Of a stretch of 41,577 nucleotides of DNA, positions 1 through 41,577 are shown piece by piece. The stretch comes from Candidatus Poribacteria bacterium (GTDB taxonomy: Bacteria > Poribacteria > WGA-4E > JAJDTR01): the NCBI GenBank assembly GCA_028820655.1, contig JAPPIK010000044.1, positions 1-41,577 of the forward strand, written 5' to 3'. Within the stretch, counting starts at the first letter, position 1; the number at the start of each line of letters is the position of its first letter. The notes beneath the pieces were generated by a model that had not been told where the DNA came from, did not search any database, and saw only the letters and a list, made by a program, of their open reading frames with translations. The position numbers and the translations under genes are program-made.

Positions 1-440
1 AGAAGAGAAAAGCAAACAAATTGACCAGAAAGCAGTGAACTACTAAGTCCCTAATCAAATTCAGAGTCGTTGGTAGCGCCATAAAACGCGAATCACAGCC
101 GGATCATCCCGGCGATCGCAGCGAGATGAATTAGCGCCATTGCCAAAAAAACGCCAATGTGTCGGGTTTCGTCAAGTTCATATCCCGTCATTGACCTGAA
201 TGGCGTGAGTTTTCGGAATCAGTTTGCGCTAATGTGTAAAGTGTGGTTCTTGTGCATCTCTACCCTGACAAACGAATCAAGACAACAATCAGCCAATCGG
301 CGCGTCTACGATGGCAGAACTTCCGCGCAAATTGCCGTTTCTTAGATAACCCACTTTGTCCGACAGCGCGGGGAAACCGAGTTTTTTCACAGGCGGATGC
401 ACGAGATTGACGAAAATGAGATCAATTTACCCGTAATTTG

Positions 441-494
441 GCAAACGTGAACCAAAAACTCGCCCTCTTTCTTATAGGTAGCAACTTGCGTTAG
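441..494 (+). repeat. degenerate 54-bp direct repeat, copy 1
   Basis: Aligned by eye with 764-817, 42 of 54 positions agree without gaps. Conserved blocks are the start (GCAAACGYGAACCAAA), an internal ATAGGTA and the end (CAACTTGSGTTAG). Neither copy lies in a gene. It is probably an old dispersed intergenic repeat. Confidence 0.5.
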
Positions 495-604
495 ATAGAA
501 AAATCGCCAATGCCGAAACACATTGAGCAGGGCAAATGTATAGACGCATCATTAGGTTCTGACGCGCTATCCAAGCGTTCTTCAAAAAGTGGAGTGAAAA
601 ATAT

Positions 605-636
605 GAGCGCTGATTAGCGCTCCGTGTCGTACACGG
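605..636. repeat. two adjacent perfect hairpins
   Basis: 605-622 is a perfect inverted repeat with 7-bp arms (GAGCGCT and AGCGCTC) around a 4-nt loop. It abuts 622-636, a second one with 6-bp arms (CCGTGT and ACACGG) and a 3-nt loop. There is no T-run after them, so they are not an obvious intrinsic terminator. The octamer GAGCGCTC recurs near 691. Confidence 0.45.
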
Positions 637-763
637 CTTCAAGTTGCGTCCGGAGTGGCTTCAAACGCAATTTCAGGGCTTATCGAACTTGAGCGCTCTA
701 ATCTCGGGGACACCACCCCAAACGAGCCATAAAAAAAGCGAACAGCGACCGGTCAAAAGATTC

Positions 764-817
764 GCAAACGCGAACCAAAGGCTCGGTTTCTCACCCATAG
801 GTAACAACTTGGGTTAG
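764..817 (+). repeat. degenerate 54-bp direct repeat, copy 2
   Basis: This is the partner of 441-494, on the same strand and about 78% identical by hand alignment. It ends just before the TATAAT at 822-827, so this copy sits against a possible ureG promoter. Confidence 0.5.
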
Positions 818-818
818 C

Positions 819-827
819 TGATATAAT
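819..827 (+). promoter_or_regulatory. possible extended -10 promoter upstream of ureG
   Basis: A TGATATAAT sequence (TG-n-TATAAT) lies at 819-827, about 170 bp before ureG. I see no -35 hexamer at 16-18 bp, so only the extended -10 supports it. The call is tentative. Confidence 0.22.
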
Positions 828-999
828 GATAAACCCCATGGAAAATTCCGACAGTGATTCCGGTGCAATGGAAGTTCAATAGACATTCTTCGTTAACTCA
901 ATGCAGAATCTGAAGCACTCGAGTGTTCGACCGCCTTCATTGATTCAATACTTCACGCTAGACTCTTTACAGCGATAGAAAAACTAAGGCACAATCACC

Positions 1000-1629
1000 A
1001 TGAAACCGCTGAAAATCGGCATCGGAGGTCCCGTAGGATCGGGCAAGACCGCGCTCATCGAAAAGTTGTGCAAAACCATGCGCGACTCCTATGAGTTGGC
1101 AGCAATAACGAACGACATTTTCACGCGCGAAGACGCGGAGATTCTCGCTCGCCTTGAAGCGCTGCCGAAGGAACGCATTCTCGGCGTTGAGACCGGCGGC
1201 TGTCCGCACACCGCTATCCGCGAAGACATTTCCGCCAATCTCGAAGCAGTCGATCAGATGAATGACGATTTTCCGGATTTGGATATTCTGTTTCTTGAGA
1301 GCGGCGGAGACAATCTTGCCGCCTTCTTTAGCCCGGAACTCGTGGATGCCGCGATTTACGTCATAGATGTCGCTGGCGGAGACAAAATCCCGCGAAAAGG
1401 CGGACCGGGTCTAACACGTTCCGATTTACTGATAATCAACAAGATTGACTTGGCGGAATATGTGGGGGCAAACCTCGGCATCATGGACAGAGACACTAAA
1501 CGAATGCGCGGAGACAAACCATTTGTCTTTACCAATTTGCGAGACGGAGACGGCATCCGTGAGGTCGTGACGTGGATTCGGCGCGAGTTGCTTTTCGAAG
1601 ACGCTGATACCGTCCAAATTCCCAAGTAA
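1000..1629 (+). CDS. ureG: urease accessory GTPase UreG
   Basis: UreG is the cytoplasmic SIMIBI-class GTPase that, with UreE, UreF and UreH, delivers nickel to apo-urease. The 209-aa product has full family length. The P-loop GPVGSGKT lies at residues 10-17, the nickel-binding Cys-Pro-His motif at residues 68-70 (C68-P69-H70), and a guanine-specificity NKID motif around residue 147. HypB is excluded because there is no N-terminal cysteine/histidine metal cluster and the CPH motif is UreG-like. The start is the ATG after a weak AAGG. No other urease gene is in the window: a kilobase without genes lies upstream and lipid A genes follow. Here it is a stand-alone gene, so either the urease genes are elsewhere or the protein serves another metal-transfer role. 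Confidence 0.95.
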
Positions 1630-1830
1630 ATTTGCTCGCAAGGTACAGAACCCGACAAGACAGATTTTACCCATTACGAATTGCGAAAAACCTCTTGCTT
1701 AAACATTGAAATTCCCACTGTTTGCACGTATCGTGCTATCCCGTTTTTCCCCCGCGCAAATCCGGTCATTGCCCCTTCCTCGCACTAGTCTTTGGTAAAA
1801 TGTCCCTAACGGCAGGCGCCCCAAATCGGC

Positions 1831-1860
1831 TTGTTATTCAATCTTACTATCTGCTATAAT
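1831..1860 (+). promoter_or_regulatory. sigma70-type promoter for the lpxL-lpt-rpoN cluster
   Basis: TTGTTA at 1831-1836 and TATAAT at 1855-1860 are 18 bp apart, with an extended -10 TGC at 1852-1854. The predicted start is near 1867, about 67 nt before the lpxL-like gene. A second weaker extended -10 (TGGTATAAC, 1874-1882) lies just downstream. The rest of the 304-bp ureG-lpxL gap shows nothing else. Confidence 0.55.
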
Positions 1861-1933
1861 ACACGCCAATATATGGTATAACTTTTGCTAGGGCTTTGAA
1901 TACGGAAACTCAAGATTTGATTGCCATTGTGCG

Positions 1934-2863
1934 ATGCAATTTCCCGCACAACTCGGGAGTATGTGGCGTTTCTTTAAGGATTCCAGCTATGGGTTCACCG
2001 CGAGCCTGATTTCCTATTTTGCTGTCGTACTACCTCGCAAGATCGCGTTATCATTGGGGGCTTTCCTCGGAGGCGTTGCTTACCGGCTTGCCTCCGAACA
2101 GAGAGCGATTGCCGAGAAACACATCAACCTCAGCCTTGAGTTAAAGGATGGGATTTCCGCCAAAGGCGTGGTCCACCGGTGCTTCCGGAATCTTGGCAAG
2201 AATTTCATTGAGTTTGTCCGATTTCCGCACACTTCAAGCGGGAAAAACCGTGAGATCGTTACTTTTGAAGGTAAAGCCCATATTGACCGAGCGTTGGCGC
2301 AGGGAAAGGGAGCAATAATCCTTACAGGGCATTTCGGCAACTGGGAACTTTTGGCGGCAAGCCTAGTTGAACAAGTGGGACCTTTGACACCGATAGCGCG
2401 ACGCTTGAGGTCTCGACGTTTGGATGATTTGGTTCGTAGTTGGCGGGAAGCGGCCGGCTACTCCACAATCGACCGAGACAGTGCCGCCCGCGACATTCTG
2501 CGTTGCCTGAAACGTAATGAACTCATCGGTGTTCTGGCGGACGTGGATACGAGTGTGGAGGGCGTCTTTGTTGATTTTTTTGGGCGTCCGGCACACACAC
2601 CGTACAGTCCCGTAGCCATTGCGCTCAAAACTAGGGCGCCGGTTTTGCCAACCTTCATTATTCGGCAACCTGATGATTCTCATAGGGTAATTGTTGAACC
2701 GCCGCTGGAGCTAAAGATGACCGGTGATCGGGACCAAGATGCCTTGGTCAACACTCAAATGTTCACCGAAATCATTGAATCCTATGTGAGACGCTATCCC
2801 GAACAGTGGATTTGGATGCACGAGCGATGGAAAAGACAACCGGGTGATGTCATTGAATCCTAG
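1934..2863 (+). CDS. lpxL: lipid A biosynthesis acyltransferase (LpxL/HtrB family)
   Basis: The product is a 309-aa inner-membrane lysophospholipid-acyltransferase-family protein of the LpxL/LpxM/HtrB type, which adds a secondary acyl chain to the lipid A precursor from acyl-ACP. A hydrophobic N-terminal stretch (about residues 20-50) precedes the catalytic H-x4-E motif, read as HFGNWE with H133 and E138. The C-terminal EQWIWMHERWK resembles the conserved YxW-hhRRW-type ending of the family. The start is the first ATG; an in-frame Met ten residues in also follows purines but too closely. The gene overlaps lptC, which supports a shared transcript for lipid A maturation and LPS export. I cannot say from sequence alone which secondary acylation it performs. 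Confidence 0.85.
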   Translation: MQFPAQLGSMWRFFKDSSYGFTASLISYFAVVLPRKIALSLGAFLGGVAYRLASEQRAIAEKHINLSLELKDGISAKGVVHRCFRNLGKNFIEFVRFPHTSSGKNREIVTFEGKAHIDRALAQGKGAIILTGHFGNWELLAASLVEQVGPLTPIARRLRSRRLDDLVRSWREAAGYSTIDRDSAARDILRCLKRNELIGVLADVDTSVEGVFVDFFGRPAHTPYSPVAIALKTRAPVLPTFIIRQPDDSHRVIVEPPLELKMTGDRDQDALVNTQMFTEIIESYVRRYPEQWIWMHERWKRQPGDVIES

Positions 2864-3437
2864 TCGTTTTTTAATCATCACTCATTTGACGGAATCCATA
2901 CGCTGGACGCGCGGGATATTAACAGCGTTGATAACCACTTTGATCCTATGTGGGTTGGGATGCGACACGGGACAAGGAGATGACTCACAGATTGCGGCGG
3001 AGATTCCTCAACAAACGCTGCATGGGTTTTCGACAAGCCATAGCGAAGCAGGAGTTGTCAAATGGGTGCTTGTTGGCTCCGAAGCAACATTCCTGAACAA
3101 GGCAATCGCCGTGAAAGAGCCAATTGTCGAAATTTTTGAAGATGGCGAGTCAAAGATTACACTTACGGGTATTCGCGGCGAAATAATCAAGCATTCGAAT
3201 GACATTCATTTGTTCGATCAGGTTGTTGGTGAAAGTAAAGACGGGAGAATATTAACCGACGAACTTCATTGGCGCAATCAAGCCGGAAAACTGTATGCGC
3301 CAAACCAGTCAAAAATTTTGCGTGGGGATTCAACGGTGACGGGAGGCGAGTTGGAAGCCAGTCCGTCACTGGAGAAACTCACGATGAAGAATACCCGGTT
3401 CAGAATTAATCCGAAGGATGAAGAAATCAATGAATGA
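2847..3437 (+). CDS. lptC: LPS export protein LptC
   Basis: LptC is the bitopic inner-membrane protein that passes LPS from the LptB2FG transporter to LptA. The product is about 196 aa with one N-terminal hydrophobic segment (about residues 23-40), then a periplasmic domain rich in short beta-strands with paired asparagine, aspartate and glycine turns typical of the LptC/OstA fold. The hydrophobic segment ends in GLGC, but position -3 is Gly, so a lipoprotein signal is doubtful. The ATG at 2847 is preferred; a GTG lies three bases upstream. It overlaps the end of lpxL and the start of lptA. Assignment rests on fold-like pattern plus the lptA-lptB neighbours, since LptC is poorly conserved in sequence. 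Confidence 0.85.
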   Translation: MSLNPSRFLIITHLTESIRWTRGILTALITTLILCGLGCDTGQGDDSQIAAEIPQQTLHGFSTSHSEAGVVKWVLVGSEATFLNKAIAVKEPIVEIFEDGESKITLTGIRGEIIKHSNDIHLFDQVVGESKDGRILTDELHWRNQAGKLYAPNQSKILRGDSTVTGGELEASPSLEKLTMKNTRFRINPKDEEINE

Positions 3438-4098
3438 AATCAGTGATATGCGGAATATAACATCATCCGACCTGTGCAGATTCCGTCCCGGTTTTCACGC
3501 TTGGACCGTAGGAGGACTGTTAGTGCTAATTTGGGCTATCGGACTGTGCCCCAGTATGTTTTCATTGCCAACCGAAGTATACGCGGAGGCGTTAGAGTCG
3601 ACTAGCGTCGCGCAAGAGCAGCTTGAGTCTGATTCGCAAGGGAAGGTTGAGTCTGATTCGGTTGAGGACTCGGATGATGAGGAGATGATCGAGATATTGG
3701 CCCAAAAGTTTAATCGCGATGAGAAGAAGGGCGTTTCCATCTGGACCGGGAACGTCAGGATGACTCGCCCCAACGGTTTTCTAAACGCAGATAAAGTGAG
3801 CATGTATGAGGACGCGGAGACTGGCGAATACATCAAAACGGTTGCGGAGCGAAACGTTGAGATCCGTGACGAAGATATGTTTGCAACGTGCGAGCATGCG
3901 ATCATAAACCACACTGATGATACCGTGGACCTACGCGATAATGTTATAGTGATTCAGAACGCCGATCGATTGGAAGCCAAACATTTTACGTTCAATCGAC
4001 GCACCGGGAAGCAAACGGCGGACGGCGGCGTCAAATTTAGGGTCAGAATGACACGTCAAAAGAAGACTGCCGATACGCCAACGGAAGCCAAAGAATAA
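3418..4098 (+). CDS. lptA: LPS transport periplasmic protein LptA
   Basis: LptA is the periplasmic bridge protein (OstA-like beta-jellyroll) that carries LPS to the outer-membrane LptDE complex. A signal peptide is visible: a hydrophobic core around residues 32-48 and a likely signal peptidase I site after the Val-Tyr-Ala near residue 57. A strongly acidic linker (about 60-90) follows, then the OstA domain with repeated elements such as GNVRMTRPNGFLNADKV and DNVIVIQNADRLEAKHFTF. The C-terminus is basic and polar. An alternative ATG at 3430 has better spacing from the AAGG sequence and may be the true start. The long acidic linker is unusual for a small LptA. Confidence 0.87.
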   Translation: MKKSMNEISDMRNITSSDLCRFRPGFHAWTVGGLLVLIWAIGLCPSMFSLPTEVYAEALESTSVAQEQLESDSQGKVESDSVEDSDDEEMIEILAQKFNRDEKKGVSIWTGNVRMTRPNGFLNADKVSMYEDAETGEYIKTVAERNVEIRDEDMFATCEHAIINHTDDTVDLRDNVIVIQNADRLEAKHFTFNRRTGKQTADGGVKFRVRMTRQKKTADTPTEAKE

Positions 4099-4191
4099 AT
4101 CGGAAAACTAACCGCGGCCTGAACTTCAAGTTGAACCGTTCGGTGAATCACATCGTAAGGTAATCGCGGGAGGGATCGAGGAAACTGAGTT

Positions 4192-4944
4192 ATGTCGAAC
4201 CGGCTCCGAGCTCGGGGACTTGTCAAAAGATATTCGCGCAAGGGACCGATTGTTGTCAACCAGGTGGATCTCGACGTTGAAACCGGAGAGATAGTGGGCC
4301 TGCTCGGCCCAAACGGCGCCGGGAAATCTACCACATTCTACATTGCAGTTGGGCTAATTCGCCCAAATGCTGGGCAAGTATTTTACGACGACAGAGATAT
4401 CACCTTTTTGCCCATGTACAAACGTGCAAGGCTGGGAATCGGGTACCTCGCACAAGAAACATCCATCTTTCGCAAGTTGACGATTGAACAAAACATGATG
4501 TCTATTCTTGAAGTGCTCGATATTCCCAAGATTGAACGCAAAAGGCGTGCCGTGCAACTCATGGAGGAACTTGGCATTTCTGACTTGGCAAATCGTAAGG
4601 CGTATACGCTTTCCGGAGGAGAATGTCGACGAGCAGAAATCGCCAGAGCGTTGGCAGCTTCCCCATCCTTCATCTTGCTTGACGAACCGTTCTCCGGAAT
4701 CGATCCGATAGCCGTTCAAGACATCCAGCAACTCATCCTACATTTGCGCAGTCGGGGACTCGGGATCTTGATTACCGATCACAATGCGGAAGAAACTCTT
4801 GGTATTGTCGATAGAGCTTACTTGATTGCGGATGGTAAAATCACCCTGAACGGCACACCCGAGGAATTGGTTGGTAACGAATTGGCGCGAGATCTCTACT
4901 TCGGACAACATTTCGAACTCAGAAGCGGCCCTTTGAAGGGATGA
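4192..4944 (+). CDS. lptB: LPS export ABC transporter ATPase LptB
   Basis: LptB is the cytoplasmic ATPase of the LptB2FG LPS extractor. The 250-aa product has Walker A GPNGAGKS at residues 39-46, a Q-loop in YLAQETS, the LSGGE signature near residue 140, Walker B FILLDEP near 160 and the switch histidine in ITDHN. The LptB-typical segment GIGYLAQE-SIFRKLT is present and separates it from generic branched-amino-acid ATPases. A GAGG sequence lies about 10 nt before the ATG. LptF and LptG are not in the window. The gene ends 16 bp before rpoN, the same order as in many proteobacteria. Confidence 0.95.
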   Translation: MSNRLRARGLVKRYSRKGPIVVNQVDLDVETGEIVGLLGPNGAGKSTTFYIAVGLIRPNAGQVFYDDRDITFLPMYKRARLGIGYLAQETSIFRKLTIEQNMMSILEVLDIPKIERKRRAVQLMEELGISDLANRKAYTLSGGECRRAEIARALAASPSFILLDEPFSGIDPIAVQDIQQLILHLRSRGLGILITDHNAEETLGIVDRAYLIADGKITLNGTPEELVGNELARDLYFGQHFELRSGPLKG

Positions 4945-4960
4945 TATTGAGGAACAAATC

Positions 4961-6688
4961 ATGAACCTTGGATTAAGACAGGTTGCAGCCCTCAAACAGC
5001 AGATCATTATGACGCCGAAATTGCAGCAAGCAATTAAGGTGCTGCTTATGCCGCAACTGGAGCTTAACCAGTTCATGACGCAGCAGTTAGAGCAGAACCC
5101 TCTGCTAGAAGAAGATGAGATTCAAACCGAGGAGCTAGAGATTGAAGACCTTGTTGGCACAACTGAGTTGGATCCGGATACGGAATGGAACGAACCGGAA
5201 AAGAGTCTCGATCGGGAAGATAAAGAACCCGACATCGACTGGGATGCCGCCTTTGATGATATGGCAAATGTTAGCGAGCAAAACTCATACCGGCAGACAA
5301 GCGATGAAGATGGACCTCAATCAGATGTCGCCGAAACACAATCTTTGCACGAATTCTTGCTTGCCCAACTCCGCGTAACGCCGTTGTCGGAAATTGAAAA
5401 GGCAATAGGAGAGCAGATTATCGGCAATTTAAACGATGACGGGCAGCTAAAGATGCCTCTTTTTACTTTAAGCCCCAAATATCAGAACGACTTGGATGAT
5501 GCAATCCTCTCCGATGAGTTTCGCAAAGATTTTGAACGGCATCTACGACGAGAATTGTCAAGCGACGAAAGTTCATTGTCGCCTAACTCCACAATTCGAG
5601 TAGGAGAAGATGAAGGCAAATGGAAGATAATCGATGAAGAAAACAAACATGCATACACGGCGAGAAGAGAGGATGGTCGGATTGAAGTTTTTAATCTGAC
5701 GTTCGAGGAGATTGCCGGCGCAGTGGGTTGCGATGTTGAGCATGTGGCGGAGGTACTAGAGTACATTCAAGAGAATTTCGAACCCATTGGTGTTGCGTTT
5801 CGGACAGTTCCCGAGTCAATGTTGATTCAGATAAAGGTGAACGGAATTCACAATCCGATTGCCGAAGAAATCCTCAAGAACCACTTTGCGGACTTTATGA
5901 ATAACCAGATTCCGCGCATAGCGCAAAGTCTCGATGTGAACATTGAGGAGGTGATTCAAGCAAAGGAACTGATTGGACAATTGGCGCCCTATCCTGGACG
6001 TTATTTCTCAGATCCGACCGGAAAATACCTGAGAAATGGCGACAATCCCACTCGTCTCATCATTCCGGAGGTTTCGATCAAGAAAATCGGAGGGGAATAC
6101 CACGTCCTTACCAACGACGACGGAATGCCTCGATTGCGACTGAACCCGGTTTATATGACTCTGCTACACGGTCAAAATGGAGAGTTGGATGGTGGTACAA
6201 AGAAGTGGCTGGAACAGCAGCGTAGTTCGGCGATTGATTTGATCAGCAGCATCAATCAACGCCGCAGGACGATTGTAAGTGTGACCGAAGCAATCTTTGA
6301 GATACAGGAAGATTTCCTGGAACAGGGCACCGCCGGTTTGAAGCCCTTGACGCTTAAGGAGATTGCGGCAATGGCGGGAGTTCATGAATCCACGGTCAGC
6401 CGAGTCACTTCAAATAAATATGTCGAAACGCCGCAGGGAATATACAAACTTAAATTCTTTTTTAGCACGGACTTGCCGACTGACACCGGAGAAAATGTAT
6501 CTTCAACAGCGGTCAAAGATAACATTAAAGACATGATTGATGGCGAAAACCCGGCGAAGCCGCTCAGTGATCAGGCAATTGCCAATGCACTGGGTAATCA
6601 GGGGATTCATGTTGCCAGACGCACGGTCCAGAAATACCGGGAGGAACTCAATATACTCTCCTCAAGCAAAAGAAAGCAAGTATGGTAA
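4961..6688 (+). CDS. rpoN: RNA polymerase sigma-54 factor RpoN
   Basis: RpoN is the sigma factor for -24/-12 promoters, which needs AAA+ activators to open. The 575-aa protein shows all three regions: the Gln/Leu-rich activator-interaction region (about 1-50), an acidic region 2 (about 55-125), and the core-binding and DNA-binding region. The latter has a helix-turn-helix around residues 465-485 (LKEIAAMAGVHESTVSRVT) and the RpoN box ARRTVQKYREEL near the C-terminus. Region 2 is long and rich in Asp and Glu. The ATG has a TGAGG sequence 8 nt upstream. Target promoters and enhancer-binding proteins were not found in this window. Confidence 0.97.
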   Translation: MNLGLRQVAALKQQIIMTPKLQQAIKVLLMPQLELNQFMTQQLEQNPLLEEDEIQTEELEIEDLVGTTELDPDTEWNEPEKSLDREDKEPDIDWDAAFDDMANVSEQNSYRQTSDEDGPQSDVAETQSLHEFLLAQLRVTPLSEIEKAIGEQIIGNLNDDGQLKMPLFTLSPKYQNDLDDAILSDEFRKDFERHLRRELSSDESSLSPNSTIRVGEDEGKWKIIDEENKHAYTARREDGRIEVFNLTFEEIAGAVGCDVEHVAEVLEYIQENFEPIGVAFRTVPESMLIQIKVNGIHNPIAEEILKNHFADFMNNQIPRIAQSLDVNIEEVIQAKELIGQLAPYPGRYFSDPTGKYLRNGDNPTRLIIPEVSIKKIGGEYHVLTNDDGMPRLRLNPVYMTLLHGQNGELDGGTKKWLEQQRSSAIDLISSINQRRRTIVSVTEAIFEIQEDFLEQGTAGLKPLTLKEIAAMAGVHESTVSRVTSNKYVETPQGIYKLKFFFSTDLPTDTGENVSSTAVKDNIKDMIDGENPAKPLSDQAIANALGNQGIHVARRTVQKYREELNILSSSKRKQVW

Positions 6689-6903
6689 CTGATTCGATTT
6701 TAATACCGTATTCATCAACATATTATCGGATAAATGACGCGGATTGCAGCCTAGAACTATGACACCGAGATTTTAGTTCGCTTTTGCTGATTTTTTCGCA
6801 ATTCTGTCTGCATTTCGTCAGTCTCGCGTTTCCACGTCGGAAAGATTCTGACAAGGGCGGCAACCCGAGTCAAGCAACAAAATCAGTTTACGGAGTTATT
6901 GAC

Positions 6904-7470
6904 ATGCATATATCTTTTACGGGGCGTCACGTTCAAATTACAGATGACGTGCGACATTTTGTAGAGAAACGCGCAAACAAACTTGACGGGGTATTTAATT
7001 TTCTTGATGAGTTACACGTCGTCATAGAGCAGGAAAAAACGCGGTTTTTCGCAGAATTGACGTTATTGGCTCGAAGAGTGACATTTCATGCGCGGATTGA
7101 GACGCACGATGTTTTTGAATCGCTAGACACTGCTCTAAATCGCATCGAATCACAGGTGAGACGTCACAAGGAACGGATGAAGGATCGGAGGCATCGCCAA
7201 TCGCATCGCGATGTTGTCGCCCAATTGAATGAAGGCGCGGCTACGTCATCTTCAGCGCCGACAACCGATGATTCGCCCACGACTGCACCGATTGTCAAGA
7301 TTACAGACAGATTTGCATCCAAACCGTTAACAGTTGAAGACGCCGCAATGCAGTTACAGATTTCCGAAGATTCGCTGCTACTGTTTGTTAACGCGGAAAC
7401 ATCACAGGTGAATCTGCTCTACGAAACCGATAGTGGGGAATACGGGTGGATAGAACCTGAATTTTCTTAA
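6904..7470 (+). CDS. hpf: ribosome hibernation promoting factor, long form (HPF)
   Basis: HPF binds the 30S decoding centre and, in its long form, dimerises ribosomes into inactive 100S particles. The product is 188 aa. The N-terminal S30AE domain (about 1-100) begins MHISFTGRHVQITDDVR. A variable charged linker follows, then the C-terminal dimerisation domain (about 130-188) with IVKITDRFASKPLTVEDA and a final GEYGWIEPEF. The ATG at 6904 is chosen because GGAG lies 8 nt upstream and homologues start here; the frame stays open further upstream without family similarity. Its place after rpoN is the conserved rpoN-hpf pairing, which links it to starvation responses. Confidence 0.93.
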   Translation: MHISFTGRHVQITDDVRHFVEKRANKLDGVFNFLDELHVVIEQEKTRFFAELTLLARRVTFHARIETHDVFESLDTALNRIESQVRRHKERMKDRRHRQSHRDVVAQLNEGAATSSSAPTTDDSPTTAPIVKITDRFASKPLTVEDAAMQLQISEDSLLLFVNAETSQVNLLYETDSGEYGWIEPEFS

Positions 7471-7488
7471 ACCCGCATATGCATCGAA

Positions 7489-8502
7489 ATGGAACAGCAC
7501 GTAACAGTACGCAATTTGATCAAATACGCGGGGCACGAACTACAAACAGACATCGCGGCCGGCGAGGCGGGGTTAGACAGGGAAATAAAAACCGCCGAAT
7601 CAAACCGTCCCGGATTGGCGCTTTGTGGGTATTATGAGCATTTCGGGTTCGATCGCGTACAGATTTTTGGACATGGCGAGATCGGGTATTTGGAAAGTCT
7701 TTCCGCAACAGCCCGTTTTGATGTATTGAACCATCTACTTTCATATCACCTTCCCTGTATTGTTGTTACCAGCGGTTTGCGTCCCCCGGGTGAGTTGATT
7801 GAACTTGCCAATCGAAATCAGATTGCGGTATTGACTACTGATCTCGCGTCCTCAACATTCACGACCCGCTTGCTCCTGTTCTTTGAGGACGAATTCGGCC
7901 CCTCCGAGTATGTACACGGCAATCTAGTTGATGTCTTCGGTGTCGGAGTTTTAATTTTGGGCCAGAGTGGTATCGGCAAAAGTGAATGTACGCTTGGGCT
8001 CTTGCAGAACGGTCATCGCGTCATTGCTGATGATACCGTGCTGCTGAAGAGGGTATCCGAACATCGTGTTTTTGGTATTCGCCCTCGACCATTTAAGCAC
8101 TACATTGAAGTTAGGGGAATTGGGATAATCGACGTTGTCGCCCTTTTTGGTGTGACTGCGGTTGGTGATCGCAAGCAGGTTGAACTTGTCGCTACACTTG
8201 AACCGTGGAACGAACAGAAGACGTACAATCGTACCGGAGTCAGAGATGATGAGTACATTTTTCACAATGAGAAACTGCCACACGTGCTAATCCCCGTACG
8301 TCCGGGAAGGAACCTTTCGAACCTGATCGAAGTCGCCGCCATGAGTTTTTGGGGCGACAAACTCGGATTGGACGCGGCAAAGGAATTTGATAGTGCGCTT
8401 GTAGAAATGGTACAAGACAAAAATGATGAAGCCGTGCTGGATCAATGGCGACATGAAACTCTGCATCGCGAAATTGTTCAACCGTTGGATGCAAAGCGAT
8501 AG
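7489..8502 (+). CDS. hprK: HPr kinase/phosphorylase
   Basis: HprK phosphorylates Ser46 of HPr using ATP or pyrophosphate and reverses the reaction with phosphate, reporting metabolic state. The 337-aa protein has the N-terminal regulatory domain (about 1-130) and the C-terminal kinase domain with Walker A GQSGIGKSE near residues 159-167 and the family signature EVRGIGIIDV near 210-219. DDTVLLKR, containing the conserved acidic pair, lies between them. It begins 18 bp after hpf with no clear Shine-Dalgarno sequence, so coupling to hpf is likely. Its substrate HPr is encoded 518 bp downstream and retains Ser46, so the kinase-substrate pair is complete. Confidence 0.95.
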   Translation: MEQHVTVRNLIKYAGHELQTDIAAGEAGLDREIKTAESNRPGLALCGYYEHFGFDRVQIFGHGEIGYLESLSATARFDVLNHLLSYHLPCIVVTSGLRPPGELIELANRNQIAVLTTDLASSTFTTRLLLFFEDEFGPSEYVHGNLVDVFGVGVLILGQSGIGKSECTLGLLQNGHRVIADDTVLLKRVSEHRVFGIRPRPFKHYIEVRGIGIIDVVALFGVTAVGDRKQVELVATLEPWNEQKTYNRTGVRDDEYIFHNEKLPHVLIPVRPGRNLSNLIEVAAMSFWGDKLGLDAAKEFDSALVEMVQDKNDEAVLDQWRHETLHREIVQPLDAKR

Positions 8503-9020
8503 TCGGTGATGAGGGTTGAATTTGAAAATTCGCCATTGAGGTGGATTCAGTTTCTGTTACACGGGATTTAAGACGTGTGCCCAATATGCCTAGAGATTTC
8601 ATGGCTAGCACGGTTATTCCCAGTCATGCAAAACTGACAACCACGTGTCCGGACGCCGCTCAAAGCGTTCTTGGAAAACAATAAACGGTGCGTGTTTTGC
8701 AGCAGGGAGGCAAAAAGGAGACACCGCGCCGCCTCAGGCAAACCCACACCCGTGTTTGGCGCCAAGACAGCGTGTTGATTCATGCCGGAATCTTTGCGGA
8801 AAGAAATTGTCAGAATTGCCTTTCCCCGTTTCGAGGTAATGGTGTTCGAGTTGTCACGGGTCTTAATCCGCCGGTGTGGTTGTTTGTTTACGCGTGATTT
8901 TCCTGCCTATTTCTTGCCGAATCGGCCATCGTCCAAATCTTTCGGTTGACCGAAACAGACTATCGGACAATTCAATGTCAACGGGCATCTTGTCGTCTTG
9001 GCGCTCCAAGAGGATCATTT
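8503..9020. other. hprK-ptsH intergenic region, no gene recognised
   Basis: This 518-bp gap separates hprK from ptsH. A 55-codon frame at 8782-8949 and several longer overlapping frames exist, but none has a Shine-Dalgarno sequence or recognisable protein character. In proteobacteria this slot often holds rapZ or PTS EIIA genes; nothing like them is present. I found no confident promoter, though ptsH probably has one here. Confidence 0.4.
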
Positions 9021-9287
9021 ATGCGCGAAAAAGTGGTTACTGTTCGAAATTCACTCGGTTTACATCTGCGAACTGCGGGCATGTTTGCACAGACATCCAG
9101 TCGTTATGTCTCCAACATCTATCTTCAAAAAGGATTGATGAAGGTGAACGCCAAAAGCATCATGGGCATCATGATGTTGGCGGCTGGTGAGGGAACGGAG
9201 TTAACCATAACAACCGACGGCACCGACGAAGAGGAAGCCATTAATGAACTAACCGCGCTCATAGAGAGCGGATTCCATGAATCATGA
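9021..9287 (+). CDS. ptsH: phosphocarrier protein HPr
   Basis: HPr is the small phosphocarrier between enzyme I and downstream acceptors. The 88-aa product has active-site His15 in GLHLRTAG and the regulatory serine Ser46 in AKSIMGIMML. Both match classical numbering exactly. Arg17 is kept, but the usual Pro18 of HARPA is Thr. The ATG at 9021 has AGAGGA about 7 nt upstream; the frame extends further 5' without homology. Neighbours are hprK upstream and ptsI downstream. No EIIA, EIIB or EIIC gene is present, so the phosphate acceptor is unknown and may be a regulatory protein. Confidence 0.94.
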   Translation: MREKVVTVRNSLGLHLRTAGMFAQTSSRYVSNIYLQKGLMKVNAKSIMGIMMLAAGEGTELTITTDGTDEEEAINELTALIESGFHES

Positions 9288-9536
9288 TTGATTGAGACGA
9301 TTATCCTACCCGAGGTCTAGCAAATCCTAATCAGCCATTTTATGGATCCCCAAGAGTCGCAAGTCAGAACCATAGGGCTCCTCGGCGCTGAAGAAAGCTA
9401 GTTTCCAGCGTACCAAAGCCTCCGAAAGCGCCTTGACCGTGCTTCGTATTTCGCGTGCATCAGTAACGGCTAATGACCCCCGCGATTTGTCTCAAATTCA
9501 ATTCAATCAACCACTGTTTTTTCTTGGCTAAAATCT

Positions 9537-11309
9537 ATGACATTCCAATCGGCAGAATGCAATCCTTCTGTTCTTACCGGACTCGCGGCTTCCCCAGGTG
9601 TCGTAATCGGAGAGGTTTTCCGAATCCACGACCGTGTGGACATTCCTCGTCAGAACATCCCTGTTAACGGAGTGCCAACCGAAATACATCGTTTTCTCCA
9701 TGCCGTAAAGCAAGTAAAAAAAGATTTGCGAGAAATTCGTCAGCGTCTTCACTTGGATGCGAACCGCGATGGCGCGGACATCTTCAAAGCGCATCTCATG
9801 ATGCTCGAAGATCCAACCATGGTGGAACGTGTTCGTGATCGTATAGCAACCATCCACGTTAACGCGGAGGCTGCCGTGACGGATATCGGCGCCGAATTCG
9901 TAGATGTCTTCTCTGAATCAAAAAATCCATACTTCCGCGAAAGATCTGTGGATCTGAACGATCTTGTACAACAGATTGTGTCTGTCCTGATGGGAGAGGA
10001 GCGGCTAGATCTTTTCAATCGAGAAAACGAAGTGATTGTTGTTGCCCACAATCTCACACCCTCTGATACCGTACTAATGCGTAAAACAAATGTCCTTGCG
10101 TTTGTTACGGAAGTTGGCACGCGAGTCTCACATACAGCGATTTTGGCACGCTCATTGGGGATTCCCGCCGTTGTCGGTGTAGGAAGCGATATCACCAAAG
10201 CCCAAACCGGTGACACAATGGTTGTTGACGGCACACACGGGCGCGTCATAATGCAGCCAGACAAAGAGCAAATCTTCGAGTACCAGATTGAGCGCGAGAA
10301 ATATGCCAAAGTTGAGGAAGATCTTTCGGCGTTACGAGCCATTGACCTTCAAACAACAGACGGGAAAGGGGTTGAAATTGCCGCCAATATCGAATTCCTT
10401 GAGGAGATTGAACTGATTCAAAAATTCGGCGGCAAAGGGGTTGGACTGTATCGAACAGAATACTTCTACATGGACCGCGATGGGTTGCCTTCAGAGGAAG
10501 AACTGTTTGAGGACTACCGACACATGGTGGAACAGGTCAGTCCCGAGGCAGCAACAATCCGTACACTAGACATTGGTGGCGAAAAACTGGTCCCACATTT
10601 AGACATCGGAAGCAGTATGGATTCCTTGATGGGTTTGCGTTCCATTCGCCTTTGTTTGAAATATCCGGATATCTTCATGAATCAACTACGTGCTATACTG
10701 AGAGCCAGCGACTACGGAAACGTCAAGATTATGTTTCCGATGATTTCCGGATTAGATGAATTGCGCGAGGCAAAATGGCATTTCGAGAAAGCACAGGCAC
10801 TGTTATCAACAGAGCGAATCCCGTTTGACCCCAATGTTGAAATTGGAGCGATGATTGAGCTCCCTGCTGCCGCGCTTAGTGCTGATCTTCTCGCCAAAGA
10901 GGTTGACTTTTTTAGCATTGGCACAAACGATCTGATTCAATACACAATTGCAATCGATCGGCGCAACGAGGAAACGCTCCCGCTTTACGAACCCTTACAT
11001 CCGGCCGTGCTTCGCTTGATCCGGGATGTTCTTCGCGTTGCCGAGGAGGCGGGAATCGAAATAACTGTATGTGGAGAGATGGCGGGGGACCCTGTGTTGA
11101 GCGTACTACTTATCGGGATGGGATACGAAAAACTCAGTATGAGTCCCACGGTTATTCCCGAAATCAAGAAAGTCCTAAGCTCAATATCCCTCAAAGATGC
11201 CGAACAGTTGGTCGATGAAATCATGAAACTTTCGACTGCAGGAGAAATCGAAACTCATATTTGGAGAGTAGCGATGGATCGTTTCCCAGAATTGTTGAAC
11301 TGGGTATAA
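9537..11309 (+). CDS. ptsI: PTS enzyme I (phosphoenolpyruvate-protein phosphotransferase)
   Basis: Enzyme I autophosphorylates from phosphoenolpyruvate and passes the phosphate to HPr. The 590-aa product is slightly longer than the usual ~575. The N-terminal HPr-binding and swivelling domains carry the active histidine H199 in GTRVSHTAILARS. The C-terminal TIM-barrel has GLYRTEYFYM, IGAMIELPAAA, FSIGTNDLIQYT and the conserved cysteine in VCGEMAGD. There is no N-terminal GAF domain, so it is the ordinary EI rather than EI-Ntr (PtsP). The 249-bp gap after ptsH shows no gene. No good Shine-Dalgarno sequence precedes the ATG. Confidence 0.95.
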   Translation: MTFQSAECNPSVLTGLAASPGVVIGEVFRIHDRVDIPRQNIPVNGVPTEIHRFLHAVKQVKKDLREIRQRLHLDANRDGADIFKAHLMMLEDPTMVERVRDRIATIHVNAEAAVTDIGAEFVDVFSESKNPYFRERSVDLNDLVQQIVSVLMGEERLDLFNRENEVIVVAHNLTPSDTVLMRKTNVLAFVTEVGTRVSHTAILARSLGIPAVVGVGSDITKAQTGDTMVVDGTHGRVIMQPDKEQIFEYQIEREKYAKVEEDLSALRAIDLQTTDGKGVEIAANIEFLEEIELIQKFGGKGVGLYRTEYFYMDRDGLPSEEELFEDYRHMVEQVSPEAATIRTLDIGGEKLVPHLDIGSSMDSLMGLRSIRLCLKYPDIFMNQLRAILRASDYGNVKIMFPMISGLDELREAKWHFEKAQALLSTERIPFDPNVEIGAMIELPAAALSADLLAKEVDFFSIGTNDLIQYTIAIDRRNEETLPLYEPLHPAVLRLIRDVLRVAEEAGIEITVCGEMAGDPVLSVLLIGMGYEKLSMSPTVIPEIKKVLSSISLKDAEQLVDEIMKLSTAGEIETHIWRVAMDRFPELLNWV

Positions 11310-11424
11310 TTGGGATGGTAGAATGGAAATTCGCTGCGACCGATTGAAACACATCGCTGCCCGATCCAACGGATGGTACGCGTACGAAGTAGAAGTATAC
11401 TCTTAGGAGGCACAATTCCCGCTG

Positions 11425-14070
11425 ATGACGGATATCCCGACAATCTACTCCCCCCATGAAATAGAGGCGAAGTGGTATCAGTATTGGTTGGACAGTAGCT
11501 ACTTCCATGCCGCTGACACCTCCGATAAGCCAGCGTACTCCATTGTAATTCCTCCTCCCAACATTACCGGAAACCTCCACGTTGGACACGCGCTCGACAA
11601 CACACTTCAGGACGTGCTAGTTCGTTGCAAACGGATGCAAGGTTACAATGTGCTTTGGATGCCGGGCACTGATCATGCGGGAATCGTTACGGAAATGATT
11701 ATGGAGCGGAAACTGGCGGATTGGGGAACATCTCGAGAGGCTCTTGGACGCGAGGAATTCATAGATCGAATGTGGAACTGGAAGGATGAATCGCGCGGGA
11801 CAATAATTGAGCAACTTCGCCAAATTGGTTGCTCTTGCGATTGGGAACGCGAACGTTTCACGCTCGACGAAGGTTTGTCCAAAGCAGTTCGAACGGCATT
11901 TGTCAAGCTTTACGACGATGGGTTGGTGTATCGCGACACGTACTTGGCAAACTGGTGCCCTGACTGTCAAACCGTGATTTCCGATCTTGAGGTCGAATCA
12001 ATTGAGATTGATGGCAATTTCTATCACATCAAGTATCCCTTGAAGGATTCGGCGGAGTTTTTGGAGATTGCGACGACGCGTCCGGAGACAATGTTAGGCG
12101 ACACGGCAGTTGCGGTCCACCCGGAGGACAATCGATATCGGCACGTGATTGGCAAAACAGTGGTTTTGCCGCTTGCCCAACGGGAAATCCCCGTCATTGC
12201 AGATGAGTATGTGGACCGAGAATTTGGGACGGGTGCGCTCAAAGTGACACCTGCCCACGATCCCAATGACTACGAACTCGGCCTAAGACACGACCTCCCT
12301 AAAATCAACATCTTCAATCCTAACGGCACCCTTAATCAGTCCGCAGGCGTGGAATATCAGGGATTGGACAGGTTTGACTGTCGTCCAAAATTGGTTCAAG
12401 ACTTGCGTGACAACGGTCTGCTCATGAAGGTGGTTCCGCACCCACATTCCGTTGGACATCATGACCGGTGCGGAGCTATCGTCGAGCCATACCTTTCACT
12501 TCAGTGGTTCATTAACGTTAAACCGCTTGCGGACCGGGCAATTGAAGCGGTCCGAAGAGGCGATATTGTATTCGTCCCCGAACGCGAGCAGAAAAGGTAT
12601 TATCACTGGATGGAAAACATTCTGCCCTGGCCAGTTTCGCGTCAGCGCTGGTGGGGACACCAATTGCCAATATGGTATTGCGATGATTGCGACGAAGTTA
12701 TCGCAGCGGTCGAAGCGCCTGGGGCGTGTACCTGCGGCAACCGAAACTTACGGCAAGAAGAAGATGTGTTGGACACATGGTTTAGCTCTGGACTGTGGCC
12801 ATTCTCGACATTGGGTTGGCCCGAGGCGACTCCTCTCCTAAAGACATACTATCCGACCTCTGTGTTGGTGACCGGCTGGGACATTCTCTTCTTCTGGGTA
12901 GCGCGGATGATAATGTTAGGGTTGAAATGCCACGGTGAAGTCCCGTTTCGGAAGGTCTATATTCACGCTCTCGTTGCCGATGAACAGGGGCAGAAGATGA
13001 GCAAGTCTCGCGGCAACACAATTGACCCTATTGAGACAATAGACAAGTACGGTGCTGACGCTTTTCGCTTCGCTCTTACATTCTGCACGCTCCCAAATCC
13101 GTACATGCCGCTGCCGGAATCGCAAATTGAGGCCGGGAAACGATTTGCAAACAAAATTTGGAATGCCGCACGATTCCTACTGATGAATCTCGACGACTTC
13201 GACGAGCCGCGAACACCAAGGTCTAACGATAATCTGTTACTATGCGATCACTGGATCCGAAGCCGCTTCAACACGACGGCAAAAAATGTAACGACTTACA
13301 TTGAGGAATTTCGTTTTAGTGATGCCGCACACGCTCTCTATGAGTTTCTCTGGCACGAATACTGTGACTGGTATATTGAACTGATTAAACAACGACTATA
13401 CTATGCCGACGATCCAAACTCGAGGCAGACAGTTCAATCGGTTGCATCCGATATTCTTGAACGCACCATGCGTTTGTCGCATCCAATCATGCCGTTCCTT
13501 ACCGAAGAAATTTGGCAACGATTACCGCACGAGGGAGACAGCATCATGATTGCGCCGTGGCCCGAGCCGAACCCCTCTTGGGAAGATCCGGTGTCGGAAA
13601 ATGCAATGCAAACGATCATGAATGTTATTGAGAGCATTCGTAGCATTCGCGGCGAAATGAATGTAGCTCCATCCCGAGAAGTTGAAATATTAATCAATGC
13701 TCCGAGCCCCGAGAATCGAGATTTGCTCGAAATACATCTTGAAGATTATCTTCCCTCATTTACGCGGATCTCAAACGTCTCAATTGCGGAAACTCTAGAG
13801 AAACCGTCTGCCTGTGCGACCGCCGTCGTGGACGATTTGACCATTTACGTCCCACTGGCTGGCGTGATCGACATTAACGCGGAGAGAAGCCGACTGCGGA
13901 AACGCCTTGGCAAGTTAACCGCCGATTTGGTTGCCACGAAGAAAACGCTTGACAATCCACACTTCGTTGAGCGTGCTCCCGAGGCAGTCGTAATGCAAAA
14001 ACAGGACTTGCTTACGAGGTTTGAATCGGAAAGGGAAAAACTGGAGTCTAACCTCAATATGCTTGAATGA
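11425..14070 (+). CDS. valS: valyl-tRNA synthetase
   Basis: ValRS charges tRNA-Val and edits mischarged threonine. The 881-aa class Ia enzyme has the HIGH-type motif HVGHA near residue 53, the CP1 editing domain (about 180-370, including ATTRPETMLGDTA), the KMSKS motif near residue 523, the anticodon-binding domain and a C-terminal coiled coil with the MQKQDLLTRFESEREKLE stretch. It is full length. A strong TAGGAGG lies 14 nt before the ATG, longer than usual spacing. The stop overlaps the next ATG (ATGA), so the thioesterase is translationally coupled. Confidence 0.97.
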   Translation: MTDIPTIYSPHEIEAKWYQYWLDSSYFHAADTSDKPAYSIVIPPPNITGNLHVGHALDNTLQDVLVRCKRMQGYNVLWMPGTDHAGIVTEMIMERKLADWGTSREALGREEFIDRMWNWKDESRGTIIEQLRQIGCSCDWERERFTLDEGLSKAVRTAFVKLYDDGLVYRDTYLANWCPDCQTVISDLEVESIEIDGNFYHIKYPLKDSAEFLEIATTRPETMLGDTAVAVHPEDNRYRHVIGKTVVLPLAQREIPVIADEYVDREFGTGALKVTPAHDPNDYELGLRHDLPKINIFNPNGTLNQSAGVEYQGLDRFDCRPKLVQDLRDNGLLMKVVPHPHSVGHHDRCGAIVEPYLSLQWFINVKPLADRAIEAVRRGDIVFVPEREQKRYYHWMENILPWPVSRQRWWGHQLPIWYCDDCDEVIAAVEAPGACTCGNRNLRQEEDVLDTWFSSGLWPFSTLGWPEATPLLKTYYPTSVLVTGWDILFFWVARMIMLGLKCHGEVPFRKVYIHALVADEQGQKMSKSRGNTIDPIETIDKYGADAFRFALTFCTLPNPYMPLPESQIEAGKRFANKIWNAARFLLMNLDDFDEPRTPRSNDNLLLCDHWIRSRFNTTAKNVTTYIEEFRFSDAAHALYEFLWHEYCDWYIELIKQRLYYADDPNSRQTVQSVASDILERTMRLSHPIMPFLTEEIWQRLPHEGDSIMIAPWPEPNPSWEDPVSENAMQTIMNVIESIRSIRGEMNVAPSREVEILINAPSPENRDLLEIHLEDYLPSFTRISNVSIAETLEKPSACATAVVDDLTIYVPLAGVIDINAERSRLRKRLGKLTADLVATKKTLDNPHFVERAPEAVVMQKQDLLTRFESEREKLESNLNMLE

Positions 14071-14537
14071 GTAGCCCTTCCACCTTAAACGATAACGACC
14101 CCCTAAGGGTCAATCGGATGAGTCAAATGGAAATTGAGAATAACAATCGCTGCTTCGTTTGCGGGACGCAAAATCCTTTCGGCTTGCAAGTTTCCCCCGT
14201 CATCGCACCCGATGGGATGTCCGTCCAAATTGTGTGCACGCCGCCCGATCACTTTCAGGGATGGGCGAAAGTTATGCATGGTGGAATTCTAAGTACTTTG
14301 TTGGATGAAGCTATAACTTACGTGGGAATAGCCAGTTTCGATAGCCCCGCCGTAACTGCACAACTTGAGATTCGATTCAAGAGTCCTGCACCCACCGGGG
14401 AGAAGCTAATCATCAACGCAAAACGGGTCAAGATCACCAGACGTCTCATCGAAGCTACGGCGGATATTAGATTGGAAGACGGTACGCTAGTGGCCGACGG
14501 AAGCGGCAAGGTGGTCAAGGTGGGGAAGGGTTTGTGA
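14067..14537 (+). CDS. PaaI-type hotdog-fold thioesterase
   Basis: The 156-aa protein belongs to the PaaI/YigI group of hotdog acyl-CoA thioesterases. The N-terminal NRCFVCGTQNPFGLQV motif and the helix HGGILSTLLDEA (residues about 71-82), carrying the catalytic acidic residue, are the family landmarks. The strand region AQLEIRFKSPAPTGE follows. The substrate cannot be inferred. It starts inside the valS stop codon (ATGA), and a second possible start (MSQMEIEN) lies 17 residues in. It may remove toxic or mis-primed acyl-CoAs; there is no pathway neighbour to guide this. Confidence 0.85.
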   Translation: MSSPSTLNDNDPLRVNRMSQMEIENNNRCFVCGTQNPFGLQVSPVIAPDGMSVQIVCTPPDHFQGWAKVMHGGILSTLLDEAITYVGIASFDSPAVTAQLEIRFKSPAPTGEKLIINAKRVKITRRLIEATADIRLEDGTLVADGSGKVVKVGKGL

Positions 14538-14597
14538 ACTGTCGTATTTCGGAATGTTTTGGCTTCCAAAGATGCTAATTGACCATGATAAAACGCC

Positions 14598-16223
14598 ATG
14601 AACCACCATTACCTACTTCAATTTGACACTTCGGTACTGCCTCTAATCGACACTGATTTCTTGGTAATCGGCAGTGGCAGCGCCGGGCTGCGTGCGGCAA
14701 TTCAAGCGGACCACTATGGCAGTGTGCTCCTAATGACCAAGAGTGCATTGAAAGAGAGCAATACTCGATACGCCCAAGGCGGGATTGCCGTTGCGATGAA
14801 CGTCGATGACACAATCGACTCTCACGTCGAGGACACTCTGAAAGCGGGTGTGGGAATTTGCGATCCCTCTGCCGTTCAGGTCATGGTAGAGGAAGGCATC
14901 GAACGGGTGGGGGAACTGATAAAATGGGGCGCAAAGTTTGACAAAGAGGGTGGCACACTTGGCTTTGCGATAGAGGGCGCTCATCAGCGGCGTCGTGTTG
15001 TGCATCGAGGAGATGCCACCGGCATAGAAACAACAGATGTCCTTGTCAGCCACCTTCAAAAGCAGAAGCGCGTGAAAGTGGTCGAGAACGCGTTTGCAAT
15101 CGATTTCATCACGCAGGACGAGACGTGTTACGGAGTTATCGCGCTCGTCAATGATGCGGTTTGTTGGATTCGGGCTAAAGCCACAATCTTGGCTGCCGGC
15201 GGTTTAGGGTGTGTGTATCAGTGCACTTCAAATCCCGAAGTGGCGACTGGGGACGGTTTCGCTGCCGCGTGGCGAGCGGGGTGCGAGATGATGGACATGG
15301 AGTTTGTTCAATTTCATCCGACAACTCTTTTTCTTGATGGCGCTCCACATTTCTTAATCTCCGAAGCGCTACGCGGAGAAGGCGGGGTGCTGGTAAACAT
15401 ACGCGGCGAAGAATTCATGGGAAGGTACCATGAACTAGCGGAACTTGCACCTCGTGATGTTGTCAGTCGGGCGATTTTGAATGAAATGCAATTAACTGGT
15501 TTTCCATGTGTATACCTTGATATCACTCATCTGTTACCGGATTTTATCCAGAGCCGTTTCCCAACCATTTCTCACACGTGTAAACATTACGGCCTCGACA
15601 TCACTAAGGACCTCATTCCCGTGCGTTCCGGGGCGCATTTCATGATGGGTGGTGTTCGAACAAATCTCAATGCCGAAACGAACATCAAAGGTCTGTATGC
15701 ATGTGGCGAAGTGGCATGTACGGGGGTGCACGGTGCAAATCGGCTTGCAAGCAATTCTCTGCTTGAGTGTATAGTATTTGGAACGCGTGCGGCGGAATCC
15801 GCAGTAATATACACCCAATCACTAGACACGAATGACATGGAGAATGTCCACGTTCAAACGGGGAATGTTCATGGTACTGCCGACTCGTTTGACGTGGAAT
15901 CCGGCAAAGAGAAGATTCGCCGATTAATGTGGAATGGCGTTGGTATTCTCAGATCAGAAGTGGAACTCAAGACTGCACACGACATTTTGCAGGACATGGC
16001 GCAGCCGCGATGTTGGTCCAGTATTACAGGGTTTGAATTTCAGAATATGCTCGACGTTGCGAATCTAATAACCGAAGCCGCTATCATCCGGAAGGAGAGT
16101 CGAGGTGCGCATTATCGGGAAGATTATCCTGTACGGTACGATGATCACTGGAAGAATCACATTGTATTCTGCCGGGACAAGCAGCCGAGAATCGTCGATG
16201 AATGCAACCGAATGAGACGCTAA
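14598..16223 (+). CDS. nadB: L-aspartate oxidase
   Basis: NadB oxidises L-aspartate to iminoaspartate, the first step of de novo NAD synthesis. The 541-aa flavoprotein has the dinucleotide-binding GSGSAG at residues 25-30, TRYAQGGIAVAM, the substrate-site AHQRRRVVHRGDATG, MEFVQFHPTTL, and the C-terminal FAD-contact GVHGANRLASNSLLE. The aspartate-oxidase-specific DSHVEDTLKAG separates it from succinate dehydrogenase flavoprotein. The partner nadA and nadC are not present here. No strong Shine-Dalgarno sequence precedes the ATG. It follows the thioesterase by 60 bp in the same direction. Confidence 0.95.
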   Translation: MNHHYLLQFDTSVLPLIDTDFLVIGSGSAGLRAAIQADHYGSVLLMTKSALKESNTRYAQGGIAVAMNVDDTIDSHVEDTLKAGVGICDPSAVQVMVEEGIERVGELIKWGAKFDKEGGTLGFAIEGAHQRRRVVHRGDATGIETTDVLVSHLQKQKRVKVVENAFAIDFITQDETCYGVIALVNDAVCWIRAKATILAAGGLGCVYQCTSNPEVATGDGFAAAWRAGCEMMDMEFVQFHPTTLFLDGAPHFLISEALRGEGGVLVNIRGEEFMGRYHELAELAPRDVVSRAILNEMQLTGFPCVYLDITHLLPDFIQSRFPTISHTCKHYGLDITKDLIPVRSGAHFMMGGVRTNLNAETNIKGLYACGEVACTGVHGANRLASNSLLECIVFGTRAAESAVIYTQSLDTNDMENVHVQTGNVHGTADSFDVESGKEKIRRLMWNGVGILRSEVELKTAHDILQDMAQPRCWSSITGFEFQNMLDVANLITEAAIIRKESRGAHYREDYPVRYDDHWKNHIVFCRDKQPRIVDECNRMRR

Positions 16224-16386
16224 CCCGAATAAAGCCGATTTCGTCGGCAAGGACGGCAACGCACTTTTACCGCATTCACTGAAAACACCAAAGTGCCCTG
16301 CACAGATAACCGGCATCGGGGTCACGGTTTGGTTCAACGGGATATTCGTTATCCGTACAAGATCGCTTCATTAAAGGAATAAGCGA

Positions 16387-16947
16387 ATGAAAAGAGAGAG
16401 TGCTTTAGAACTCCTTCGCGAATACACTCGAAAGGAAGGGTTGATTAAGCACGCCTTAGCCGTTGAAGCATGTATGAGGAGTTATGCACAGAAATGGGGT
16501 GAAGATGAAGAACAGTGGGGAAATGTCGGTCTTTTGCACGATTTTGACTATGAGATGTACCCTAGTCCAGATCAGCACCCAGAGGTCGGAGCAAGAATAC
16601 TGGAGGAAAAGGGTTATCCACCTGACGTAATATATGCCATTCGTTCACATGCCGATTATCTCGGGCTTGAACGAAAGAGCTTGATGGATAAAACCCTCTA
16701 TGCGGTCGATGAATTGGCGGGGTTTGTAACGGCAGTGGCACTTGTTCGCCCAAACAGGAATATTGCCGAAGTAAAGGTTTCCTCGGTACAGAAGAAACTC
16801 AAAGACAAAGCGTTCGCGCGCACTGTGAATCGAGTAGATATCAAGCAGGGCGCAGCCGCCCTCGACATCCCTCTAAACGAACACATTGCATTTGTGATTG
16901 ATGCCATGAAAGGGATCGCAGATGAACTTGGGTTAGACGGTGATTGA
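16387..16947 (+). CDS. HD-domain hydrolase, HDIG type
   Basis: This is a 186-aa stand-alone HD-domain protein of the predicted-hydrolase group (COG2316-like). The metal-binding residues fit H22, H51-D52 (in LLHDFDYEMYP), H64 and a further His in AIRSHADYLG. The domain resembles HDIG phosphohydrolases acting on nucleotides, but no substrate can be named. An AAGGA sequence lies about 9 nt before the ATG. It is 163 bp after nadB and convergent with aroB; the 105-bp convergent gap has no clear terminator. Confidence 0.85.
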   Translation: MKRESALELLREYTRKEGLIKHALAVEACMRSYAQKWGEDEEQWGNVGLLHDFDYEMYPSPDQHPEVGARILEEKGYPPDVIYAIRSHADYLGLERKSLMDKTLYAVDELAGFVTAVALVRPNRNIAEVKVSSVQKKLKDKAFARTVNRVDIKQGAAALDIPLNEHIAFVIDAMKGIADELGLDGD

Positions 16948-17052
16948 GGCATAGTAGTGTGTGTGTAGCGATTCTTCCTGTGTTGACACTCAAATTAGAG
17001 GCGCACTATCGATCACTGCTTGCCACTATTGATCCTCACTTTGGATATCGAG

Positions 17053-18147
17053 CTATGCATCTCCTATACACTGCGAGATTGCGTAGAGAACATCCGAATC
17101 ATCGATGTCATCGCGGATTTCTACTTCGCCAATTCTTGTAGGTAGCACGAGGTGAAGTTTTCCGCCTTTCGCTTTCTTGTCAAGATACATGGCGTCAAGC
17201 AACATATCCGGACGCACCTCTGGCGGCAATTTCGTAGGGAGTCCAGCCCGCTTGATAAGCTTCTTTTGACGTTTCATATCCGCAAGTGGCAACATGTCTA
17301 TGTTGCAAGAAAGTTGAGCCGCGCAGTTCATGCCAATTGCAACCGCTTCGCCGTGGCGGAAAACATTGTAATCCGTGACAACTTCGAGCGCGTGACCGAA
17401 GGTGTGACCATAATTTAGAGTCATTCGCAAGCGATTTTCTTTTTCATCGTTTGCTACAACCTCGGCTTTATCGGCACACGATTTGGCGATTACGTTAATG
17501 AGGATCTCTGCATCAAGATTCAGGATAGCATCAAGGTTTTCTTCAATCTGATTGAATAACGGGACATCCATTATCACGCCGTGTTTGATGACTTCGATGA
17601 ATCCGGCTCGAACATCGCGCGAGGGTAATGTTTTTAGCGTGGCCACATCGATTAGAACGAGTTCCGGCTGATAGAACGCACCGATCAGGTTTTTTCCCTT
17701 AGGGTGATTGATGCCGGTTTTCCCCCCAACACTCGCATCGACCTGAGCCTGCAATGTCGTTGGAATTTGAACATACGAAATTCCTCGCATGTATGTAGCA
17801 GCGACGAACCCCGCGAGATCGCCAATAACGCCGCCGCCGAGAGCGATGAGCGTTGATGTTCGGTCCATGCGATGGCTAACAAGCTGATCGTGCAGTCTAC
17901 CGAACCACTCAAGTGATTTATGCTCTTCGCCCGATGGCACCTCCGTTATGTGCGAATCAAAACCGGCGTTTGATAGTCCTTCCATCACCTCGTGGCCATA
18001 CCGGGTGCTCACGAAAGCATCGGCAATCACAATAACTTTTTTAGAATTCGTACGCGATCGCAGTAGCTCGCCTGTTTCGCCCAGAATTCCCTGATTGACA
18101 ACAATGGAATAACTGTTGTCACCGAGTTCAACCTGAATTGATGGCAT
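17053..18147 (-). CDS. aroB: 3-dehydroquinate synthase
   Basis: AroB converts DAHP to 3-dehydroquinate in the shikimate pathway using NAD and zinc. The 364-aa protein has the NAD-binding ALGGGVIGDLAGFVAATYMRG region, the QVDASVGGKTGINHPKGKN signature, and zinc ligands in GFIEVIKHG (Glu), LNYGHTFGHA (His) and RHGEAVAIGM (His). The Glu-ligand motif has a Phe where many AroBs have a small residue. It overlaps the end of aroK by 20 bp on the same strand, so the two are one translationally coupled unit. Confidence 0.96.
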   Translation of the reverse strand: MPSIQVELGDNSYSIVVNQGILGETGELLRSRTNSKKVIVIADAFVSTRYGHEVMEGLSNAGFDSHITEVPSGEEHKSLEWFGRLHDQLVSHRMDRTSTLIALGGGVIGDLAGFVAATYMRGISYVQIPTTLQAQVDASVGGKTGINHPKGKNLIGAFYQPELVLIDVATLKTLPSRDVRAGFIEVIKHGVIMDVPLFNQIEENLDAILNLDAEILINVIAKSCADKAEVVANDEKENRLRMTLNYGHTFGHALEVVTDYNVFRHGEAVAIGMNCAAQLSCNIDMLPLADMKRQKKLIKRAGLPTKLPPEVRPDMLLDAMYLDKKAKGGKLHLVLPTRIGEVEIRDDIDDSDVLYAISQCIGDA

Positions 18148-18646
18148 CTCGAAACACTCTTATGACTTCCATCGTGACTCGCTCAATCGAAGAATTGTCG
18201 GTGCAAATCATGTGATCGGCTAGTGCATAATTAGCTTCACGTTCTCGGAGCATGTCGCGAATCTTTTCCACGGGATTCGGTGCGTTAATCAATGGTCGAT
18301 GTGTTCCGTTTTTTACCCGTTTCCAGATTTCTTCTGACGTTGCCGTCAAGCAGAACACCACCCCATTTCGCTTTAGAATCTTCAGGTTTTTGGTGCGTAA
18401 CACAACTCCACCACCAGTCGAGATTACATGCCCGTCTAGATCAGAAACCTTAAGCACTGCTTCACTTTCCAACTCACGAAAATACGATTCGCCATGTTGA
18501 GCGAATAAATCAGTAATACAATGACCCGTAGTTTGCTCAACTACTGTGTCGGTATCGACGTATGTCATCCCTAACCGTCTTGAAATCATTCGTCCTACGG
18601 TCGTTTTGCCAGTTCCCATGAATCCAACCAAAATGATATTGGGCAT
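18128..18646 (-). CDS. aroK: shikimate kinase
   Basis: AroK phosphorylates shikimate at the 3-hydroxyl with ATP. The 172-aa P-loop kinase has GFMGTGKTTVGR at residues 8-19, the substrate-binding DTD at about 32-34, FRELE, the STGGGVV motif and the lid arginine in THRPLI. An AAGGTGA Shine-Dalgarno sequence lies close to the ATG. It is first in a two-gene aroK-aroB unit and divergent from the acetyltransferase gene, with an 83-bp spacer between the two starts. Confidence 0.96.
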   Translation of the reverse strand: MPNIILVGFMGTGKTTVGRMISRRLGMTYVDTDTVVEQTTGHCITDLFAQHGESYFRELESEAVLKVSDLDGHVISTGGGVVLRTKNLKILKRNGVVFCLTATSEEIWKRVKNGTHRPLINAPNPVEKIRDMLREREANYALADHMICTDNSSIERVTMEVIRVFRDAINSG

Positions 18647-18729
18647 ACTTCACCTTAAATTTCAGGCGTTAGTGTTGCAACGTATTTTGCGAAGATGGAA
18701 ATTTTAATTCCCTAAGGAGGCTCGGGGAC

Positions 18730-19323
18730 ATGCCGAAACAACTGAGGATGGTTCGACCACATCTTGATGGTTTGCCCGAAATCGAAGTTCCGGTTGGTTA
18801 CGCCATACGGACTTATAGAGAAGGCGATGATGTGCACTGGGTTAATGTAATCAACGCCGCATTCAAAGAAACGTTCACGACATTCGATTTTTATGAGGAC
18901 ATTGGAGGCAAACCGTCTTTCAGTCCTGAAGGGCTATATTTTGCAACTTTCCAAGACACACCAGTAGCCACGACCTATGCGCGCCTTCTAGTCCCTGGTG
19001 AATCTGAAATGGGCTCTGTGCACATGGTCGCTGTAACTCCTGACCACACCGGGCACCGGCTTGGTCGATCCGTAACGCTTTCCGTTCTGCAGTATTTTCA
19101 ACAACGAAATTTCAAATGTGCAATTCTCGGCACCGACGATTTTCGGCTACCGGCTATCAAAACCTATCTGAATCTTGATTTCGTTCCTGTCTACATTGAT
19201 GTCGATCACCCCGAACGTTGGAGAAAAATCTTCCCCAAGCTCGGTTTGCCTGTGATGCCAGATCAAACCAATGCGCTCAGATGTACCTTGTCCGAGGAAC
19301 TATGGGCAAAAATTTCCGGCTAA
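18730..19323 (+). CDS. GNAT-family N-acetyltransferase
   Basis: The 197-aa protein has a GNAT fold. An N-terminal GYAIRTYREGDDVHWVNVINAAF gives way to the acetyl-CoA-binding strand-turn-helix MVAVTPDHTGHRLGRSV and a final AIKTYLNLDFVPVY, the usual motif B ending. A textbook TAAGGAGG lies 9 nt before the ATG, one of the strongest ribosome-binding sites in the window. The pattern recalls mycothiol-synthase-like GNATs, but the substrate is unknown. It is divergent from aroK and convergent with the kinase gene. Confidence 0.85.
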   Translation: MPKQLRMVRPHLDGLPEIEVPVGYAIRTYREGDDVHWVNVINAAFKETFTTFDFYEDIGGKPSFSPEGLYFATFQDTPVATTYARLLVPGESEMGSVHMVAVTPDHTGHRLGRSVTLSVLQYFQQRNFKCAILGTDDFRLPAIKTYLNLDFVPVYIDVDHPERWRKIFPKLGLPVMPDQTNALRCTLSEELWAKISG

Positions 19324-19739
19324 ATCAGCCCTCAATTCGGACCTCTGAGCGCATCAGTGTGTCCACGTCACGGCATCAATCGAAAACCGGTTGGATCATC
19401 CTCGCGGTTCACGAATTGACAGCACGGTGGAATGAGGCCTGTGTGCCATTGGCAAACGCTGGGTACTTTTCGCGAGCCAAAAGGAGAGAATCTAAGAGGA
19501 TGGTAAGTCGGGACGGATTGACACCGGGCAGAAATCACCGCACGCAAAGCCGAATGAAATGTATTAATCCTCTGCGACTAACGATGATTTGGCACAAAGT
19601 ACACCTGCTGCATAGCGTGCGGAGACTACACGAGATGTTAAGACCGGGCTTTCTACTCGCAGTTCTGTGGCAGCACCTCGCAAAACAAAGGGGTTACGAG
19701 GGAATCTCATTGGAATATGATGGTCACGTTCTCGCTATA
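19324..19739. other. convergent intergenic region, no gene recognised
   Basis: This 416-bp gap lies between the 3' ends of the acetyltransferase and kinase genes. A plus-strand frame stays open across it into the antisense of the kinase tail (19500-19802 would be about 100 codons, with AGAGG touching its ATG). It has no recognisable domain, so I do not call it. No intrinsic terminator with a T-run is visible. Confidence 0.4.
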
Positions 19740-21806
19740 TTATCTCCTTGCTTGCCACTGCTCTGTTTGCAAGGAATCCCCGTGGACTATCGCCGAACTT
19801 GAAGGACTACGTTCAGAATTCTGGAAAGTGACTTGGGTCGGGTCGGTAGAACACCTGTTAATCTCTCCCATCAGTCTTCGCGCTGCCGCAACTGCTTTTG
19901 ACGGTCTCTTGAAATTGTCGGCGACGGCGAAAATCTTTTGACAATAAACATCGACATGTTCAATATCACCATTTGTGCGTGCGTCTTCGGCAGCGTTCAA
20001 ATAATATACTGAGGCGTTAGACCAATTCTCGTCGGCCAATTCCTCAGACTCACCGTGTTTATAGTGGTCCGCTGACAGCACGCACTGTGTTGCGGCCTGC
20101 GCCCAAAGTTGTCGCCTACTCATGCCCTCCGCAAGTTTGGCATAACATTCTCCAGCCCTGTTAGCCATAGTTCTGGCGCTCCCGGGACGTTTAGCCGCGA
20201 CATTAGCTAACCGAGCGCGTGCGTAACAGTCTGCAGCCAACTCCCAATCAGAAGCTGCTATAAAGTCTGCAGCTGACCGGCTGTATGATTCTGCAAGTTT
20301 CTTATATTCGGATTTTGCACGTTTATTTCTTTGGCGGGTATAACTCTCAGCCGCGCGGCAAATTTGAGCAGCATTTCGCTCGTGCGGATATTTTGTATTT
20401 TCATGTAGTGACCGCAAAATCGACTCTGCGTGATGCGGCTCCGTCAGTGAGGAATCGGTGAAGGTTGTTGGCTGGGGTCCTGACTCAATCTCCTCCATAT
20501 CGGTTACCACCGAATCCACGCCATTGGACGATTCAACCGCGGAAATCGGAATATGTTGATGGGTGAACCGGGTTACAAGGTCTTCCACTTCATTGGGGGG
20601 TAACTGTTCTATCAAACGCGCAATTTCATCTGCTTTGGAGGGTATTTTGGTATTCGAGGCCCACTCCGTTACTGACTGGAAGATCCTCTCTGCTTGAATT
20701 GAAAGTCCATTTTCTCTGACGTAAAGGCTATGCGCTTCCTGAAGTTCTCTCAACGCTCGGATTAGATCCTTCTGGCGAATATATCCTTCAGCACGGTCAT
20801 AGTATGCGCTAGACTCTTGTTCAAGCCGATGTTGTCTGTGTCGCTCTTCTTCTGTTCGCTGATGGTATTGGACTTCTAATTCAATTCGTCGTGCCAGATC
20901 GGCTGAAAGTCGTAACTCCTTTCTCGTTTTAGAAAGTTTTGCATTCGACCTATCCTGATCCGGGGATTCGGCTAACACCTCACGCACCGTCTTTGCATAC
21001 CACGAAGAGCGGATGGTGTCCAAATCCTGATACATTTCTGCAGCGGTCTGATGGCGTGAGTCGACATTTCTGTGTAAGACTTTCTGCAAAAAAACGTGCA
21101 ACTCGTCGGGCACTTCATCATCGAATTCAACCTCTGCACCAAGCTTTTTCATCTTTATTTCATCATGAGTTCTGCCCCAGAATGGAAAACGTCCAGTTAC
21201 CATCTCAAAGAGTACCAATCCCAAAGAGTATAAATCGACGCGATAATCGTATTCACCGTCATATTGCTCTGGTGCCATGTATTTCCGCGTGCCCGTGACT
21301 GTTGCGGCGATGTCGTTGGTTGCTTCAAGTATACACGCCACACCAAAATCGGTGAGTTTCGCAGTATCGTCGGACGTCAAGAGGATGTTCTGAGGTTTTA
21401 TATCTCGGTGGATGATGTTCTGAGCGTGTACAGCCGTTAACCCTCGACAGATATCCAAGGCGATGTTGACCGCGCGACCGGGAGATAACGAATCAGCGGA
21501 CATCTGTTCATGGAGCGTGGAACCGTCTACGTACTCCATGACGATATAAGCGACATATTCATCCTCTCCGGGTTCGACGGTGTGGATTGACACAATGTTC
21601 TGGTGTCCCCAATTCAGAGTCATAGCGCTTAGTTCAGCCAATAAATAGCGAAATCGTCCTGAAGGATAAACAGATTTCGGGAGTGCCTTAATCGCTACGA
21701 TTCGATTCGTAAGTTCCTCCTTTGCAAGAAATACGGACGCAAAACTTCCATTATTGATCAGTTTTTCAATCCGATATTTTCCTAGGACTAATCCGTTAAT
21801 TTGCAT
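19740..21806 (-). CDS. Ser/Thr protein kinase with long helical C-terminal region
   Basis: This is a Hanks-type protein kinase of 688 aa. The glycine-rich loop reads NNGSFASVF (18-26), the ATP lysine is K40, the catalytic loop is HRDIKPQN with D135, DFG is at 153-155, and YMAPEQY follows. The kinase domain ends near residue 280. No transmembrane segment is seen, so it should be cytoplasmic. The remaining ~400 residues are predominantly helical: a charged coiled-coil-like stretch (about 300-350), a spacer, and Ala/Tyr-rich helix repeats (about 480-650) resembling TPR or SEL1 arrays. The ATG at 21806 is chosen because GGAGAG lies about 8 nt upstream; a GTG 30 bp earlier is less likely. The target and signal are unknown. 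Confidence 0.93.
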   Translation of the reverse strand: MQINGLVLGKYRIEKLINNGSFASVFLAKEELTNRIVAIKALPKSVYPSGRFRYLLAELSAMTLNWGHQNIVSIHTVEPGEDEYVAYIVMEYVDGSTLHEQMSADSLSPGRAVNIALDICRGLTAVHAQNIIHRDIKPQNILLTSDDTAKLTDFGVACILEATNDIAATVTGTRKYMAPEQYDGEYDYRVDLYSLGLVLFEMVTGRFPFWGRTHDEIKMKKLGAEVEFDDEVPDELHVFLQKVLHRNVDSRHQTAAEMYQDLDTIRSSWYAKTVREVLAESPDQDRSNAKLSKTRKELRLSADLARRIELEVQYHQRTEEERHRQHRLEQESSAYYDRAEGYIRQKDLIRALRELQEAHSLYVRENGLSIQAERIFQSVTEWASNTKIPSKADEIARLIEQLPPNEVEDLVTRFTHQHIPISAVESSNGVDSVVTDMEEIESGPQPTTFTDSSLTEPHHAESILRSLHENTKYPHERNAAQICRAAESYTRQRNKRAKSEYKKLAESYSRSAADFIAASDWELAADCYARARLANVAAKRPGSARTMANRAGECYAKLAEGMSRRQLWAQAATQCVLSADHYKHGESEELADENWSNASVYYLNAAEDARTNGDIEHVDVYCQKIFAVADNFKRPSKAVAAARRLMGEINRCSTDPTQVTFQNSERSPSSSAIVHGDSLQTEQWQARR

Positions 21807-21863
21807 AGTTGACTCTCCAAGTACGACTGGAAGCACCTAGCTGCCTTTGTGGAGTAGTGAGAG

Positions 21864-21890
21864 ATTATCACAAATCCACGAGGCTGTCAA
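21864..21890 (-). promoter_or_regulatory. putative promoter of the protein kinase gene
   Basis: Read on the minus strand, a perfect TTGACA (21885-21890) precedes GATAAT (21864-21869), which has a TGT extended -10. The 15-bp spacing is short. Transcription would start near 21857, about 50 nt before the kinase ATG. It lies back to back with the CNNM promoter at 21912-21940. Confidence 0.38.
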
Positions 21891-21911
21891 TGATAAATGG
21901 CCAGATTATTG

Positions 21912-21940
21912 TTGTTATCTGTGAAGTGATGTGCTATAAT
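21912..21940 (+). promoter_or_regulatory. sigma70-type promoter for the CNNM/CorC genes
   Basis: TTGTTA at 21912-21917 and TATAAT at 21935-21940 are 17 bp apart with an extended -10 TGC at 21932-21934. The -35 and extended -10 are the same words as in the promoter at 1831-1860. The predicted start is near 21947, leaving a leader of about 160 nt before 22110. Nothing else is seen in the 303-bp divergent gap. Confidence 0.55.
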
Positions 21941-22109
21941 GATTTTGGATTTGCCAACATAGAGGTGGAAGACTTGGCTTTTCCGCAGCATCGGAACGTG
22001 TGATGGCATCATGTACACATGCATCCAGCCGCCACCCGCTCAAGTCATTTCATACTTCGTATGCGCAAATCGCAGGCAATCACCGGATTTCCCTCGACAT
22101 CCATAAGAC

Positions 22110-23495
22110 ATGGAAATTGACCAACTCTTGCCCCAGTTATTAGGATTGGGGCTGCTTCTTTTACTTTCCGGCTATTTCTCGGGATCAGAGACTGCTCTAT
22201 GCGCTCTGACGAGGGTTCAGGTAGAACGCCTACGGACAGAAAAAAGAAGAAATAGTGTCGCCATCGTCAATTTCGTCGACAATCCCCGCCGCCTGTTTAT
22301 TACCCTCCTGCTAGGCAATACTCTCGTCAACGTAGCATTTGCAACGATAGCTTATTGGCTGATTCGTGATTTGCCGGTCTTTGTACACTTAGAGAGACTC
22401 AACAACGACACCCTTCAACACGGCGTCGAGTTTGTTGTTGGAACACTATTGATAGTCTCGCCGTTATTGATCTTCGGTGAGATAGTCCCTAAAACTCATG
22501 CCATAAGACATCCGGAGTTTTTTGCCCGCATCACCGCTCGGTCTCTATGGAGCTTCTCCATAGTAATCTCACCCTTACGCGCTTTTTTGCGTATTATCGT
22601 GAATTTCCTAATGCCTTTGTTTGGTGCAAGCCATACCGCAAAAGCTGAACGCCTGACCACTAGCGACTTCAAGACGATTCTTGACACGGATGAAGTAAAG
22701 GGGCTACAAGCTGATGAGCGCGCGATTCTTGGCAATGTCCTCGAATTGTGGACTATCGAAGCCAAAGAAATCATGGTGCCTCGAACCGATATGGTTGCGC
22801 TTGAAATCTCGGCGAGAATTCAAGAAGCGTTAACGAGAGCCAAAGAGTTTGGATACTCCCGGATCCCAATCTATCGGAATCAGATAGACGACGTATGCGG
22901 CATTTTCCAGGTTAAGGACATACCCTCATGGCGGCATGTGGACATTCGGAATATGACGTTAGAGACTTTCCTGAACGGACGTCATCATATCGGAACATCT
23001 GACTTAGAAAACACCCTTGTACGCCAACCCGTTTTCGTTCTCGAAACGAAGAAACTCGCAGATCTTCTATTGGAACTTACTCGGCAGAAGACGAATATGG
23101 CAATCCTCTTGGACGAATACGGCGGCGTTTCCGGTATTACCACGATCGAAGACATTCTCGAACAGTTGGTTGGCGACATTGTCGATGAACATGACACCGC
23201 GCTAAAGTCTCCTAACATTATCTCAAGCCCTGACAATCCTTCGCTCATTGAAGTTTCAGGAAGAGTCAGCGTAAAGTCCATAAACCAACAATTGCACTTG
23301 ACGCTCGACGAAGACATTGCTGACACTATTGGAGGATACGTCCTTGCTCTTCTTGGTCGCGTGCCGACGGTTGGAGAATCTGAGCAGGATAGAAACGGTA
23401 TCCGATTTGAGATTGCCGCAATGGAGGGAAACTTCGTTGGTGTTGTAATAATGACGCTCCCTCAACAAACTAATTCCCATCTAGACACTACCTAA
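22110..23495 (+). CDS. CNNM/CBS/CorC-family membrane protein, first paralogue
   Basis: The 461-aa protein has the architecture of the HlyC/CorC/CNNM family. An N-terminal DUF21 membrane domain (about 1-170, four hydrophobic segments) includes the family sequence YFSGSETALCAL. Two CBS domains follow (about 215-345, with VMVPRTDM-like EIMVPRTDMVAL and ILLDEYGGVSGITTIEDILEQLVGDI), and a C-terminal CorC_HlyC domain ends the protein. Members are linked to magnesium or other cation transport, and the CBS pair likely binds adenine nucleotides. Hemolysin activity should not be inferred. The leader lacks a clear Shine-Dalgarno sequence. A paralogue follows 111 bp downstream. Confidence 0.92.
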   Translation: MEIDQLLPQLLGLGLLLLLSGYFSGSETALCALTRVQVERLRTEKRRNSVAIVNFVDNPRRLFITLLLGNTLVNVAFATIAYWLIRDLPVFVHLERLNNDTLQHGVEFVVGTLLIVSPLLIFGEIVPKTHAIRHPEFFARITARSLWSFSIVISPLRAFLRIIVNFLMPLFGASHTAKAERLTTSDFKTILDTDEVKGLQADERAILGNVLELWTIEAKEIMVPRTDMVALEISARIQEALTRAKEFGYSRIPIYRNQIDDVCGIFQVKDIPSWRHVDIRNMTLETFLNGRHHIGTSDLENTLVRQPVFVLETKKLADLLLELTRQKTNMAILLDEYGGVSGITTIEDILEQLVGDIVDEHDTALKSPNIISSPDNPSLIEVSGRVSVKSINQQLHLTLDEDIADTIGGYVLALLGRVPTVGESEQDRNGIRFEIAAMEGNFVGVVIMTLPQQTNSHLDTT

Positions 23496-23606
23496 TCAAC
23501 GGGATGTCAATAAGAACGCTATACCGGTGTTCGCCACATCCAAATCTATTCAATTCAAGAGTCCGCACCTAGAGAGTTTAATGACTGTACCAGAGATACT
23601 ATTGCG

Positions 23607-25055
23607 ATGAATCGAGTTCAAGTCTCAACAGTTGTATTCATTCTGGTTTGCTGCGTATTTTTGGCCGGATCGACTAGTCATAACGGGCTAGAAGCGACAC
23701 GGGAGAATAACATACTCCAATTCGCTATTCTCTTGGGCGGTCTGACTATTTTCGTTGTTTTATCAGCATTCTATTCGGGATCGGAGACGGCGACGGTTTC
23801 TCTTGATAGACTCAAGATATATCAGCTTGCCGAACAGGGAGACAAGAAGGCCCAGATCGTGAAAAAACTGGTTGATACCCCCGAGAAGACCCTCGGGATG
23901 ACGCTAGTAGGAACAAACATCGCTAATGTATTGGCGTCCCAAATGGGACTGCTATTTGTAATAGCACTGCTGCAAATGTCCACAATTGTGCAGACCATAC
24001 TAGCGAGTCTGCGGACCAACGAACAAGCGGCGGCGACTCTTATATCCACGGGATTAATCTTGGTATTCGGCGAGCTTCTACCGAAAACAATATTCCGAGT
24101 GAAAGCCAACTCACTCGCGCTACGTTATGCGGTTCCGTTGAGGATTTCCAATATCATCTTACGTCCAATCGTCAACGGAATATCCTACTTGACTGGTTTC
24201 CTCGTTCGAATCGGTCAAAAACGAGCGGCTCCGGCTGCCCCCGATACCCAACGCGACGAATTGCGACTATTAGCGTCGATGGGTGAACAATCCGGTGGTA
24301 TTTTGGAAGACCAAAGACGGATGATTCACAGCGTTTTAAATCTTCACAATCGCACGGTAGAACAGGTGATGGTACCGTTGGTTGACATCGTTGCTGTCGA
24401 AAGAGATACGAATGTTGATACCTTCTTAAAAATCGCTGCGGAAGCAGGCTATTCTCGAATACCCGTTTTTGAAGATCAAGTTAACAACGTTATCGGCATT
24501 GTTCATCTGCTTGATATCATCTATTCGAATGACGACTCTAAAAGGCTTGAGTCGTTCATTCGCCCGAATCTCCATTTTGTTCCAGCATCAAAGCCGACAA
24601 ATGTCCTTCTAAAGGAAATTCAGCAGAGCCATCATACTATGGTGTTCGTCGTGGATGAATACGGTGGGGTTGTGGGCTTGAGCACTGTGGAAGATTTGCT
24701 TGAGGAAATCGTGGGCGAACTGTCCGATGAACGCGACCAGCGGGACGATCCGGAAGTAGCCCACGTGATCGGCCCACGTCTATTGGAGTGCGACGGTCGA
24801 ACAGAAATTGGTATCCTATCGGACAAGTATGAAGTACCAATTCCGGTAGGAGATTACGAGACTGTAGCGGGGTTTGTTCTTGATCGCGTGGGGAACATTC
24901 CAAATCCGGGCGACAAGATTGAAACAGATGATTTTGTTATCACGGTTTCGGACGCGGACGCACGAAGCATTCGCAAAGTTCGGATTCGCCGCAAATCAGG
25001 CAGTTTTGCCAAAATTGAAGCGCAAAGACAAGGACTGGTAACAAACTGTGTTTAG
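23607..25055 (+). CDS. CNNM/CBS/CorC-family membrane protein, second paralogue
   Basis: The 482-aa protein has the same domain order as its upstream neighbour but is clearly diverged. An extra N-terminal hydrophobic segment (about 7-22) may be a signal anchor. The DUF21 domain starts with FYSGSETATVSLDRL. The CBS pair contains QVMVPLVDIVAVE and VVDEYGGVVGLSTVEDLLEEIVGEL, and the CorC_HlyC domain ends the protein. Probable role is cation efflux or transport in the inner membrane. It is probably co-transcribed with the first paralogue and ends 17 bp from the convergent SDR gene, with no obvious terminator between them. Confidence 0.92.
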   Translation: MNRVQVSTVVFILVCCVFLAGSTSHNGLEATRENNILQFAILLGGLTIFVVLSAFYSGSETATVSLDRLKIYQLAEQGDKKAQIVKKLVDTPEKTLGMTLVGTNIANVLASQMGLLFVIALLQMSTIVQTILASLRTNEQAAATLISTGLILVFGELLPKTIFRVKANSLALRYAVPLRISNIILRPIVNGISYLTGFLVRIGQKRAAPAAPDTQRDELRLLASMGEQSGGILEDQRRMIHSVLNLHNRTVEQVMVPLVDIVAVERDTNVDTFLKIAAEAGYSRIPVFEDQVNNVIGIVHLLDIIYSNDDSKRLESFIRPNLHFVPASKPTNVLLKEIQQSHHTMVFVVDEYGGVVGLSTVEDLLEEIVGELSDERDQRDDPEVAHVIGPRLLECDGRTEIGILSDKYEVPIPVGDYETVAGFVLDRVGNIPNPGDKIETDDFVITVSDADARSIRKVRIRRKSGSFAKIEAQRQGLVTNCV

Positions 25056-25072
25056 CGCGTAAACAAGCTGAA

Positions 25073-25804
25073 TCACAGAATGCCAAGCGGCGGTGCTACA
25101 TTTATCTCTTCGACAACCATGCCCAAGGGTTGCTTCGCAACTGACAGAATTGCGTTAGCCACGTGCGCTGGCTTTAACATCTGGTCGAAATCAGGGTGCT
25201 GATCTATCTTGTCCCAAAAGGACGTGTGAGTTGCCCCCGGCAACACTGCCGTCACCCGAATATTCTCCTCCCGCACTTCATCGGATAAGACTCTAGTCAG
25301 AGCCAAAGCTCCCGCCTTAGCCGCACAATAAGCACCCGCACCGCTGAAGACGTTTTTTGCAGCCACCGACAACACATTGATAATTTGGCCTGATTTGCGC
25401 TTCAGCATCGGCCCAAGGACGTATTTCGAGCAGAAAAAAAGGCTGGTGAGGTTCGACGCGATCACGGCGTCCCAATCACCCAAATCAAACTCCGAAACCC
25501 TTCCGAACTTGCCCAACCCGGCGTTATTTACCAAAATATCAATTTGACCATAACGAGCCAAGGCGGATTGCACTATCCGCTCTGCCTGTTCAGGTTGAGT
25601 GACATCAGCGCGCACGGTAAGCGCTTCGCCTCCATTGTCGCGGATTCGTTGAGCAATGGCTTCCAATTCTGGAATCGTCCGCGCACCCAATATAACCTTC
25701 GATCCAACTTTACCAAATGCAATCGCGGTCTCGGCACCTATTCCCCGGGAGGCACCGGTAATGATTACAACTTGATTCTTTAGAGTTTGTTCGCCTATGC
25801 TCAA
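25073..25804 (-). CDS. short-chain dehydrogenase/reductase
   Basis: This is a 243-aa classical SDR. The cofactor motif TGASRGIG lies at residues 16-23, the structural NNAG near 90, a catalytic Ser in INVLSVAA, and the YxxxK pair in AYCAAKAG. An Arg at the end of strand 2 (GARTIPE) and the lack of an acidic residue there suggest NADPH preference, which is an inference. The start is a TTG with no good Shine-Dalgarno sequence, so the exact N-terminus is uncertain. The 117-bp spacer to folE means the SDR could be the third gene of the pterin unit, where an SDR would fit as a pteridine reductase, but nothing in the sequence proves it. Confidence 0.88.
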   Translation of the reverse strand: MSIGEQTLKNQVVIITGASRGIGAETAIAFGKVGSKVILGARTIPELEAIAQRIRDNGGEALTVRADVTQPEQAERIVQSALARYGQIDILVNNAGLGKFGRVSEFDLGDWDAVIASNLTSLFFCSKYVLGPMLKRKSGQIINVLSVAAKNVFSGAGAYCAAKAGALALTRVLSDEVREENIRVTAVLPGATHTSFWDKIDQHPDFDQMLKPAHVANAILSVAKQPLGMVVEEINVAPPLGIL

Positions 25805-25921
25805 TCTACGTACCGTACAAAATTTGAGTTATTTGTGAGATGAAGTGTGCTAGCCTGCCCATCTTCGCACCGCGGAAGGGATCGCAACTTTGAATTTCAC
25901 GCAATATCAAGGGGTAGGAAC

Positions 25922-26617
25922 TCATTTTGACTGACAACTCTGCATGAATTCCGACCGCGTGGAATCTTTATCCCTGAATTCGCCTAGCATGACATTTGTA
26001 ATCGTCTTGGAATTCTGTTTTTCGACACCACGAATCATCATACACATGTGTTGCGCCTCAATGATTACGGCAACTCCGAGCGGGTGAAGAGCTTCATCCA
26101 ACGTCCTGGCAATTTGCTCAGTCAATCGCTCTTGTACCTGCAACCGGCGGGCAAACATATCCACAATCCGGGGTATTTTGCTCAGACCGATAATCTTTCC
26201 GCTTGGAATATAACCCACATGGCAGTTGCCAAAAAACGGAAGAATATGGTGCTCGCACAAACTATAGAATTCAATGTTCTTTACGATGACCATGTCGTCA
26301 TAGTCTTCATTGAATATGGCGCCATTGAGAATATCCTTGCTATCTTGGTGATATCCCTGAGTCATGAAGGAGATTGCCGTCGATGCTCGACGAGGGGTTT
26401 TGACAAGCCCACCACGAGAAGGATCCTCGCCGATTTGCATCAAAATCTCTGCGTAAATGTCTTCCAGCAAGGGATTTGCTATCCCGAATTCATCCTCGAC
26501 GGATGCACCGCCATGCGAGTGGAGCATTGACCGATGCTCGGTGACTTGAGCCCTAACATCCATCTTGTCCGAACTTTCAGGATTTGACGTAAAATTTGCA
26601 TCTGCAGTATCACTCAT
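25922..26617 (-). CDS. folE: GTP cyclohydrolase I
   Basis: FolE converts GTP to 7,8-dihydroneopterin triphosphate, the entry to folate, biopterin and queuosine pathways. The 231-aa protein has an N-terminal extension of about 50 polar residues, then the catalytic domain with the zinc ligands Cys and His in [12 protein letters not shown] and a second Cys in [17 protein letters not shown]. The conserved [27 protein letters not shown] is complete. Its ATG overlaps the stop of the upstream pterin-synthase gene (ATGA), so the two are translationally coupled. That pairing argues for a pathway that uses both enzymes. Confidence 0.96.
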
Positions 26618-27456
26618 GGATGATTTACCTCTGTCGTTTCACCGTAATAGTCAAAATGATTCCTAGGCGTTTCCTTTAATCGAAGTCGATGCAACATGAT
26701 GGGTTTCAAGGGTTTCTCAAGTAACTCCCATATGACTCTTACGAAATTCTCAGACGTTGGATTGAGCACGTCAAATTCGTCAGTGTCGAGATTCAGATGT
26801 TTATGATCGAATCGCGCATGAATCTGTTTGTGAACGATTTTATCTAGGCTATTGGGGGTAACAATCATCCCGGTTTTCGGATGGACATCGCCCTTAATCA
26901 TGACTTCAAGCACATAATTGTGGCCGTGCCCATGAAGGTTGTTGCACTTGCCAAACGTTTCCCTGTTCTCTTCATCACTCAGAAGTTGGCTATGCAATCG
27001 ATGCGATGCGTTAAATTCATAAACCTTGGTGAGATAAACCATTCGAGGTTCTCCGTAAAAATCGGCAAACGCAGCCGAATCTTCGTAGACGCGAACACGG
27101 TGCAAGTCTGTAAATTCCAATCGAGAATCAATCGCACTCCAGATCTCAATCGCGATGTTTTCGGTGGTCGGTTGTAGCTGCGAATCGTTTGCGAAAACCG
27201 GATGTTGGAGGTTTATATATTTGTGGTCGTAATGGACGAGCACTTGATTCCTAAGAAGCTGGTCAAGATCCGCTAAGTTGATGACCATCCCATCATCGTT
27301 AGAGGTCATTCCTCTAATTGTTACTTCAACAACATAGTTATGCCCATGGTGGTTGGCGGCGGGACCAAATAGTTCATAGTTTTCCTTATCGGTGAGTTCG
27401 GGGAGGCAAAGGGTGTGTGAGGCTTCAAAGGCTGCTTGGCGGGTGAGATAGTGCAT
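26614..27456 (-). CDS. tandem-domain 6-pyruvoyl-tetrahydropterin synthase/QueD-family protein
   Basis: The family converts 7,8-dihydroneopterin triphosphate to 6-pyruvoyl- or 6-carboxy-tetrahydropterin. The 280-aa product is two family domains in one chain (about 1-138 and 139-280). Each has the zinc histidines: H14 and HHGHNY (H37, H39) in the first, ASHRL and HGHGHNY in the second. The second domain keeps the catalytic cysteine in FGKCNN. The first reads FGPAAN, with Ala33 where the cysteine should be and a loop two residues shorter. It may therefore be a non-catalytic or altered half. The gene is coupled to folE by a 4-bp overlap. It may serve queuosine or a tetrahydropterin cofactor; I cannot decide which, so no symbol is given. 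Confidence 0.9.
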
Positions 27457-27537
27457 GCAATAAACTGCTACGTTCTAGACTGAAACATCAAAACCTGTGG
27501 TGCAAAAACTCTGTGCTGATGCGTAACCCTTCGCTAG

Positions 27538-27579
27538 GCGGGAAAAGGCAATACTCATCTCGTCATTCCCTTTTCCCGC
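27538..27579. other. long-stem hairpin between peroxiredoxin and pterin genes
   Basis: GCGGGAAAAGG (27538-27548) and its exact complement CCTTTTCCCGC (27569-27579) form an 11-bp stem; three more pairs follow inside after one mismatch. It is downstream of the peroxiredoxin stop and upstream of the pterin synthase start on the same strand. No T-run follows in either direction, so it is a terminator-like or leader structure rather than a canonical intrinsic terminator. Confidence 0.45.
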
Positions 27580-27668
27580 GTAAACCATAGATTTACTTCA
27601 ACCAACTGTCCAACGTTCGTGAATCATCTTCATTTCGCAACACACCATATATGACTGGGGTGAGTAGC

Positions 27669-28328
27669 CTAGTCAGGTTGAGAAACCACACGTAAATAGG
27701 GTTTGACGGTCTTCCATCCATCGGGATACGCTTCTTTTGCTTCCTCGTCGGATACAGCCGGCACGATAATCACATCTTCACCCATTTCCCAGTTCGCGGG
27801 GGTTGCAACTTTTCGATTTGCCGTTAGCTGCATTGAATCGAGGACACGGAGAATTTCATCAAAGTTACGCCCGGTGGTCATAGGATACGTCAGCATAAGT
27901 TTGATTGTTTTGTCCGGACCAATCACAAAGACCGATCGTACCGTTGCATTGTTGAGCGCCGTGCGTCCTTCCGATGTACCAGGTTCGTCGGCAGGCAGCA
28001 TGTTATATAACTTGGCCACCGCCAAATCTGTGTCTCCAATCATTGGATAAGTGACGGCGTGTCCTTGAGTTTCCTCGATGTCCTTTGACCATTCAAGGTG
28101 ATCTCCGACGGGATCGACGCTAAGACCGATTATCTTACAGTTGCGTCTCGCAAATTCAGTCGCCAGGCCTGCCATATATCCCAACTCGGTTGTGCAAACC
28201 GGCGTAAAGTCCTTCGGATGGGAAAACAGCACTGCCCAACCATCACCAATCCATTCGTGAAAATCTATGGTTCCTTGTGTGGTCTCGGCTGTAAAATTCG
28301 GTGCTTCGTCGTTGATTCTTAGCGACAT
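27669..28328 (-). CDS. 1-Cys peroxiredoxin (Prx6 type)
   Basis: This enzyme reduces peroxides through a single peroxidatic cysteine. The 219-aa protein has C45 in the signature HPKDFTPVCTTE and the typical long C-terminal arm (about 150-219) of the Prx6 subfamily, ending WKTVKPYLRVV. Total length is normal for that group. A second Cys (in RRNCKIIG) lies where many members have one and is not a resolving cysteine. The ATG at 28328 is preferred over a GTG six bases upstream because GGAG sits 7 nt before it. The gene has its own promoter and a structured leader, so it looks independently regulated. Confidence 0.95.
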   Translation of the reverse strand: MSLRINDEAPNFTAETTQGTIDFHEWIGDGWAVLFSHPKDFTPVCTTELGYMAGLATEFARRNCKIIGLSVDPVGDHLEWSKDIEETQGHAVTYPMIGDTDLAVAKLYNMLPADEPGTSEGRTALNNATVRSVFVIGPDKTIKLMLTYPMTTGRNFDEILRVLDSMQLTANRKVATPANWEMGEDVIIVPAVSDEEAKEAYPDGWKTVKPYLRVVSQPD

Positions 28329-28353
28329 TTCCACTCTCCTTCGTTGATAGATG

Positions 28354-28388
28354 TGCCGATATACGTCGGCAGGCGGCGCCGACGCACA
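28354..28388 (-). promoter_or_regulatory. structured leader of the peroxiredoxin mRNA
   Basis: In the mRNA sense, TGTGCGTCGGC (28388-28378) can pair with GCCGACGTATA (28370-28360) as an 11-bp stem including two G-U pairs around a 7-nt loop. Part of the same 3' arm (TGCCGA, 28371-28366) can instead pair with TCGGCA (28359-28354). The two hairpins exclude each other and lie a few bases before the AAGGAG of the gene. This could be a switch, but no known riboswitch class is recognised. Confidence 0.4.
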
Positions 28389-28471
28389 AAAAGAGAACTA
28401 TGAAACGTGTCTGTCGGTGCTTGTGCTCGTCTGTTGACTTTTTGTTTCGCAGGTTTCTTCTTACGGGTGAA

Positions 28472-28500
28472 AGTATAACGCATCCCCTGTAAGAAGGCAA
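28472..28500 (-). promoter_or_regulatory. sigma70-type promoter of the peroxiredoxin gene
   Basis: On the minus strand, TTGCCT (28500-28495) and TATACT (28477-28472) are 17 bp apart. The predicted start near 28465 gives a leader of about 137 nt. I saw no OxyR- or PerR-like operator around it. The remaining 28501-28712 shows no gene. Confidence 0.5.
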
Positions 28501-28712
28501 GCGGTTCTTTACACATAGCTACGGTTGCGAAATAGGGTATTGGATTCATGCAATGTGCAGTTGACGCTAAAAATAGGTAGCCTAGTCTAAACGTTCAGGC
28601 CTATGTGGACGGTGATTGCGCGAATAGTATGAACCCGGACGAATCGGAGTCAGACGGGAGGTGAAGGCGGCTGATTATGCGATCACCAAAGGACAAGCAG
28701 CCGTTCGGTTAT

Positions 28713-29684
28713 TCAGTCAACCAACCAGAATTCTCCGTCGCTGTTAGACGCGAGCACGGCTAGCATAACGGCACCCGGAAAATCCTCGGGCATTTCGATT
28801 CCCATCGAGAAGATTCGCGCACTCGCAGTCGCTGTCTGCCGAATCATTTTTGGATCCGGAACACCCGAAGTTAGGATTCCGTCACTAAATAGAACAACAA
28901 TGGTGTGGGGTATTTTCTGAATTTCTTGAATTGCCTCGATCATATCCTTGTCGGCATATGTGTCACTTTTTTTCGGTGAAAGCAGTTCGAAGTGGGCGGT
29001 TCCTTCCGACACCCCATCGTCGGTCACGGGTATGAATTCATCGCGAAAAAAGTTGATTTCACTGTCGAATGTAATAATATTGAATCTGTCATGAGGCTCA
29101 AGAAAGGTCAGCGAATCCTGCATGATAGAAAGTATCTTTTTTAGTTTTCGCGGTGTTAACCCCAGCATACTGGACGACAAATCCACGCAATACGCAACCT
29201 GTTGCGGTCCTTCTTGTCTTTCGATGAACTTGACTAGACGGCTCTTGGCACGAGCATCTTCACTATAGATTCGCCCGATCGGATTTTCAATCACTCGCCC
29301 AATCTGAGGTGAACCTTGATTGAATTCGACGCTGTTTGTGTCCATATTCATGCCGTCACTAAGGTCTAACGACCCGGTTGCGCCAAATTCTGTCGGCGCT
29401 GTAGCTGAAACGACCCCGCGCGCGGTCACGGGCGCATTGCTGGTTAGAACTTTGAGTCTAGGTTGATTGGTCTGATCGGAGGTCCTCTTGCGAACACGCG
29501 CTCGTTTCGGGGCGGTTTTGCGTTTGAGTTTCGGCTTATCAACCTTAATCAACACCGCACTGATCGAGTCTTGCTGTTTTGCAGGGCCTGAATCAATCCA
29601 GAAGAAGAACCCGATTACGCCTACTATTGCATGAAATAGAATTGAAACGATAAGCGCACGGCTAATTTTGGTTCCTGACTTCAT
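28713..29684 (-). CDS. membrane-anchored von Willebrand factor A domain protein
   Basis: The 323-aa protein has one N-terminal transmembrane segment (about 10-30), then a basic Lys/Arg/Pro-rich stretch (about 45-75) like the spacer of TonB-type proteins, a low-complexity region, and a C-terminal VWA domain (about 160-323). The metal-ion-dependent adhesion site reads D168-L-S170-S-S172, with FSDGILTSG as the later conserved strand. The orientation is probably N-in, so the VWA domain faces the periplasm. VWA domains bind partners through a divalent metal; no partner gene such as exbB, exbD or a MoxR ATPase is nearby. It lies 127 bp downstream of a PhyH gene on the same strand. Confidence 0.85.
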   Translation of the reverse strand: MKSGTKISRALIVSILFHAIVGVIGFFFWIDSGPAKQQDSISAVLIKVDKPKLKRKTAPKRARVRKRTSDQTNQPRLKVLTSNAPVTARGVVSATAPTEFGATGSLDLSDGMNMDTNSVEFNQGSPQIGRVIENPIGRIYSEDARAKSRLVKFIERQEGPQQVAYCVDLSSSMLGLTPRKLKKILSIMQDSLTFLEPHDRFNIITFDSEINFFRDEFIPVTDDGVSEGTAHFELLSPKKSDTYADKDMIEAIQEIQKIPHTIVVLFSDGILTSGVPDPKMIRQTATASARIFSMGIEMPEDFPGAVMLAVLASNSDGEFWLVD

Positions 29685-29811
29685 TTTCGGGTATAGGGAT
29701 TTCTCAAAGAATTAATGATAGAGGGTCCGCACCGTCATGTTCCACGCATGTACAAAATTGAGGATAGGTTTTAGCTGAATTTGCAAGATTCTCCGCCGAA
29801 TGCTTCGTCTG

Positions 29812-30642
29812 TCAACCATAAGCCATTTCAGGGTGTTTCCCAAGGACACGCAACAGACGTTCATCGGCGCCTTCCAACACGTAGTCTGGCATACGGTAAT
29901 TTAAGTAGGGCCAAAACCTCTGAGCTACAAAGCGTTGCCCGTAGACTTGGTGGAACAGATACCGAACCCTATCTGTCCGGTTTGGCGCGCCTCGGTGCCA
30001 TGTTTGTCCATTAAGCAAGTAAAGGTCCCCAGCTTTCATGAGAAGCGAGATAGGCTCATTGCCGTCAAAGATTGGATGTTCCGGATCATTGGGTTGCCTT
30101 CCGGAGTAGTGGCTACTCGGAACGAATTGGGATGGACCGTGTTTGATATCGTCCTGATCCGTTAAGGCAATTTGCACGGACATACGGAGCACAGGCATCC
30201 GTAGCCTCGGGTCGTGCCGTTCCATCTCCGGCGCGACGGGAAATTCAATGCCATCGTCAACATGAAATCGATTTATGCCTAAATCTTCACGGTTGAGGAT
30301 ACAACCTTGAGCAATACAGTGGCAGTGCTCACCCAACACAGTTTCGGCGATACTAATAATCGGCTCACGCACGAGAAGATCCCGGAACATGAGGTCACAC
30401 TCAAAAAGCCGGTGTATGACAATCGGCGCCTTCCCATTTTGCCGAGAGTCTTTGACATTGCGCATTTGCAAAAAGTAGGGCTCTGCAAAGATTTCATCGA
30501 GGCGTGTGATGATGCGTTCACACTCTTTTCTAGAGAGCACATTTCGGACAATCGTCGCGCCGTTTTGATAAAAATCCCTCAAAACAACATTTAAGGTGTC
30601 CGGGGAAAGGGGAGTATCGGGAAGTGCTTGCTCTTTTGCCAT
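29812..30642 (-). CDS. phytanoyl-CoA dioxygenase (PhyH) family protein
   Basis: This is a non-heme Fe(II)/2-oxoglutarate dioxygenase of 276 aa. The facial triad fits H127-x-D129 (RFHVDDG) and H216 (NGQTWHRG), with the 2-oxoglutarate arginine at R225 or R227. The segment GPSQFVPSSHYSGR is typical of bacterial PhyH proteins that hydroxylate small molecules. The substrate is unknown. An atypical Cys-rich stretch (EHCHCIAQGC) precedes the triad. It lies between the giant repeat lipoprotein and the VWA gene on the same strand, and a second, dissimilar PhyH gene is 5.7 kb away. Confidence 0.88.
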   Translation of the reverse strand: MAKEQALPDTPLSPDTLNVVLRDFYQNGATIVRNVLSRKECERIITRLDEIFAEPYFLQMRNVKDSRQNGKAPIVIHRLFECDLMFRDLLVREPIISIAETVLGEHCHCIAQGCILNREDLGINRFHVDDGIEFPVAPEMERHDPRLRMPVLRMSVQIALTDQDDIKHGPSQFVPSSHYSGRQPNDPEHPIFDGNEPISLLMKAGDLYLLNGQTWHRGAPNRTDRVRYLFHQVYGQRFVAQRFWPYLNYRMPDYVLEGADERLLRVLGKHPEMAYG

Positions 30643-30786
30643 AATTCCGAGTCTAATCGTCTACGAAACTCCATTCAACTCCGTGAACGCTTCGTGAGGA
30701 TCTGTAGCAGAATATCGCAGTTCAGTTGCGTGAACGACGGAAACTGCTTCTCTTGGCAAGCATTCAAACGCATTCGGGTTGATTCC

Positions 30787-33700
30787 TCACCGCATTGACA
30801 TTTTGGCGCCCCCAACTCTTTGGCGCAGCACGACTCCCCACTGACCTACAACCCATAGCGTATCACTGTCGAGCACGTGGACAATCGTGTAAAGATCGTT
30901 ATCAATATCCGTGTGTTGCCGCTTCCACGTCTCTCCACCGTCTGCTGAGTGCAGGATCATACCATTGGCCCCCACCGCATAAATGTCCTGATTTGAGATT
31001 GCCGCCACATCATAAAGGTTGGAGGTTACGCCACTCGATTCAGCTTTCCACTTGAATCCACCATCGGTCGTACGTAGGACGATCCCGTAGCGCCCAACTG
31101 CACATCCCTTCCTTTTGGTAGAGAATGACAGGCCGTTCAGGTCGTATCCCGTGTTTGTTTCATGCAGCTTCCAATACTCACCGCCGTTGATCGTCCTTTG
31201 GACAGTGCCGCCGGACCCGACCGCCCATGCAAGTGGCACGAATTTCGTTTCAACTTTGAGCAAATCCCTGCCTGTGGTAGTCCTCTGTGGTTCCCAAATA
31301 GGTCCGCCGTCTCGATTATGAAGAATCTGTCCCTCTTCCCCAACAGCCCATCCTTCGGAAAATTTTCCGAAACCCACATCATTCATCACAAAACGTAGCG
31401 GTGGATCTTCTTCGAAAAGAGGAGGGCGCATCGGCGTTTTCCCGGCGGACCATTTCTTGCCATCTGTTGTGTAGAACAACGTACCATCGCGCCTCATCGC
31501 CCATCCCCATTTGGGATCCAGGTTCGCAAAGTGCACACCAATTATTTTTTGCCGCGTACCGATGTCGAGAGCAGTCCAATTCTGTCCGGCATCCTCGGTC
31601 TCTAACAGCAGTCCATCGTCGCCGGCAATCCAACCATTGTTTTCGGTCAGGAAAAGCACTTCGTGGAAATCATCCAGCCGCTCGCCAAGCTGACGTTCCC
31701 ATGTTAAGCCACCATCGTGCGTATGGTAGATGTGCCCCGCTTTCCCCACTGCCCACGCGTTTTGGTTGTCAACGAAGTGAAAACTCGTAATCTCCTCGGC
31801 CGAGTTCGGGCGGCCAAGACGGGGTCTTCTGCGATTAGCGGGGCGTCCGGTTCGCGACGGCGCCACATTCTCACCAGAACCACTTTCCGGACTGAGACTA
31901 GGAGGACGGGGGCGGCGTTCACGCCTGCGGTTTCTGAGCGCCTCACCGGCATCGGCATCTAAAGCGGCTCGAATCTCTCCGGCATCCTGAGAAGTGGAGG
32001 CTGTACCTGAGTCGGCGGACTCCAAATTCGAATCCGATTCTTCTGTTGGTGACACCGGTTCCTCGGCTCTCGTGGTCAAGTCGACATATGTGCGCTCCCA
32101 ACTTCTCCCCTGATCTCGGGTCAAAAAGATTTGCCCATTAGGACTAACGGCCCATGCCTCATTGTGACTACGCATCTTCACGCCGCGAATTCGATTACCT
32201 GGCCCAGAAGAACGGCGTGTCCATGTAAGCCCACCATCGTTCGTAATCAGTGAATCCCCATTCCTTACGATCACCCATCCAGATTTTGCGTCGGCAAAGT
32301 GAACCGCAATTCCCACTTGATTGGTCTTGGATTGAATCTGCCAATAATCACCGCCATTTGTCGTATGGAGGATGAATCCGCCATCACGACGTTGTGGTGC
32401 AACCGCCCATCCCTCCAAGTTGTTGATGAAATGTAAATGTGTAATGGGTCGATCCGTGGTGCCGGTTTTTTGGAGTTTCCAAGTCAAGCCGCCGTCTAGC
32501 GTATGCAGCGTCTGTCCTTGATCCACTCCCAGCCAACCTTCCAGATGTGTCAGGAATTGGATGGTACGGATGCTACGAAAGTTTCGCAGCACTCTTTGTA
32601 TGACTTGCCATGTTTCGCCTCCATTTTCCGTTCGGAGCAACACGCCACGTCCAGTGATCCAGCCATGGTCAGGGCCGATGAAGGCGATGCGGTGCAAATC
32701 TGTCTCGACGCTGCTGTGTTGAGGTTTCCACGATTTTCCGCCGTCGGTGGTGTGGGCGATTACCCCATTGCTTCCGACTGCCCAACCCGTTCTATCATTG
32801 ACAAAGTATGTATCGTTGAAATCTGTTTGCCACGTAGCTTGGCGGACAATTTCCCAGTGATAGGTAATCTCCTCGGCGGACGGTGGTGCATCAACTATCT
32901 CCGCAAGCTCAATTTCTTCCGCGGTTGGCGGAAGCGCAACAGGCAACTCTTCAGCATCTACGGAGTAGCGCATGGCAATACCACCTTTGCCAACGGCAAC
33001 CATTCCTTCAGGTGAAAGCGCGAACCCGTGAAGGTCGTTCTCGGTGCCGCTTTCTTGTAATTCCCAATTTTCACCGCCATCCGTCGTGGTTAAGACTACG
33101 CCGTTGTCACCCACGATTAAACCGTGCCTGGCATTCGCGAAGTAGATTTTGTTGAGGTTTTCCTGCGTGCCGCTCCGTTGGAATTTCCAAGTTCGCCCGC
33201 CGTCCTTGGTACGCAGGATTTCACCGAATTGGCCCGAGATCCAGCCGTTGTCACGGTCAACAAAATAAACAGCGTACAACTCATTGTAGGTTTTAGTCGT
33301 TTGCTGCGTCCACGTCATGCCTCCGTTAGTGGTGCGAATCACAACACCGGGCCAGCCGACCGCCCATCCTTCGTTTGCGCTGAGGAAGAAAACTCCCTTG
33401 AGGGATTGCCATTCGCCAGGTGTCTGAGGAACCCAAGAATCGCCGCCATCTGCGGTATGGAGTACCGTACCGAGCTCCCCGACAACCCACCCCTTTTTGG
33501 GCGTCACAAAATGGACTGCCGTGAGCACATATCCCCACCCGCTGTTTTGACGATCCCACGTCTGACCACCGTCAGTGGTGTGGACAATCATGCCGCGTTC
33601 TCCGACCGCCCATCCCTCTTTATCAGAAACAAAAAATATGTTGCGAATGTTGTCCCAAATGTCGGAGTCAACTTCTGTCCACGTCCTTCCGCCATCTTGA

Positions 33701-34794
33701 CTCATAGCGATCGTGCCGCGTTTTCCAACAGCAATGGCACGGTTAGCGTCTGCAAACTGAACATTCTCCAAGTCATTGGCGGTTGTACCGCTTACCATCT
33801 CCCAAGTAGCTCCACCGTCCGTCGAATTCAAGATGCTTCCGTACCAGCCAACTGCCCAGGCTTCTTTAGGCGTCGTAAACTGAACCCCTGTCAAATTGTT
33901 CTCTGTACCACTTTCAAGCAAGCGCCAGTTCTTGCCGCCATCTTCGGTGAATGTAATGAATCCCACATCGGCAACCGCCACACCTATTCGCCTATCGACA
34001 AAATGGATGCTATTGATAGTATCTCGGACGTGTCCGTTTATCAGAGGTATCCGACTGTCCTGTCGATCCCACGTAGCGCCACTATTGTTTGTGTGAAAGA
34101 TAGAGCCGTCGCTGCCAACGAGCCATCCCTCGCCCGGGCTGATGAAAAAGACCTGTTTATTGTCGTTAATCATCCTATCTCTTTCGCCTTCAAAGCGATT
34201 GCTTTGCTCGTGCCAGGTCTTTCCCCCATCATTTGTGTGTAGAATCCTGTCCTGCTCACCCACAATCCAACCACGCCGACTATTAACAAACCACGCGCCG
34301 CTGAGCGGAAACTCGCTCACGGATTCGCGGCGCTTCCATGTCTTTCCGCCGTCTTGCGTGTAGAGGACATCCGCGCTTTCACCAACGATCCAACCTTCCC
34401 TAGAATTTGCAAAAAACACATCGCGCAGCATTGACCATGTTCCGCTCGACTGCAACTGCCAGTGCCGTCCGGCATCATCGGTCGTGGCGATAAGACCATT
34501 GTCCCCCACTGCCCATCCGTATCGACTGTTTGCGAAATGCAACGCCTTAAAGTCGCCGGTTGTCTCAACTTCCTGCCTCTTCCAGGTCCGCCCACCGTCG
34601 TCGGTGTGGATTATCAATCCTTCAAGTCCTACGATCCATCCCGTGTTTGCATTCACGAAGTGAAGGTCGGTGAAATGGGTTTCCCAATCCGCCTTTCGGG
34701 TTACCTCTTCCTTGCAACCTAGCAACAGGGCTGAAACCGCAAAGTAAACTGCAACTAAGCTTAATACGCGGTAGTGTACCCGTATGTGGCTCAT
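30787..34794 (-). CDS. giant YCF48/Asp-box beta-propeller lipoprotein
   Basis: The 1,335-aa protein starts with a lipoprotein signal whose lipobox reads LLGC, followed by KEE. The remainder consists of repeats of about 45-50 residues, each containing WAVG/GWIVG and an Asp-box (DGGxTW). I count 26 Asp-boxes: 13 before a Pro/Glu-rich break (about residues 610-650), six before a long disordered Ser/Arg/Pro-rich linker (about 910-1000), and seven after it. The match is to YCF48/Hcf136 and BNR-type propellers, enough for several propellers in a row. The ATG at 34794 has AAGGAGG 9 nt upstream. It is probably tethered to the outer or inner membrane facing outward, with binding rather than enzymatic roles. 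Plus-strand frames opposite it are coding shadows. Confidence 0.93.
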   Translation of the reverse strand: MSHIRVHYRVLSLVAVYFAVSALLLGCKEEVTRKADWETHFTDLHFVNANTGWIVGLEGLIIHTDDGGRTWKRQEVETTGDFKALHFANSRYGWAVGDNGLIATTDDAGRHWQLQSSGTWSMLRDVFFANSREGWIVGESADVLYTQDGGKTWKRRESVSEFPLSGAWFVNSRRGWIVGEQDRILHTNDGGKTWHEQSNRFEGERDRMINDNKQVFFISPGEGWLVGSDGSIFHTNNSGATWDRQDSRIPLINGHVRDTINSIHFVDRRIGVAVADVGFITFTEDGGKNWRLLESGTENNLTGVQFTTPKEAWAVGWYGSILNSTDGGATWEMVSGTTANDLENVQFADANRAIAVGKRGTIAMSQDGGRTWTEVDSDIWDNIRNIFFVSDKEGWAVGERGMIVHTTDGGQTWDRQNSGWGYVLTAVHFVTPKKGWVVGELGTVLHTADGGDSWVPQTPGEWQSLKGVFFLSANEGWAVGWPGVVIRTTNGGMTWTQQTTKTYNELYAVYFVDRDNGWISGQFGEILRTKDGGRTWKFQRSGTQENLNKIYFANARHGLIVGDNGVVLTTTDGGENWELQESGTENDLHGFALSPEGMVAVGKGGIAMRYSVDAEELPVALPPTAEEIELAEIVDAPPSAEEITYHWEIVRQATWQTDFNDTYFVNDRTGWAVGSNGVIAHTTDGGKSWKPQHSSVETDLHRIAFIGPDHGWITGRGVLLRTENGGETWQVIQRVLRNFRSIRTIQFLTHLEGWLGVDQGQTLHTLDGGLTWKLQKTGTTDRPITHLHFINNLEGWAVAPQRRDGGFILHTTNGGDYWQIQSKTNQVGIAVHFADAKSGWVIVRNGDSLITNDGGLTWTRRSSGPGNRIRGVKMRSHNEAWAVSPNGQIFLTRDQGRSWERTYVDLTTRAEEPVSPTEESDSNLESADSGTASTSQDAGEIRAALDADAGEALRNRRRERRPRPPSLSPESGSGENVAPSRTGRPANRRRPRLGRPNSAEEITSFHFVDNQNAWAVGKAGHIYHTHDGGLTWERQLGERLDDFHEVLFLTENNGWIAGDDGLLLETEDAGQNWTALDIGTRQKIIGVHFANLDPKWGWAMRRDGTLFYTTDGKKWSAGKTPMRPPLFEEDPPLRFVMNDVGFGKFSEGWAVGEEGQILHNRDGGPIWEPQRTTTGRDLLKVETKFVPLAWAVGSGGTVQRTINGGEYWKLHETNTGYDLNGLSFSTKRKGCAVGRYGIVLRTTDGGFKWKAESSGVTSNLYDVAAISNQDIYAVGANGMILHSADGGETWKRQHTDIDNDLYTIVHVLDSDTLWVVGQWGVVLRQRVGGAKMSMR

Positions 34795-34874
34795 ATTATT
34801 TTGCCTCCTTGGCAATTGTCAAGCGCGCACTGAAGGGCAAAATCAACGTCCTGACGAAAATCAAACCAATCCAT
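34791..34874 (-). CDS. possible 27-aa leader ORF coupled to the lipoprotein gene
   Basis: A 27-codon frame starts with ATG right after GGAGGAG and reads MDWFDFRQDVDF, continuing to end in GGKII. Its TGA overlaps the ATG of the lipoprotein gene (ATGA), as in translational coupling. The Shine-Dalgarno spacing is short (about 4 nt). No homologue is known to me. It might be a leader peptide, a coupling ORF or chance. Nothing else confident lies in the 325-bp gap, although a 71-codon minus-strand frame (34939-35154, GTG start) remains open there. Confidence 0.3.
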   Translation of the reverse strand: MDWFDFRQDVDFALQCALDNCQGGKII

Positions 34875-35119
34875 CACTCCTCCAGATTTGCATCGTCAGG
34901 AGAGGCTTTGCGCTCTGTTTACGCAATAGCTTGACGATTCAGCGACGCTTGAACATGCCGAACACCGTAGATTCTTTTGCAGTTCGCCGTTTCCAAAACC
35001 GGTCATCAAAAATCTTCCCAAACATTCGCCTCCCTCTTCGACGTTGCACACTCTCGGGTTGCGCAAGTTTCAGCACAGGGCACAGTTGCATGCATCCCGT
35101 TGCATCGTCATGCCAGAGA
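34875..35119. other. spacer upstream of the giant lipoprotein gene
   Basis: No recognisable gene is present. A minus-strand 71-codon frame with an Arg-rich end (34939-35154) overlaps the tail of the mutarotase-like gene, but it lacks homology I can name. No terminator with a T-run and no convincing promoter was found. Confidence 0.35.
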
Positions 35120-36190
35120 TCAACCTTTGGACCCTGACGAATTTGGAGCGACACCGAGCAATTGCGTAAACACTTCGTTCACTGGCTGTGCGTCGCCGAG
35201 GAAAGCCCAGACTTGGCTCCTGTCCTGATAGCTACACATTCCGGTACCATCGCCGATTGCCGGTGTATGATATTCCATTTCGCCGAACTCGCCCAGATCA
35301 CCGTTGTCGTTGTAACACTGGATCGCATAACCGAAGTCGTCCAGATCATCCCACGGGACATCCACGTACTCGGCTGAGGGTGCCACGAGGAAGTTGCGCA
35401 CGACCAGCGTCTTCTGCCCGTCTCCTATATTTCGCAGATATCCGATTCGTCCACTTGTGGTCGCGGCGCGCACACCGATTTTGTGGGAATGCTTCGCATC
35501 AACCGGGAATCGGATAGATTCAGGTGAGACGTAAAGATCGCTTGCGCCATCACCCCCGAAGTACGTTTTTGGCGCACTTTCTCTTACCGTGGGTATTACA
35601 ATCTCCCCTCCGGCAGGAACTTGGACCAAATTCCAGATTCCAAGACGAATTCCGGGTTCTTCCGCAGACACAAGCCGCAGTGACGTGAGTTGTTCATACC
35701 CAACAAATTGGAGTTGTCGATTGGGTGACGCCATGCTTCTCTCATAGCGCAAAGGGTTTTGCGCCATCCGAATTGTTTTAGACAACTCAATCTCGCTGGT
35801 TTTCTCTTGTCGATTCAGAATAACGCGCGCCCGATTGGTCAGCGTAACCTGTCCTTTGCCGTGCTGAACCGTGTAGTTGCCAGGATCCAATGATGAAGGC
35901 ACTTGATAAGTCTCGCCCGGATTCTCAATGTCGGAAATGAACAGTTCAACTTCGGGTGACACCCAAGTACGGTCTCCTCCGCTGTTCTTCCAGCCTTCTT
36001 TGGTGAAGAAGCTCTCGGCGGTGGTGACGTGATTAAGATCCGGGTTGACCCAGAAGAAATTATGTCCATCACGATTGTACAAGCCGAGCGTTCTCCCGCC
36101 GTGGGGAAGAATGAGCAGAGAGCCCCCCTTGCCAAACAGTTGGATAGGCGGGTGGCTCGCGGCAGTCAGAGACGCGATCAATTCATCCAT
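35120..36190 (-). CDS. mutarotase-like beta-sandwich protein, function unknown
   Basis: The 356-aa protein has no signal peptide and no catalytic motif I recognise. The N-terminal IQLFGKGGSLLILPHGGRTLGLY and the run of beta-strand-like segments resemble galactose-mutarotase-like carbohydrate-binding folds. Family members of this type occur in bacteria rich in sugar and osmolyte catabolism (I believe they are filed under a DUF, possibly DUF6786, from memory). A GAGAGG Shine-Dalgarno sequence lies just before the ATG. The gene follows the second PhyH gene by 128 bp on the same strand and probably belongs to the same operon, which suggests a carbohydrate-derived substrate. This is an inference. 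Confidence 0.75.
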   Translation of the reverse strand: MDELIASLTAASHPPIQLFGKGGSLLILPHGGRTLGLYNRDGHNFFWVNPDLNHVTTAESFFTKEGWKNSGGDRTWVSPEVELFISDIENPGETYQVPSSLDPGNYTVQHGKGQVTLTNRARVILNRQEKTSEIELSKTIRMAQNPLRYERSMASPNRQLQFVGYEQLTSLRLVSAEEPGIRLGIWNLVQVPAGGEIVIPTVRESAPKTYFGGDGASDLYVSPESIRFPVDAKHSHKIGVRAATTSGRIGYLRNIGDGQKTLVVRNFLVAPSAEYVDVPWDDLDDFGYAIQCYNDNGDLGEFGEMEYHTPAIGDGTGMCSYQDRSQVWAFLGDAQPVNEVFTQLLGVAPNSSGSKG

Positions 36191-36318
36191 TACTACCTCT
36201 CAAATTGGGAAGCCGCAATCCTCCGCCGTTGTCACCACCGATTCTCATCCGCGATTCACTCCCGGGAGAAATAGTGCCACAACTATTGTCTCATCCCTTG
36301 GTTTCGGGTGCGTATTAT

Positions 36319-37296
36319 TCATCCTATCATAGCATCCCGATACGGCGCCAGGTCAATGTCCGGATAGGCGTGTGCCAAACGTCCAAGCGCATCTTCGGTA
36401 TAGTAGGCATCGCCGGGCGCGGGCCAGCCCAACAGTTCACGGACACGGGGCGTAGTACCTGCTACGAATTTCACGTATTGCGGAGTCGACCAACCGGGGA
36501 TGGGGCGTGTGGTGTGACACCAATCGCCGTTGTCGGCGCGATGGAAATTGAATCCCATCCAACCTCGTTGTTTCTCCTTGTTGGCAAACGGTTGAGCCGC
36601 GTGAATAAGATAGCTGGATCGGAATGCGATGCTCCCGGCTTTGGCGGTGACGGGCACAGGATCAGCAAGTTCCTCGATCTCGCGAAGATCGTCCAAACCG
36701 AGTCCACCGGCACGCGCACCGCCACGACCAAACAGGGATTCCAGTTGTCTGTGCGATCCGGGACAAACCAACATTGGAGCACCATCCGGCTCAATATCGT
36801 GCAGTACAATTACGGACAGTACGTAGTTGTACCGCTCCCAATCCGGGTGAGGCGGCAATTGCGAGTTGGTGCCATTGTCAAGGTGGTAGCCTTGCCAAGG
36901 GTATTCGCTGTGCCGCGAATCGGTAAGTCCTTCGCGGAAGAAGATTTGACCGTAGCCCAAGCGAATTTCGCTCGTGCCTAGCACTTGACAGAGACAGTCA
37001 ATATAGTCCTCATTTTCAATCAGTCGGTCTACAGCATGCAGTCCGGTTGGAAAATGAACCGCCGCTCCCATCGGTCCTGCCAATCGCTGCATGTCAGAAG
37101 TCTCTTGATACATATCCCGGATGCTATCGGGATTCTCGCCCCATTTTGTGCGATACTCGGCGTAAGTCAATCCACCATAAGCGTTTCGTTCAACCGCCTC
37201 AAGCGCCGGCAAGTAGCTATCCGCCGGAAAGACATCGGGCACGATTAGACTTCCATCTCGCCTCCAAGTCTCTAGCTGTTCGTCAGTCAGTTTCAT
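36319..37296 (-). CDS. phytanoyl-CoA dioxygenase (PhyH) family protein, second
   Basis: This is a 325-aa Fe(II)/2-oxoglutarate dioxygenase. The triad fits H138-x-D140 (GYHLDNGTN) and H232 (SSYLIHAAQ), with R244 (KQRGWMGFNF) for 2-oxoglutarate. The protein is longer than the first PhyH and not closely related to it. GGAGG lies 8 nt before the ATG. It sits 64 bp downstream of the Ldh_2 dehydrogenase gene and 128 bp upstream of the mutarotase-like gene, all on one strand, so an oxidative pathway on a shared small substrate is likely. The substrate cannot be read from sequence. Confidence 0.9.
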   Translation of the reverse strand: MKLTDEQLETWRRDGSLIVPDVFPADSYLPALEAVERNAYGGLTYAEYRTKWGENPDSIRDMYQETSDMQRLAGPMGAAVHFPTGLHAVDRLIENEDYIDCLCQVLGTSEIRLGYGQIFFREGLTDSRHSEYPWQGYHLDNGTNSQLPPHPDWERYNYVLSVIVLHDIEPDGAPMLVCPGSHRQLESLFGRGGARAGGLGLDDLREIEELADPVPVTAKAGSIAFRSSYLIHAAQPFANKEKQRGWMGFNFHRADNGDWCHTTRPIPGWSTPQYVKFVAGTTPRVRELLGWPAPGDAYYTEDALGRLAHAYPDIDLAPYRDAMIG

Positions 37297-37360
37297 CAGG
37301 TTGTCCTCCTACCCACACGTGCCCCCAAAACTAACGCGATTACACAAAAGCGGAGTTAGC

Positions 37361-38338
37361 TCAATTCCAAGGCAGAGCCACATCGAAATACTCGTGAAGC
37401 GAATTCATGGCGTGCTGTTCCTGTTCGCCGAATCGAATCCCTTCTCTTCGGTGAAGCGCCGTCCGTTCTTCCTCAAGGTGTCCCGGCAACAACAGCCTGT
37501 CGGTGCCCGGTATCGGTTCACAGGTTTCGCGTAAGTCCCGGGTGTATCGATCCACTTCCGCTCGAAAAACCTCCCCTGCGACAGCTGCTTCAATATTGAT
37601 GGCGAGTACCATGCCGCCGAATCGCGCCGAGGGCCATTGCTCTTGGATGGCATCACCCTCGGGTCGTGAGAATCCGGTAAGTCCGCCGCCCAACAGGGAT
37701 GCAACTGTTATGAAACCCAGGTTTTTGAAGAATACCGCGGGAATCCGGCTAAACAGATCTTCGTATTCGGGTGCTTGATACGGCCCAAAAAGGTCCGATC
37801 CGCCGTCCAGCACTATATCCGGCTCATCGCCACCCGGAATCGCGAAACAGATGGGCGGGTTGCCTCTGGATTCGTTGCGGCCCGACTGTGCTGAAAAACC
37901 GATGCATCCGCCCTCCGCGCAGATACGGGCATAATGGCCTGCCGAACCGTAATGCCCGATGTGAGGCACCAGCGCCAATCCGACATTGTGCTCGCTTGCG
38001 TGTACGACCGCGCTCTCCGCTGCGCGGACCATGGGCAGATAGCCGAGCGTGCCGTCTCCGTCAATGACCGTTGAGGCGCCACTTTCCTTCAACGTTCTCA
38101 CATTCGGACGCGGATTCAGGTTGCCGTTCACAAAGTCCATACAGTAGTTGTGGGCAATGTGAGTGCCATGGGACCGCACGCCGCGCAGATCGTTGTTGAC
38201 CAGCAGCCGGCTGATGAGACGAGCGTGTGGAGATTCGAGTCCCGCCATTTCAAAGCAGTTTGTTACGAAAGCCAAGAGCCGGCTTTCGTGAACGAGGATG
38301 TATTTTTTGGGCGGGACGTTCACGATGTCATCTATCAC
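37361..38338 (-). CDS. Ldh_2 (malate/L-lactate dehydrogenase-like) family oxidoreductase
   Basis: The 325-aa protein belongs to the NAD(P)-dependent Ldh_2 family (YlbC/ComC/2,3-diketo-L-gulonate-reductase type), unrelated to classical malate dehydrogenases. Landmarks are NDLRGVRSHGTH with the catalytic His, VIDGDGTLGYLPMVRA, the nucleotide-pocket HYGSAGHYARICAEGGCIGF and the late SLLGGGLTG. The family reduces 2-keto acids or oxidises 2-hydroxy acids; the exact substrate is unknown. The start is a GTG with no Shine-Dalgarno sequence; another in-frame GTG lies 15 bp downstream. It is first in the dehydrogenase-PhyH-mutarotase-like gene set behind a recognisable promoter. Confidence 0.88.
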   Translation of the reverse strand: MIDDIVNVPPKKYILVHESRLLAFVTNCFEMAGLESPHARLISRLLVNNDLRGVRSHGTHIAHNYCMDFVNGNLNPRPNVRTLKESGASTVIDGDGTLGYLPMVRAAESAVVHASEHNVGLALVPHIGHYGSAGHYARICAEGGCIGFSAQSGRNESRGNPPICFAIPGGDEPDIVLDGGSDLFGPYQAPEYEDLFSRIPAVFFKNLGFITVASLLGGGLTGFSRPEGDAIQEQWPSARFGGMVLAINIEAAVAGEVFRAEVDRYTRDLRETCEPIPGTDRLLLPGHLEEERTALHRREGIRFGEQEQHAMNSLHEYFDVALPWN

Positions 38339-38373
38339 CGATCTGTTATCAAGCGACCATACGCCACCGTCCT

Positions 38374-38402
38374 ATTTTCACAAAAATCGGCGCTGCGGTC
38401 AA
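38374..38402 (-). promoter_or_regulatory. promoter of the dehydrogenase-PhyH operon
   Basis: On the minus strand, TTGACC (38402-38397) is 17 bp from GAAAAT (38379-38374), which carries a TGT extended -10. The predicted start near 38367 leaves about 30 nt before the GTG start. It sits just downstream of the hairpin that probably ends the ParA transcript. Confidence 0.45.
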
Positions 38403-38452
38403 GCGAAAATCTTTACGCCACGGCGAATTTCCGGGTGGCATGTAGCATTCAA

Positions 38453-38471
38453 ACAAGCGGGATCCGCTTGT
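38453..38471 (-). terminator. terminator-like hairpin after the ParA-like gene
   Basis: ACAAGCGG and CCGCTTGT are perfect 8-bp arms around a 3-nt loop, about 50 nt past the ParA-like stop. On the minus strand the stem runs into only a short TTT, so it is a weak but plausible intrinsic terminator separating the ParA unit from the dehydrogenase promoter. Confidence 0.45.
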
Positions 38472-38519
38472 CCAAATCGAAACGAGACTCCCCAATCAGA
38501 GATTCTGACACAGATTCCG

Positions 38520-39578
38520 TTACAGCGATGTACGCGGGACATTGATGCGGGCCGTTATCTTCTCAGCAAGCACCTTGAAGTCCTTGTATGCATCGCTCGC
38601 AGCGGCGGCATGGGAACCGATAGCCCCATCCGCCGGAGTAAGATGAAAGATAGGCTTTCTGGCTTTTTGCGCCATCGGGACTAGGCTTCGGTAATGTTTA
38701 ACGGTGGCTAGTGCATGTAGTTCATCATCAGCAGGAGTTTCAGCGTAAGGTCCTTCGTTATCGCCTAAAAGATTGCGCGCATATTCCGCCGGCATGCGAT
38801 TGACCCACTTGTCGTAAGCTATCACCGGACGATTTAAGCGGATCCCATGTTGTTGCATTATATAGCCAGCAGGTTTCATGTCCCCGTTTGGCAGAGCAAA
38901 TTCTGGCGAGGACCAGTTCCCTCTCCTACTCCTCCAGTCTCGACGCCAGCGGTTAAGTGTGGGGCCAAGGTTGCGTAAGCCCCGAAGAGAAAACAAATCC
39001 GCTCCTAGTGGAACGACGACGTAATCGATCGCAATTAGAGCCGAACGATTTATAGCGCCTAGATTTGGGCCAACATCTGCCAATATTATTGAAGCTGTCA
39101 TCGTCGATGCCCCTGCTTGCATTATGGTTGAAAACGCAGTCAATATTCTGAAAGGGCGGTACAGATTGCTAGATCCCAATGCAATTGGCCACTCAGCAGA
39201 CAGAGTGTCCTCAAATTCCGCCAACGCTAGGTCACCGGGAATCAATTTGAGGTCATTTGGTCCAGTATCTCCTCCAAATAGACTTGGTTGGGCTATGATT
39301 GGCTGAAGGCGCGGTGGCTTCAAGTCGGCAACTTGCATCAGCGGTTTTACACACTCAAAAATAGTGATTCCCGATTTAGGGGAAACGTCCCCCTCGTTCC
39401 AGAGATTCTCCAAACGACTTTCGTCCAGAAACACAGCGGTAAGGTTCGCCTGCGGATCAAGGTCACAGGCCAAAACTCGATGGCCTAAATCAGAAAGCAT
39501 CCACGCTAAATGATAGACGAGCGAGGTTTTGCCAACGCCGCCTTTATTGTTGAAGAATGTCAGGACTGGGATAGACAT
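38520..39578 (-). CDS. ParA-like P-loop ATPase
   Basis: This is a 352-aa deviant Walker-A ATPase of the ParA/MinD class. KGGVGKTSLVYHLA at residues 12-25 carries the signature lysine, CDLDPQANLT follows, and ADVGPNLGAINRSAL is the Walker B region (Gly-Pro where many have a Pro). A middle insertion (about 70-135) and a Trp/Arg-rich segment (about 225-245) are not in plasmid ParAs. There is no ParB or centromere-like array beside it. It starts 2 nt after the stop of the AlbA_2/HATPase gene, so they are one unit. This looks like an accessory, possibly defence or regulatory, ATPase rather than a chromosome partition protein. Confidence 0.88.
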   Translation of the reverse strand: MSIPVLTFFNNKGGVGKTSLVYHLAWMLSDLGHRVLACDLDPQANLTAVFLDESRLENLWNEGDVSPKSGITIFECVKPLMQVADLKPPRLQPIIAQPSLFGGDTGPNDLKLIPGDLALAEFEDTLSAEWPIALGSSNLYRPFRILTAFSTIMQAGASTMTASIILADVGPNLGAINRSALIAIDYVVVPLGADLFSLRGLRNLGPTLNRWRRDWRSRRGNWSSPEFALPNGDMKPAGYIMQQHGIRLNRPVIAYDKWVNRMPAEYARNLLGDNEGPYAETPADDELHALATVKHYRSLVPMAQKARKPIFHLTPADGAIGSHAAAASDAYKDFKVLAEKITARINVPRTSL

Positions 39579-39580
39579 TG

Positions 39581-40339
39581 TTATGGAGTCTCAGGGGCAA
39601 TGGCAGACTTAATCGTTACCTGAACGTGCGTATCGGTAACTGCAAATTCCGGGGTTGGGTGGCAGGCTTCTGTTAGCAGTCTCTTGGCCGTCGGTATTCC
39701 TACGCCGAAACGCTGCACATACCCGTGAGTTCGCATTGCTTCCGCAAGAGTAGGGTTGCGGTAATCGGTTAGCCCAGGTTGACCGAAATTTCCAGCGGTC
39801 ACGGTACCGTATGCGCCGCCAGGGCTTAACACCTCAATTCGGTCGTTGAACCAAGAAACGCGGACGGGGGCGTTTGTTGACTCGTAGGTTCTGTGCATAA
39901 TTGCATTACGTATAATCTGTTGTAATGCAGGAATGGGATAGAGTTCGGTTCGGCGCTCCAGAGCGTCCGTCGTGAAATCGACCGCGATTCGGTTGTGCGC
40001 AACCAGTTTTTCATCCAATCGGCGGAGCACGTCAGGAACTGCTCCGCCTATGTCTTCACTGTCAATGATTACGTCAGACAGTTTGCTGCCGTTAATTCTT
40101 AGGAACTGTACATAAGCCCCCGGTAGATAGTCTTGCGGACATTTGCCGAGAACTAGAATGCCCAATACAGTTGCAATACGCTCAGTAGCTGATACAGTCA
40201 TTTTAGTAGCAGCTAGACGTTCTTCGAGAGTTCGTTCATTGGCTGCCAGAATCTCGGGGACAAATGCCTGAGGCAAGTATTCGTTCTCAAATTGGGTAAG
40301 ATTGAGATCAGACACATTAGACGTAGGGATAGGTTGCAC
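39581..40339 (-). CDS. C-terminal fragment of AlbA_2/HATPase gene (HATPase_c_4 domain)
   Basis: Downstream of the internal stop the frame stays open for 252 codons from a GTG. It contains a GHKL-type ATP-binding region of the HATPase_c_4 kind: QQIIRNAIMHRTYES has the family's N-box Asn, and FNDRIEVLSPGG and RFGVGIPTAKRLLTEA carry the later glycine-rich motifs. The first residues, QPIPTSNVSDL, continue the family sequence directly after the preceding fragment. It could only be made separately by internal initiation or stop readthrough, and no Shine-Dalgarno sequence precedes the GTG. Confidence 0.7.
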   Translation of the reverse strand: MQPIPTSNVSDLNLTQFENEYLPQAFVPEILAANERTLEERLAATKMTVSATERIATVLGILVLGKCPQDYLPGAYVQFLRINGSKLSDVIIDSEDIGGAVPDVLRRLDEKLVAHNRIAVDFTTDALERRTELYPIPALQQIIRNAIMHRTYESTNAPVRVSWFNDRIEVLSPGGAYGTVTAGNFGQPGLTDYRNPTLAEAMRTHGYVQRFGVGIPTAKRLLTEACHPTPEFAVTDTHVQVTIKSAIAPETP

Positions 40340-40366
40340 GTCGAAAGTCAGATTTCCGGATCGACG

Positions 40367-40804
40367 TTATTCGTTTAGAATCCTTTCATCTTGTTCGGTG
40401 GCAATGCTCCGGCGCGAACCAATACGAATGTGGACAACACCTTTGAATCTCACCGGAGGCGAATCGGACGGTTGTACGGTTACTACGGCGACTTCCTTAC
40501 CGTCCAAGACGCGCTTTTCAACTGCCAGCGTTGGCGGCGGCAGGATGTTTCCATCGGTTTTCATATCTGCCAACTGTCTAAGTAACTCGTCCGTGACGGT
40601 TGAATCGGCGATGGTTCGGTTGTTCCGTACCCCTACAAAGACATAGCCCGGTTTTTCGTGTCGGGGAAGGTCGTTGGCAAATGCGCAGATAGCGTCCCGT
40701 ATTCTCGCGGATGCATCACCCGACAATGACTCTTTGAACTCGGCGCGGTCGGATTCGATGTCCGAGATGATTTCAAGCAACTCCTTGTCAGTAGGAGATG
40801 GCAT
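40367..40804 (-). CDS. N-terminal fragment of AlbA_2/HATPase gene (AlbA_2 domain)
   Basis: This 145-aa frame holds an AlbA_2 (Schlafen-type, putative nucleic-acid- or nucleotide-binding) domain. ESDRAEFKESLSGD is the start, DAICAFANDLPRH and GYVFVGVRNNRTI the core, and HIRIGSRRSIATEQDERILNE the typical end. It stops at TAA, directly where family members continue into the ATPase domain. It might function alone if AlbA_2 is enough. The ATG has no strong Shine-Dalgarno sequence. The gene sits about 190 nt behind a promoter with an operator-like palindrome. Confidence 0.75.
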   Translation of the reverse strand: MPSPTDKELLEIISDIESDRAEFKESLSGDASARIRDAICAFANDLPRHEKPGYVFVGVRNNRTIADSTVTDELLRQLADMKTDGNILPPPTLAVEKRVLDGKEVAVVTVQPSDSPPVRFKGVVHIRIGSRRSIATEQDERILNE

Positions 40805-40975
40805 TTTTTATTCCAGGTCGATTTGGTAATTTGCTCAGTTAAGGAACTGTAGTCACCACACCAATTTTACAGATGTTTCAGCGCCCAGCACTAAGAATGG
40901 ACAGCTAACCGTTCCATTTCCAATTCTCTATCGGCATCGGTTGTTAACTTTGTTATTTGCACTGAATTTGACCGC

Positions 40976-40992
40976 CATTCTTTGAAAGAATG
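40976..40992. promoter_or_regulatory. 17-bp operator-like palindrome
   Basis: CATTCTTT-G-AAAGAATG is a perfect 8+1+8 inverted repeat. It lies directly after the -10 of the promoter at 41001-41029, covering about +2 to +18 of the AlbA_2/ParA transcript, where a repressor would block initiation or elongation. The AlbA_2 protein or another dimeric regulator could bind it. It has no T-run and is too close to the start to be a terminator. Confidence 0.5.
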
Positions 40993-41000
40993 CACTAGTA

Positions 41001-41029
41001 GGTATAAACCACGCATTGGGATTTGTCAA
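41001..41029 (-). promoter_or_regulatory. promoter of the AlbA_2/ParA unit
   Basis: On the minus strand, a perfect TTGACA (41029-41024) is 17 bp from TATACC (41006-41001). Predicted transcription start is near 40994, about 190 nt before the AlbA_2 ATG. The -10 has a weak last position, consistent with a controlled promoter. Confidence 0.5.
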
Positions 41030-41247
41030 GAGTGATATGTGAAGAGTCTAGAATAGTTGCCGGATTATTCAGCGCAGTCAAGAACAGCCACTCATCTTCC
41101 CCATAATAGACTTGTGTAATCTCGAATTTTCACATACCCGATCTTGGGCGTATCTCCACGAACGAGCAAAAATCACCGAGACACTACCGTGATTCCGATT
41201 GATTGACCGATTTTGCCCTTCAATCATCAGTTTCTATTGACATGGCG
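41030..41247. other. gene-free spacer before the tandem repeats
   Basis: No open frame or RNA gene is recognised. A TTGACA at 41237-41242 lacks a -10 partner. The tandem repeats begin immediately afterwards. Confidence 0.4.
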
Positions 41248-41577
41248 CTCCGCCGGAGCGGGGAATCGCGATTTGGAAATCGCTTCCACAGATTGAAAGG
41301 TTGGTGCGCGGGGGATTAATCGCGCCCGTTATTCAGTCGGTTGGTCGATGTTTATCTCACGTTTGAAATCACATTCCACTCCGCCGGAGCGGGGGAATCG
41401 CGATTTGGAAATCGCTCCCACAGATTGAAAGGTTGGTGCGCGGGGGATTAATCGCGGCCGTTATTCAGTCGGTGGATCGATGTTTATCTCACGTTTGAAA
41501 TCACATTGCACTCCGCCGGAGCGGGGAATCGCGATTTGGAAATCGCTCCCACAGATTGAAAGGTTGGTGCGCGGGGG
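41248..41577. repeat. tandem array of 131-132 bp palindromic units
   Basis: Units begin at 41248, 41379 and 41511, so periods are 131 and 132 bp; the last unit is cut by the window end after 67 bp. The period difference is one extra G in unit 2 (GCGGGGG against GCGGGG). Each unit opens with a CTCC-GCC-GGAG hairpin, then a perfect GCGATTT-GG-AAATCGC hairpin, then a long non-palindromic part. Units are near-identical, with single-base differences such as CGCGCCCG against CGCGGCCG. The one-base length change rules out a coding repeat in a fixed frame. Confidence 0.85.

Follow-up and report, generated by a model that had tools for sequence, protein, structure and literature searches.

Does a lone in-frame stop codon within a conserved two-domain gene of a Candidatus Poribacteria bacterium mark a gene that has recently been lost, a protein made as two separate chains, a codon that is read through, or simply a flaw in the assembled sequence? 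The gene in question pairs an AlbA_2 domain with an ATPase domain and was found in a stretch of 41,577 nucleotides (positions 1 to 41,577 of contig JAPPIK010000044.1), referred to here as the window. The source genome is a metagenome-assembled genome (MAG) of 5.88 Mb in 61 contigs, obtained from a sponge symbiont.

Organization of the interrupted gene

The first-pass annotation described a single TAA in an otherwise intact AlbA_2-ATPase gene and gave no strand. This description proves correct for the minus strand, on which the gene runs from 40804 to 39581 over 407 codons; the plus strand of 39581-40804 contains many stops. The only internal stop in the gene frame is the TAA of codon 146 (40369-40367, minus strand). 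The N-terminal half (40367-40804, minus strand) encodes 145 amino acids from an ATG at 40804, and the C-terminal half (39581-40339, minus strand) is open over 252 amino acids from a GTG at 40339 to the terminal TAA at 39583-39581. Both halves lie in the same frame and are separated by nine codons (40366-40340, minus strand) extending from the stop to the first downstream in-frame start, as had been proposed. The SLFN_AlbA_2 domain (PF04326) is complete in the N-terminal half, where it covers residues 17-132 (about 40756-40409) with a score of 63.8 bits for a Pfam cut-off of 25.3, and the GHKL-type HATPase_c_4 domain (PF13749) falls entirely in the C-terminal half (about 39871-39611; 60.5 bits for a cut-off of 26). 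Residues E17, E22, K24 and D45, near-invariant among orthologs, are present in the window copy; residues of this kind we take to be catalytic in Schlafens. Placed end to end, the two halves align with single orthologous chains of 399-413 amino acids (one of 510), so that their join is not due to chance. An AlbA_2-HATPase protein in one uninterrupted chain is encoded at 115 other full-length loci, 91 of them distinct; the window copy is broken by its TAA. A ParA-like ATPase gene (AAA_31; 38520-39578, minus strand) begins 2 nt past the terminal TAA, and its frame is open over 352 amino acids, in agreement with the earlier view that ParA is intact.

The intact protein of the closest relative, a genome of the same genus (G001, 88% amino acid identity), was modelled from a 42-sequence alignment with a mean pLDDT of 86.6. 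In this model, codon 146 is predicted to lie within a helix spanning residues 137-149, after the AlbA_2 domain and before a linker. Foldseek searches with the model aligned 3lmm to the full-length chain (E 1e-19, 18% identity) and also retrieved the Schlafen N domains of SLFN11 and SLFN14 (E from 2e-4 to 7e-4) and, more weakly, GHKL kinases (E of about 1e-3 or higher); a profile match to 3lmm was also obtained (E 1e-10). The window gene carries both Pfam domains in the same order as the SLFN_AlbA_2 and HATPase_c_4 proteins, previously labelled COG2865, of which 3lmm (DIP2311) is a solved example, but differs from the latter in being interrupted between the domains. A published survey reports that Schlafen RNases joined to a minimal histidine kinase occur near BREX loci, and presents tRNA cleavage as a possible mode of action of Schlafen-linked systems (PMC12839542). 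A Schlafen-fold N domain and a GHKL-type C domain are likewise combined here, whereas the gene that regularly adjoins this one encodes a ParA-like ATPase and no defence-family match was found in 10 proteins scanned with PADLOC. The AlbA_2/Schlafen-fold domain is probably an RNase.

A defence island was considered and rejected after these PADLOC scans, which covered nine neighbouring ORFs from four loci together with a divergently oriented neighbour that we call gene X. The AlbA_2 gene itself gave weak PADLOC matches to pAgo-linked models and to PDC-S50, and ParA a weak match to PDC-M28B. Relatives in 117 plasmid and 25 phage records are all distant, with less than 60% identity. Gene X (519 amino acids; L129 9560-11119, corresponding to C54 47559-49118; L049 2-1297) matches nothing in Pfam, PHROGs or PADLOC. 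It is present only in the source and G001 loci among those compared and is thus not a conserved third partner. Between the AlbA_2 gene and gene X, the source contig carries a stretch of about 6.2 kb (C54 about 41091-47282; L129 3092-9283), whose left end corresponds to window positions 41091-41577. It contains phage-like genes for the large and small terminase subunits (PHROGs) as well as repeat arrays, and is absent from G001. On either side of this stretch lies one copy of a 141-bp direct repeat; the two copies (C54 40950-41090 and 47283-47423) are 76.6% identical, and G001 has a single one. Near-identical dispersed repeats containing CTCCGCCGGAGCGGGG occur both near the insert and in other parts of the contig (window 41230-41577; L129 3241-3868, 8119-9286 and 13299-13459).

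Distribution and age of the stop codon

Comparison with homologues, suggested by the first-pass annotation, gave a sense codon at the site throughout. Among the 91 other full-length orthologs remaining once identical copies were removed, the counterpart of codon 146 is Lys in 81, Arg in 10 and a stop in none. The same two residues occupy the site in 37 other loci from the same order and class (Lys 35, Arg 2) and, across many phyla, in 80 public loci (Lys 71, Arg 9). G001 carries AAA at this position, one base away from TAA, which bears out the single substitution previously put forward as a cause. The only other striking change in the window copy is the Thr of codon 153, within the nine-codon spacer, where 90 of the 91 other orthologs have Pro. 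Overall, of 141 conserved columns, the source sequence deviates at 5, which places it in the middle of the range among 92 sequences. Not one of the 91 other distinct orthologs is naturally split at codon 146, and truncated relatives mostly lack the N-terminal half rather than being divided at this codon. Several candidates for recurrent stops were discarded: apparent internal stops in five genomes (G025, G040, G059, G062 and G068) resolved into open frames of 401 amino acids, and an internal TGA in G002 lies outside its aligned piece, this copy being cut by contig ends and left unclassified.

The G001 locus, besides being intact, is syntenic with the window on both sides, with 83.4% nucleotide identity over 39420-41090 and 80.6% over 35588-38322; this sister-genome comparison indicates that the stop is derived in the lineage of the source genome. 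The dN/dS ratio between the two copies is 0.117 (0.089 for the N-terminal half and 0.126 for the C-terminal half), implying that the gene was constrained until recently. Polarised changes, expressed as amino-acid-changing to silent, amount to 27:36 on the source branch and 10:20 on the G001 branch (Fisher p = 0.50), the 27 including the stop and a few doubled codons. A simulation run with 25 of these changes makes an unconstrained phase longer than about 30% of the branch unlikely. From these counts and the simulation, the stop is young, or not real. The C-terminal half shows more amino-acid-changing changes (18:18) than the N-terminal half (7:18), an excess that is not significant (Fisher p = 0.11), and decay beyond the stop is not visible since both halves are still open.

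We consider that the window carries a recent pseudogene created by one nonsense substitution at codon 146, in the Poribacteria version of a two-domain protein that is widespread and whose gene usually sits immediately before that of a ParA-like ATPase, and assign to this reading a probability of roughly 0.7. The stop is derived, absent from relatives and located upstream of a conserved domain. Translation would end after 145 amino acids, yielding an AlbA_2 domain that has neither the final turn of its C-terminal helix nor the ATPase half; because of these two losses, the protein would no longer work as a unit. Such a truncated product would retain the putative nuclease domain, and its function would presumably be abolished. 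The locus resembles an ordinary bacterial nonsense pseudogene in that the single derived stop is young and the closest relative intact; the only difference is that the stop falls at a domain boundary. The whole looks like gene erosion of an ordinary kind; nothing about it suggests a novel mode of gene decoding.

Competing explanations

The most serious competitor of the nonsense pseudogene, although a clearly less probable one, is that the stop arose in assembly or base calling, or that a minority strain variant became fixed in the consensus of the MAG, most cells having an intact gene. The proximity of the codon to that of the closest relative, a single base apart, would be expected in this case too, as would the openness and conservation of both halves; moreover, the host genomes of the nearest relatives are MAGs, and the source assembly is itself divided into many contigs. 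On the other hand, in-frame stops are rare in this assembly: none was found in 59 ABC_tran or 74 GFO_IDH_MocA genes, and PhyH showed two among the matches listed, of 152. This rarity argues against a pervasive process of error or decay, and dates nothing for codon 146. The Thr of codon 153, a second unusual change located downstream of the stop, is slightly better accommodated by relaxed constraint than by error.

The pseudogene reading is further supported by the frequent loss of this gene across the phylum: different lesions affect it in six other Poribacteria, and one more shows a clean loss beside an intact ParA. In G011, residues from about 46 to 127 are gone with a change of frame; in G058, the same is true of residues from about 25 to 146. 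The first residues are fused in frame to about residue 153 in G036, and nothing precedes residue 154 in G023. G038 has kept residues 1-55 and those from 315 onward, and G034 begins near residue 138 and is missing about 240-313. A close ParA accompanies none of these six copies. The available portion of a paper on sponge symbionts yielded nothing on pseudogenes in Poribacteria.

These lesions lend themselves to another interpretation, which we regard as improbable: Poribacteria would be dismantling the gene at the boundary between its domains. The nuclease-like AlbA_2 half would be repeatedly lost or unlinked, by the TAA here and by deletions in G011, G023, G036 and G058, and the GHKL-ATPase half, kept open and conserved, would serve an independent function, in this genome as a second chain initiated at GTG 40339. 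A slightly less probable version, confined to this locus, holds that the AlbA_2 and ATPase halves work as two chains, the second produced by reinitiation at the same GTG, 27 nt past the stop. The modelled position of the stop in the 137-149 helix, just ahead of the linker, fits such a split. So does the GTG at codon 156, whose predicted pairing with a generic anti-Shine-Dalgarno (SD) sequence (-3.5 kcal/mol) resembles that of the genes of the window (median -2.9); random 25-mers, however, pair nearly as well (median -2.2 kcal/mol), and many genes of the window have weak SD sequences, so that this test of reinitiation is not informative. A start-like codon at 156 is also found in seven other orthologs, which are unsplit. 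Codons 146-156 display four amino acid differences from G001, but as many occur in 27 of 393 eleven-codon windows, and relaxation of the spacer was accordingly rejected. In the four relatives whose AlbA_2 half is all or mostly deleted, the C-terminal half is open, with dN/dS values against near relatives of 0.04-0.09 where estimable, similar to those of intact pairs. These open halves are equally explained by recent lesions, an explanation that we favour over a separate use of the C-terminal half because old pseudogenes tend to vanish. The suggestion that AlbA_2 and ATPase act as separate chains, and the related possibility that homologues are naturally two proteins at this point, find no echo among the 91 other orthologs, where the site is never a stop.

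Programmed readthrough (readthrough being a further proposal of the first-pass annotation) or a suppressor tRNA restoring the full chain would account for the conserved open frame on both sides of the lone TAA, but is rejected as highly improbable since all 91 other distinct orthologs have a sense codon at the site and ARAGORN, applied where 42 tRNA matches lie, called no tRNA with a UUA anticodon (it made no call for one match located at the end of a contig, and a first look scored 150 of 236 candidates); TAA is besides an ordinary stop here, ending 8 of the 24 ORFs of the window.

The ParA-like neighbour

The AlbA_2 gene had been presented as the upstream partner of ParA. As regards gene order this stands: a ParA-like gene lies directly downstream on the same strand in the window, and 64 of 80 public loci also have one directly downstream, 37 of these 64 showing a 4-base overlap. 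The overlap makes translational coupling the usual, though not obligatory, arrangement. The idea of a fixed partnership fares less well. Among 34 other genomes of the Poribacteria class with a full-length ortholog, 15 have a close ParA and 19 have none genome-wide, the ParA-less copies occupying three places on the tree with 16, 2 and 1 genomes. Conversely, G010, which is syntenic with G014, has at the corresponding place an intact ParA of 336 amino acids (L135 3644-4654; 87.8% nucleotide identity to G014) and no AlbA_2 gene. The part of the literature available to us contained no description of a pair formed by an AlbA_2-HATPase protein and ParA.

Two further observations concern ParA. Its gene in the window is mosaic: the ends align at the nucleotide level with the syntenic ParA of the same genus (L049), and the middle (38832-39419, residues about 50-250) does not. 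The central part is of the G007 type in the source genome (80% amino acid identity) and of another type in G001 (62% to the source), and looks as if it had been swapped by recombination. In addition, distant relatives of AlbA_2 and ParA (about 28-30% identity each) are separated by no more than a few kb in G028:C68, G071:C97 and G049:C1 near 5901040-5903985; their proximity may reflect a second, older version of the pairing.

If codon 146 is indeed a nonsense mutation, the ParA gene, which translation coming from upstream would normally reach across the old stop, is probably still expressed, at a lower level. The allele, if real, would represent a natural loss of function of the AlbA_2 protein next to a ParA that is intact, and the source genome could therefore not be included among those with a working pair. 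Considered along with G010 and the 19 ParA-less Poribacteria, it suggests that there is no strict dependence of either gene on its neighbour, and this speaks against viewing the two as a simple toxin-antitoxin system.
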